Made by a program: the position numbers and the translations under genes. A DNA stretch of 64,000 bases from Isoetes taiwanensis (taxonomy: Eukaryota > Streptophyta > Lycopodiopsida > Isoetales > Isoetaceae): positions 9,465,712-9,529,711 of the forward strand of contig JAJEKV010000011.1 of the NCBI GenBank assembly GCA_021234155.1, written 5' to 3'. Each line of letters starts with the position of its first letter. The first letter of the stretch is position 1. Below, one piece after another: positions 1 through 64,000 of this stretch. The notes under the pieces are model-generated. The model was not told the DNA's origin, made no database searches, and saw nothing but the letters and a program-made list of their open reading frames with translations.

Positions 1-26
1 ATTGGTAGTGCAGAACATTTTCTCAG

Positions 27-1677
27 ATGCAGCCGGACAAATTTTTGCGTATAATTCATGATAAGATGGACCAACACAAGACTTTCTTGCCAAAGCTAGA
101 TCCTTTACCCAAGCGTTGTCAAAACGCTTTTCAGATGAAAGTAAATCTGGCGGGTGTCTTAACACATAGGCATGGAACTGGAACCTATGGTCATTTTGTG
201 CTTGATCTATGGAGGGATGATCCAAACTTCCATGTGAGCTCTATTTTCAAGTGCTTGAGAACACTAGAGAAAGGATCGATAGAAGGGAGGAGGTATTCCC
301 CATCAGCCCCCATTTTTGAGGCTTTGATGGATGATCAACCGCTTTGTTACCAAAGGCAGATAAAAAAGCTCACATCCAAGGTGTCCAGTGAATCAAGGAG
401 GACTTGGGATATTTCCCCTTACTTGAGAAACAACTGCCAGAGGAGCTATGTGTTCAATTGGACAACTCTTGGAAAGAAAACAAGAATAGCTGGATGTTTG
501 GGGCAATGTCATACTTGACAGCAGTGGGAGTATTCAAAGTTGTGAAAGTGGGGTTCATGATGGTTGGGCATATGCATGATGATATAGATGCATTCTTCGG
601 AACTTTCTCCACCAAGCTCAAGAGAGAAAATGTGAGTCTCTCTGAACTAATGGATGTGTTTGAGAGCTGTATTGACCCCAACCCAATGGCTTTCTTGATG
701 GATGAGGTTGCAGATTGGAAATCATTTGTCGAGGGATACTTGCTAGATGGTAAGGATCAGTTGACAGGACACATAAAGCCACTTCAGTTCAAGTTTTGGG
801 TTAGGGATGGAATACCAATCATGCAATATAAGTGGAGACCAGGTGACAAGTTGTGGATGCCTGTACAAGGAATCGAGTTGTGGCAATGGGGTGCTACAGG
901 TGAAGTTCTTATTCCTAAAGGGCAGCCAAAACCACTACCTCCCTTCAAGACTGTTAAAGACTCTAGCCAACTAGTGAAGGGCATCAAGGATTATATAACG
1001 CACTGGGATGATGTTCGAAATGGAAAGCACATCTCCACTCTTAAATGGACTCCCTAATCAATTACTGGGAGAAAGTTGTGACATGCTTAGAAACTGAACA
1101 ACCATGTGGGGGGGAGCTGAGAGATGGGTTCTTGCCAGAGTCCAGATGGGAGGGTTCTCAAGGAGCAAGCATATCTAACAATGTTCACTTGGGTCCTAAC
1201 AAAGGTTTTTCGTGGTTTGTGGGAAGTAAGGCCTCAAAGCCGAAGTGGTTTGATCTTCCTGAGTGGGATCCCTTTGAGGACATCAAGGAAGGATACTTTG
1301 TGCTAGTAAGGCCTGATGATGAGGATTGTCCAATATGGTTAGGGGTGGCACTCTCTGATGTAACCACCACTATGGCTGATGGAGAGGAGTTGCGTCTTGG
1401 ATTCCAAGTTCAATATTGGGAGCCCATTGGAAGACACAAGAAGGGCAACTTGAAGGAGCAATACACCGACTGCTGGAAGAAGAAGTGGAGGGCAAATCAT
1501 GCTAATCCTCAAAGGAATTGGTGGAGTGTGTGGTATGGTCGTATCCAAGTTCTCACATTGCAAAGGACAAGACACACAAGATCCCAAAAAGGGAGATGGA
1601 CAACACGAGCAACCTCCATGCTATATCATTGTATAAGGGTAGATAATATTGAGAAGCTTGAAAACTTTCTCAACTAG
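27..1677 (+). pseudogene. DUF7869-type protein relic, three frames
   Basis: Three overlapping reading frames (27-518, 404-1057, 1045-1677) together read as one protein broken by two frameshifts. The first carries a run like MKVNLAGVLTHRHGTGTYGH, the second QLDNSWKENKNSWM followed by VGHMHDDIDAFFGTFST. The order 'Q-D-N...ENKN ... VGH-H-D-D' is the signature of the DUF7869 domain found in large, probably transposon-linked families of non-seed plants and other eukaryotes. The third frame reads FVLVRPDDEDCPIWLGVAL, a C-terminal module with a BAH-like look that I cannot name. In the second frame a TGA lies just upstream of 404, so a frameshift near 395-404 is needed to join the pieces; another is needed near 1050. 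The upstream part may lie outside the window. The function of the family is unknown to me. The gene is probably dead. Confidence 0.65.
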
Positions 1678-1825
1678 TGGTTTATAAAATTTATGAGGAA
1701 AACAAGTTACCCAGTTCTTTGTGTGTGATGTGTAATTCTATTCAAGCATTCAAATTCAGAATTTTTTTTCTATAGTATGAGTCCCATTTTCAGTCCGAGT
1801 CCCAAAATTCGAGATTTGACCCACT

Positions 1826-2158
1826 TTAATTAAATGCGACTTTTTCAAGATCTGCAAAGGAATCCTCAATATCGTTCAAGAAATCACCGTCAAATTTCAG
1901 ATTTGGAGCTATTTCTTTCTTGCTTTTCCTTTGAATCTCCTCCTGGAGGGACACGTTCTTGCACTCCAAAGCAGCAAGATCCTCAGCTTTTGCACCATTC
2001 AGGCCAGAAATTTTCGCATCCAAGTGATTCTCCATAGCTTGAAGCCAAATTGGGGCCTCATCTGCACCTACTATTGCAGCATCCGAAGCTCCCAATCCAT
2101 CAAAAATTTGGGCAGCATGCCTTTTGCCGAGGTTGATGGCTCTGGCTTTTGGGGCCAT
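1826..2158 (-). CDS. hypothetical 110-residue helical protein
   Basis: An ATG-started 110-codon frame on the minus strand, acidic and helix-prone in its second half (NVSLQEEIQRKSKKEIAPN region), ending in ADLEKVAFN. No family recognised. It could be a first exon or a retroelement-derived remnant: nothing upstream looks like a promoter, and the frame lies in sequence otherwise free of genes. Low confidence that it is a real gene. Confidence 0.25.
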   Translation of the reverse strand: MAPKARAINLGKRHAAQIFDGLGASDAAIVGADEAPIWLQAMENHLDAKISGLNGAKAEDLAALECKNVSLQEEIQRKSKKEIAPNLKFDGDFLNDIEDSFADLEKVAFN

Positions 2159-2469
2159 GGTTGAAAAGAAAGCACGACACTTGATGCTTCAACGACAAAA
2201 AGAGAAGAGATGTACATAGGCTGATGAGAAAGAGAAGGAAAGAAAGCAACTAAATAGGAACATGCCAAATAGGACAACTAACTAACAACTAACTACCTCA
2301 ATAGTTCAAGAACTATATTTACCTTTTGATCTTGAGAAACGAAGGTAAATCTCATATAATTTTTAAAATCAATAAGAGCTAAAAATACATATAATATTAT
2401 CATGGCATCATTGAAGTGCATTTATTAGATTTGAATAAGTCCAAATTTTGTTAGATGTATCATAGCTTT

Positions 2470-3019
2470 TAAATTCTTATTAGTTATTTGAAATTTTCAT
2501 TACTTAGCCATTATCTGTGGCAGTGATTCAGAACTTCTATGTATCATACATTCTTCTTCAAAATCGTGTATGTCATTATCTCTGGCAGTGATTCAGAACT
2601 TATGTATCAATACATTCTTCAAAAATTGTGAACTATGAAAGGCAAGTTTATTTAGTCAAGTTTAATTAGTCAAGTTTATTTAGTTTGATTTAGTTTATTT
2701 AGTTTGGTTTAATTTACATGATCATTTAATGCTGCAAATTCAAATTCAAGGCCAGCCACCGCCAATGCCACCGGAAGCAGCACATGACGAAATTGGGGAG
2801 TTCTTAAATCCTTATTAGTTATTTGAAATTTTCATCAGTTAGCTATTATCTCTGACAGTGATTCAGAAGTTCTATGTATCATACATTCTTCTTCAAAAAC
2901 GTGTATGCCATTATCTCTGGCACTGATTCAGAACTTATGTATCACTACATTCTTCAAAAAATGTGAACTATGAAAGGCAAGTGTATTTAGTCAATTTTAT
3001 TTACTTTATTTAGTTTGGG
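2470..3019 (+). repeat. tandem array A of a ~300 bp unit (about two copies)
   Basis: Two diverged copies of a roughly 300 bp unit that recurs five times at 11.14-12.54 kb. Landmarks are 'cttattagttatttgaaa', 'ccattatctctggcagtgat' (twice per unit, about 65 bp apart) and 'gaactatgaaaggcaagt', with an AT-rich 'tttatttagtttg' stretch. The second copy contains, at 2727-2817, the same small C-terminal-like reading frame as array B (…QPPPMPPEAAHDEIGEF, LNPY, stop). The array is cut at 3019 by the poly(T) end of the neighbouring LINE. Confidence 0.8.
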
Positions 3020-6000
3020 TTTTTTTTTTTTTTTTTTTTAGGTTAAGGCAAGATTTGATATTACATGCAAAAGAGAGATTACATGAATATTTACAGCAAT
3101 TGCAAAGGAAAAAATAAACCTTTGCAATGCTTGTTCATCCCAAGTAGGGACTGAAAAAGAAGCACAGCTAGATAAGCAAAATTAGTTGTACCAACAGATT
3201 AGAAAGAGTCACAAATGCCTATAATTGTTCAGATAACAAACCAGTCGTTCAAATCTTTATTCATAGCCCAGGGCGAACTCCAGTGGATCAACCTGCACAA
3301 TATAGAACACTGTTTCGAGCTCGTCCAGATCCAGCGGGGTGTGGACCATGAATTGCAGCACGATTTCCGAAGTTATGTCAAAATGCTCTTCCCATTTGGC
3401 AGCAAAATGAATCTTCAAATCGTTCCACCACCAAAGATCCTCATAGTCCAGAATGACGCCAAGAGCCGATCTGAGCCCAGATGTGTTGCTTCAGAGTTAT
3501 CATTTTGGCTTTGATTTGCTCCCTTGTCCATTGCTCAAAAGTCGGCTTCGGATCATATCTCCCCCGACCGGGGGGGATGACCATGTCATAGCGCTCAGTC
3601 ACAAAATCTGTCATTATCAACACCAGCATCAGTAATAGTCAATTTGAAAAAAGCATAGAAGCCATGGTAATTTCCAAGAGAATCCCAATTCCTGTCATAT
3701 GCTGAGCCCTTGCATCTTCTATGAGCTATAGCAGTCTCAACCAGCAAGGATTGGAAACAGGCTTTGATCCAATTAAGGTTGAAGGCTTTCTGATCATGGA
3801 GGATTCTGTTTCGATGTTTCCATATGGACCAAAGGGCCAGAGTTCTCAAAGTACCACAGAAGGCACTTGGAAAATTTAAGAAGACAAAAAATTCCTGAGA
3901 GGAAGAACCAGGAGTGGCCATACAGAGGTTTTGTGCCCAGATCCAAAAAGGCAGAAGTCGAGAGCATTGAAAAACATGCAGATTGGATTCTGGGAGCTGA
4001 CAGCCCAAAGGGCAAATATTAGGATACGCTGCCTTATATTTTGCTATTCTGTCATTGGTGGACAGACTCTGGTTCAACAACGACCATCTAAATAAGAGGA
4101 TCTTTTTAGCACAGTAGGCCTGCCACCCATCAATGATTATCTTGATTGCCTCTTGCTGTGAACATCCCCATTTTATAGTGACCTTGAGATCTGAAGGTTG
4201 GATGATCATTCTGTAAATTCTGGACACACTGTAATTCTTTTCCCTTCACAACTCCATGAAATGGGATCTGGTGAATCTTCCCAATTGCTCAGGGATCGAG
4301 AGACTGAGGAGAAAATCTTCTTGTTTACCTGCATGTCACTGATTTTTGTTGCCATTTCCTGCCAGGTAAGCCATCTTCCATTACATCTGAGATCAGCAAT
4401 GGATTTATAACCTGCATCACTCCATTCTTTGTATTTCCTTGGATGTTTGAGGGTCAAACAACCAGCCTCTGTTGGGAGCACATTGTGATGCCAAAAGAAG
4501 TGGAAATTGGAGCTTACCTTGTGAAAGTCATCAGCATGAAAACAATGGGAGACTTCATTCCATGCCTCCAAAAGTTGCTTCATGATGGATGAAGTGTGGG
4601 GACCTACTGTTAACTGGTAAAAGGCCGAGTCTGGAAGCTGGTGATGAATTGAGTTGCTTCCCACAGGTTTAGATTGCTAGATCCAGTACCTGATGAAAGC
4701 CATTGCAGGAGAGTTATGAGAAAAATAAAGAGCACGCCAGATCAGCTTTGCAGCTAGGGCCTGAGCTTGCTTGAAGAGGTCCTTATAACCAAGACCTCCA
4801 GAATCCTTTGGAGTGGTGAGATTCTGCCAAGCAACTTTGTAATCTCCCTGCCAAATGAATTTTCTAATGGCAGTCTGAATTTCCCCATAAGTTGCCTTAT
4901 CTGCTATAATTGCAGATGAAAAGTAAATATTTGTGCTGGCAATTACTGTATTGGCAATTTCCACTCTACCTGCCAGAGAAAGAGAAGCGGGATACATCAT
5001 AAATTTTCTCTTAATCTTATTTGTAATTGGAGACCAAAGACCATGAAGACTCATATCTGGTGCAAGAGGAATCCCCAGCAGTTTGGTGGCCATACATTTT
5101 TCCAAAATTGAGATATCTGCAATTTTGTTTTCAGTGGAGTCCAAAAGAATAGTGCATTTGGATCTATTTATTAGCACACCTGAGGCCTTACCAAATGTCT
5201 CCATAGCAGATAAGAAGGTGAAGATACTTTTTCCATCATCCTCAAGAAAAACAAATGTGTCATCAACATATTGCATCAGAGATAGAGGCTTACCTTCATT
5301 TGGCATCTGAAGGCCTTTGATCTGTCCATTCTGCTGAAGTTTGAGTGTAACCTTGGTCACCAATGACCATCTTAGCAACTATAAGGAACAGGTAAGGGGC
5401 AAGGGGGCACCCTTGCCTTACTCCTCTTTTGCAAGGGAAAAAAGAGGAGGGGCCGCCATTAACTAAGACTGCAGATCTGGCATCCTTATTAAAGGCAGAG
5501 ACCAAGTTAATTACCTGTTGTGAGAAACCAAGAAACTCCATAGCCTTGTATAAGAAATCCCAATTAATGCCTTTTGAAATCAAGCTTTAAGAGCATACAA
5601 TTCTGTTTAGTGAATTTGTTCCAGTGTATCCCCTCATATGCTCCAATAAAATTATCAAGAATGCTTCTGGCAGGGAGAAAGGCAGTCTGGAGAGGACTAA
5701 TGATTTTTTTCTAAAACCAGCTTGACTCTGTTTGCTCATATTTTGGCCAAAATTTTATTAGTGGTATTGGTCAAAGAGATTCGCCTCCAATCAGAGAAGC
5801 CTACAGGCTGATAAACTTTGGGAACCAGTGCAATGAGTCCAGCATTAATTGCAGGGTGTAAACTGTCTGCCTACCAAGCCCCTTGTATAAAAGTTGTTAG
5901 GTCATCCTGCATCACATCCCAGAATTCCCCGAAGAATTCTGGGGGGAAGCCATCCGGGCCTGGACTTTTTCCAGAGGCCATGGAGTTCAAAGTGAGAAGA

Positions 6001-6690
6001 ATTTCCTGTTTTTGTGGAATAGCTATAAGGTTCTCATTATTGATTGATGATGAGTCAGAGTCAATCATGCTGAAAAAGAGCTCTATGTCCAACTGACTAG
6101 TAGGCTGCTTGTCAAACAACTCCCGATATCTCTGAGCAAAAAAACTATGAATTCCTTGTTGTCCCTGAATGACTCTACTCTGTTCATCTTGGACCGAAAT
6201 GATGCCATTATTGATAATCCGACTCTTAGCAGCCTAAAGAAAAATGAGGAACTACTTTTGTCCATTAGATTAACATACTGACATTTACTTCTGATAGCCA
6301 AAGATTGAGCTTCCAATTCCTCAACATGCTTGACCTTAATTTCCAATTGATCTTCTAGGTCCTGCAGGGACTGGTTGTTTTTATCAAGAAACAAAGATTC
6401 CCTAACCTTTGTCATTTCAGCATAAATCTCATTTTTTTATTTCTTATTCTTTTCTGCCCAATCCTTGCCCCATTTCTTAATCCAGCCCTTCAAAGTTTTC
6501 AACTTCTGTACAAACCCAGTCATTGACCTACTACTTCCAAGTTTAGGAAGAGATAAATAATATTCTTTTAATTGAGAACAAAATTGCTCAACTTGTAAAA
6601 GCTGAACATTAAACTTGAAAGGAGTGCTTACCTTATCAGCCCGAGAGGTACATGCAAGTGTCTCTAAAACTTGTGGAAAGTGATCAGAGA
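3020..6690 (-). mobile_element. 5'-truncated L1-type LINE with poly(A) tail
   Basis: A minus-strand non-LTR retrotransposon. Its 3' end is a 20-nt poly(A), seen as T at 3020-3039. Its 5' end is a truncation: the first recognisable residues, at about 6690, are ISDHFP, the SDH motif that closes the apurinic endonuclease domain, so almost the whole endonuclease is missing. Such 5' truncation is typical of target-primed reverse transcription. I could not see a target-site duplication. The element interrupts tandem array A on its 3' side, but the array does not resume beyond 6690. Confidence 0.85.
3595..6690 (-). pseudogene. LINE ORF2: reverse transcriptase plus zf-RVT, decayed
   Basis: In order on the minus strand: end of endonuclease (SDHFPQ, ~6690); a coiled linker (6083-6415); SGKSPGPDGFPPEFF, the conserved start of the RT fingers (5871-6119); VRQGCPLAPYLF in 5296-5583; the catalytic box YVDDTFVFLEDD in 4677-5378, with V in place of the usual A in YADD; thumb and connection; then a zinc-binding domain of zf-RVT type with CPLGCQLPESNLHVFQCSRL in 3595-4227. 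The pieces lie in different frames with several stops and frameshifts, so no full-length protein can be made. The layout is that of plant L1-clade elements. Confidence 0.85.
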
Positions 6691-6914
6691 TGGGGGTGCG
6701 ACTTTTTTTAAGTTTTTTCGAACTATGTTTTCGTGTTTTTTTGTAAGGAATATTCGTGTATTCCTCTTAATACACACTCTAATATGGAGATAACTGAGTA
6801 TATAAAATTGGCAGGAATCTTCATTTTTATATAATATCTTCAACACTTTACACCAAAATTTTGATCTTGCCTGCAACTTTTCTAGATATACAATAACAAT
6901 TACTTTTGAATAAT

Positions 6915-9651
6915 TTAAATGGCACCTAAAATCATTGCTAGTGTAGCATCCGTGTTGTAGACATAACACATGTGTTTGCAGAGGAGAAACCTACCCTTGC
7001 AATCATGTTTCATGAATTCTGGACAACTACATCTAGGGTTTGCACTAATCTCAATCTTGTAAATGTTGGTATCTCTTCTGAGCTCATAAATTACATGCTT
7101 TCCGCATGTGATAATCTGTTTTCCAACTACTTCTGCTTCCATGTCATAACTTCGCTCTAGATTCACATCTTCATCGTTACTCAATCTGGCTCGTTTATTG
7201 ACACGCCTTCCATTTCTAACTTTGACGAAACTACTCGCAGAAGGTGCATCAGAAGAAACGTCAGTGGAGTACTGATTAGATGTGGATGACAGCCCTCTCA
7301 CCTCGAATCCGCTACTCATCAGTACTTGCAATTCTTCATCCTTTATGTTGACTCCTGTAGCCACTGGCCAACTACCAGGTCTGCTAGGAGCACTGACTAT
7401 ACTGTAATCCGGATACCATGTATGTTGCACATTGGTTGAACAAAACCACATCATTTGTTCATGCTCTCCATTACGATGTCTTCTGATCCCATAAAAAGAA
7501 GGGGCAACAGTGGATTTGTTCCCCTTGTTAATACGTGTTTGGCATTTATGACCAGTTTTTGAAACACGACCCATACATTTCACTTCACTTCCAGCAAGTG
7601 TCCTCCTCAAGGCCCAACTAGCCTGATGAATATCTAATTCTATGACTCTAATTTGTGGACTGCCAAAATTTATTGTCCTTCTTGCTGAGTCATCAATTCT
7701 TGAACGTGACATAGTGTGGGTCACCTTATCTGGACGATGACTTCCTGCTTCAGAATTAGTAATTGTGGATGTCTTTCTCAAGATGGTTCGGTTATTACCA
7801 CCGGATCCAGGATTATATTCTGGCATTCCACTTCTTGATGTTTCTTCATTAATTATATTCACTCCCTGCATAGGGCTTATTCCAGAGCGAAACCTTATTT
7901 CCAATCTTCCCAGTAGATTTGAAACACTAGGTCCTGTTCCCAAGTGTCTACCCTCCAACCATGCTTTGTATTTTGAACTTTGCAAGAGTGCTTCTGTCAT
8001 GTCAAATACACATGCATCATATAAATTCATAGTCTTTCTGTATCCCCTAGCTGCTAGCCAGCTTCCGTGCTTGGATTCAGACATGTTAGTGTGAGGGACA
8101 TGTATGGCACTGGCTATGTCCTGATGCCACCAAGACAACCACGAACCTAACGACTTTATGTCCACCTCGTCGGCTTTTCCAGGCCACCAATCAATGATTT
8201 CATGATAAATATCTTCTGCAATTTCAATAGTTTCTGCATTCCTCCATTTCCTACATAAATTCAGATGCTGGATACGGTAGGCCTCATAAATGTATTTATT
8301 TGTGTGACGTTGCAAGCACTGCTCAAAATGAAATTGACATGAGCGTTCTCCACCTAAACGTTCCTGACCATTATTGAACACATCTCTTACTGCTGTCCAG
8401 TTAGCCTGTGCTTCATCGGCCATAAATTTCCTAAATTCAGCTGCCGGAAAACCTTTGCCCTCCATCACCTTATTTAGTTTTTCCCAAAACAGTCTTTGTG
8501 CGATGTAATCTTCAGTTTTCATGTCACACAAGGCAATAGTCTGAGAGACCGTATCCTACATGAAAGGAATTACAGAAAATGAAATATACAACTTATTTTG
8601 GATCAAAATAAAAAGAAACAACTTACTTTGGATCATAGACATGACACCCCAACGTTGTCCAAGTCGGAATACGTTTCACATGACCAAAATGAACCCAACT
8701 ATGTTCCAAATCCCCACCTGGACGCATTCTATTTACTAAATCTACTCCTGAGCCAGGCCCGACGGTGGACATCTTGAAGATATAACATCTTTCATTATCG
8801 TCATCATGTAACTGGTAAGGAAACACTGAACCGTGGAAGTACTGGTATCTGCTATGTTGTTTCAAATATAAAATTTGAGAAAACTCATCCCCTCCTTTCT
8901 TGTTCTGAGCTTTAGCTTTATGAATCCACCTTCGTAATCTGAAATTCCAAAATTAATGATAAACGCCAGGTAAAGACATTGGATATAAATCGAGAAATTT
9001 AATACAATACCTTCGTTGATTATTCAATGGTTCAAGTTTTTGAAGAAATCTATCCACACCCGCAGAATCCATTGTTTGAAAAGCCGAGATTTCGTCTTCA
9101 GAAATTATATTACCATTCACAAAATCCATTGCAAGATCGTGTTGTGTTTCTCGGGCTCCCTTCATAGTTGATGGTGTATTTGCACCTCTAGTGTTCAAAA
9201 GTGCTTTGGCCATATACATACTTTCTCTTGACTCTGCAACTCTGATAGGATGTTCATGACTTCCGATGTGAAAGGCCAACCTCGTAAAACTTGTATTATC
9301 TGGAAAGCAGTAATATATTTTGCATGTGCACTGGCTTATGCATTCTGGTTGTTCCCTACAAAATATACAATTAAGGGAACCATTGACTGTAGATAGTTCT
9401 CCTATAAATGGTATGTTCCTTAAGGTTCCTCTCCATTGCACCTCATTTGGTTTCCCTGTTCCCAATAAACATTCACAACTCATATTCTTGCATTGTAAGT
9501 GGCCACAACAATGGGCCAATTTCACACAGCCTGGAAAACTTGGAACAACTGTATGAGAAGGGTCTGACCAAACATGAGGATCCATGTTATGTTCCATTCC
9601 CGACTTCGAACATTTTTTTTCACTTGGGAGCTCGCAAGGGGACGGCACCAT
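6915..9651 (-). CDS. MULE-type transposase with SWIM zinc finger (spliced, possibly dead)
   Basis: Three exons on the minus strand. Exon 1 (to 9011) has a Cys/His-rich N-terminal domain (FPGCVKLAHCCGHLQC…). An intron with GT-AG ends at 8939-9010 (72 bp) joins in phase to exon 2 (8938-8627: RLRRWIHK … GHVKRIPTWTTLGCHVYDPK). A second 71 bp GT-AG candidate (8556-8626) leads to exon 3 (IALCDMKTED … MADEAQANWTAVRDVF … RSCQFHFEQCLQRHT …), which is the MULE DDE core followed by a SWIM finger, CSCPEFMK…GRFLLCKHMC. The second join as read by eye is off by one nucleotide, so this copy may be non-functional or spliced differently. The start codon is uncertain because a minisatellite begins there. Terminal inverted repeats were not found. 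Confidence 0.7.
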
Positions 9652-9955
9652 TGCTATTTTTTTGTAACAGATTTTTCTAGAACATTCTTCCAGCCGATGC
9701 CATTTTTTCTAGAACATTTTGCCAGCCAATGCAAGAGCCAATGCAAGGGGATGGCACCGTTGCCATTTTTTTTATCATGTTTTTCTAAAACATTCTTATA
9801 GCCGATGCCATTCTTGTAGAACATTTTGCCAGCCAATGCAAGGGGACGGCACCGTTGCCATTTTTTAAATCAGATTTGTCTAAAACATTCTTCCAGCTGA
9901 TGCCATTCTTCTAGAACATTAGGCCAACCAATGCAGGGGGATGGCACCGTTGCCC
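9637..9955 (+). repeat. minisatellite, units of 109 and 95 bp
   Basis: Four copies of the landmark 'ggggAYggcaccRttgc' start at 9638, 9747, 9842 and 9937, spaced 109, 95 and 95 bp. Within each unit 'cattcttccagccgatgcca' and 'tagaacattttgccagccaa' recur. A further isolated landmark lies at about 10,107. The array abuts the apparent first codons of the MULE gene. Confidence 0.8.
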
Positions 9956-10855
9956 AATAATTTATCTCATTTTAAATCCGATGGAAATGATAGGCATATT
10001 GGATGGAAATGATAGCACATTTGGTGACAGGCATATTAGATAGAAATGACAGCACATTTGATTCAAGAACTGCACATTTCAAATGACGGTACTGCCATCC
10101 AATACAAAGGGGACGGCACCGTTGCATATGCGGTAGCACCAGATTAATAGGCGAAAAGAAAATAGCTTTCCATTGCAAGTGAAATCCACTGGATCTAAGA
10201 CGTTCAAATTCAGTGCCAAAGGCTTGTAGTCACATGGTTGCTTACAGGATAAGGTCCTGAAAGCAATCATTCAAAATAAAAGCTATATATGCAAGAACAT
10301 GGATTATAAGAAGGTGCGGGATCCATCTAAATAATAGCTGTAGATGAAAATAGAAGCAAAAAATGTGAAGTTACTTACTCCAGGATTTATTTTAACACGC
10401 CAAGTGCAGCAGGAAAACGAAATACGAAAGGGGTGCTAGGATATACTTTGGGAAAGCATGATTTGCAGTAGACCTAACCCTCCAAACATAATGAAGAAAA
10501 GAAAAATAGAAAGAAAACAAACTTCAAATGGAGTTTCAACCCAAAACGCATACCTTAGACAAAAGGAATTAGTGCTTACATTTCTCTAATTGCATCTAGA
10601 AGGCCATGTCTCAGCATTCAACAAAGCTTTTTTTAGTTTTTAAGGTTCATCCTATTTCATTCATATAATTACGCATTACACCATGCATGGCCAAGATATA
10701 AGATATATGGGCCTTATGAGCACATTATCAGATGTCCATATATGGCCATATATGGGCCAGATTATTGCATCTTGCGAGCATTCGTTCATGGCACAATGTC
10801 AATCGGGCGAACGAGGCGAGTCGGATCAAAGAGACCGGGATCCCTGAGATCTATA
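9956..10855. other. no gene recognised
   Basis: AT-rich sequence with short internal repeats (for example 'gatagaaatgacagcacatttg' variants at 9975-10,070). Small open frames here show no family motif. It may include the outer, non-coding end of the MULE element. Confidence 0.5.
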
Positions 10856-10934
10856 AACTTACGACTAGCCATCTCTCAGCCGCTCGAATCTTGGGCCGAT
10901 CCGGCATAATGCCGATGGTGCAGATAATGAAATC

Positions 10935-11215
10935 TTGAAGGGCGACGTCGCCAGTTCTTGGCACCGACGATTCTAACTCCACCACCATAGCAGCTCTGGC
11001 TCTACTATCACAGCTGGCAGCACCACTAGAGATGGAAATTGATGATATTGGATCATTGAGATAGGAATAACGAGAAAAGATTAGATCATATGTTTTGGGA
11101 GCAAAATATGGTCAATGAAGCAGATGGGAATGGCGAAGCTGATCATTTAATGCTGCAAATTTTAAATTCAGGGCCAGCCACCGCCAATGCCACCGGAAGC
11201 AGCACAGGAAGAAAT
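10935..11215 (+). pseudogene. 3'-terminal coding fragment, possibly of a class-A heat-shock factor
   Basis: After a stop at 10,936 a frame reads LEMEIDDIGSL, then, with a frame change near 11,060, LDHMFWEQNMVNEADGNGEA and DHLMLQI, and after a one-base insertion at about 11,158, QPPPMPPEAAQEEIEEF, LNPY, stop. Acidic residues around an FWEQ core resemble the AHA activation motif of plant class-A heat-shock factors, and such motifs lie near the C-terminus. The DNA-binding domain is absent. This fragment runs straight into tandem array B, whose units copy its last ~30-40 codons and 3' flank. The family assignment is inference from a short motif. Confidence 0.35.
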
Positions 11216-12540
11216 TGAGGAGTTCTTAAATCCTTATTAGTTATTTGAAATTATCATTAGTTAGCCATTATCTCTGGCAGTGATTCAGAACTCCTATGTA
11301 TCATACATTCTTCTTCAAAAACGTGTATGCCATTATCTCTGGCAGTGATCCAAAACTTATGTATCAATACATTCTGCAAAAAATATGAACTATGAAAGGC
11401 AAGTCTATTTAGTCAAAGTTTATTTAGTTTGATTTAGTTTGGTTTATTGAGATGATCGTTTAATGCTACAAATTCAAATTCAGGGCCAGCCATCGCCAAT
11501 GCCACCAGAAGCAGCACAGGATGAAATTGAGGAGTTCTTAAATCCTTATTAGTTATTTGAAATTTTTATTAGTTAGCCATTATCTCTGGCAGTGATTCAG
11601 AACTTCTATGTATCATATATTTTTCTTAAAAAACATGTATGTCATTATTTCTGACAGTGATTCAGAACTTATGTATCAATCTATTCTTCAAAAAATGTAA
11701 CTATGAAAGGCAAGTGTATTTAGTCAAGTTTATTTAGTTTGGTGTATTTAGATGATCGTTTAATGCTCCAAATTCAAATTCAAATCCAGCCACCGCCAAT
11801 GCCACTAGAAGCGGCACAGGACGAAATTGGGGAGTTCTTAAATCCTTATTGGTTATTGAAAATTTTCATTAATTAGCCATTATCTCTGGCAGTGATTCAT
11901 AACTTATGTATAACGTGAACTAAAGGCAAGTGTATTTAGTCAAGTTTATTTAGTATGATTTAGTTTATTTAGTTTGATTTATTTAGATGATTTAATGCTA
12001 CAAATTCAAATTCAGGGCCAGCCACCACCAATGCCACTGGAAGTAGCACAGAAAGAAATTGAGGAGTTCTTAAATCCTTATTAGTTATTTAAAATCATCA
12101 TTAGTTAGCCATTATCTCTGGCAGTGATTCAGAACTTCTATGTATCACACATCCTTCTTCAAAAATGTGTATGCCATTACCTCTGGCAGTAATTCAGAAC
12201 TTATGTATCAATACATTCTTCAAAAAATGTCTATAAGAGGCAAGTGTATTTAGTCAAGTTTATTTAGTTTGGTTTATTTAAATGATCGTTTAATGCTGCA
12301 AATTCAAATTCGGTGCCAGCCACCGCCAATGTCACCGGAAGTAGCACAGGACGAAATTGAGGAGTTCTTAAATCCTTATTAGTTGTTTGAAATTTTTATT
12401 AGTTAGCCATTATCTCTGGCGCTGATTCAGAGCTTTTATATATCATACATTCTTCAAAAAACGTGAACTATGAAAGGCAAGTGTGCATTTAATTAAGTTT
12501 ATTTAGTTTGATTTGATTTATATAGTTTAGTTTATTTAGG
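11135..12540 (+). repeat. tandem array B: five copies of a gene's 3' end
   Basis: Five units (starting near 11,140; 11,455; 11,755; 11,985; 12,285) of about 230-315 bp. Each begins with 'tttaatgctNcaaattcaaa', carries a short frame ending EIEEFLNPY-stop, or EIGEF with TGG for the stop in one copy, and then 150-220 bp of AT-rich 3' flank with two 65 bp sub-repeats around 'ctctggcagtgattcagaac'. The unit lengths differ by internal deletions (the third unit has lost one sub-repeat). This is the same unit as array A at 2.5-3.0 kb. Confidence 0.85.
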
Positions 12541-12690
12541 TTTGGCAAATTCTTTAGGTTCGAAAACCCTTCGGGGCGGGGGTTTTTTAACCCGGACAGT
12601 AATAAGTTTGCTGCGCTCCTTATGGATCCCATAGGCCGATTGGCCTCAGTGGACGATAAAAAATCATTCTCATTCTCATTCTCATTCTAT
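12541..12690 (+). mobile_element. 3' end of a LINE with shared 3' hairpin, tail (CATTCT)n
   Basis: Only the last ~150 bp of a LINE: 'cgaaaacccttcggggcggg' then 'ggttttttaa', 'cagtaat', 'cccataggccgattggcctc', 'agtggacgataaaaa' and a tail of CATTCT/TCATTC repeats. The same string, in reverse orientation, forms the 3' untranslated end of the LINE at 34.0 kb. This is a severe 5' truncation rather than an independent element. Confidence 0.75.
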
Positions 12691-12972
12691 TTCAAACTCT
12701 TGGCATTGTTAAGGTAAGAGTTGAGGGATCACAATATATTGTTTCTAAGTGGTACTTATTCTGGATTGTCCATTTAACTATGCGACTTTGGATTTGACAG
12801 CCATGCCATGTCCTGCAACACCATAGTTCTGCGTTCCATTAAAGGTAAAAACCAAGAAATTACTTATTTAGAATAAATTTTTATATGAAACTACAGAGGC
12901 AATTAGTAGATAGATAGTGCGGCGACAGCCAGCTTTGATGGTTGACCTAAAACAATTCTTAATCTTCGTTGG

Positions 12973-13036
12973 CATTGAGTGATTTCGATCAAATTATATA
13001 CGCCCATTGAGTGATTTCGATCAAATTATATACGCC
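12973..13036 (+). repeat. perfect 32 bp tandem duplication
   Basis: The 32 bp unit 'cattgagtgatttcgatcaa…tatacgcc' occurs twice head to tail with no visible difference, so it is recent or conserved. It lies immediately outside the inverted-repeat boundary at 13,041. Confidence 0.9.
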
Positions 13037-13040
13037 CGAA

Positions 13041-13232
13041 TTGGGTTGGACTTCAATGGAAACCTCCCCAACTTTTCCATTGTCAGGAAACCTCCCCAGC
13101 CTTCACCCAAAGCCTGGGGAGGTTTCCAATCTTGCTAACTTGGGGATGTTTCCATGCTTGCTAACCTGGGGAGGTTTTCAGTAGTACTAACTTTCCAGTA
13201 GTACTAACTTGGGGAGGTTTCCATAAAATCCT
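13041..13232 (+). repeat. left GGAAACCTCCCC foldback cluster
   Basis: Starts TTGGGTTGGACTTCAATGG, then contains about seven GGAAACCTCCCC or GGGGAGGTTTCC motifs in both orientations, so the single strand can fold on itself. It ends 'ttggggaggtttccataaaa'. The outer edge is the inverted match of the edge at 22,252. Confidence 0.8.
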
Positions 13233-13521
13233 ATTAGCTTCTGATATTTTTAATCTATGAGAGAGCAGCTATTTATAAATGAACCAAAATTTAATGTCGG
13301 CGACCAGATTTAATTCCTTCTTTTTCGTATAGCCTTCCTAATTTGGTTCTGTGTTTCTTTTTCCCTGAGCTAAACAAGAAATTCCTGAAGCATAGTGTCC
13401 ATCTTTGGCGATTTGTGAGAGACGAATTTGGTAACGATTTTCCAGTGGATTTGGGCGATAGGAGAACGCCATTACATATTGATTTTGTTTTTCATACAGA
13501 TTGGTTCTGGAGGTATACAAA

Positions 13522-16110
<2,589 letters not shown>

Positions 16111-16540
16111 TAAAAGGTCTGAGTGACCTGTGAAAGAGGGATGTTTTGTACATGTATGCAAGTAAATATATACAGGGTGTCCAATATTATACAAATAAAA
16201 ATCAGATATCAATGATTCCATCCTGAACATATTGTGAAGGAATTCCCTTCTATTATTATGTGAAGGACCCAACAACAGGAATGTTGTTTATTACTTTGTC
16301 GGGGAGGTTTATGCAACTGCCCATGGTGATCGAGCTACAAAGCGGAATGTGTAACAATAGTTCCATTCGCATTAATATATTTGTTCTTCTCATGTGTGCA
16401 TTAACTCATGACAAACATCGACATACATTTGTTTTATAATGGCCCTTTTTTCCATTTAAGAGTTGAATTGATTTAAACTAAATTTTATACAAGGAGACTT
16501 GGTAAATGTTTTTGTGTCTCTTCTAATGTGGTTATGTTTG

Positions 16541-17095
16541 CATTAGAGGTAATTTGAGATCTCCTTTTGTCCCCATAAGAATCCTCCAATAGAATGAGTA
16601 CTCTACATCAAACTACAATTAATGCAGCATTAACAACTTCATTGCTGTCGTTTTTTCCCTATAACTTTTGATCTACTCATGAAAATGCTGCGGCGTTTGT
16701 TGCATTAGATGCAGAATGAAAAGATCTTTCAAGTGATATATGGTTATGATGTATTTCAATACAAGCCATATGTGGTAACCTTAAAAAATATGGTTTTTTG
16801 CTCTTTTCTTATATATTTACATCCCAAAAGATATAACAATGGGTTGTCATTAAAAAGATCTTGAGGAGACGAATCCATTGCCACAAATAGTGTTCGAATC
16901 AGAGTTTTTGATCAAAAGTTATAGTAGAAAAAGGACACTGCAAAAGTTAGTTAGAACTGTATTAATTACTGCTGCCACATAATACTGGAATAAAATACAC
17001 TGGAGCTCTTCTCTTATTGGACAGTTTAAAAAGCTGATGTGGCTTTTTAAGCATCCCTTAATGGGACAAAATGAGATCTCAAATTACCTCTAATG
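16541..17095. mobile_element. palindromic MITE, ~555 bp
   Basis: The ends are inverted copies: CATTAGAGGTAATTTGAGAT at 16,541 and its complement ending at 17,095, extending to about 34 bp with two or three differences. A second nested pair, 'ctataacttttgatc' at ~16,660 and 'gatcaaaagttatag' at ~16,911, makes the element a foldback. No open frame of note is inside. A target-site duplication was not evident. It lies just downstream of the hexokinase relic. Confidence 0.8.
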
Positions 17096-17162
17096 AAGAA
17101 AGTGTTTTCGTTTTTCATGCTTTGGAAACCAAAATGTTCTTGTGGTTGTTGCTTGAAGCTTA

Positions 17163-17340
17163 GAAGGAAGGAAGGAAGGAAGTATAGTTTAACGTCCACG
17201 GAGGCCAACTGGCCTATGAGACGGTGATACAATATAGCGGAAAGTTTCCAAACACAAAAGAAAATGACAGAAACCCTGTACAATGTGTCTCTACCATTAG
17301 GATGAAAAAAACCCCCATATTTTATTTTATTTTTTGAAGG
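17163..17340 (-). mobile_element. LINE 3' end with shared hairpin, tail (CTTC)n
   Basis: On the minus strand: 'tgggggtttttttcatccta', then 'ctcataggccagttggcctc', 'cgtggacgttaaac' and a tail of CTTC repeats (GAAG on the plus strand, 17,163-17,181). This matches the 3' ends at 12.6, 21.1, 34.0 and 51.1 kb. No coding part is attached, so the copy is a short 5' truncation. Confidence 0.75.
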
Positions 17341-18830
17341 CAAGAGTCTGTATTATATTCGAGTGATAAAACATTTATATACATACAGTTGAGTATGGAA
17401 CTGCTACCACTTCTCTGATCCATGAATAGCAGTCCATACTCTGAGCCTAGTACTCTTAGGACCCCTCTCAACTTCTTCTCCATAGGATACTACAGGAGAA
17501 GAGGACTAAGTTCCTAGACCCTAGTGATGCAACAAGGGCCAGCTACTGGACAAGAGCTGCCCGGCCTCTTCTCCAGATAGATACTATGGGAGCACAGCTC
17601 CTGTCTTTTCCTGTGCCCCAATTGCATCACAGCTTCAGAAAGATTGGCCCTAAGATAAACAGAAGAAACCAGACTTGAGTTAGAGAGCCATAAAAGAACG
17701 AGACAGCCAAGTGCAATCGACCGCCACCCAAAGAAGAATTAAGGATCCTCCAGATGCCCTCCCCGAATGTAGTGATGGCCAAGCCCGATGTCAGAGCATT
17801 ACTATAGGGAGTGCCGGTGTCGCAAAGACTCAACCTTCTTCTCACCAAAACGGACCCGCCGGGGGCACCACCGCTAGAATCCTGAATCATGCTAAGCCCA
17901 TCTGCATCTAGCTATGCAGGCCTTGTCTTCCTGCAAAACCAAGAATGAAACATTTCTAGGGTCTCGCGCCCACTAGAAGCCCATGGCTCTCAATCTGCCC
18001 CGTACGTCATGACTGCCAGTACACAAGCCACCCCTTGCTGGGAATGGGGAGCGCAGGTCCTGCTACATGTTAAAGAAACTACCACAAAATCTTCTAAATA
18101 ATTGCAGACGGATTATGAGGAGTTGCTCCACTCAATAGATCTTATTCTTGCCCACTCCTGGCATCTGCTCAAAGAAAATTTACAGCCTAGTACTAATAAT
18201 GAAAGCAACGTCTTCTTCTTCCTTACCATAGTACCATAGAAGAGCATCGCCTTTCCAAACGCCTTTGCCCGCCAAAATTTTTAAAGATCCCTTCCAAAAA
18301 TGTGTTCTAGCAGGGTTTCTATACTACCAAAGGTTTCCTCTTCTTCCTTAGGCAGTTGAATACTATAGCTCGCTTTGCATTGTTTTCCAAACTCAGATGA
18401 CCTTCCCACCGGGTATACTAGAAGTAAATCCAAGAAAAGATATATCTTAAATAGAGCCCCCATAACTTTACTACTTCAACTCGAGGGGCATACCGACCGT
18501 AGTAAAATCTTGTGGAAGATGCTGAAATATGCAGCAGAAAACCAGGTATGCCGTCCTTGCCAAGCAACACAGAAGCCCCTGGATCGTTAGAAGCTGAAAG
18601 ATAAGGAAGGAAGGCTTTCCTGATTAGTAGCACAAAAGGGAACAAAAGATTGGAAAACCCAGCTGCATAGAACCGATTTATCTGATGCGCAGATCCCTAA
18701 TGGCCCTCCAGCATCTTGCCATAGGAATGACTCACCAAGCAACAGAGACGGCCATAGCCGTCTCCTACGAATCAGCCAAGATCTTGGCCGCCATCGCCGG
18801 CCCGTTTTCGGCGCCTTCCCTCCCCCAGAA
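17341..18830. other. no gene recognised; GC-richer retroelement debris likely
   Basis: Small open frames on both strands carry no motif I know. Base composition is higher in G+C than the surrounding introns, like the LINE sequence next to it, so it is probably old retroelement 3' or 5' sequence. Confidence 0.4.
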
Positions 18831-18839
18831 CTCCGGTCA

Positions 18840-20210
18840 CCCCCCCCATATGGGAGGAAAAACCCTTGTAGTAGGCGTTGAGAGGCCCTATCTGGGCGCT
18901 CAAATTCCCTGTGCTGTGAGGGACTCCCTGACGGTGGAGACTTGCAGAATGTAGGATGCGAGACGTGCCACCATTGGCGAAGCCAGCAGTTGATGAATTG
19001 CTATCTCTGAGCATCTGAGATCGGCATGAGCTGCTCGGATGTATGCATATGCTGGGCATTCCTGTAGAGCATGGTGTTCATCTTCTACTATCGCATGTGA
19101 CAAAGATGGCATAATCTCTCATGCCGGGATTCCACCGCCCTCCATCCCCCCCCGGTGACTTGTCTCAACCCCGAGATGGTGGGACCCTCGTCCTTATTGC
19201 AGCTATAGCTCTCCCTTTCTTGGTAGAGATGTGTGCCTTCAAATACCGGTGGGGGCCGTGTTCAAGCCGACGGATTGACTGCGTGTGGTAGTGCTCTGTT
19301 TTGGGCTTTGCAAGAGTGGGGCATCCCCAGAGAGGCAACAAAGCGCGATCAAATGCGACTCCCGCTCGCGATATCCGACATATCCATAATGTGTTGATAG
19401 TCTATGGACCATCTTGCGAACCATCCCCTACAATGCTCCCCGCCACACTCTCTTCGGACATTTTGGCCCTTGTGCCAATACTTGAGGCGGCGGAAGCCAT
19501 TGTGCATCCATTCTCGGCCAACCTTATGGAAATACGCAAGGTGCTGCGCGCAAGATAGCGTATCTTTGCAGGGCCAAAAGCGATCTCATACAAACAAAAT
19601 CGGATAAGGCACCGTGTCCTTGACGTCTAAAGGTCGTATGTCGAAAGCCTTCGTACCCCTCTCTAGCTTATCCCAAGTACCCTTGCTAGCTGGCCCCCGG
19701 ACTTCTACCCCATACACGCCAATATTTGGTTAATTTAATGCTCGGAACAAGTGTCCTTTGCGTGCCCAATCGCAGAGATCTATTATGTAACAGCTATTCT
19801 GCATTGCATACAGGGCTTTCCATCCCGCTACCGACTGTCTTTCTACTGATCATCCCATAGCATGTTAGCAGAGAAATCGATTCCCAGATACTTAAAGGTC
19901 CTTACAACTTCCATCCTTTGTCCTCTGTAATAGAAGTCTGGGATATCATGCTGCGCAGACAGGATTGGCAACAACTTGGTTTTCTGCTGGTTGACTGTTA
20001 TTCCTGCTATGTCACAGAATTGACTGAGAGCATTCAAATATTCGTGCATACTCCTAGCTGTATGGGATAATAAGCCCAGATCGTCTGCATAGAGCAACTG
20101 TTTTACTGTATATGCCTCTGGTAACTGCGGGCCACCACCCTCCATGTTCTTGCATCCAGGTCTCCAACTTGTCAATATAGAGTCCAAAAAGCGTTGGAGT
20201 CTATCTCGTG
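18840..20210 (-). mobile_element. LINE relic: partial RT and C-terminal Zn motif
   Basis: On the minus strand from 20,210: TLFGLYIDKLETWM, then QLLYADDLGLLSHTARSMHE (RT catalytic YADD box, 19,843-20,187) and IDFSANMLW; after decayed sequence, AIVEDEHHALQECPAYAYIR (18,900-19,112), the C-terminal H/C zinc-type motif. The 3' untranslated stretch at about 18,850 matches the one at 34.1 kb ('agggtttttcctccc'). The element is truncated in the middle of the RT domain and carries stops. It is the same superfamily as the copies at 34 and 39.8 kb. Confidence 0.8.
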
Positions 20211-20940
20211 TTGCTATCTTTTGCTTTCAATTCCTGCAAACGAAATTGCGACTTCTAATGTTCATCTACACATAGGCCCTTGCCTTGTAAAACCAATGAA
20301 TTCTCTAGGTTTTGGACCTATAACATCCCCATTAGAAGAACATTCCTCTTATTTTTGCAAAGCTTGAATCCTCTATATGAAGTGCAATATGTATTTGATT
20401 AGCCATTTTTGTTGCACCTATGCAGAGCCGAGGCATCCCTTTTGCCTGAAGCTGCTCTACAGTCTGGGACATGGCATCCAACTTTTAAATGTTGCCATCT
20501 CGCTCCAAATCTGGCAAATATTCGCCTGAGCCTAGTGATGTTCAAATTGGGACAATCGTTGTATTGGGGTTTAGGGTGAGGGAGATAGATGTTGATATCC
20601 ATTTTAAAGTCTTAAACTATTATGAACTTTTTATGGAATTATTTGCAAACTTCTTTAAGTAACGATGCACCCTCTCGAGGAGCTAAACTCCAAATATTAC
20701 ATTTGGCAAATGCATTTTGCTAAACTCCAAAGGCCATGCATCGTGACTCCACACAGTTCTCTTTTTAGAATCCCGTAGTGACAACTAGCATTCTAGAGTC
20801 ATATTGTATTGCATGCAACAACTTTAAGATGTCCAAGATATTTTCTTTCGAAAGGCCGATCAATAATGCTTTCATTGAATTGAATGTTGTAGAAAAGAAT
20901 CGTGCATAATGATAGCAATATGGATAAAATTTGACACTAG
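20211..20940. other. no gene recognised
   Basis: AT-rich, with a 67-codon minus frame (20,399-20,602) lacking any motif I can name. Confidence 0.4.
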
Positions 20941-21037
20941 ATAGTTTCAACTATATTCAATGTTGTTCTCAACCTACATTATTTGTAGAGATAGTTTCAA
21001 CTATATTCAATGTTGTTCTCTACCTACATTTGTAGAG
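20941..21037 (+). repeat. tandem duplication of ~50 bp
   Basis: Two copies of 'atagtttcaactatattcaa' continuing 'tgttgttctc…tttgtagag' lie head to tail (20,941-20,990 and 20,991-21,037), differing by a short deletion and a base change. Confidence 0.9.
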
Positions 21038-21059
21038 TTGGCTTGGTTTCAAATGCCAA

Positions 21060-21740
21060 TTTTAATAATAATATAATAATAAAGTCTATTAACGTCCACG
21101 GGAGCCCGAGGGCTATGGGACAACATCCGTTTCTAGTACATTCAAAACGTATTGCAAAATGAAAGCAATACTTTAATGCTAATGAAGTTCAGCGTTGTCA
21201 AGAATCTCTCGGAGATAATTCCCCAAGTGTGGTAGGATGGAATGGTGCTGGAATAGCTCATCCATAGGTAAACTCCAATCTATCATAGGATACTTGGCCC
21301 TTAAAGCGTCATGTCTTTTGCAAAAGTAAATGGCGTGTCTTTCTGTTTCAACCCCTTCCCCACAAGCACATATTCTTTAGTTCTCCTCCAAGTTTAGCCA
21401 TCTACCTCGTTCAATCATTAAAGAATGGGAGCTGAGGCGAATTCGTGCAATTGCTCGAACCTGCCTTGGGAACACATTATGAAGACATAGGTATGGTTGC
21501 ACGGTATGAATCCGTCTTGGATTAAAATCCCTGATATAATACTGAAGCTTCTTTTTCAAAGGGGCACCACAGTAAGCTAAAAATGCATCTGCTTTAAACT
21601 TATCTGTGTAAGGAGAAATACTCAAATTAATTCGGGCCATCCATTTTTGAACATCTCTATGCCAGCAAGCTTTGCCATCAGCTTCAAGCTGCGCAACAGC
21701 ATTAAAGGGAATTTTAAAGTCTTGATGACGAAAAGGGAAT
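21060..21740 (-). mobile_element. LINE 3' fragment with tail (TAA)n-like
   Basis: On the minus strand: ARINLSISPYTDKFKADAFL … KKKLQYYIRDFNPRRI … RLSSHSLMIERGRWLN (21,377-21,640), then after a frameshift CACGEGVETERHAIYFCKRH and LPHLGNYLREIL, stop, a short 3' end 'ccatagccctcgggctcccg', 'tggacgttaat' and a tail of AT-rich TTATTA repeats (21,055-21,080). It is closely related to the element at 49.25-51.18 kb, and is 5'-truncated downstream of the RT domain. Confidence 0.85.
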
Positions 21741-21841
21741 CGTCCAAAATAGGGTTATGTGCATAATAGTATGACATAATAATCACCACTTAACAAACCC
21801 TTCGACAAGTGAATTGCCTCTAGTGAATTTTTAACATTTTG

Positions 21842-22252
21842 TGGAAACCTTCCCTAGTTTCTTTGGAAAGTTGGGGAGGTTTCCATAAAATATTTATATA
21901 AAAAAAAAAATAGTAATTAATTTTCGCAACCACCTATGCACGAGGATCAAGATACACGGGAGGGCAAATCTTGGTCTTCTTGCAAATTTAAGGAGGGGCT
22001 TCTTTTTTATTTGTATGAAAACCTCCCCATCTTTCCGTGGAAACCTCCCCTGTTTTCTTAATTGGAAACCTCCCCATGTCATGCCAAAAAAAAAGTTGGG
22101 GAGGTTTCCACGGAAAGGTACTGGGGAGGTGACCTCCCCTCCCCCTACATGGAAAGTTGGAGAGGTTTCCAGGAAAATGGGAGAGGTTTCCACGAAAAGT
22201 TGGGGAGGTTTCCGTGGAAAGTTGGGGAGGTTTCCACTGAAGTCCAACCCAA
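21842..22252. repeat. right GGAAACCTCCCC foldback cluster
   Basis: About a dozen GGAAACCTCCCC/GGGGAGGTTTCC motifs in both orientations. The right edge, 'ccactgaagtccaacccaa', is the inverted copy of the left edge of the cluster at 13,041 (one mismatch over the first 27 bp or so). An inner copy of 'ggaggtttccataaaa' at ~21,880 matches the right edge of the 13 kb cluster in direct orientation. Confidence 0.8.
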
Positions 22253-22487
22253 ATAGAAAAAACCATCAGAGAGATCTTGTTGAAAAGAACTTTCCATCCC
22301 CTTTAGAAGGCCTCAAAAGCAATTTAGCTGCAAGCTCATTCTTTCCACACTGGTATTGGATGAGGACCAAAGGCCACACAAAAGCCATCACTTCTCCATA
22401 GCAGAAATGTATCATGCGGCACACAAGATTTTAGAATTGCATTGCCTAGTATAGCAGTTTTAAGTTGCAGTAATTAAGGCCAATTAA

Positions 22488-24977
22488 TTAGCAAATTTGA
22501 GAAACTTGAGAATGATCGGAATAGCCTGGAAAAGCATATTTTGCACCAAAGTCTAGCTGACCAGCTGCAACAATATTGGAGAGCAAAATGTATGTTGATG
22601 CATTGAGTGAGTCTACTTGAATGACATTTTTGGCTACCCGCTTTCCGACTGAGATGTTATCATGCTTTCTGCAAGCTCCAAGCAAAGCCAACCAGGACAT
22701 GGCATCAGATTGAAATGGCATGCTTTCAACAAAGGCCTCCCCAATGTCTAACATATCTGCACGTCCAAGCAGATTTACTATGCAAATAAAATGTTCCAGG
22801 TTTGGTGAGATGCCATGGTCACTTTTTATAGAAGTCAAGGAGTAGCATCCTTCATCCACTAAGCCTGCATGACTACATGCAGACAGAATGCCTTGGAATG
22901 TAATCTCGTCAAGCACCAGACCTTGCAACAACATCCTCTCTATAATTTGAAGGGCCTTCTTTGCATTCCCATGCTGATAATTAGCAACAATCATGGCAGT
23001 CCATGATACTACATCTCGTTCTAACATCTCATCAAAAACCTTAGTTGCGTCCTCTAGGTTACCACACTTGGCATACATGTTGATCATGGCATTCTGCATG
23101 GCAATATCTACCTCAAAGTTGTTATTGACAATATAAGCATGCACTTGCTTGCCTTCAGTCAATGCGGCCTTTACAGTGCAAGCATCAAGAAGGTTGAGAA
23201 AAGTTACTTTATCTGGCCTCGTTCCTGCATCTAACATTTGCTGGAAAACATTGAATGCTTCTTCCAGCTGACCTTGCTGTGAAAAGGCAGAGATCATAAT
23301 ATTCCATGAAGCAGAATTTCGTTCAGGCAATTGCCCAAAAAGTTGGCAAGCCTCATTTATCTGGCCTGCACGTGCATAAGCTGAAATCATGATATTCCAT
23401 GAGGCCAAATCTCGTGAAGGCATCTGATTAAAAAGTTCCCCAGCCTCTTTAACCCGTTCACGCCTTCCATAAGCTGAGATCATTGCATTCCAAGACACAA
23501 CATCTCTTTGAGGCATGGTCTGGAAAAAGTGGTATGCTTCCTCCAGATGACCACACTGAGCATATGCTGAAACCATTGTATTCCAGGAAATCACGTTCCG
23601 TTCCGGCATTTGATAGAACAGTTTAAGGGCCTTCTGAAGATAATTTGGTTGTGCAAAGCCTGCAAGTAATGTATTCCATGCTATAACATCTCTTTTTGGC
23701 ATTTTAATAAACAACACAAAAGCATCATCAAGCTTCTTTAGCTGCACATAACCTGCAAGCATGATGTTCCACGAGACCACATCTCTGTGAGGGATTTGTT
23801 CAAATAAATTAACTGCTTCTTTAAGCCGGCCATGCTGGATGTAAGCTCCAAGCATAGTGTTCCATGACACAATGTCCCGATGTCTCATTTTTTGAAATAT
23901 ATTGATAGCTTTCTCAATGTATCCTTGGCTGTAAGCTGCAATCATTGCATTGCATGACGTTGCACTCATTGGCATATTTTCAAGAACTTCTTGTATTTCT
24001 ATAAGCTGCCCATGTTTGGCATGAGCTGAAATAATCAAAGTCCATGATATTTTATTTGGGCGTGGCATTTGTCGGAAAAGTTGAAGGGCTTGTTTGATCT
24101 TCCCATGCTGTACATAAATGGAAATCATGGTATTCCATGATGCCACATTCTTCTGTGGCATCTGATAAAACAGCTCAATAGCCTTCTCGAGCTTCCCAAA
24201 TCGTCCATAAGCAGCAACAATGGCATTCCACGAGACAACATCCCTCCTCGGCATTCGTTGGAACAATGCAATGGCATCTTCAAGTTTTCCTTCCCGTACA
24301 TAACCTGAAATCATTATGTTCCATGACACGACATCTTTTTGAGGCATTTGCTGGAAGAATTTGTCTGCTTCTTTGATCTGATCATGCCGGACATATGCAG
24401 CAAGTATGGCATTCCATGAAACTACATCTGGCTGAGGCATTTTTTTACATATTTCTAGGGCTTCACACATGTGCCCTGATTGAGCGTAAAATGCGATGAG
24501 AATGTTCCAGGAAAAAGAATTCTTTACCTCCATATTGTCAAATATGACACGAGCGCTTTGTAAAGCTCCACATTTTCCATACATCTGTATAAGTAGATTC
24601 GAAAGCCGAACATTTCCCTGAAGCCCATGTCTAATAATCTGCTCATGGATTTGTCGGCCACCAGAAAGATCCTTTCTGCTGCTACATTTCCGTAAAACAA
24701 TGGAAATGGCAGGTATATCCAAGGTTTGCAAGGCTTCATCTTTTTGATCGAATATGTTGCTGGCCTTTGAGTTTAATCCTTCCAAACAACCCGCAGCAGT
24801 TGAAAATTCTTGAGAAGGAAGGATTCGGTGAAAAGCAGAGTTTGAAACCGATGTGAAATATCTGCAAATCCTATGGCGCACAGAAAATGCGGTGATGAAG
24901 GCCGCCGTGATGTAACAGAAAATGGAGTAACAAACCATCAAAGAAAATAGTAAAGGTAGGAAAGAATTTTCTTTCAA
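22488..24977 (-). CDS. PLS-type pentatricopeptide repeat (PPR) protein, no DYW domain
   Basis: An uninterrupted 829-codon frame. Residues ~1-60 are hydrophobic then arginine-rich (SVRHRICRYF), plausible for import into mitochondria or plastids. An L-like repeat (~85-152) is followed by 13 consecutive S-type repeats of 31 residues (~153-555), each like DVVSWNAMISAYGR…EAxxLFxQMPxR. One (ATSCNAMIAAYSQ) is a residue short and has lost its tryptophan. Then come P/L/S-like repeats and an E-type tail (STYILLSNIVAAGQL). The protein stops about 15 residues later, with no E+ or DYW deaminase domain. PPR proteins bind organellar RNA; this type usually specifies C-to-U editing, and those lacking DYW need a partner in trans. 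Single exon, usual for the family. Looks intact. Confidence 0.93.
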   Translation of the reverse strand: MKENSFLPLLFSLMVCYSIFCYITAAFITAFSVRHRICRYFTSVSNSAFHRILPSQEFSTAAGCLEGLNSKASNIFDQKDEALQTLDIPAISIVLRKCSSRKDLSGGRQIHEQIIRHGLQGNVRLSNLLIQMYGKCGALQSARVIFDNMEVKNSFSWNILIAFYAQSGHMCEALEICKKMPQPDVVSWNAILAAYVRHDQIKEADKFFQQMPQKDVVSWNIMISGYVREGKLEDAIALFQRMPRRDVVSWNAIVAAYGRFGKLEKAIELFYQMPQKNVASWNTMISIYVQHGKIKQALQLFRQMPRPNKISWTLIISAHAKHGQLIEIQEVLENMPMSATSCNAMIAAYSQGYIEKAINIFQKMRHRDIVSWNTMLGAYIQHGRLKEAVNLFEQIPHRDVVSWNIMLAGYVQLKKLDDAFVLFIKMPKRDVIAWNTLLAGFAQPNYLQKALKLFYQMPERNVISWNTMVSAYAQCGHLEEAYHFFQTMPQRDVVSWNAMISAYGRRERVKEAGELFNQMPSRDLASWNIMISAYARAGQINEACQLFGQLPERNSASWNIMISAFSQQGQLEEAFNVFQQMLDAGTRPDKVTFLNLLDACTVKAALTEGKQVHAYIVNNNFEVDIAMQNAMINMYAKCGNLEDATKVFDEMLERDVVSWTAMIVANYQHGNAKKALQIIERMLLQGLVLDEITFQGILSACSHAGLVDEGCYSLTSIKSDHGISPNLEHFICIVNLLGRADMLDIGEAFVESMPFQSDAMSWLALLGACRKHDNISVGKRVAKNVIQVDSLNASTYILLSNIVAAGQLDFGAKYAFPGYSDHSQVSQIC

Positions 24978-24994
24978 TAAAATAAAGTCACGTT

Positions 24995-25950
24995 AATACA
25001 TTATTTATCGACTCTTTTTAGGATGTATTTAGCGTGTATTATAGCTAATGTGTATCGCCGCGGCAAGGCGAATATTTCTCTTCGTGGACTCACTCTTGCA
25101 AGGAGGGATTTGAGTAACTTTGGAATGGTGTAAAAGATGATCTTGAAATGCGAGACTTGATTTTTCAATAAGTCAAAAAAATTTCGCCTCCCTGCAAAAA
25201 CAGGGGCACGCTCATCTGCATCTGAAACTACATTTTGACAAAATAGGGATGCGGATTTGCTGCATCAACAATGTCACTCATCAGATTGCAAAAAAGAGCA
25301 TTGCCATGGAATATCTCTGTATACTTGACTTCAGGAAGGTTTGGATTATAATAAATCTGTGCCACGAATTCATAAACTTCAAACCACATCCAGGGGAAAA
25401 GTTATCTTGTTTGCACAGGAGTTGAGCAACACGGACCAGACGCTTCAAACTACTCCATAAAAGCATTATGTCCAAAGCAGCTATGTCAAAAGCAGTTATT
25501 TTTTCTCTGTAAATGAAGAATGGGTACCTGCATATAGTGTACACGACTTCCATTTTGACAGTTCTGGCAACAAATGCAGAATCCACAATGGGGCTAGAAA
25601 ATAGATCACCGATATTATGCCAGTGAAAGCCTTGCTAGGTTCAGCAGCTTGAAAAAACAATCTGCTCCAGATGATCTGCTCCGGCTATGGCAAATTATTG
25701 TTGCCCTTTTGCCCTTAAACCCAGCATTGCCATAGCCAGATCTTGCTTCATGGATGAATGGCACAGAGTGGACAGGCACAGAAATATTGAGGAATTGACA
25801 TCACGATCTTTTTTAGTTTCCATTATTTAATCCCCATGTGTCACTACTAGAGTTATTCTTAGCACAGACAAAATACCCTCAAAAAAATATTCTATATCTA
25901 ACAAAAAAAGAGACTGCATTATATATGTTGGGAAAGTATATATTATAGCT
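24995..25950. other. upstream region of the PPR gene; no gene recognised
   Basis: AT-rich. Short minus-strand frames (e.g. 25,281-25,586) have no recognisable motif. It probably contains the promoter of the PPR gene, but no TATA box stands out enough to call. Confidence 0.4.
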
Positions 25951-25954
25951 TCTG

Positions 25955-26080
25955 GGCCCTCGGGTAGTGGCACAATTGGTAGGATATTCCCTCTCCACAG
26001 ATCTTGCTCGCCCATCCCAGGTATTTCTGGGGTCAAACTGGCCCTTTTTGACCCGATTTAAAGGGGGCACTTGAAGGCCA
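25955..26080 (+). mobile_element. tRNA-derived SINE-like sequence
   Basis: Reads 'gggtagtggcacaattggta', which resembles a tRNA A box (TGGCnnAGTGG-like), followed about 65 bp later by 'ggggtcaaactgg', which resembles a B box (GGTTCRANNCC). The spacing and flanks fit a tRNA-related SINE more than a working tRNA, since no clover-leaf can be drawn. The 3' tail is unclear. Confidence 0.4.
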
Positions 26081-26656
26081 GGAACCATCGGTTAATGTAG
26101 TATTCTAGCATCCGTACACTACAGTGTCATATCAACACAATCCAACAGTGCACAATTGACACATAGCAACATGATGCCAACATGTGACATGAGCCTGGGG
26201 AATTGAACCCTATTTCCAATCCAATTCTCATTGCTTACCTGGAATAGCATGAGGATGCCATCTCCAAGTATGCTATGTGAAGATCATGCTACGCCTGTCC
26301 ATAGCTCCAATAAGCCTATGTATAGCGATCATCGAAACACATCCCATTGACTGCCACTCCAGGTTGCAACTGTCAGCGGCATACATTCGACGATTCTATA
26401 CATAGCGCTTTCTATGGCGAGTACTAGTATCTGTAAGGCTACAAAGGCAAGTCGTCAGTGAGCCTGGGGAATTGAACCCCAACGCAATGCCAATGATCAT
26501 CCAGGTAGAAAGGAGATTCCAGGAAAAAAGGATCGTCCTTATGCCCAGGGGCCGAAGCCCACTGAAAATGCATAAAGTTTTAGTAACCAAATGCAAAAAA
26601 CAAGCTTCTCCGAGACAGGGCAGCAAATCAAAAAACAACACGTATTTATGAGGTCA

Positions 26657-26672
26657 CCAGATGTACATCTGG
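26657..26672. repeat. perfect 16 bp palindrome CCAGATGTACATCTGG
   Basis: A perfect palindrome 67 bp beyond the last stop codon of the HUH gene. Rolling-circle-type elements often have small hairpins at their ends, so it could mark the element's 3' terminus, but it could also be chance. Confidence 0.5.
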
Positions 26673-26738
26673 CACAAATGCCACCTATGTCAAACTGCAC
26701 AATAAAAATATTACATACACCAGCAAGAGCACAAAGGT

Positions 26739-28030
26739 CTAGTTCATAGGCTGGCCAGATGCGGCATGCTTGATGACGGCATCAAGCTGGCGGATCTCCT
26801 GGGTCAGCAGGCCTCTAGCAAGGCTCACACGTGATCTCAGTGCCTGCAGCACAGACATTGGAGCCCCAAGCTCCCCCCAAGCAACACTGGAAATACGTAG
26901 AAACCTGTCAACTACCTCCTCAGGATCCTAAGCGAAGCGGCAATTCTGTGGGCCTCGGTTCCAACCTGCACAATACTTGTTATGAACTCCTCTGCAGTGA
27001 AGATATGTTCATTCTCTCGAGAATACACCTGAGGATCAGGATAGAATGCATCAATCCTGGCACTAATCAAATCAGGGTCCATGCTTAAGATAGGATGGCC
27101 CGTCTTTCCCCTGGAATTCCCATTGCTCTCCATGTCAACCCTGCAAGAAGGCTTCACTATCGCAGACCATCCTCAAAAAAAATAAAAGAAACATAGAATT
27201 GACGTTGTACAGCAAACAAAATACACATGGAACCACCGAACGGCCATGTGTGGTCCCCAGTGTGAATGGGGATGTAATCCACACTATGGTCTGGAATTTT
27301 AAGCTCTGGGCTGAAGGGTGGATCACGAAGATCCTCAAAGTTACAATCCATCTCATCAGATGGCATCGCCAGCACCCAGGCCCATTCCGTTCCACAGCCA
27401 CATATTATGCAAGCAAACCAAACATGATAGTCCTGACATCAGATGGCATGCAGTGGGCGGGGTCCAAGAGAACCCTCCACGCAGCATGAACTCTGTGCTC
27501 ATTCAGATGAGCACTGTTGGAAGGAATGATCCAACTGCTGTTCAAAGTATACGTTCCACTCCTGAGCATCCTGCAAACAGTAAACATCAGGCTAGGAGTG
27601 AGTCTATGGCTACCGTGATAAAATACAAAGGGTGCTGCCTTATTCAACAGGTTCATATTGTCCAAAACACACAGACCTTTTGTATCCATAACACCCCATC
27701 TTAGATAGAGATCCTTTTCCTTCTCAATCATGGATTCACATACGTTATGGAGATGGCAAGAATAGTGCACCTTACCTATGTCTTTCATACAATACCCCAA
27801 CATGCCCTTAAAGCAGTGTAACATGTTATTCTTCATCACTTTGCACACTAAAACAACATCGGTTGGCTTAGAGGGCCAATTGAAATCCCTCTTAATAGCC
27901 TCATTCAAGGCCCTTGGTGTCTTATAGCGAGCTCTTAGCACAACTTGCACATGAAGGTGGTCTGCAGAAGACCCCCTCTCAGGAGCAATAGCACCAGCCA
28001 CACACCTTCTATCACAAAATGACGAAAGGG
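26739..28030 (-). pseudogene. Replitron-like HUH endonuclease gene, in three blocks
   Basis: The main block (27,405-28,001, 198 codons from a non-ATG start) has APERGSSADHLHVQ, with the HxH pair of an HUH nuclease at residues 15 and 17, and FKGMLGYCMKDIGKVHY, with the nicking Tyr70 and Lys73 in a YxxK motif. Further on come RMLRSGTYTLNSSWIIP and a VHAAWRVLLDP stretch, matching the C-terminal part of Replitron proteins as I know them. Downstream in other frames are DLRDPPFSPELKIPDHSVDY (27,157-27,375), TAEEFITSIVQVGTEAHR (26,912-27,157) and a helical end MSVLQALRSRVSLARGLL to a stop at 26,739. HUH enzymes cut one strand through a 5'-phosphotyrosine bond. The N-terminal motif I was not found, so the copy is truncated or has unrecognised introns. 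Confidence 0.7.
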
Positions 28031-28083
28031 CAATAGCAGATGCACATGTTTATAAGGACATGTGCAATATAACAAGTTCCAAT

Positions 28084-28105
28084 GGTTGTACCCCATGGTA
28101 CAACC
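28084..28105. promoter_or_regulatory. 9 bp inverted repeat upstream of the HUH frame
   Basis: GGTTGTACC-CCAT-GGTACAACC, perfect arms around a 4-nt loop, in the 5' flank of the HUH gene. The surrounding ~140 bp (28,045-28,185) recurs in diverged form at 43,990-44,135, where only one arm is conserved. On the minus strand a TATA-like 'tatgatataaatacc' precedes it, so this may be the promoter and leader. Confidence 0.5.
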
Positions 28106-28185
28106 CTTTGTCGGGGTCAGGTAAAGGTCGCCGCAGTTGATATATACTAGTGACATGGGAGTATAATATAGGTATTTATATCATA

Positions 28186-28213
28186 CTAGTAACGGTGCCC
28201 GGCGTTGCCGGGC
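28186..28213 (-). mobile_element. Helitron 3' terminus
   Basis: Read on the minus strand: GCCCGGC-AAC-GCCGGGC (7 bp stem, 3-nt loop, 28,197-28,213), a 7-nt spacer ACCGTTA, then CTAG and a flanking T. Helitrons end in a GC-rich hairpin about 6-12 nt before CTRR and insert between A and T, which is exactly this arrangement. The element must extend to higher coordinates; its 5' TC end was not located. No helicase coding sequence was seen up to 34 kb, so it is probably non-autonomous. Confidence 0.7.
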
Positions 28214-31200
28214 ATAAGTACGACCATATGTTAATGCAAGTCATTTGGTTGTGTGTTGCTCGACAAAATCAACAAATTAGAGATTGAAAGGTGGGATGTC
28301 ATTCAGTTAGAATTTACCATATAAATTATGTATTAGCTAACATTTATAAGAATATAGAGAGAGAAGTTTGGGCTACATGTAGTGAAGTTTAAATTTTAAG
28401 TTGATGCTCTAATATAAGCTAATCTTCAGAGATGGTTCCGCTATATGTAGTGAACTTTAAATATGAAGTTGATGCTTTATAGGATGGAATAATGCCGAGA
28501 AATTTTAAAATAAAACAGTTTCCCAACGTTGCCAAACTTAGCAACAACGTGTTTATGTTGATGTTGTCATTGGTACATAGATGATGACTTTATATAGACG
28601 ATGCCGTTATGTTGTGCTTTAGCAGTAGTATTATTTTGAAGTTGGGGCCACACCATAATATGGCGGTCATAATCATAACAGTTATAATGTCCAATCTTCA
28701 GCTTCTATGTTCTTACTTCTATGTGATGATGCACTGATTGTTTGAAGCAAATTTAGACCCGAAATTGGGGAATGCTCCCCTGTGCAAGTTGAATTGCAGC
28801 TAACAAAATCCATATAGCATTACTTTGAACGTATCACACTCTAACAAATAGGGAGAATCCTCTCCTAGTATTTGCGTTCACTCCTTTGAGAGTAAAGCTT
28901 GATGAAGTACTTACAGTTTGTAGAAAACTAAAGCATAAGGGTTGCATATAACATAGATGACGGCTTGGCAATTGGAAAAGGAAACCATGGTTAAGATAAT
29001 GTGGAGCAATCTGGAAAATTGAAGCTTAGTTGCTTATTAAACTCAACCATTTGATGAGCATGTTCAATCGAGACAAACTTGAATAATAAGCACCATAGCC
29101 AAGCAAGCTATCCCATCTTTGCAAGAGTACTTCCTAAAATCTACTTTCTTGTCATTTCAATTGTAAATGAAATATAATCTAAAATTATCTAATTAATGGG
29201 TTTTGCATGCAAGCACACTATTGTTGTTGCTAGCGTTGTTGCTGCTAGCGTGAAATACGAGTTGAGTTAGCACATAATAGATCATGTAAATTTAAATGTA
29301 GAAAATGACATGCAAATATATAGTCCAGGGGGAACAATCCAGTCATCAGATGCCGAATTGTCATCAAGCATCCATTTTCCTGCGATAAAAGTCAATACAA
29401 AGTCAGTGGTATAATCATCAAGTATTAGCTAATTTTTGTCAGTATTACATAAGTGTTCTTCTTAGATGACAAGTATGAGTTTTCTGATATACTGTAGCGT
29501 GATGAATGCTGCAGCTCACATTCTTTAGCTATGGCAGAGGAATGCTAACTCTTCCTTATTGCAATGACTTATATCTTGGTACTGAATGCACTCAATCTAT
29601 TTGGCTTGGATCATTTACAGCGTAATTCAAAATTGGTGCAACTCGGGCAAAAATGCAATGCCAGCTTTTTGAGCACCCTCAAACAATATCTAAGATCTAT
29701 TAACTGTCCTTGTGCTATACATAAAGGCCTATGGAACTTATCTGACCTCATTGAACTATCTGCTTTTAACACAACATAGCAGACATAGGGAACATGGACA
29801 ATGGCTGACTCTATCTTGGATTTAATGCCAAGTCCAATGGGCACAAAAACTTGTGTGTATCTTTAAACCCAACCTATAGACCTACAATATTGGAACCTTG
29901 CTAGCAGGCTAGATATTCAAAAGTAGTATGTGGCATTAGATCCTGAATATCTATGATCCTCTTACTGGCTTGGCTATGGCAAATCAAAGATGTTTTTGGT
30001 CTCGTGGCTGAGAAATTAGAGCTTCATTTAATGCCTAGAACTTTCAGATTAGCAAACGTTTGTTTTATCATCAGAAACAATCAGATAATGTGTAAACAGT
30101 AAATATAAAATATTGGTAACAACTTAGACCATTATTGGAAATAGCTCAGACCATGGCACATTACAGTATGTTCTACTATTGAATGCAAAAATAGCTATTG
30201 GGGTAACAACTCAGACCATCATTGGGAATAGCTCAAACCATGGCACATTACAGTATGTTCTGCTATCTCTTGCTACATTTGTGCAACTAAGGCCTGCAGT
30301 GCATGAAACTGTACACTCTGGATGAGGTCACTTGTATACTGGTTATCAAGTATCTAAGAATGGAAAATGGACAACCGCAAAGATAAAGGCGTGCTCTGCA
30401 AGTCCACGGTCATTAATGTACATTTTATGGCCAATGCATGCAAGTAGTTTCTTTGGCTGCAACTAATGGTGCAAGATTATCTAACCTCATTCAACTATCT
30501 ACCTCCAAAAAACGAAGGGATCGGGCAAATTTGGTACTGACAAATAACAGGGAACACGGACAGTGGCTGACTCGATCTATGAATTTAATATCATTCAATT
30601 GGGCACAAAAACTGTATATACGTAAAGCCAAGCTACAGACCTATTTGACAATTCATCTAGTCATCCTAAGTGATAAGCACACTCAACCAATATCTAACAT
30701 GCACTAACTCTATGTGCATTATACAAACTCTTATATAAGCTTATGTGAAGTCATCCAACTGTGTACCTTGGGCAATGCGTGTTGCAAGACCTACAAGTAA
30801 AGATCCTACATTCAATTTTCTTTTTTTTTTTTGTATCCTGCATGCGACTACAAACACAAAGCATAATTGGTTCAGAAATCACAATGTACATTGATAAGAT
30901 ACAATAATACAATAGAAATTTATTTTTAGAAGCACATCCAGAAACACCTAAGCTAATAAGCACATTACAGTGTCTACTTTTATTGAATAAAAAGTGGTCC
31001 TTTGCTACACTTTTGCAACTCTGAGAACAATAGAGACATGGAAAACACAGAAAATAGGACCACCAGATTGCAAGCTTCTTGTTATACCTGTATCTTTCTG
31101 ATCTATCTTCATTTCCATGTGATTGCGAGTTCTTTATTATACCCTTGTCTTTGTGATCTATCTCCATCTCCCTATGATCAGTTTATCATTGAAATTGGAA

Positions 31201-34003
31201 GAACAAATTTTGACAGCATGTAGCAAATCAAAAAGAAGTTTACACTACCTCCAATAATTTGAAATGCTGAAGAATGACTGCCAAAATGTACACATTCAAG
31301 AAGTAGAAACAAAGCATGATTTAGTTGTTCCTGTAGCCATGGCAGTGAATAAGTGACAAGTCTAAAACATTTGCAAAAGACTCTACGGCAAGATTTAAGG
31401 TCTAAAAGAACTACAACAAAAAATAGATCGAACGAAAAATTGGACCTAGGTAGTGTTTTAGAAACCTGGGTTTTAATTCCCTTAACAAAAGTTCAGTTTG
31501 TGTGCCAAACAGCAGTAGGCAGATTCCTTAGCAGCTCTTGAATTCAATTTACATTATTTAAACCCAACTGGATGGTGGGGAAATCATTTTACAGTTGCTT
31601 GAATAAGCTTATTATGACTTGAATTTGCTATTCTGCAACCATCATGAAGAAGTTAGCCCTCAATATAAAAATTTGCAAAGCTGCGTGAAGAATTTGATAT
31701 GATTTTCTCACGTCAAAGATTCTTGCTACACTGTTAGAATGTGTTCGTCCTTTCAAATGCAAATATGCCTGGAATACATTCAGCACTATAGAAGCCCACC
31801 TTTCAAGAAGGTAACTGTTCTCTAACAGCTAAATAACATGTGGTGTTAATAAATAGAGACATAAGCAAAATAGCCACAACAAAAACAGTGTGACCATAGC
31901 ATCATTGAAGTCCCAGAACTAATTGCCATCGTATTCTAGACTGCACATATGCTGATCAGACATTGTAATGAGCGTTGTGCTCCACTTTCGTGTTTCTGGA
32001 TTCCTTTATTATTCCTTCTACATAATCAAGTACATGTTAATGCCACTGTGCCTATGCAAGAACACTGTTGTGAGAAACCAAACTTTAGAGCATCTAGATG
32101 ATTATCTGCTCTCAGATCAAATGAGCAACGAAACAGTTGAAGAATAAACAATTTCTTACAAATATAAAAAAGAGGCAATATTAGAGTATGGTGATCATAT
32201 CTTAGCTCTAGGTGTCTGTTTCCTATATGCTTCAGCTTAATTAAAAGCTCGCTAATGGGGACGTAATGGTAATGGGAGTTTGGTAGAGGCTATGTGGTTT
32301 AACTTGCACTAAATTTGTTGTCTTTTGTAATAAAGATAAATACATACAAAATCACCAAATCTGTTAGATCATGTATGCACTACATGACACAAAGAATAAA
32401 AGTAAGTTTAAAGTACTTACAGTGTCAACTATTGAAAATATTCATTAGTTGCAATGGGACAACTGGACGCTTCCTAAAGCAAGAGTAGTTCCAAATTGTT
32501 GTTCTTGCAGAATAAACAAATGTATTAGATACCATATGACTAATGAGCAACCTCACAAAGCACTCACGGTTTCAGTTCACTAAAGATCTTAGCTGCGATC
32601 AAAGATATAAACTTTGTGGTGCAATGTGTCGGATGCTTCATAAGAATGCAAGGCTGGCTCCATAAGACCTTATAGAAAAAAATGCCTTCCTAGCAATTTT
32701 GTCTTATGCATTATGCAGACAATCAAACGCATGTATATAGCTTGCTATAAAACTTGAGGTCGCCTCAGGTAGATATAGAACAAATAACGCCGAAGCTATC
32801 TGCAAATCATCAGAATCAAGTTTCCCATCAAACATAGTATTTCTGATCTATATTTTTGGCCGAAACTTAGAAGCATACATATGGGATACATCCTTTATGA
32901 GAGCTGCATTTACAGATGCATAGAGCTTTCAAATAAAACTACAGCAATTTTGCACTATTAGACATTGCTTTGCAAAGCCAGAATAGACAGACATATGGAA
33001 CAACATATTTCAACATGAGAAACGTTTTTTTAGCTGAACAAATTGAAGCATTCGTTTACATCGCCCCCACCAGCTTGTCTTCATCAAAAGTACCAGAATG
33101 TAAAAGCACAGAATAATACACTCACATTTGCCCTGGTGGCCCCCTTGCACTGTTCTATATCTGCCATTCCTTCTGAATCTTAGACCTTTCTATTAACAAA
33201 CAGGAAACTGCCAACTTGAAATAACAGACATAAAAATTTCTAATGTGGGTGATTGCAAATAACAGTGAGAATCAGATTGAGAAAACCATGAGCCTCGGAC
33301 ATGAGCTTGGAACAATTTCAAACATCCTAAGAATGTTATGCAGTTTGACCCAGAGACATTAATTTGGATCAAGGATAAATTAACAGACTAAGCATGTGCT
33401 AAACTCGAAGTGAAGGACACAAAGTTTGATTTGTACCTGGTAAAGACTGGGGGCCAATCTATGCGGTAGCACCTCTAAACTGTGCAAAATGAAGATGCTC
33501 ATCTCGCAGCTCTAAAACATTAAAAACAAACAAATTAATACTCTTGCCTTGGAAAACAATATGCGCAACATATTCTACTTCTTGCTAACGAAAGCAGTGC
33601 TATTTGACAAAGAAAACTCCTTAATGACACCATTGCTTTTGCCCAGAGTATGGTCCATCAGAAAGAATCAAATCTCTAAGGTCATTAAATGAGAAGGAGA
33701 CACTTTCAAAACATTAGTAGAATGAAATATACAAAAGATACATTTTACCATTTGAAGTTAGGCAGCAGAATCAATGATTCTTGTCGAAATAAAATAGAGA
33801 TAATTTGGACTGCATGATCATGGCATCTAGACTGCATGATCATCCTATTTGGCATTCAGTTAAAAAGATCACAGCCGCTATAATCATGGTAGCGTATCTT
33901 CACAATGAAATGCACATGGCCTTACATGCATGCAATTTCATGGATGGTCTGATGAGCGCTCTAAAAATTTATACAACAACATCCCATCTAGTTATGCGAA
34001 TGC
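28214..34003. other. 5.8 kb without a recognisable gene
   Basis: AT-rich, intron-like sequence; part of it must be Helitron interior. It contains local duplications: 28,375-28,470 (~70 bp unit, 'tgtagtgaa.tttaaat…aagttgatgct'), 30,112-30,270 (~86 bp unit), 31,075-31,180 (~55 bp unit) and a diverged ~850 bp spaced pair at 29,730-29,870 and 30,475-30,650 ('catggacaatggctgactc'). Short frames up to 138 codons have no motif. Confidence 0.5.
30112..30270 (+). repeat. tandem duplication, ~86 bp unit
   Basis: 'attggtaacaacttagacca' to 'acagtatgttctactat' is repeated as 'attggggtaacaactcagac' to 'acagtatgttctgctat'. There are about 8-10 differences. Confidence 0.85.
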
Positions 34004-36990
34004 AAAGAATAGAATAGAATAGAATAGGTTTTTAGCGTCCACGGAGACCAATTGGCCTATGGAACCCAAACAAAAAGAGAGCAGCAAGCATATTACTGAC
34101 AGGATTAAAAAACCCCCGCCCCGAAGGGTTTTCGAGGGAAAAACCTTAGCAGTAATAAGCATGCTGGCACACTGTACAATTGCATAGGACAGTTCAAGAC
34201 CGTCTCGTAGGACACAAACGCGTCCGTGCATCCATAACCTCCTGGAGGTATGACCCCAACAAACCCACTGACGCCGTAGTCAATAACTGATGCAACGGCT
34301 GGCCAGGCACTAGTAGTCGAACATACCTCTCTCGGATATGGGCAAATGCCGGGCAGATCTGGAGGGTATGACATTCATCCTCAATCGCGCCCTGGTGGCA
34401 ACACTGGCAAATCCTTTGCTCTCGTGCTTCCCGAGCCCAACGCATACGTTTCAATGCGGGGCGATGTGCACCCGTCTTGAATGGAAGCTATAAGTCTGGC
34501 GCTGGGCTTCTTCATGGGCAATTTGGGTGTACAAGTACTGGTGCGGGCCTCTTGTGAGCCTAGGATTGACTTGCTGCTGATAGTGTGCCAGCTTAACGTG
34601 CGTCAGAGCCTCTGCATCCCAGAGCTTGCGAAGGAAAGTAGCATCTAGGTACAGTTTAAGTGCCTCGCGATCTTTCTTTGTCCCGACACGGGATTGTCTG
34701 TTTTGCACGCCCGGCGTGAGAACCACCGAGCTTGCTTGTCTTTCCAGCGAGGATTTCAGGTGTTGGGGACCCATCGGCTGGGTAAAAGCAAGATGGGGCA
34801 AAAGCGTGTATCAGCCATAGCGACCACCTTTTGGAAGTAAGCGATATGGCGTTCCAATGCAACCCGTTGAAGGGGTAGAAAGCCCTGTCTCACGGGTAGG
34901 ATGCAGTGCGGAACTGTGGACTTCACCCCGGGGGCCCGTGCCAAGAAGGCCTTCAGACCGCCGAGGTCATTCCATGTGTTGAGGGAGATGACAGGACCCC
35001 ACATACGCCCCATACAACGGGACCGGCTCAACCAAGGCCGAAACAAATGTGATTGGTGGCCCCAGCGCATACAACTCGCTTTGTGGTCATTTGTTCGCAT
35101 GGCATATAGTGCTTTCCAACCCGCCGCGGTGACAACCAACAGATAGCCGCATCCCAATGGGTGGTAGTTGAGAACTCAATCCCCAAGTACTTGTAGGTTG
35201 GAGCCACCTCTACCTCTTGCCCCCGGTAAGTGAAGGTGGGAAGCCTTGGTCGGCGGGACGATGCAACTAGCAAAGCACCCTCGTTTTGGCCAAGTTCACT
35301 CGCATGCTGAATTGACAAAAAGTGTCAAGAGCATCCAGTGGACGTTGCATGTCCTCCGGAGTGTAGGCCATGAGGTTGACATCGTCGATATATATGAGTT
35401 GCGGATTGTGTGATGCATGAGATGTGCTACCGCACCTCCATGCTCGAGAGAGCCAATCCTCCAACCGATCAATGTATAGGCCAAAGGGTGTGGGGAGAGG
35501 GGCAACCCCGGCGCACTCCAATGCTACCGATTCTTGGTTGTGTCGCTGATGTGATACGGCCCGAGCATGCCTCGCATGCAGCCTATATCTTTGCATTACG
35601 CAAGTCTAGGGGGTCCCCGGTATGCCATAATGGTCCCGGAAGCTTGTTGCGGGGAATCGCGGTCGAACGCTTTTGCAAAATCAACGAAACAACAAGACAG
35701 GAGTTCTCACGGCGATTCTGCTATCCTCAATCAATGTGCTTGGAGTGAAGATATGATCAATGGTGGAATGTCCGGGCGGAAAACCGCACGTGTAGAGCTT
35801 CGCACCTCGTTTTCCTGCCCATATTATTGTCGGTATTTGCTCAAGGATGCCGACCAACAATTTTGCAAAGAGAGAGCTGACCATAATAGTACGGTAGTTG
35901 GCGGGCATTGAGGGTCCCCCCTTTGTAGATGGGCACTACTCTGCTAGTGGTCCATTGCGTAGGGAAGCCTTCGCAATGCTTTATTGAACAATGCCGCGTG
36001 AGGGCGAGGCACCGATGGAGGCCCCCCCATTTCGGTTACTCACTGCATGCCATCTAAATCTGCTTGCCTTCCCATTAGCTAGAAGCGATGTAGGCCCATG
36101 ATAACATCCCCTTCTCGCGGATAACCGAGCCATGCCTATCCGTGGAGGGATCGGTGCTCCCCCCCGAGCCGGGTCATGCGACTGTTGCAAATACTGTACC
36201 CATTGCTCCGAGGTGATGTTCCCCGTGGGTCGGTGGCGGGCTTGCTCAAGACCCTTCTCCGGAATGTCTGGGGTGCTTGGTCCGGAGACCAAACATCATT
36301 CTTGATGCTCGCAAGGTATCCGGCCTTCTTGTTCTTGAGAAAGGGCGGTATTGACCGATGGCATGTGGGCGGGAGATGGGATCGATGACTTAGGGGTGTG
36401 CGTTTGAGCTCCGACACTTATCATCAAACCATTTGTTCGGGGAAAGGTGGTAGTGCTGTGGTTGGCCGTGGCGGCCTCTGCCAAAAGCATCTTTTATTTT
36501 GCCTTAGAAGCGGCGAAGTCTTCGCCAGATTGCTCTTGAAGTGTGGGGAGTTGCGCGATCCCACCCAGATCATGCTCAAGCAATTTGGGCATAGGTCCCT
36601 CGTGACGGTCCGTAGTCCAGCCTTGGTGGGCCCCCGGTGTGTTGAAGCGGCGGGGTGCGGGAAGCCTCCCAATGGAGATGCATGAGCAGGGGGGGCGGTG
36701 GTCCGAATCTACTTCCTCGTCCCAAGTGTCTGTCCCGATGGAAAAATGAGTAACCAGGTGCAGATCCCGTTCCTCAACCAGCAGATAATCCACCACACTG
36801 GAGCCGCCCCCTTGGTTCTCCTGTCTACAAGTGTAGCAACTGGAAGATGGCCATTGTGCCAGCCCATTACAAATAACCAGGTCAAAGATACTACCTAGCA
36901 ACAACAACTGCCTGCCATAGCGCGAAATATGGCTGTCATCTGATATCCTTGACCAAGCTACCTCTGCGGGGTTCAACTGCAAGACGTCCT
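34004..36990 (-). mobile_element. LINE with partial endonuclease, RT, Zn motif and (TTCTA)n tail
   Basis: A minus-strand non-LTR element, the most complete of its family here, still 5'-truncated. From the 5' side: endonuclease residues DLVICNGLAQWPSSSCYTC, SVVDYLLVEERD and DSDHRP (36,494-36,990); linker with FLKNKKAGYLASIKND; RT with FGLYIDRLEDWLSRAW and the AT-to-stop-damaged SYIDDVNLMAYTP catalytic region (YIDD in place of YADD, 35,267-35,596); thumb (LGIEFSTTTHWD); C-terminal CQCCHQGAIEDECHTLQICP (34,194-34,454). The 3' end carries the shared hairpin and a pentanucleotide tail (TTCTA)n at 34,004-34,027. Frames are broken many times. Confidence 0.88.
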
Positions 36991-36999
36991 CTGCCCTTT

Positions 37000-37125
37000 G
37001 TGCTGTCAAAGAGTTCATGAAGGAAACAACCCAACAAATTTCTATTGTTGGAGAAAATCTATTCTTCCTCACATAATTTACCTGCTTTGTACTGTCAAAG
37101 AGTTTAGAAAGGAAACAATCCAAGC
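37000..37125 (+). repeat. diverged tandem duplication, ~87 bp unit
   Basis: 'tgtcaaagagttcatgaagg' followed by 'aaacaacccaacaaatttct' recurs 87 bp later as 'tgtcaaagagtttagaaagg', 'aaacaatccaagcat'. It borders the 5' end of the LINE and probably belongs to the host sequence. Confidence 0.7.
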
Positions 37126-37129
37126 ATAA

Positions 37130-37860
37130 AAGTTATTTCTGGAGAAATGTGCTTCGAATTGCTGGCCTGTATGGAAGACTTGCTCAGCTATTTCTAGCGG
37201 CACAAATGAGTTGAAGGAAAATCTAGTTGGATGAATCGGCTTACAAATATGAGATGTGAACTTTAATTATAGAATTCATAAGCCATAAATACAAAGTCAT
37301 GCTCACCTCTTGCAATTCATGTCCAGAAGCACTGGATTTCTTTTAATCACCAGGTTGAACTTTGAATCTCCACTCCGATTAACGACCTACTATGCAGCAT
37401 AAACCTAACATCTGAATCTCCAGTCTAATTAACGGCCTCTAGTGAGGATGTCAAGCAAAACCTAGAGAAACAAATAACAACAACAGGAACAATACCTAAC
37501 TTCTAATTAAGCTCGACGCCAGGAAAGCAATAACCAGTTCGCTAAACATCTGCTTTATTGCTCACCATCTACGCCAGCAAAGCAAGCAAGGAAGCAGCAG
37601 CCATCCCAGCTCTCGACCACGGCACTGTAGCATTACGATGCTGTCAATGTTTCCCAACCATCCAATACGCCATGTTAGCAAAAAATTGCCGATTTCGAAA
37701 TCATAGTACAACCGAAATGCCCGATTTTTGGAGAACCGGAATCTTTTCCCGGCGAGCAAAACCCTCCAAATATCAGGAAATCAAATTAAGGGAAAATACC
37801 AAAAAGTTTTCGGGATCCCGGAAAAACCAAATTTAAACAATAGGATATTATCCTGGAATG
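37130..37860. other. no gene recognised; LTR-like start at 37,868 on the minus strand
   Basis: AT-rich. At 37,862-37,882 the minus strand reads TTTAAGGTGGGGAGAA then TGCGACATTCC. A purine-rich tract followed by TG…, as in a polypurine tract plus LTR start, is comparable to the boundaries at 44,158 and 52,877. No far LTR end was identified. Confidence 0.4.
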
Positions 37861-37884
37861 TCGCATTCTCCCCACCTTAAATAG

Positions 37885-38837
37885 ATAGATTAGATCTTTA
37901 CTTTATTATTTCAGTTCAATGGATGATATTGTATTGCTCTTGTACAACTTTTATTTTTTTGGGACTGGGGGTAGAGATCCAGAGCCTTCTTAGAAGATGA
38001 TCTTAAATTAGCTTCATCAATTCTCAATTAATGTGGCCTGTGCATAAGAGCCCATCTGGCCGTGGGTGGCAGAGCTAGACCAGTTGAAGAGGAAGACTTG
38101 TCCGGTCACAGTCGATCCCTATGGCGTGTAGAGTCTACCGGAAACATTGTGGACCAGGCCTAATAGCTTGCCACTGAGTGTGGGCAAGGTATGGGCTCAA
38201 CATCTCCAGGGTGATGCGTCGCCTCTGTGGGATTCAAGTCGAATACGAGCAGTGGCTCTCTAGATCGCCGGTGATTGACATGACATCTTATGGAGGGGAG
38301 TGATCTCCTCCTATCTCATCGAGACTGGGGAGATGCAACCCAGGAGTAGCCCCTTTGGTTATGCCCCTGGCAGGCTACGATTAAGCTCCAAGGTTTATCA
38401 GCCTGTTCACAAAGTATGCACGGGAGCGGTAGATGGAGTGGACTACCCAACGACCATGTTCCTATGGCAGCCAAATGAACTCTAGAGACCTGAGTCGTCA
38501 GTCCATCCCCATGAGTCTGAGCCCTGGGTAGGATTTCCCTTTATTGATGTTGTTATTGTTGTATCTACTAGGATCTAATGTTGTCATGGTGGTCTCACTC
38601 TTCAAGGTGGTTATGTACTAAATGTATGTTTGTGCTTATATTTATGCGCTTTTGCAGCTAGATCGATCCCGAGGGAGATGGAATGAATGACACGTCTATT
38701 CTTCCCTGTCTGGTTCTTGCTCACCATCAAGAGTCTAACGTTAGATAGATGGCCTCCTGTTGGCATGCTTAGCTGATAGGAGGGAAACTCCGGTTCCTAT
38801 ACGATCCGAGCATCGTATATAAGCCGGGGGCGTCACA
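37885..38837 (-). mobile_element. LTR-like non-coding repeat, copy 1
   Basis: About 950 bp with no coding potential, repeated at 42.65-43.53 and 45.48-46.72 kb. On the minus strand it starts TGTGACGCCCCCGGCTTATA, followed by a hairpin TATACGAT-gctcgg-ATCGTATA. Conserved blocks include 'gcttgccactgagtgtgggc', 'gatgcgtcgcctc', 'actggggagatgcaaccc' and 'ggatggagtggactaccc'. A TGTGACG start and a lack of frames suggest a solo LTR of a Ty3/Gypsy-type element; it could instead be an internal non-coding part. Confidence 0.6.
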
Positions 38838-38839
38838 TT

Positions 38840-39785
38840 ATCTATCATGATCTACAACCTAAAGACTTTTCAACAATGACCTAGATCTACATTTAGGCAA
38901 GGCTACTTGTATTATATGTACAAAATCATAGTAAACTTGAATCGTCACTGTCATCAAAGTCAAAGTAGAACCTGATTATTTTCGCTCCACAGAGCCGTAT
39001 TTTTTATTGCTCCTTACAGACATTGTTGATATTTAGCATAGTTGATGATCTGTCTTGCATTCTGAGCCATGTATATTTTATCTGGCCCTCTAAGGTAGAT
39101 GCATATAGACATGGCTTTGGAGCTGTGCAGCCACCATCACATATACGAAATGCCAAAATGCTATCTAGACAAGAAAAGTCACCATAATGCGATGCATCAC
39201 TAGTAAATGAAAGTGACGTTAAATTAAAGAGAAATGAAGACCAATTGGTCAATGAAATTAAACAGACGACTGTGCTAAATTGGTCCTTCATAGGCCACGA
39301 AACTACGGACCAACTAATAATATTTGAGGACCCATAGCATGGTCTGATTTCTTCCATTAATTGTCAATAGCCCTAGTTTGGATGTTATGGGAACCATAGC
39401 CATAGACTAAAAATGTTATAGCCATAGCCATAGCTAAGGTTTTGTGAAGCAGACATAGCCATAGCCATAGCCAGAATTGTCAATGGTTACTTTTGTTTTT
39501 GGGATCTAATGCTGTGAACCCATCTTGGCAAGCGGCTAAGCAGCAAGTGGTCTGAGGAGGAGGACCCTAGCCTATGCATTTGATCCCTAACTATGGAATG
39601 CGGATGCACACAGGTCCGACAGATATTGAAACCAAATTTCACGCTTTGAAGGTTGGGTCCAAGATCTGGACCGTTTTCATAGAAGGATGTTTGGAGTCAA
39701 TCTGTTCGAATAACTCAAGCATTCGATGTAACTGTTGTTAGTGTTCTTTAAGAAATAAGTACTATTTGATTACAAATACTTTAAC
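38840..39785. other. no gene; ATAGCC microsatellite inside
   Basis: AT-rich spacer. At 39,395-39,472 there are clustered 'atagccatagcc' hexamers, a short imperfect microsatellite. Minus frame 39,004-39,357 shows no family motif. Confidence 0.4.
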
Positions 39786-39790
39786 CAGTC

Positions 39791-41640
39791 TCATTCACCA
39801 GTCTTTACAGCTATGCATTTCCTTTGGCTCTCCCACATGCAGTCAGACAGTACCGCGTCTTCCTTAAAGCTAAGAAAGCCAGGTACATTGCAGCGCATCA
39901 AAGGGAAATGTTTTACCTCCTGGAACGTCACCCCAGGACCTTCTGGCGAAGGGTTCTTAGAAAGCCAGTACAGCCCACAGGGAACATCACTCTCGAGCAG
40001 TGGAGGCAATACTTGCAACAGCTATACGACCCTCAGGGTGCACAGGGAGCATTACCTCTACAAGAAGGCCTAGTGCTGGAAATCACAGATTCGGACGTGG
40101 AACAAGACTTACAGCGTATTGCCGATGGGAAAGCGCCAGACCTGGATAGTATGCAGGCAGAATTGCTTAAGTGGGCAGGGCCGTCTATAGTACCAATGCT
40201 GACTGCCTTGTTCAACAAGGCATTACAAGAAGGCTTCCCACTGTAATGGACCAATAACAGAGTTGTTCCCATCTATAAGGCAGGTGACCCGTACAGCCCA
40301 TCCAACAATCATGGTCAGTTCGGTGTTTGCAAAACTGTTTGCTGGAATTCTCGAGCAGCAGTTAACGGGCTGGGTAGAGGCAGCAGAGGTGCGGGCCCTC
40401 ACCCAGGCATGATTCAGACCCAGGCACTCAACCATTGACCACATCTTCACGTTGCAAACTCTGGTTGAAGACAATAGGAACCGCCATCAGTATCTAGATT
40501 GTTGCTTCGTGGATTTTGCGAAGGCATTTGACACTGTGCCTCGGGAAAAACTATGGGCAAGATTACAACAGATGGGGGTTCCTATAGATTTGCAGAATGC
40601 AGTGTACAGATTATATGAAAGATGCTCGGGTCAGTTGCAGCCGACAAGCCAACCATTTGATAGTAGTATCGGGGTTCGTCAGGGATGCCCTCTCTCCCCA
40701 ACATTGTTTGGGCTCTACATTGATCAATTTGAGAGCTGGCTTGCTGATAATGGGGGCGACGGAGCTCACCTTCTCCACCAGATCATCAAGCAGTTAATAT
40801 ATGCTGATGATGTGGGCCTCCTAGCTTACACACCTTCAGACATGCAGTGACATCTCGATGCCTTGGACACATTCTGCCAAGCGTCTGATATGCGCGTCAA
40901 GACTAAGGTTATTCTCATATCATAACGTCAGCTGAAGATCCTCTCCTTCAGTTACCGAGGGCAGAATGTGGGAAGTGGCATCCACATACAAATATTTGGG
41001 AGTGAAGTTTCCTTCTACTATGCACTGGGACACATCCATACGGCTATGAGTATCCTTTTATACGGGGTTGAAGTATGGGGCCCAGTAGTATCCCTCGCTA
41101 CTTAGAATGACTTAGAGCAGGTGCAGAAAGCCTTCTTGATACGAGAACTAGGGGTGAAGTCCACAGTCCCATATCAAATTCTACCGCAGGAGACGGGATT
41201 CTTGCCTCTTTAGAGGGCGGCCCTTGATCGCTGCATTGTCTATTTTTAGAAGGTGGTCAATATGGATGATGCTCGTCTCCCTAACCTAGCTTATATCATG
41301 GCAATGGGGCCGCAGTGCCTCAAGGCATGCTGGAGGGAAAAGAGAACTCAATGGTTGGCTAGATGGAATGTGCAGGAGCACAGGTGCATACATGTGCAAA
41401 CAGAGGCAAATCGCCATAGCTTGAGGCAATATCTTGACGTGCTTCCTCATCAAGCTTTGGAATGCCAGTGCCCTTGAACAGGTCAAGACGACACATTACC
41501 AGCGCCACATAAATCCCACATTGGAACGAGGCCCGCAATGCTACCTGCGTACCCACTTGCCCATGAAAAGGCGCAGACTCATTGCATCCATTCGCACAGG
41601 AGCACACCATCTTCGAATTGAGATGGGCAGATGGATTGGT
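39791..41640 (+). mobile_element. LINE relic (RT and thumb), same family as 34 kb copy
   Basis: Begins in the linker (FLKAKKARYIAAHQREMFYL … FWRRVLRKPVQPTGNI, 39,824-40,246), continues with RT: VDFAKAFDTVPREKLWARLQ, VRQGCPLSPTLFGLYIDQFE and QLIYADDVGLLAYTPSDMQ (40,452-40,850), and then decayed thumb and connection to IRTGAHHLRIEMGRWIG near 41,635. The C-terminal zinc motif and 3' hairpin are absent: at ~41,640 the sequence changes to a different LINE. Multiple stops and frameshifts. Confidence 0.85.
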
Positions 41641-42385
41641 GAGCCACGAGTTCAAATTGAAGTTCCTCCTCCTTCGTTGGGACCGTGGCATTTGGGAAAA
41701 AGTAGCTGCTACTCTTCCTTCACATCCACAAGACATGGCTCCCCAGCTTTGGGTGGTTTATGGCAGTGTTAAGGAGGAGCACCAGGTGCACTCGATGTTT
41801 GTGGTCCTGCTTCATCCTGAAGTGTTGCCTCCATCACCAAAGTGGCCTTTAGTTATCCCTGAGCCTCATCGGAAAGCAGTCTGGCGATAAGTATGGAATA
41901 AATTGCTCCATCCTAAGCTATCTATCTTGTGGTGGTAGATCATTCATAGATGTGTGCGGGTAAACACTATTGTTCATAGATTTCGTTCAGAAGTCTCTGT
42001 GATCTGCCTTCTTTGCATGCAGAGGAATGAGACAATTGAGCACTGCTTTTTCTTGTATCATCGTGTTCGACTTGCTTGGCAGTGGCTTTTGAGCCTTTTC
42101 CATTGTGACTTGAATAGTCAGCAGGTCCCATTGTCAGTCTATCCTAGTTCTTGGGATAAGTTGGCAAAGAGGGCTTTCCACTTAGCATCTGCTTGGATCA
42201 TCTGGTCCATCTGGAAGAGACAAAATCTCCTCATTTTCAAGGGACAGGTCTTTTCAGATACGCAAGTGCTTAGTGATGCTCGTAGTCGCATTGTAAAGGC
42301 GTATGAGTGTTCTTCCTTAAAGGATGACGTCAAGAGTGTCATTTGGGAGCGATATCTTCAAATTCAGGCTTACTCATAGCAAACA
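41641..42385 (+). mobile_element. zf-RVT end of a second LINE family
   Basis: Reads FKLKFLLLRWDRGIWEKVAA, then a zf-RVT-type domain: VWNKLLHPKLSILWW (with stops), CLLCMQRNETIEHCFFLYHR, LAWQWLLSLF, then AWIIWSIWKRQNLLIFKGQV and a stop at 42,379. This C-terminal module (C..C … H….C/Y plus the WxIWKxRN motif) belongs to L1-type plant LINEs, like the one at 3-6.7 kb, not to the family fused upstream of it. Confidence 0.75.
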
Positions 42386-42639
42386 GTTGTGCTCGTGGTG
42401 ATATGTATTCTTTGCTTCGCTTTCCAGGAGATCGTCAAGACTCGGGCATTTCAAGCTATTCTGACAGCATGGATGGGTTCAGATGACTTGGGGCGAGCCA
42501 AGGATCCGGTGAGTGGGTCATTCGATAGGCAATGCTTGCTTCCCTTCAGGGCTTAGTCCTGAATTGCATCTATCCTTAGCCATAGATGACAAGTAGATCT
42601 CGAGATTCCAAACCATTAATGAATGAACATGATATATAT

Positions 42640-43530
42640 GCTAGATTAGATAGATTAGATCTATTTATGGTTATTTTAGTTCATTGTCTATGTTTGGATA
42701 ATTTGTGCGCACTCATGTGTATTGGAAAAGGGTGTAGAGATCCAGAGCCTTCGTAGTTTCATGATTCTAGATAGCCGGATTAATTCCCAATTAATATGGC
42801 GTATGCATAGGAGCCCGCCTGACTGTGGGTGGCTGGGTTAAACTGGTTGGGCAAGGGAGGCTTGTCCAACTACGGTTGATCCCTCTGGTGCGTAGCGATG
42901 GCCGAGGAATATTGTAGGCTAGGCCTAATAGCTTGCCACTGAGTGTGGGCAAGGTATGGGCTCAACAACTCCTGGGTGATGCGTCGCCTCAGTGGAGTTC
43001 AAGTCGTAGACGAGCAATGACTCTCTAGCTCGCATGTAGTTAGCATGGACCTTCTGGAGGGGAGTGATCCCCTCCTGCCTCATCGGGACTGGGGAGATGC
43101 AACCCAAATGGTCCCTCTGATTATGCACCTAGCAGACTACGATTAGATCTCCAATACTTATCAGCCTATCTGTAAAGTATACACAGAAAGGGCGGATGGC
43201 ATGGACTACCCAACGATCATGTTCTATGCTAGCCAAACCCATTGCCATGAATTCTATCTGCATTGCTATCTGCATTGACTTCTAGAGACTCCCAAGCTGT
43301 TAGTCGATCTCTATGAGTCTGAGTCTTGGGTAGGATTTTTCCTTTTATTGATGTATTGATGTTTATCATTTCAGATGTTATATTGTTATGGTGATCCCAC
43401 ACTTTGATGTGATGTTTTGTACTTATGTATGTGCTTCCGCAGCTAGGTTGGTCCCGAGGGAGACGGGATGAATGACACATCCATTCTTTCCCATCAGATT
43501 CTTGCTTACCATCAAGGGTCATCATTTGGG
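42640..43530 (-). mobile_element. LTR-like non-coding repeat, copy 2
   Basis: Homologous to 37,885-38,837 along most of its length ('agagatccagagccttc', 'gcttgccactgagtgtgggc', 'ctcatcgggactggggagat', 'gtcccgagggagacgggatg'). It lacks the TGTGACG/hairpin end of copy 1: similarity fades near 43,530, so that end is lost. Confidence 0.65.
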
Positions 43531-43919
43531 AGGGGCTCGGATTGTACCTCAAGTGATTTATCTTCTAGTTGATCCTTCTTCCTCCCCCTGAGATTGCAAT
43601 TCAAAACTCTTGAAGACTCGAAATTTATCTCAATAGCAACAGATTGGAAAACTGATCCAGTAATCCGCTTGTTCTTCTCGGAGCCATTTTTTTGGTCCTA
43701 GGGGGAAGAAAAGGCTTCACGGCAACTGGCAAAGAGGATTTGTAGTCTTGTCATGATCTTGAGCCTGTTCAGCCAGATTTATGAAGCAACACTAGATTTA
43801 CCAAACCGATAAGAGAGTGGTTATCGAGCTCGGAATGAGTCAAGCACTTGTGCAATGCACGCTTCTGAGACTAAAATTCGAAAAGGAACATTTTTAGGGT
43901 TCCTGCCTCTTTATGCTCA

Positions 43920-44163
43920 CGTGTTAAGGTTAGGGTCTAATGGGCCATATGGCTCATATAGGGTATTGCCATGTTGCAATATAGATTATATTCACATGTT
44001 GCATAACATGTGCAATATAATGCGTTCTAATGGCTGTGCCCCATGGTACAACACGGTCGCCGTGTATATATCGTCATTGTCGACATGTACTAGTGAGGCG
44101 GCAGTATAATATTTGTATTTATATTGCATATTATGCTGTAACGTCACATTCTTCCCACCTTGA
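43920..44163 (-). mobile_element. LTR-like start with TATA, related to 28.1 kb
   Basis: On the minus strand a purine tract AAGGTGGGAAGAA is followed by TGTGACGTTACAGC (44,158) and 'aatataaatac', a TATA-like box. From ~44,135 to ~43,990 it matches 28,045-28,185 ('acatgtgcaatataa', 'ccccatggtacaac', 'ggtcgccg'). The 44 kb copy lacks the Helitron found at 28,186 and reads 'gcatattatgctg' there, so it serves as an apparent empty site. Confidence 0.5.
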
Positions 44164-44164
44164 A

Positions 44165-45020
44165 TTGAAGATGTCCGCAGCATCCCGAGTCTCGTCACTT
44201 TGAAATCTTGCACTAACTTTATAATGTATTTTTGTTTACATATTTCCTAGCTTATGCAAGTTTTAAACGATTATTTCCAATAGTAAAATTATATTTACTC
44301 TAGGTTTTGACTATATTAACAACATTTAAATATACCCCAACGTGATTATGTACGCGCTAATCATAATTTAGATAATAATGTTACGTAGGTAAGGTTTTAA
44401 ACATTTGCTTCTTATTCTCTTCCTTGGGTCATGCATTACCCTTAAAAGTATACATCTAAGATACATTTAAGTATACATGAAATTAATTTATTTTTACAAG
44501 GACCCTGAAGGTTGTACACATATCCTTCAAAGGAATTACATTGTTACGACAGTTTAATTAACATTTTAAATAAACATTACCTTGAAACCCTGCATGATCT
44601 CTATTAGATTTATATAATGCATGCAATAATATAATTACCTCAAGATGATATTTCCATGATTAAAGTATCAACATTGTAACAACATGGTAAGACCATTGAT
44701 ATGCCTTAATTTACTTATCTTAATAGCCATTATATGCCTTAATTTACTTATCTTAATATGATCTATCTATACAAGCAAAACTTTATGCAATTATTCTCAT
44801 CAACCTTTAACTTATGAATAAGACATACTAAAGCTTATAATACATGCCCTCATGTTGAGTGCTCCCAATGCACCCCACAATAATATACTTAAGAATATAT
44901 CGTTTATGTGGTTTAAGAGGTCCACCCCCTTACTTAACCTAGTTGAGCCAAACTACTAGCTCAAGACTATTTATACCTACATGCACTAAATCATGGCATA
45001 AGGAACATTAGATGATCATC
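44165..45020. other. AT-rich sequence, no gene recognised
   Basis: No open frame above noise and no motif. It contains a short duplication 'atatgccttaatttacttatcttaat' at 44,698-44,758. Confidence 0.5.
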
Positions 45021-45023
45021 GAT

Positions 45024-45079
45024 TGTGACGTTCCATGTATTTATATGTCTTCTTGAGTATAAATACATGACACGTCACT
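45024..45079 (+). repeat. LTR-type start with a long inverted repeat
   Basis: TGTGACGTTCCATGTATTTA is followed within 60 bp by its near-complement TATAAATACATGACACGTCA. The arms are about 21 bp with two or three mismatches. The first seven bases equal those at 38,837 (minus) and 52,877 (plus). It is probably the 5' edge of an LTR whose start folds into a hairpin. Confidence 0.5.
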
Positions 45080-45479
45080 ATGAATAATTAATGGCACATT
45101 AATTATTCATAAGCTAAGGTTAGCTATGTTAATCATTAATTATTAAGGTGGAAACCTAACCCTAAATCCTAATTCGAATTTAGATCTTAACCTAATATTA
45201 AAAAGGCTAAAATATTAAATTAATTAATGATAACCAATCTAGAATTGCTACCTGGCCCAAATCAATTGGGCAAGGTAGACCTGCTAACTTGGGACATCCA
45301 AATTGGGGTTTCCACTTCCAATTTGCCCCAATTGGATTTGGGGGCAGTTGGAGAAGGAGGAATGGCTTATTCAACCAGCAGGGCATGGAGAACCTGAGAG
45401 ATGAGAGATCTAGCTCAGATACTGGTTAGTAGGCTTATTTAGCTTGAGATTCTCTCTAGGAACTAACTCTTGCTTGTTA

Positions 45480-46720
45480 AATGGATGATTAGTCTATTTA
45501 TTTTATGTTCTAGATGAGATTGTGATGGATATAACAGAAAGGAATGCCTTCTTTCAGTTCCTCCTGTGTTGTATGGGTAAAAGGGAGGTAGAGACCGACC
45601 TAAAGGCCATCTAGGATTTTCTCCTAGTTAGAACCTCTTAAATCCCATTAGATGCGGCCTGTGCACAAGAGCCCACCTGGCTGTGGATGCTATATCGTGA
45701 TTCAGCACCAGATAACGGGTACGATGGCGAAACGGGGGTGGGGTCTTGCCTAGCATGGCTACAAGACTCCTACAATGTGCTTAGCTTATAGTCGGTCCTC
45801 GCGTTGGGACTGTGTATGGGTCCGACACCTCTTGGGTCGCAGGAAACGTGCCTATATGGACATCCTGGGCTCGATAAGTGGCCGAGGCGGCCCATGGATT
45901 TTGGGGGGTCGGGTACGGATGCGGGGGTCACTAAGGGGGCACGCATTCTCTAGCACACCCAGGGATCCATTGTGCCCGGGAAGGGGACGCCTCCTTGACC
46001 TGCCTCATCGGACCGGGGAGATGTAACCCGAGTAGTCTCATAGGGTGATTCCATGAGATTGCATCTCCGGAAGGCTATAATCACGCCATAGCATGTTTCA
46101 GCCTATCTGCAAAGTGAGCACAGGAGGGGCGGATGGAGTGGACTACCCTAGCCATTGTTTCCCCCTTGTTCGGTTTATTGGCTAGTCCATTGGGTTAGCA
46201 ACTAAGAGATCTTGAGTTCAAGTCTCTGGGGGTCCGTCATATGTCCTCATGGATGCTACCAATGTGGCATGACGTAAAAATACAATCTATCTATCTATCT
46301 ATGCCAGCCAATGCCATTGTCATTATTTCGTCTGTTGTTGTCCGGAGGCTCTGGCTATCAGTTGAACCCCACGAGTCTAAGCCCAGGGTAGAATCATCAT
46401 TTATAGTGCATTTCCTTCGTTATGTTGGTATTCTGTTGTGTTCGTATTGATGATGATGGGACACCCTTCGTGGTGATATACTATTTATTTGTATTGTTGT
46501 CAGATGCTAACATGTATATACGCTTCCGCTATATAGGATTCCCATAGAAGGCATGGGATGAACGACACCTCCGTGTCCTTCACCCGGACACCTGCCCATC
46601 ACAAGTGGTCTGAGTCAAATGGAGGGCCTTTTCGTGGTGATGGAGTTGCCATGGAAGGGGAATTTCCCGTATTTATACGATGGGAGCATCGTATAAGCAT
46701 GATTCTGGTAGGTCAAATCA
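45480..46720 (-). mobile_element. LTR-like non-coding repeat, copy 3, with a SINE inside
   Basis: Diverged homologue of 37,885-38,837: 'gcggcctgtgcacaagagcc', 'gaccggggagatgtaacccg', 'gcggatggagtggactaccc' and 'catgggatgaacgacacc'. At its outer end on the minus strand there is again the hairpin TTATACGAT-gctccc-ATCGTATAA (46,673-46,696). It is longer than copy 1 because of a ~140 bp insertion at 46,160-46,297. Confidence 0.6.
46160..46297 (+). mobile_element. tRNA-derived SINE with (TATC)n tail
   Basis: Reads 'tagtccattgggttagcaac' (A-box-like), then 27 bp on 'gagttcaagtctctgg' (B-box-like), a body, 'gtggcatgacgtaaaaatac' and a tail 'aatctatctatctatctat'. The other copies of the surrounding repeat lack this segment, which shows it is an insertion. 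Its 3' end resembles the 'gtggacgttaaa + microsatellite' end of the LINEs here, so it may be mobilised by them. Confidence 0.6.
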
Positions 46721-47127
46721 TTGCACTGGCCATAGTCCAACTTGTTAGATTGGTTACTTGTAGGGGGCTTTAACTTAAGTTAAACTATCCCAATTTCATA
46801 GCTAACATGTACGTTGCCCTAGTTATGGGAGGATTAAGCTAGTTAGGAATTAAGGTGTGAGTCCTTAGAATCAAGTATGTTAAGTTTCTAGAACGGGCCA
46901 TAACTTTCTCTACGTAACTCGGATTCAGGCGATTCTTGTGCCAACGTGTCGGGAGAGTCCAAATTGACTAAGAGGCATAGGTGGCCGGCATCGAGACAAC
47001 ATCAAATAGGCGCAGGAGCATGGAGTGCGATCTCGACATCAAATAGGCGCGGGAGCATGGAGTGCATGATCGGTAAAACATTGACTTAGAATCTAAAAAG
47101 AAACGTGTATTTCCCCATCACACATCC

Positions 47128-47272
47128 CTTTTTTTTTTTCTTTTTTTGCGTATAAAAATTTTCGCCATATTTTCACCATATAAATAACTTTTTGCCCCCT
47201 CAACACAAATTTGAACTCGCAACCTTCCAACTCTAGCCTTAAGTGCTTACCACCACGCCAAGCTTTCTTGAA
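47128..47272 (-). mobile_element. tRNA-derived SINE with A-rich tail
   Basis: Minus strand: 'cttggcgtggtggtaagcac' (A-box-like, 47,250-47,269), 'ggttgcgagttcaaatttg' (B-box-like, ~47,205-47,225), a short body and an A-rich tail (seen as T at 47,129-47,148). The box sequences and ~35 bp spacing fit a plant SINE. Confidence 0.65.
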
Positions 47273-47311
47273 TATGATTATATTTCTTACTAGTATATTC
47301 TATTTTCTCCA

Positions 47312-47415
47312 CATATCAAATTTTTTTTTATAAAAGTGTAGTATGGGAACTTAAGCCCTTGACCTCCCACCACCCAACCAAATCCTTTACCAACACAATA
47401 AGCCTCCTTTCAATG
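47312..47415 (-). mobile_element. second SINE-like piece with poly(A)
   Basis: Minus strand: 'gcttattgtgttggtaaagg' (weak A box), 'aagggcttaagttccc' (B-box-like) and 'tataaaaaaaaa'. It has the same plan as its neighbour but is more diverged; it could be the remnant of a related SINE. Confidence 0.4.
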
Positions 47416-49252
47416 GTTATAATACCAACACAATAAGCCTCCTTTCAAGGATATAATAGTCTCTTGTTGTACTTAACCAATAGTATCTCTGTTTCTATGG
47501 TAAGACTTCTGTCTAGTAATCACATTTTCCTAAACCAACGATGTGGTGGCAACAAATCCACCGGACTTGTGCAACCATGGTGAGGTAGGAATAACCTAAG
47601 GGTTCTTACTATCACTGTGGAATGGTTCTCACAACTATATCGACGAACTTTCATGCTGAGCGATGGAAGGGAACTCCTTTGAGTAAGATAGAGACTTCTA
47701 AGCTGGATTATAATCCACTATCACCTTGGATATTCTTTAGGCGGCGGTAATACGTCAAGTTATTGACATTCCTAGACCTATAGCATTAAATATTTTTCCT
47801 TTGGTAGATGCCTTGATAACAAAATTTCTTCCAGCCCTGCCATGATTTAATCTATAGTACATTCATATGCTTTATATTAGACCTTATTCGACATATATTA
47901 AGGGTTAAGTAAAATTTTATAGACATAAATACAGTTAACGTTGTTTCTCTTTAGTTTCTAAGCCTTGACTCGTCTCACTTCCCAGGGAGAGGATCTTTCT
48001 TGGCCCAACCGATTAGGGACTGCCATGCAGCACCCCTCTAGACCATGGATCTAGCTTTAATCCTACCACCCTTCACTACTTCTTCTCGGTGGTCGTGTTC
48101 CTTTTATGGATCACTCCCCCAAAGCATGATACATACTCTGTAGCACATAACGGTCCAATGGCATCCAACCACTGTTGACTAGTCATCTCCTTCTAGGGTA
48201 TCTAGATATGGTTGGAGCAAAGTGTTTCCAACCATACTTTAGTGCTTAAACGTCATTAAGCTCCACAAATAAACTTACATATTCCAAGGGATTATGTGAA
48301 TATCCCTAAGCCATGCACCAAACCTTTAAAGAGCTTTTCAGCTCTTGATGCCTTTCAAGCTGGAAATCTATCCTTGCATGTTAGGAAAGACCACGCTTCA
48401 AGTCATGCCATTACCGCCATATGGTTATCCAATTCCTTACCTTCTTAAGAGTCTCAAAGTCATACTTCATAAGAGGTGCGTACCTCAAGGCAAGGGATCC
48501 TCCAGCCTCTACTTCGGGATCTAGAATTCCTTTCCGTGAGTAGGGTAACTCTTATGATATATGGACTGTTGGTCTATATAATCTCACCCCTTCCACTCTA
48601 TACACCTCGTCGCCTTGATTTTCATTGGGACTTCGAATTCCTATGTTTTGCCCTCTTGTTGGTCAGCCTAAGGGGATGCTCAGCAAAGTCACCAAACTTC
48701 TCTTCTTCCATCATTCGACGGGATATTTCATACGTCTTGTCATACCCAAACCCAATAGATACTCTCATCTTATAACGTTGAATTAATTCATTGGTATCTA
48801 GAACCTTTAAGTAGTTAACCTCTCATTATCTGTTATGCCAACACCGTTCCAACCATCCTCGGGATGTTCTGGAATGTAACATCACCATATATGCTAGACT
48901 TACTCTGGCTATTTCCCTGACTTGAACTCCTTATATGCCCCTTTCTAAAGCCGAATATCACAGTCGACATCCTTGATATCATCACTAATGTAGTATTTGG
49001 TACTACTTTCCAACATTCGTGACCGCTACCTTGTTAGTATGTGATATAGTAACATGTGTGGGCCATTCCTAAGTCTAAAGTCATATGTGATTCTTAGACA
49101 CAGCCACAAAGTTAAGTTCACACTTGCCGGCCGTATCATATAATCCTCACTACCTACAACTCTAATACATGTGCTTTTCCATGTATCGTCTTCTCATTTC
49201 ATGTAATTATAATCTGCTCCTGTATAACAATCTCGTGGATGATAGATAGCTT

Positions 49253-51180
49253 GCGGCAAAGCTCAAGATATTGATGGATTAATGGCGGAACACCTTAAAG
49301 ATGGAGGAGCAGAGCTAGCTGGTCTGATTTCTGAATTATTTAATCAAGCCACCGTGGATGGTTTCCCAGATGCCTGGACTACTAGCCTCATTCACCCAAT
49401 ACATAAGCATGGGGATGTATCGCTGCCAAGCAATTACCGAACTGTAATGATCAGCCCAATACTAGCAAAACTCTTTGGTAAGATCTTTGATCTAAAACTT
49501 ACAAAGTGGGCCGAGGAGCATAATCTAAGAGCAAGAGGTCAAGCTGGATTTAGAAGGGGGTTTTCAACTCTTGATCATCTACTCACCTTAAGAACTATGA
49601 TAGAAGAATCTAGATCTCAGGGGAAACCATTGCTGTGTTGCTTTGTCGATTTTGCCAAAGCATTCGATCTGATACCTGTCGCCGAAGCTCCTTGACCGCC
49701 TTATTCGGCCTTTGGTGTTCCTTCGGATTGGGTTCTAGCTATTGGGAGATTATATGAAATGTGGTAGGCGGGTGGTCACTCCTTATGGCATGACCGATCG
49801 ATTACAAGTGATGTTGGAGTGAAGCAAGGATGCACTCTTTCTCCGACCTTGTTCGGACTTTATATTGATCAATTGGAGAACTTTCTTAGGCAATCCGGGT
49901 GCAACTTTCCTCGTCTCTTTCATGAGTTGGTGATCTTACTCTTATATGCAGATGACTTGCTTCTTTGTTCACATACAATGGCTGATTTACAACAACAATT
50001 AGATGTTTTAGGTGCATTTTGCACAGAGTTCGGTCTTGCCGTGAACCTTGGAAAGACTAAGGTCTTGGGCTTTGGGCGGCAGCCAGATGACTTGTTTTAC
50101 CATAGAGAATTGGTTGGAAAGGCCCAATCATACAAATATCTAGGGGCATGAGGTGTTTACTGTATGTAGGCCTTGGACAAAGGGCGTTGATATCAGGGTA
50201 GCAGCAGCCTTAAAGGCATTCTATGCGATGGCAAATATGTGCCGCCATGCCCATATCACTTATTGGCCACTCAAAAAAAGATTGTTTGATGCATTGGTAG
50301 CTCCTGTTATCTTATATGCCAGTGAAATCTGGGGCCCCTCATTGTGCAGATCCAAATGGCAAGAGATTGAGGCAATTCAAAAACTTTGGCTTCACATGGC
50401 TTTAAAGGTGAAACGAGCTATCCCTTATGAGCTCCTTTTGTATGATAGTGGCTCTCACCCACTGGAAATTCAATCCATGGGCAACGCGTTGAGGTATCTA
50501 GATCAAAAAGGGAAGGCCTCCAAAGACTCTCTTATGAGACAAACCCTCAATGCTGCGGTTCAACTTCAAAGAGATAATAAGAATTGTTGGTACAGGGACC
50601 TGCAAGGATGGATGGCCCGCCTTGACTTGCCTGTTTGCCCATATACAAAGGGATTTAACGCAAAAGCTTTTATGGCTTACTGCGAAGTTTCCCATAAAAA
50701 GAAACTTCAATATTGCATTCGAGACTTCAATCCGGTGGCGTGTTCATATTATCTGACCTTTACCGTGTCTCCATAACTTTGTTTCGTGGCAGATCCGAGC
50801 CATTGCATGTATGCGCTTGAGCTCACATAGCTTGATGATTGAAAGGGGGAGATGGTTGAACATAGAAGCTGACCAAAGAATTTGTGCCTGTGGAGAGGAT
50901 GTTGAGACCGAGAAACACGCCATATATTTTTGCCGGAGACATGATGCTTTACGGGATAAATATCCTATGTTAGACTGGAACATGCCTATGGATGAGTTGT
51001 TTCGGCACCGTCCCACATTGCCTATATTGGGGAACTTTCTCCGTGAGCGTTTAGAGCATACTGAGTGTCACTAGTTCTCTTTTCATATTTTACATGTAAA
51101 TGGTATGGTTTTTGTCCCATAGCCTTTGGGCTCCCGTGGACGTTAATAAACTTCATTCATTCATTCATTCATTATCCACT
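49253..51180 (+). mobile_element. LINE, 5'-truncated, RT to 3' hairpin, (CATT)n tail
   Basis: Starts within RT at KAQDIDGLMAEHLK (49,253) and continues YRTVMISPILAKLFGKIFDL, CCFVDFAKAFDLIPV, VKQGCTLSPTLFGLYIDQLE, LLLYADDLLLCSHTMADLQQ (49,819-50,151), thumb, WMARLDLPVCPYTKGFNAKA, LSSHSLMIERGRWLN, CACGEDVETEKHAIYFCRRH and a stop at 51,074. The 3' end is 'cccatagcctttgggctccc', 'gtggacgttaat' and a tail of CATT repeats (51,150-51,173). Only a handful of frame breaks, fewer than in the other copies, so it is probably the youngest of this family in the window. Confidence 0.9.
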
Positions 51181-52250
51181 AGGAATTCAACTTCAAGTTC
51201 CCCCCGTCTCACACTTGCCGTGTGGGTACATTACTTGCCTCCCTAATGTATCATTAGTTGGAGGTCAGCTTTCCTTCATGGTATAGCTTCACCAAAGCTC
51301 CAACATACCTTGCAGCTTTCAGATGATTGCACTTTTTGCTAGCAATTGTCATCTTCCATTCCAACGGTCTTATAGAATGCTTATTCCCACCTTCGTTCAG
51401 TTCGACCTCGACTCTCTTGACCTTGTGTGGAAACTACGTTCCACACTATTGTCTAGTCTTTTATTCGATGTCTCGATTTATTTGTCCATTTCCTTAACTT
51501 GTACCATGCATGATGGCCATGCATTTGACCAATGTCATTAAGCATATAACTTATGCGTAATTTTATAACCTATAATAGATATACGTCCTTATACGCCATT
51601 ATTCTCCAGCTTTATGTGAATCATACCTCGATTCAAGTAGCAATAGCTATAAAATGTCGAGTCAACATTCTATACTTTCACCACCATTGTCGAAACCTAC
51701 ACTTCTAAAGTGATCTCCCTTTCATAAGCTGGGTACTTATAATCCAGTTTCCACATTAGTCTAACGTGGTCTATGGCAGATAATCATATACCACTTCTCC
51801 CTCACCTGCATGGTGCTATATCCAGTCTCCTTCTACATTGAATGGCAATATATATGCCACATGATAAATCAATCCTCGTAATTATTAAGTATACCTTTCT
51901 GGGTCGCTTAACTTCCAGTCATTCGATGGGATCACAAACATCGTGATAGCCATTCTCTGGGGTGTGGATCCAAAATAAGGATAGCTTACCACTCCTTAAT
52001 TCCAACGTGACTACCCTTCTGGTAACAATGTTGGATATTTAATATTTCGCGTAGTCTATCACCCTCTAGTTAAACTTTACCTAGCTCAGTTTCCTAGGAG
52101 CAGACGTATGACTACCCCCATCATTCTCTATGGAGCTATATCAGCTTCCATATCACCAAATCGATTGTTTTTCCACGGGTCATGCTTAGTTCACACCTAA
52201 GCTACAACCTCCGAGCCAATCCACATTACAATTACTGGCTATCCCCATGC

Positions 52251-52283
<33 letters not shown>

Positions 52284-52860
52284 CTTGCTACGCAACATGT
52301 GTCACCTTTTTAAAAGTCTTTCAATATCATTAACATTAATGGCTCTCAAATTCTTATATCTATGTGTGCATCGCTATCATTAGCTTCATGTTCTCTCATG
52401 TTTCATTCCTTATAATTACGTTCATGAATTCTCTCAGAGTTCTGAATTGCACATCACACATCATTTTTAAATTTGATCACTTTGACGATGATAATTTTTG
52501 TGCAACTTATACTCTCACCATCGACTTCTTCTGATGATCTGGGAATTATTTCATTCCCCTGATTCTACGAACTCCTATCTGCGATCCACAGTGGATTTAC
52601 TCTAATATCTTTTGAGCTTCCCATGCATCACAATGTCAGACTTCATATGAACTCTGCATTGGATTGTCCACCACATTTTAGTAATTTGTTAAGCATTTTG
52701 CTAATTCCTTCCATGTTGTTTGAATCCTCAAATTATCCCGTACCCTTCGGTCCGGTGATGCCAACTTAAAGAGGGGAGCCTTTTCATTATAACATGTGAT
52801 GTGTTACCACGACAATGGTAATTCTTGTAGACTTGTCTAGATGTTGAGGACAGCATCATT
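51181..52860. other. no gene; probable eroded Ty3/Gypsy interior, with poly(A) run
   Basis: No open frame with a motif. A run of 28 A (52,254-52,281) may be the tail of an unrecognised retroposon or a simple repeat. The last part ('gttgaggacagcatcatttt' then a purine tract) resembles the end of Ty3/Gypsy polyproteins, where the coding frame closes just before the polypurine tract. Confidence 0.4.
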
Positions 52861-52862
52861 TT

Positions 52863-52890
52863 TAAGGAGGGGAGAATGTGACGTTCCACG
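52863..52890 (+). mobile_element. polypurine tract and LTR start
   Basis: TAAGGAGGGGAGAA followed by TGTGACGTTCCACG: a polypurine tract directly before an LTR beginning with TG, a classical Ty3/Gypsy 3' junction. The LTR body should run right from 52,877. Its far end was not found, and it does not match the LTR-like start at 45,024 beyond the first ~14 bp, so the two are not one element's pair. Confidence 0.6.
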
Positions 52891-55800
52891 TATCATTCAA
52901 TTTCATATTCTAGAAATTTCTCCTTTCTTAGTTATTTACTCTGTTGGAATATTCTTACCAATTGAATTGATGCCATCATAACAAGTTGGCCGGACTTGTT
53001 AGATTACTTCTTCTCATTCGGTTGGATTATTCCTTGGAGTTACTAGCTTTATACATTGTCAACAATTATCCTAGTAAAGATTCCTTCTTAGTGAGGTGAT
53101 TAATCTCACCAAGTGGTTTTAATATATTGGACGTCTGTTAACAATCTCGTATAATTTTTGTTACTCTTATCCATTTCCTTCACAATCCTTGAGGCTTAGC
53201 TCTATTTTGGAGCAATCTTTTCAACGAGGATATCTGGAAATGCCTTCTAATCCCATTATGTATGTTGTCATCCATATATTTATTTTGCTAGACCTTATGA
53301 CCTTAGATTCCCGAGCTTGCTAGAAGCTCATTCACATGTTCCGTACTTGGAGGAGCAAGGTGACATTCTTCTAAGTTGCTCAAGACTCGATCTTCTTGAA
53401 GATGTGCTTCTCCTTAATGTAGAGGTCAACTTTCTTTATTAGGGGCCGTTGAGAAAGATCTTCCACGTTGAATTCTTCATCTTGGCCGCTAAAAGATGAC
53501 TCTGGATATGATATTGTTGTGTCGGCTCCATTAATGTCTCTCATATCGAGTCTTCTCTTATCAGTATCATATTGCTAAAAGAGTGTTGAAAATGTTGATT
53601 GCTTCATCCCTTCGAGTTATCCGACATTTCTTCCTTTTGATCTGTTATACTATGGGAGGAAGGAATAGCAAGAAGAATATATGTGCAAGATCCATAGCTT
53701 GCACAATTATAGCTATTACTAAGCTATTAAGTCCCCCCCCCCCTAGTGCCTCCCCTCGAGGTGCACACGTAGTCCATATCAATTTTGTCAATGTTCCTCC
53801 TAGTGCGATGGTGCTGGAGATCTATATCCTCCTATTTATACATTATCCTCTATGTCCTTCGAATTATCCATCCTTAGGTTCGCCAAGTTGCATGCAAGTG
53901 GCCATATCACGATGAGGTTTTAGTTGAATCGTTGATTTTTTTGTTCGGTTTGCCTAGTCATTTCTCCATCGAGCTTGCAATGTTACTTCTTGATCCCCTC
54001 GATATCATGGCTTCGTCGAGCTTGCCATATTGCTTCTTTTATCCCCTCAATCTCATGGTTTGAACATTGTCGCGTTCTAAGGTGTTATGCTACCTTCTTA
54101 TCTTGTGGTACCTTCCAATGGTACTTCATTGTGCTCAGCAATTTTGAACTTCATGTTGCCTCTATGGAGGCCCTGGAAGTAGTTGATTGCTAGCACTTCT
54201 CCATCTTCTAGTTTCTGCCTTTATCCCTCTACACGTGCGTCTCCTTGATTCGTAAAGCATGATGGATCTACTCATGCTGTCAGGGATGATGGCTCCTTAC
54301 ATCTGCGTAGTTTGACTCTTGAGTTGAAGAAGTTTTATGCCTTAGATCTACCCTTGTCCTTGAATGGCCTGGTTATTGTCTCGAATTCTCTTTTTGCCGA
54401 AGGTGCTTCGGTTGCTATCCTTGTCATTAAAGTGTCAAATGCTTCTATCTTGGGCGTTGAGGCCCTGCATGGCAGACATACGTTCAGCTTCTTCTCTTCT
54501 AATTACTGGTAGGAATACCTGACGAAGCCATCACCTAGTTGTTGAATGAGTATAGGCATAACTTACGTTGCGCTACCTTTTTTCAGTGCAGATCTCCATC
54601 TAATATGTGTATCACAAGCATTGCCATACATCACCACAAGGCAGAATTATGGTCGTCGAGATGTTGTATTGATATTGAGTCGTCCTAAAGAATCTCTTGA
54701 TGCCTTTCAGTTTGAGGTCATGGCCGCGATTCTTGAAGATGTCTTGTCGTCCCTCCTTCTATTGTTGGGTCGTCAAGTGTTATTGCTGCCCCAAGAGCTA
54801 GAATTACGTCTCGAGATGTCCTCGTGCAAAATCAAGATGGTGGAGGGCTAATGATCTTAACATGATTGGCGTTGTTTCTCATCCTGACATTTTGTTGAAT
54901 GAGCAGTCTTTTGCTTAAGGGCACTTCCCAAAATGTTTGAAGTGGAAGGTTTGCTTGGGCGCTAGTCATTCTTCCCTCATACTTGCTCTTCCATTCGAAA
55001 TACAAATGTTGAATCTTAATCTTGATCTATAATTTTGCTTTTTTGCTTCATCATTTTGGTTGTTGAAGTGATGGACTTTCTTGACTAGAAGTTGATGTTT
55101 GATTCTTCGAGCTCACATATATCTGGCTATCAAGGTCTACTAACTTTTCTAAAAGTTCTAGACTTAAAGATACGATTAAGGTACTCGCAAATGGAACCAG
55201 AAAATAGTCTAACCTTGTTCTATTAGGATTCTACACTAAGTGTGAGTATCTTACACGCATATACAAATTTACATTGGGATTTGAATGCGTCCACTGTTCA
55301 AATCCACCCCATCCACCCCATCCACCCCATCTTTCATTTGATTGCTGGCCCTTGCTGTATATTCCTCGTTCTGGTTGACTATAGGATTCCTTGAGATGCT
55401 GCTACTATAGTTGACCTTCATGTCTGATTCTAACACATCATCTCAAGTTGCAAAGACTATTCCTTGATGTGAGCCCTTGAAAGCTCCTTAATGTCATATA
55501 CGTCATGTGGGATACAGTGACTTGTCAGCAGTGTGCAGTTGCAAGTTGAAGATGTGCAGTGTCGTTGATCGTTTGAGTAGGATCGCCTGGTTGATGCAAT
55601 CAGGCAGTCTTGCATGCATTCGAAGCTTTGAGATGGTGATCAATAGGTAGACATTGTCATTTGCCCACAAGCTGAATTTCTGAGTGCAACTCCTGTTGCT
55701 TGGACTTTCTTCCCTTGTGAGATGCCTCCCATATGCCTGAAAGTGTGGTCATCACTATTGCATATACCATAGCTCATCCTTATTGCCTTTAAGTGATCTG

Positions 55801-57830
55801 TAGCTGTTGGCTAAGTCGGCTTCTCCTTGACCTTGCCCCTGATGCTGAGATATAGGCCCCCAAGTTGGAGATATCCTTCCTCTAATATGTGTCTCCTCTT
55901 CTTCCTCCATCATGATCTCCTATTTTTGAAATCGACAAAGTCATGAAAGTCTTTCTATTGGTGCAAGAGAGCTGGAAGCTCGTCATGGCTGGCATTGAAT
56001 GCTTTGTAGCTATCTAGGTTGGTTGCTCCTTTTATCGATGTTGCTTGACATTCCCTTGAGCTGCTAGGCTGCAAGGTCGTCGTGGTCTTCCCTCCAGTTT
56101 CTATGCGCTTTTGTGTCGGTATGAATTATCCTTTCGACAAAAGATTATGCTCTCTGACCCTAGCTCATGATGCTAATGTGGGCCTCCATGTCTGCGATAC
56201 TCCTGGCACCTGTATATTCTGCCTTGCATTCTTCCATTTGAAACTCACGTGCGTCGAGTCGATGAGGCGGTCGAGATCTTCTTTTTGATGTGAGCTCGTG
56301 GATGTGGGAGTCAGGAGCTTGGCAATCCAGAAGATTCGTGATGCCGTCGATTAACAAATATCCTTTCCATTCGATGAAGATTGATTATAGGTTGGTGATG
56401 CTCTACACTACTCGTTTTGTTAGAAGAGGTGTTTGCTCTTTTGCTTCCATCTCATAGATCTGCCTTTTCAGCCTCCTCTCTTCGTCTGTAAGTACGTTGG
56501 ACTGGGTCTTTAGTGTCGTGAGTTAATATATTGCTTCTTGCTCTTCTGTGGCTCTAGCCTTGTACTTCGAAAGCAAATGCTCATCTTTTTTTGAGCTTAA
56601 GGGCTCAAGCCAAATGGCTAGTTGGAAGGGCCACCTACAACATTTTGAGCTCGATAAGCAAGGAAGATGGCTCGGGCAGTATTAATGGAGGCACATCTAT
56701 AGCCCTCAAAATCTATGGACATCAGGACGTAGTCTGGCATGAATTGAGTGAGTGCATTTACAAAGCCTTCATGTTGTTCGAGATATGCTCTAAGATCCTA
56801 ACCAAGGTTGGTTTAGGAGTCCAATATTCTACACATGGAGTGAATTGGCCAATTCTAGTATCTAGCTCCTGGTGGAATTCATTCTAGATATCCTGGCAAT
56901 GGGGAGTGTCGATGTGGCAGCTAAGTCAAACTCTATTAGAAAGGCAACAAAATTAGGTCAATGTTTACCTCATTGTCATGAGCAGAGGCAATGTACTAAC
57001 ACTTGAGCTTGGTTTGCCATGTTAAGGGTCTAAATGACTATAACAAAGAGGCGTTTTTGAGAGCTTCTATCTAAAAGTAAGGAATCGGCTTGGAGCAGAG
57101 AGCAAGACTTGTGAGGTCCTACTTGGAGTATGCTTATAACTACAGATAAATCCTAATTTGGGAATTTTAGGGTTTGGGACACTTGGGTCATTTTGAGGTA
57201 TGGTTTGATATTATTAGGTATTTGAGGTCATAAATGAGTTCTAGACTGTCTAATGGTCCTATTGCAATGAATTGAAGCTGATTTGGAGTCGTCTAGGTCA
57301 AGTTATGAAGGTTCAAATTTTTTACCCCTTTAGGCATGTGCCAGAAGGCAATTCGAGAATTTCAAATGTGTCTTAGGCACACGACTGGAATGGTGGTGAT
57401 CTGTTTGGATCCTAAATGGCGTCAAATTGAAGTGAGGGTGTATTCTTCTCTACTTGACGAGTAGGCCAAGAATTCACCTTCATTTTATGGTTTTGGGGTA
57501 GCTGTCGAGTAGAAATAGGGTTGACCCCTCTAAACATGCGCCAGAGGCCAAGGCTGGAAAGTAAAAAACAAAAAAGCAGAGCCTAGGTGGCGAAAATGGA
57601 CCGTAATATCCTTGAAAGAAGCTTTTTGAGGAGTCCTTCTGACTATGGCATCTGTTCCTTCAAGGATTTCAAATGTAAAAAACCTTTGCTTATAGGAATC
57701 TAAGAACGCCTTAATCTTGCTTTATCTACCAAAACGAAGTGAAACTTTGGCGCAGAGGAAGCCCTGAAACTTGCCAGCATTAAAGAGCCCTTTGTTGCTC
57801 GTGTCAATAGTGCAGATGTCGGTCCGATGG
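52891..57830. other. 5 kb without a recognisable gene
   Basis: CT-rich on the plus strand, with small frames lacking motifs. It contains a (CCACCCCAT)n stretch at 55,305-55,331. The minus strand between 56,160 and 56,620 looks protein-like (separate entry). The rest is probably old transposon sequence. Confidence 0.45.
56160..56620 (-). pseudogene. decayed coiled-coil coding relic
   Basis: Reading the minus strand gives DEHLLSKYKARATEEQEAIY, a stop, then LTDEERRLKRQIYEMEAKEQ and, after a gap, LIDGITNLLDCQAPDSHIHE … ISIMS (56,160-56,357). Heptad-like charged helices suggest a coiled coil, perhaps a Gag-like or structural protein of an old element. Family not recognised. Confidence 0.3.
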
Positions 57831-57840
57831 CCAATTTGGT

Positions 57841-57877
57841 CTACCTACCTACCTACCTACCTACCTAACTACCTACC
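57841..57877 (+). repeat. (CTAC)n microsatellite
   Basis: Nine tetranucleotide units with one interruption (CTAA), about 270 bp before the start codon of the SET-domain gene. Confidence 0.9.
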
Positions 57878-58142
57878 GCGATGCTCTTCTTTTGGACATG
57901 CCGACACTCTTCTTCTCAACATGGCACACAATGCTGAGGGCCCTGCAATCTCAGCCAGTCAAACACAAAGGGCCTTGCAATCTTAGCCGTCAAATTGGTA
58001 TATCAAGCAGCATATTCTATCAACACGTTAGCCCTTGGGGGCAACCCAAAAAGATGAAATGAAGTGCCATCATCTTAGGAAAAGCCCTTTACACACACAC
58101 ATTTTAAAGATGCGCAACAATCTTACATCTCGCTAGCTGGAT

Positions 58143-61100
58143 ATGGCCACCAGCGTTCCATTGCTTCGTTTCCACAATCCGGTTGTTAATTCTCGTCGAC
58201 TTGACCATCAACCACTACACCCGCAATACAAGCACCTCAGATTGTCGGTACCGCGGAAGAAAGCTTTATCTTGTCTGGCACTAAAGGCTCAATCGTGTGA
58301 CACAGCCACGGAATTGGAGCTGTGGCTCAAAAGGCAAGGTTTGCCCGACCAGGTAATACTTTCTCATGTATCATGTAATGCGCCATCCTCTTATTTTCGA
58401 CCTTCTAATGCTTGGATATAACTTTGTTCTTAGGCAGCGAGTTTGAGGAGCTTTGGGGTTGAAGGAGTGGGATTAGTTGCCACTCGTGAACTGCAGGTCT
58501 CACATTCTCTATATTACTTCTCAAATCGTGTTTTCACACTTGTTTCTATCAAATTCGTCTTTGCAGAGCGGTGATATTGCAATATCTATTCCTGAGAATT
58601 ATACCGTGACATCAGTAGATGTTGCCAACCATCCTGTTGTCTCAAGGCTTTCAGAAGGTAATGTATTGTTATTGGATGTGGTACAATGTTGTGTTAGCAG
58701 TTATAGACATAATATAAAATCGAGCTAGTTTCTATCGCTCGCGGCCTCCCTGCTCCACTTTATTTTCATCTGCAGCGTTTTTGTTAGAACTATAGAGAAT
58801 AGAAATTGTTATTGATTATAGACAACACTCAGCCATCTTTCAAATGTAGACTTAACTATATCTTTCTTTTAATTAGGAAAGGATGATCTTATAGGGCTCA
58901 CATTGTGGCTGGTTTATGAGAGTTCTTTGAAAGATAAATCTCCATGGTATCCCTATTTGAGGACATTTCCAACTGCAACAATGAGTCCATTGTTATGGAC
59001 AGAAGCTGAACAAGAAGAGCTTCTCAATGGATCTCCAGTACTTGGTATTTTTCTGTCTGTGCACCTACTTAATTTTCTTACCTGGTTATTTGAGAGTGGG
59101 AAGTTCATTACTGGCCCACTCTTTTTTCTGGTTGACTGACTTTGAGAATCAAAGCACCCGCCCCAGATGATGCTCTAGGCATCTTTATGTTTGCAGTCAT
59201 GATGATGGTTCTTATAATGAAGTTCTGCATTTATGAAATGTGCTGGATTTTCCTGCTGTAAAGATTTGTGACTGACTAGGTTAGTTTCACAGGTGAAGTG
59301 AAACGCCAAGTAAAAGCATTGAATGACGTGTTTCAAGATGTAAAGAAGGAATGTACGGGTGGAAATGTAAGTTTGACTTGTCATGGCATTTGATAACTAG
59401 AGATTGTATTGGTAATTCTTCCTTTTGTTATTTAAGTTTGAGTTATTAATTCCCAGCCTAAGGCCTCAAGAGCACCACTCTTCACTATCTGCACATATCT
59501 AGACACATACAAGGTTTCCTTTGCTGACTGTCCTGAAAGTGCCATTGGGGAACATGGTCACTACCAGATTTAATCCATTTCAGAATTAATGGACCTGACT
59601 CAAAATTTGAAAAGATTATTGCTTTGGAACTCTTGAGAGGCATGCTAACAGAGTTATCTCAAGAAACAGCAAATGTCTACCATTAAAGTCGAGAGTTGAA
59701 GAGCTCTATTGGAGAATGCTATATAGGATGAAAAAGATAGCTACAACAGTAGCTATAAGCGCCTAAACCAGAGCTCTGAGAGAACCAACCAAAAGAAATT
59801 AGTGCGACTATGGCAATGTTATCAACATGATGACTCAGCATGCTTAGCCATCAAGACACATGCAATATGAAATGTCGTGACATCCCCCTTGACGATTAGC
59901 ATGGCAAAAAACGAACAGAGATGAGAAAAACTAACACTAAAAGTTATTATCCCTCCTGGAAGTAAGATGAGGTACAACATGTATCAAGATTAAACTCATC
60001 TTTCTTTATTCTATGTGATTCACCAAGTGCTTACATCTTAAATCCAGCATCAAATATCCTAGTGTCTGCTGAAGAAAGGAAACCAAGCTGAAGTTTAGGT
60101 ACCTCCTTGGTGTCCCTCTTTGGCAACAGCGAACAAATCTCTCTCTGTTTTAGAAGTTTTGATGATGTATCAAAATGGATAGGCCAAATTGGTGAATGCA
60201 GCCCACAGCCCAAGGTCATCTCTGGAAGTTCGCTCTTCAGCTCAGCTAGTAAGGAGTTTGTATTGGATTGGAACCTAGGCTTGAATCAAAGGTAGCTTGA
60301 TTTGTTTGAGAAGATGAATTGGCATGGGGGCTAAATTCAGAACTTTGTATTGCAGGAACCTTAAGCACGTGGCCTTCATATGATGCTCCATTTTCCTGCA
60401 TAAAGTTTTGTGTAGTACCACCAGTGCCATATGGTGTATGGCCTTGGTTAGCTTATGACACTTTGTCTGTCAATTCCACTTCACTTAGTTCCTCAGGAGA
60501 GTTCAGTAACACTGCTTCTGTATGAACAATACTGTTGGAGCAACCCATGTTTTGTATCACTTGGTCAAGTGAGGTGGGTTTTGGGGTTGGCGTTTGAAAA
60601 GATTCATACTCAAATGCAAACATGCGAACAAGAACCGCCATTGTCCCCAGTCCCTCAAATCTTCTGCTTATATGCTGATTTTGATTCTGTGCGAAAGATA
60701 GCAAAACTTTTACATGAGCAATGCACTGGTTTGATATATTGTGATGCAATGAAATCTGCGAGCATATTCTGCAAATCTCCAACCCATCTTTCCGAGGATG
60801 CATAAAGCAGACTAGATGGCCTTTGAATGCACATCCTTTCTCCGCAAATGAGACACAAAATGGCTCTTCCAGTTCTCTGAGTGAACTTTTTCTTAAATGA
60901 ATGGAGAAAACACAGGACATGAAAATCAATGAAAATTTTACATTGACGATATCATCTAAAAGATGTAAGCACGCTTGGTCTATAGCTGTAATGGCTGGCG
61001 ATGATGGGCATCCCTTAGTATGTTTATGTGCATGCGCATGCTGTCACAGCTAGCCAAACAACTAGAGAGCTCGCAAATTTGCCATCTTCTAGCTACTTCT

Positions 61101-63509
61101 GATTGTCCCTTTAAAATGCACATTGCCATTTATGTCCTTGCGTGAACTCAACCATGCCATCATTTGGCATATGATACTCACTAATGCAACAGCCGGAACA
61201 CCAGCTCGAAGGGTGTCTATCAGTGCACAAAGATTTTGCACAATAGGGCAAGGACTGCTCATCTCAAGAGGATTTTGGCATCTCTTCAGCCGCTTATACA
61301 AATACCTTTCGTAAGTCTTACAAGTAGGCCACTTGTAGGATTCATCAAAAATTCAAATATGGATAACATCGTGTCACCGCAGGACATGCTTGCAATTTTA
61401 GATCTTGAGATACTTTTGATATTGATTCGACGTTGCATCAATGTAACAACTGCCCTTATAAATTCAAGCAACTTCAGCAAAGGGTATCCTCATTCTCTTC
61501 AGTTCTTGACCATATTGAGCAGCTGCGATCAAATATGGAATGAAGAAATTCTGGGAATTCGATACACTGGCAGGATTCAATTGCAACCCATTCCCAGTAT
61601 CGCCTGATGCATTTCCAATGCAGATGTTCTACTATTAATTGCCATAGTATGTTTTCCAGTTCCTGTGGACCTGTATTTCTGGGCATCTTTTAAGACATTC
61701 TACCGCAATTTGTAACAAATAGAGCACATTTTGCATGATGTGCAGTCGATCCATAGTGCAGGCAGCTACACATAGTATATACAATACATGTCCAACTTGC
61801 TCCTGCAAGTATATAAACAGAAGAATGATGGCTGTCTGATCAGGGTGTAAACGCACGAAAGAAACTAATAGCTGCAACTGGCTGCCCACCCTTGCCCAAA
61901 ATCACTTCTTTTATCATTATGGCAGTCCCTTTTTATCCTTCTCCTACAAAATGGGACTCTAATGTCGCTTTGAGCATTCTCACTTCTTTTCTCTAATTTC
62001 CATACACACAGCACAAATCAAGTTTCTTTTTTAATTCTAGTAATATGAAATCAGAGAAATTTCGTGATAAAATGCAGGATTTCATAGTCTGATCAGTGTT
62101 CTTTGTCTCCCTCTGGTCCAAAGAAAAGGAATCTCCATTAATAATACCATCTAACAGAAACAGCACATGATAAATGCAACTCTGAAATTTCCACAAAAAC
62201 GTAAATTATCGCTTCCCATCAATTCTTCGACAAAACAACTAACCAACACGAGCTTACTTTTCTCTAAAAATTTATCCAGCATTTTCTTCCACTCAGTCTT
62301 TATCAAAGTGCTTTTAGACATTGATAGCACAGAAAGAAGAAGATGGTATTTAGGATCACACAACAAATCTGATTGCTTGGCAAACATGAAAAAAGTTTCA
62401 AAAAGACACCTTTCAGCAGATGCTTTTGCAATTTCTGCAAAATCTCTCCTCCATTCTCTTATCAAGCTGATATTATGCCTATCTGAAAGTTAATTCCAAT
62501 CTGTTCTGGCTCTGTTCTGGTTCCCCAATTACTAGCTGCAAATTTACAATGCGTAAAAAGATCTCTACAGGCAAAGTTGTTTTTCTACCGTTCCTCCTAA
62601 AAGCAGCTCTGATACCATGAATAACTCTAGTGGAGAATGCCATATAGGATGAAAAAGATAGATACAATAGTAGCTATGAGCATCTAAACTAGAACGCAGA
62701 GAGAGAAGAAATAAGGTGACTATGGCTTATATAGTCATATCAGCAGCATGATGAGTCAGCGTGCTTGAAATATTGTAAGAAGACATCAAACTTCACATCT
62801 GTAAGAGCTTTCCATTGTATATTCACGGCAAGCCTACACAACATTGCAGCCTATTTGTTTAGATGGCATGAAAATTGAATAATTGTATTGAGTGCTTGCT
62901 ATCCTGTTTACAATAAAGAGTTGTTAGTAGATGATACTAGGAGCTCTTTTTGCTTTGAATTCTTCAATAATCTGTTATCTTGTCTTTGACATTTAGAAGT
63001 TCAATTCAGATGCGCTGACCTTCGAGGTGTTCAAGGCAGCCTTCTCGGCAATTTTGTCACGCGTTGTGTATCTGCCATCTGCAGACTTGTTTGCTCTGGT
63101 ATGTTGCAAAACTTAAGCTTTCATATTTCTTTTGAAGGGAACATGAGTACCCATCCATATTTCCATGTTCCATAAAAGGAAAAGGGATCTTTGCTTATGT
63201 TCTTATACAAATAACCACATTCATTTTTTGTCAAGATTTTAGTGATGCCCTTGCTTTATATGGAGATGTAGGTGCCCTTTGCCGACTTAATTAGGTATAA
63301 AGGTTCCTACACATTTTTGGACTATGAAATGCAGGGAGAACAGGTAGATTATATTTACATACCTGTTGTTTTTCTCGAGTGGTGGTATTGCAATTTATGT
63401 CCTGCATTTCTTCTTAGGTTATCCTACGTGTAGACCGAAACTTTAAGCCAGGTGATGAGATTTTTGCGTCCCGTAGTCAAGACCTACGGAACTCGGATAT
63501 GCTTATCAG
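58143..63509 (+). CDS. SET-domain lysine methyltransferase, Rubisco-LSMT-like, plastid (5' part)
   Basis: Eight exons join in phase: 58,143-58,352; 58,434-58,496; 58,567-58,657; 58,877-59,044; 59,293-59,366; 62,997-63,098; 63,272-63,343; 63,418-63,509 (ending mid-codon, continuing outside). All introns are GT-AG. The first ~50 residues are Ser/Arg-rich like a transit peptide. Then come ELELWLKRQGLPDQ, FGVEGVGLVATRELQ, IAISIPENYTV, LTLWLVYESSLKDKSPWYPY, LRTFP … SPLLWTEAEQEELLNGSPVL, FEVFKAAFSAILSRVVYL, FALVPFADLI and VDRNFKPGDEIF. These follow the plan of plastid Rubisco/aldolase lysine methyltransferases: SET with an inserted helical domain. The expected Asn-His after ADLI reads Arg-Tyr (63,293-63,298). 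In canonical SET enzymes these residues contact S-adenosylmethionine, so activity is doubtful or divergent. Frames are clean, so the gene is probably expressed. Confidence 0.85.
59697..62788 (-). mobile_element. Copia-like LTR element with short LTRs, non-autonomous
   Basis: Minus-strand element: 5' LTR 62,617-62,788, 3' LTR 59,697-59,882, sharing 'tggagaatgcYatataggat' and 'gaaaaagata' in direct orientation. Next to the 5' LTR is a primer-binding site TGGTATCAGAGC (62,605-62,616), complementary to initiator tRNA-Met and typical of plant Copia. Before the 3' LTR is a polypurine tract AAGGGGGA (59,883-59,890). LTRs end …TTCA and start TGTCACGAC or TGATGTC. The LTRs differ at many sites, so the insertion is old. 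No gag, integrase or RT was recognised in the 2.7 kb interior. Flanking 5 bp do not match as a target-site duplication. Confidence 0.8.
60453..62470 (-). pseudogene. possible captured fragments of a cellular helical-repeat gene
   Basis: Inside the LTR element, minus-strand frames look like host protein, not Gag-Pol: REWRRDFAEIAKASAERCLF … SVLSMSKSTLIKTEWKKMLD (62,240-62,465, preceded by a TTTCAG and followed by GTAAGC), LVSFVRLHPDQTAIILLFIY (61,635-61,889), LKLLEFIRAVVTLMQRRINI (61,286-61,480), CPIVQNLCALIDTLRAGVPA (61,089-61,301) and KGHLVCFMHPRKDGLEICRI then CSQ (60,453-60,929). The last is reminiscent of the N-terminus of PRD1, a plant protein needed for meiotic double-strand breaks; the others could be ARM/HEAT-like helices of the same protein. 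The order would not be collinear, and the match is from memory, so this is tentative. Confidence 0.35.
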
Positions 63510-64000
63510 GTAATTTCTGTTAGTGCTTTATAAGGAAAGAAAAAGAAAATTCATGGAATTAATGGTCCGAAACTTTAGAAGTCTTTAGGGCGTATTTTGT
63601 TACCTGAAGCATGGCATGGGAGCTTAGACCATCTACCCCAGAAGTTAATGTTATTTCTTCAAATTGAATATTTAATGTCATCATGTTAATTTCAAACTGC
63701 CATATTCAATGTCTTAGTACTGAAATGACAACTAGACTTTTGGAGGGCATTAATAGGTTGATGTGGCAGCCACAGGTAGTGATGTTTAATTGTGAAGTAA
63801 TTACTAGGGTTATTTTTGAATCAATGATGTAATTTATTTTCTACCTATTAAAGAAAAATCCTATATGTGGCATAGTTGGGGTTGTAGCGTGCTGTTTCCA
63901 GATTGAGGTTTCTCCTGTTCAGTGGCATAAGAGAGTTATAATGGACAGAAGAGAACTTATGTAGCTTACCTTGATGTAACTAATAATTTTTCAAAAGGAA
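63510..64000 (+). other. intron 8 of the SET gene (incomplete)
   Basis: After the donor 'atcag|gtaatt' no further exon matching the rest of the SET fold (expected …YGF) is visible before the window ends. Confidence 0.6.

Follow-up and report, generated by a model that had tools for sequence, protein, structure and literature searches.

What kind of mobile element left a minus-strand frame with the two active-site motifs of a single-tyrosine HUH endonuclease in the nuclear genome of the quillwort Isoetes taiwanensis, and how would such an element move? The frame lies in a contiguous stretch of 64,000 nucleotides (the window), in which an earlier note, made from the letters of the DNA, had taken positions 26,739 to 28,105 for a Replitron relic. 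On the evidence below, the copy at 25,941–28,032 on the minus strand is very probably a decayed, 5′-truncated and frameshifted Replitron, that is, a helicase-free DNA transposon of the type carried by seed-free plants. Replitrons were reportedly named in 2023, in what is said to be their founding paper by Craig in PNAS, and to our knowledge their mechanism in land plants has been little studied.

The HUH endonuclease frame

The minus-strand frame at 27,405–28,049 encodes ADHLHVQ and GYCMKDIGK, which contain a His-Leu-His motif (27,951–27,959) and the catalytic motif Tyr-Cys-Met-Lys of the Y-x-x-K type (27,783–27,794). When this frame was compared with Pfam by hmmscan, the best profile was Replitron_HUH (PF21859; E 5.2e-15, 56.4 bits, about twice the Pfam cut-off of 28.5 bits), and not one of a non-HUH family; the match covers profile positions 21–120 of 128 and lies at 27,726–28,022 on the minus strand. 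Replitron_C (PF21860) follows in the expected order at 27,423–27,584 (positions 23–76 of 77), with an E-value of 0.0047 that is below the Pfam cut-off. The earlier assignment to the Replitron class is borne out by the HUH domain. Together, these two regions make up an ORF1 remnant with a truncated N-terminus (27,405–28,035, minus strand). Its frame is broken near 27,405 and again downstream, and the C-terminal tail is found in shifted frames at 27,250–27,404 of the same strand (YVAVERNGPG..., DEMDCNFEDL...DYIPIHTGDHT), which is in frame in relatives such as L023, L037, and L041.

A profile search of the whole assembly (1,658,258,908 bases in 1110 contigs) with PF21859 gave at least 150 places over the cut-off from 2165 candidates, and the same search of 14 control genomes gave no match. 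Since the window frame itself also scores over the cut-off, the feature is real rather than a chance resemblance. Several related copies retain uninterrupted genes, with an ORF1 of approximately 340–370 amino acids (MS.RRAARK...TMAVG). Across 16 aligned sequences, namely the window copy and 15 relatives, H114, H116, Y169, and K172 do not vary, so that the pairing of HxH with YxxK recognized in the earlier note is conserved at the catalytic positions of HLH and YCMKD and in copies that are intact. All 16 members match PF21859, and 15 of them have a collinear match to PF21860, sub-threshold in each case, with 0.0047 as the best E-value.

Fold prediction, which the earlier note had proposed, gave a mixed answer. 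The AlphaFold model of ORF1 from the 16 sequences is poor (pLDDT 41), and in a comparison by Foldseek and VIA, the Rep domains of circovirus, smacovirus, and nanovirus are among its best matches (Z 5.8–6.8; the best, circovirus Rep 7kij, Z 6.8) but tie with unrelated ferredoxin-like folds. The model is therefore consistent with an HUH fold and is not proof of it. No sequence in the PDB was matched in a profile search.

These weak similarities to viral Rep domains are what favors an endogenized Rep of a CRESS-DNA virus or a plasmid, instead of a transposon. A CRESS-DNA virus is a small circle encoding a capsid gene and a Rep with a helicase domain. The Isoetes elements share with the Reps of circovirus, nanovirus, and smacovirus the HUH fold family, the order of the Y-x-x-K motif, and the weak fold similarity; however, neither helicase nor capsid domains were found in them, and they are dispersed nuclear repeats. 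Their many copies have defined ends, form several subfamilies, include short copies with common termini, and have corresponding empty sites; Replitron_HUH gives the best profile match, and a scan of IMG/VR viral contigs yielded no relative. A viral or plasmid origin is therefore highly improbable.

Extent and decay of the window copy

Homology to every relative breaks off at 28,032–28,035, and on the other side the copy is collinear with the relative L048 down to 25,941, giving a Replitron remnant at 25,941–28,032 (minus strand) that matches L048 over 2.2 kb at 71% DNA identity. In comparison with L048, which has 569 bp more at the 5′ side, the window copy lacks about 570 bp comprising the leader and the start of ORF1. 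Of the interval first delimited (26,739–28,105), the last 70 or so bases (28,036–28,105) are outside the element, which in the other direction reaches approximately 25,941. There, the 3′ end AGAAGCTATAATA (25,941–25,953, minus strand) matches the ATAATAC tail of relatives, as compared with the 3′ ends of L029, L030, and L037. A tree of 39 copies places it on a long end branch (0.16) and groups it with L048, L013, and L017, with support of 93/85 that is not decisive.

The description as a relic in a plant nuclear genome is correct: both ORF1 and ORF2 are frameshifted, the 5′ part is missing, and the host is Isoetes taiwanensis, in which the family is present as dispersed nuclear repeats. The window copy is old and dead, an ordinary relic of an already known transposon class in an already known host group.

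Other features were seen in the same window. An intact ORF of 834 amino acids with PPR repeats is located at 22,488–24,992 on the minus strand (PF01535, E 1.8e-139), and remnants of a LINE-like reverse transcriptase at 3,595–5,378 on the same strand (zf-RVT, with RVT_1 below cut-off). An ORF at 392–1,057 on the plus strand matches DUF7869 (PF25273, E 2.5e-33) and is probably part of another repeat. Two long open frames at 6,915–9,708 (minus strand) match no Pfam family; they have cysteines and histidines in a SWIM-like arrangement (CSCPEFMKHDCKGRFLLCKH) and are possibly the remnant of a MULE-type transposase.

A second open reading frame

The three blocks in different frames that the earlier note had ascribed either to introns or to decay are explained mostly by decay, namely by the frameshifts of ORF1, together with what is probably a separate second ORF, and less likely by simple introns. 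The remnant of this ORF2 (26,739–27,133, minus strand) corresponds to a helical, coiled-coil-like protein of about 137 amino acids with its own ATG at 27,133; it is frameshifted near 26,915 and ends in ...SGQPMN. In the relatives, ORF2 is conserved at approximately 137 amino acids and shares 59–96% identity with the first member. Pairwise comparisons gave a median dN/dS of 0.13 in ORF1 and 0.20 in ORF2, in a test that took open copies only and hence has a modest bias; the values are nevertheless far from neutral. Judged by these substitution ratios, both ORFs are under purifying selection.

Could ORF2 instead be the second exon of one spliced gene with ORF1? Ahead of ORF2 and 60–115 nt past the ORF1 stop, nearly all copies have a polypyrimidine tract and TTGCAG, which resemble a 3′-splice site. 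However, the distance from this CAG to the conserved ATG of ORF2 is 5, 6, 7, or 14 nt depending on the subfamily, so that the frame is not kept, ORF1 closes with a conserved ...TMAVG-stop, and the copies have no strong splice donor in common. Because of the variable distance, a single spliced frame is unlikely, and a simple intron between ORF1 and ORF2 was set aside as less likely than separate ORFs. ORF2 as a separate ORF is probably translated from its own ATG. Its predicted structure consists of two long helices (pLDDT about 80), and a search with ORF2 returned generic coiled coils only. From the model, we would guess that ORF2 is an accessory coiled-coil protein acting in oligomerization or DNA binding.

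Element ends

Complete relatives are 2.4–2.7 kb long, and short copies of 1.1–1.5 kb have the same two ends. A sharp 5′ boundary, starting with ATAATG (CATAATC in L021 and L022), is seen in the subfamilies examined. The 3′ tail varies between subfamilies, with (CACCCAAAACGATAATA)n in one and (GCCATAATACACGATTTA)n in a second. Comparison of the 3′ ends GATAATAC or CATAATAC with the 5′ ATAATG reveals ATAAT as common to both, a direct repeat of 5–6 bp; the termini carry this repeat because the variable 3′ tails contain ATAAT. Inspection of these ends by eye found no terminal inverted repeats.

One subfamily only has a strong pair of subterminal hairpins close to its 3′ terminus (L038:3436-3575, z −5.1). 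A 3′ hairpin stands out in subfamily A (z −5.1) and also occurs in L021 (z −3.5), but L029, L037, and the window copy lack it, and a conserved hairpin was therefore dismissed as a general feature. The sequence gagcctggggaattgaaccc, which in reverse complement looks like a tRNA B box, occurs twice, at 26,190–26,210 and 26,460–26,482, and a similar stretch is present in the 3′ part of other Replitron copies (L008 and L037); these repeats may belong to the 3′ region of the element.

Comparison with Helitrons and described Replitrons

Helitrons typically encode a Rep-helicase protein and have TC...CTRR termini. Like the Isoetes elements, they are plant transposons that use an HUH endonuclease and vary more at the 3′ end than at their sharp 5′ end. 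This common HUH chemistry could point to a degenerate Helitron that has lost its helicase, as could a Helitron-like 3′ terminus near the window copy (28,185–28,213, minus strand), in which the hairpin GCCCGGCAACGCCGGGC is followed by ACCGTTACTAGT, about 150 bp past the 5′ break of the Replitron. This terminus has 2371 matches in the genome at up to two mismatches, with none for a reversed control; stretches similar to it were also noted at the loci L043 and L047. It is, however, part of a separate and far more numerous repeat. Moreover, the Isoetes elements end in ATAATG...ATAAT and not in TC...CTRR, and intact relatives encode, within 2.4–2.7 kb, only an HUH protein with one catalytic tyrosine (Y1) and the small ORF2. 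As the earlier note had stated for the window frame, no helicase is to be seen: a profile search of intact ORF1 and ORF2 gave none. Descent from a Helitron is thus extremely improbable.

Replitrons are reported to occur in lycophytes (PMC10741241), and they are described with seed-free hosts, a length of 0.9–4 kb, direct terminal repeats of 5–11 bp with no terminal inverted repeats, and target-site duplications of 2–8 bp. A Replitron in Isoetes is therefore expected, lycophytes being reported hosts. As far as Replitrons are characterized by the Pfam profiles and this description, the Isoetes elements agree with them in the PF21859 HUH domain over the cut-off, the single catalytic tyrosine, the lack of a helicase, termini with a short direct repeat and no inverted ones, the length (2.4–2.7 kb), and the lycophyte host. 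By the same description, they differ in the second ORF and in inconsistent target duplications (6–7 bp or longer, at two of eight sites); furthermore, Replitron_C in the Isoetes members tested is below the Pfam cut-off. This sub-threshold match, the poor ORF1 model, and the scarcity of target duplications count against the assignment to Replitrons. The two-ORF layout and the target preference described below may be new details.

Empty sites and target preference

Empty sites were located by joining the flanks of an element and then searching the genome, and the 5′ junction was resolved at eight of them (those of L041, L047, L040, L037, L052, L022, L045, and L046); L065 was omitted from the target test, as the relatives of its flanks, L087 and L088, diverge at the junction. 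When the target hexamer is compared with the first hexamer of the element itself, 30 of 48 positions match at the junction, as against about 14 at other offsets. The match is highest at offset 0 (p ~1e-5 under random placement). Target-site duplications are seen at two of the eight resolved sites, CATTGCT (7 bp) for L037 and TGTCTT (6 bp) for L022, and the other six have none, some of them with small losses of the target. A direct search for duplications in 12 copies, before the empty sites were sought, had given no clear result.

The targets thus resemble the 5′ end of the element, which fits strand transfer guided by Rep. Short-homology repair of a linear DNA end, without any choice of target by Rep, would also leave ATAAT-like bases at the target; it would account for the missing duplications at most sites, and the small losses at the 3′ junction look like end joining. 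By contrast, the similarity covers six bases exactly at the fixed 5′ end at eight unrelated sites, as is expected of a Rep recognizing its own nick site. Repair has some weight here, yet we consider it rather unlikely, and Rep-guided transfer is the reading adopted in the following model.

A model for transposition

In this model, ORF1 of intact relatives would act as a single-tyrosine HUH endonuclease (Rep), which would nick one strand at the 5′ end of the element (ATAATG) and keep a covalent hold on the 5′-phosphate through its tyrosine. The strand would be peeled off while a host polymerase copies the element. Rep would then make a second, loosely placed cut where the 3′ tail has a sequence like ATAAT, and join the freed strand to a target resembling ATAAT. 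Insertions made in this way would be precise at the 5′ end, ragged at the 3′ end, and would carry a short direct repeat. Such a polarity, with nicking at the 5′ end and loose termination at the 3′ end, predicts the two kinds of end that are seen in the sequences, and copy-and-paste transposition by a rolling circle would be consistent with them. We tentatively propose, as a possibility short of an even chance, that quillwort Replitrons are a two-gene lineage, with an HUH Rep and a conserved coiled-coil protein translated from its own ATG, and that their Rep selects ATAAT-like targets resembling the 5′ nick site of the element, which would make the terminal direct repeats a consequence of strand-transfer chemistry.

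The Isoetes genome thus harbors a large Replitron family. It comprises several lineages, copies whose ORFs are uninterrupted, and short derivatives that arose by deletion, and some of its empty sites have been resolved. Such a family makes the recognition of termini, the choice of targets, and the role of the second protein directly testable.
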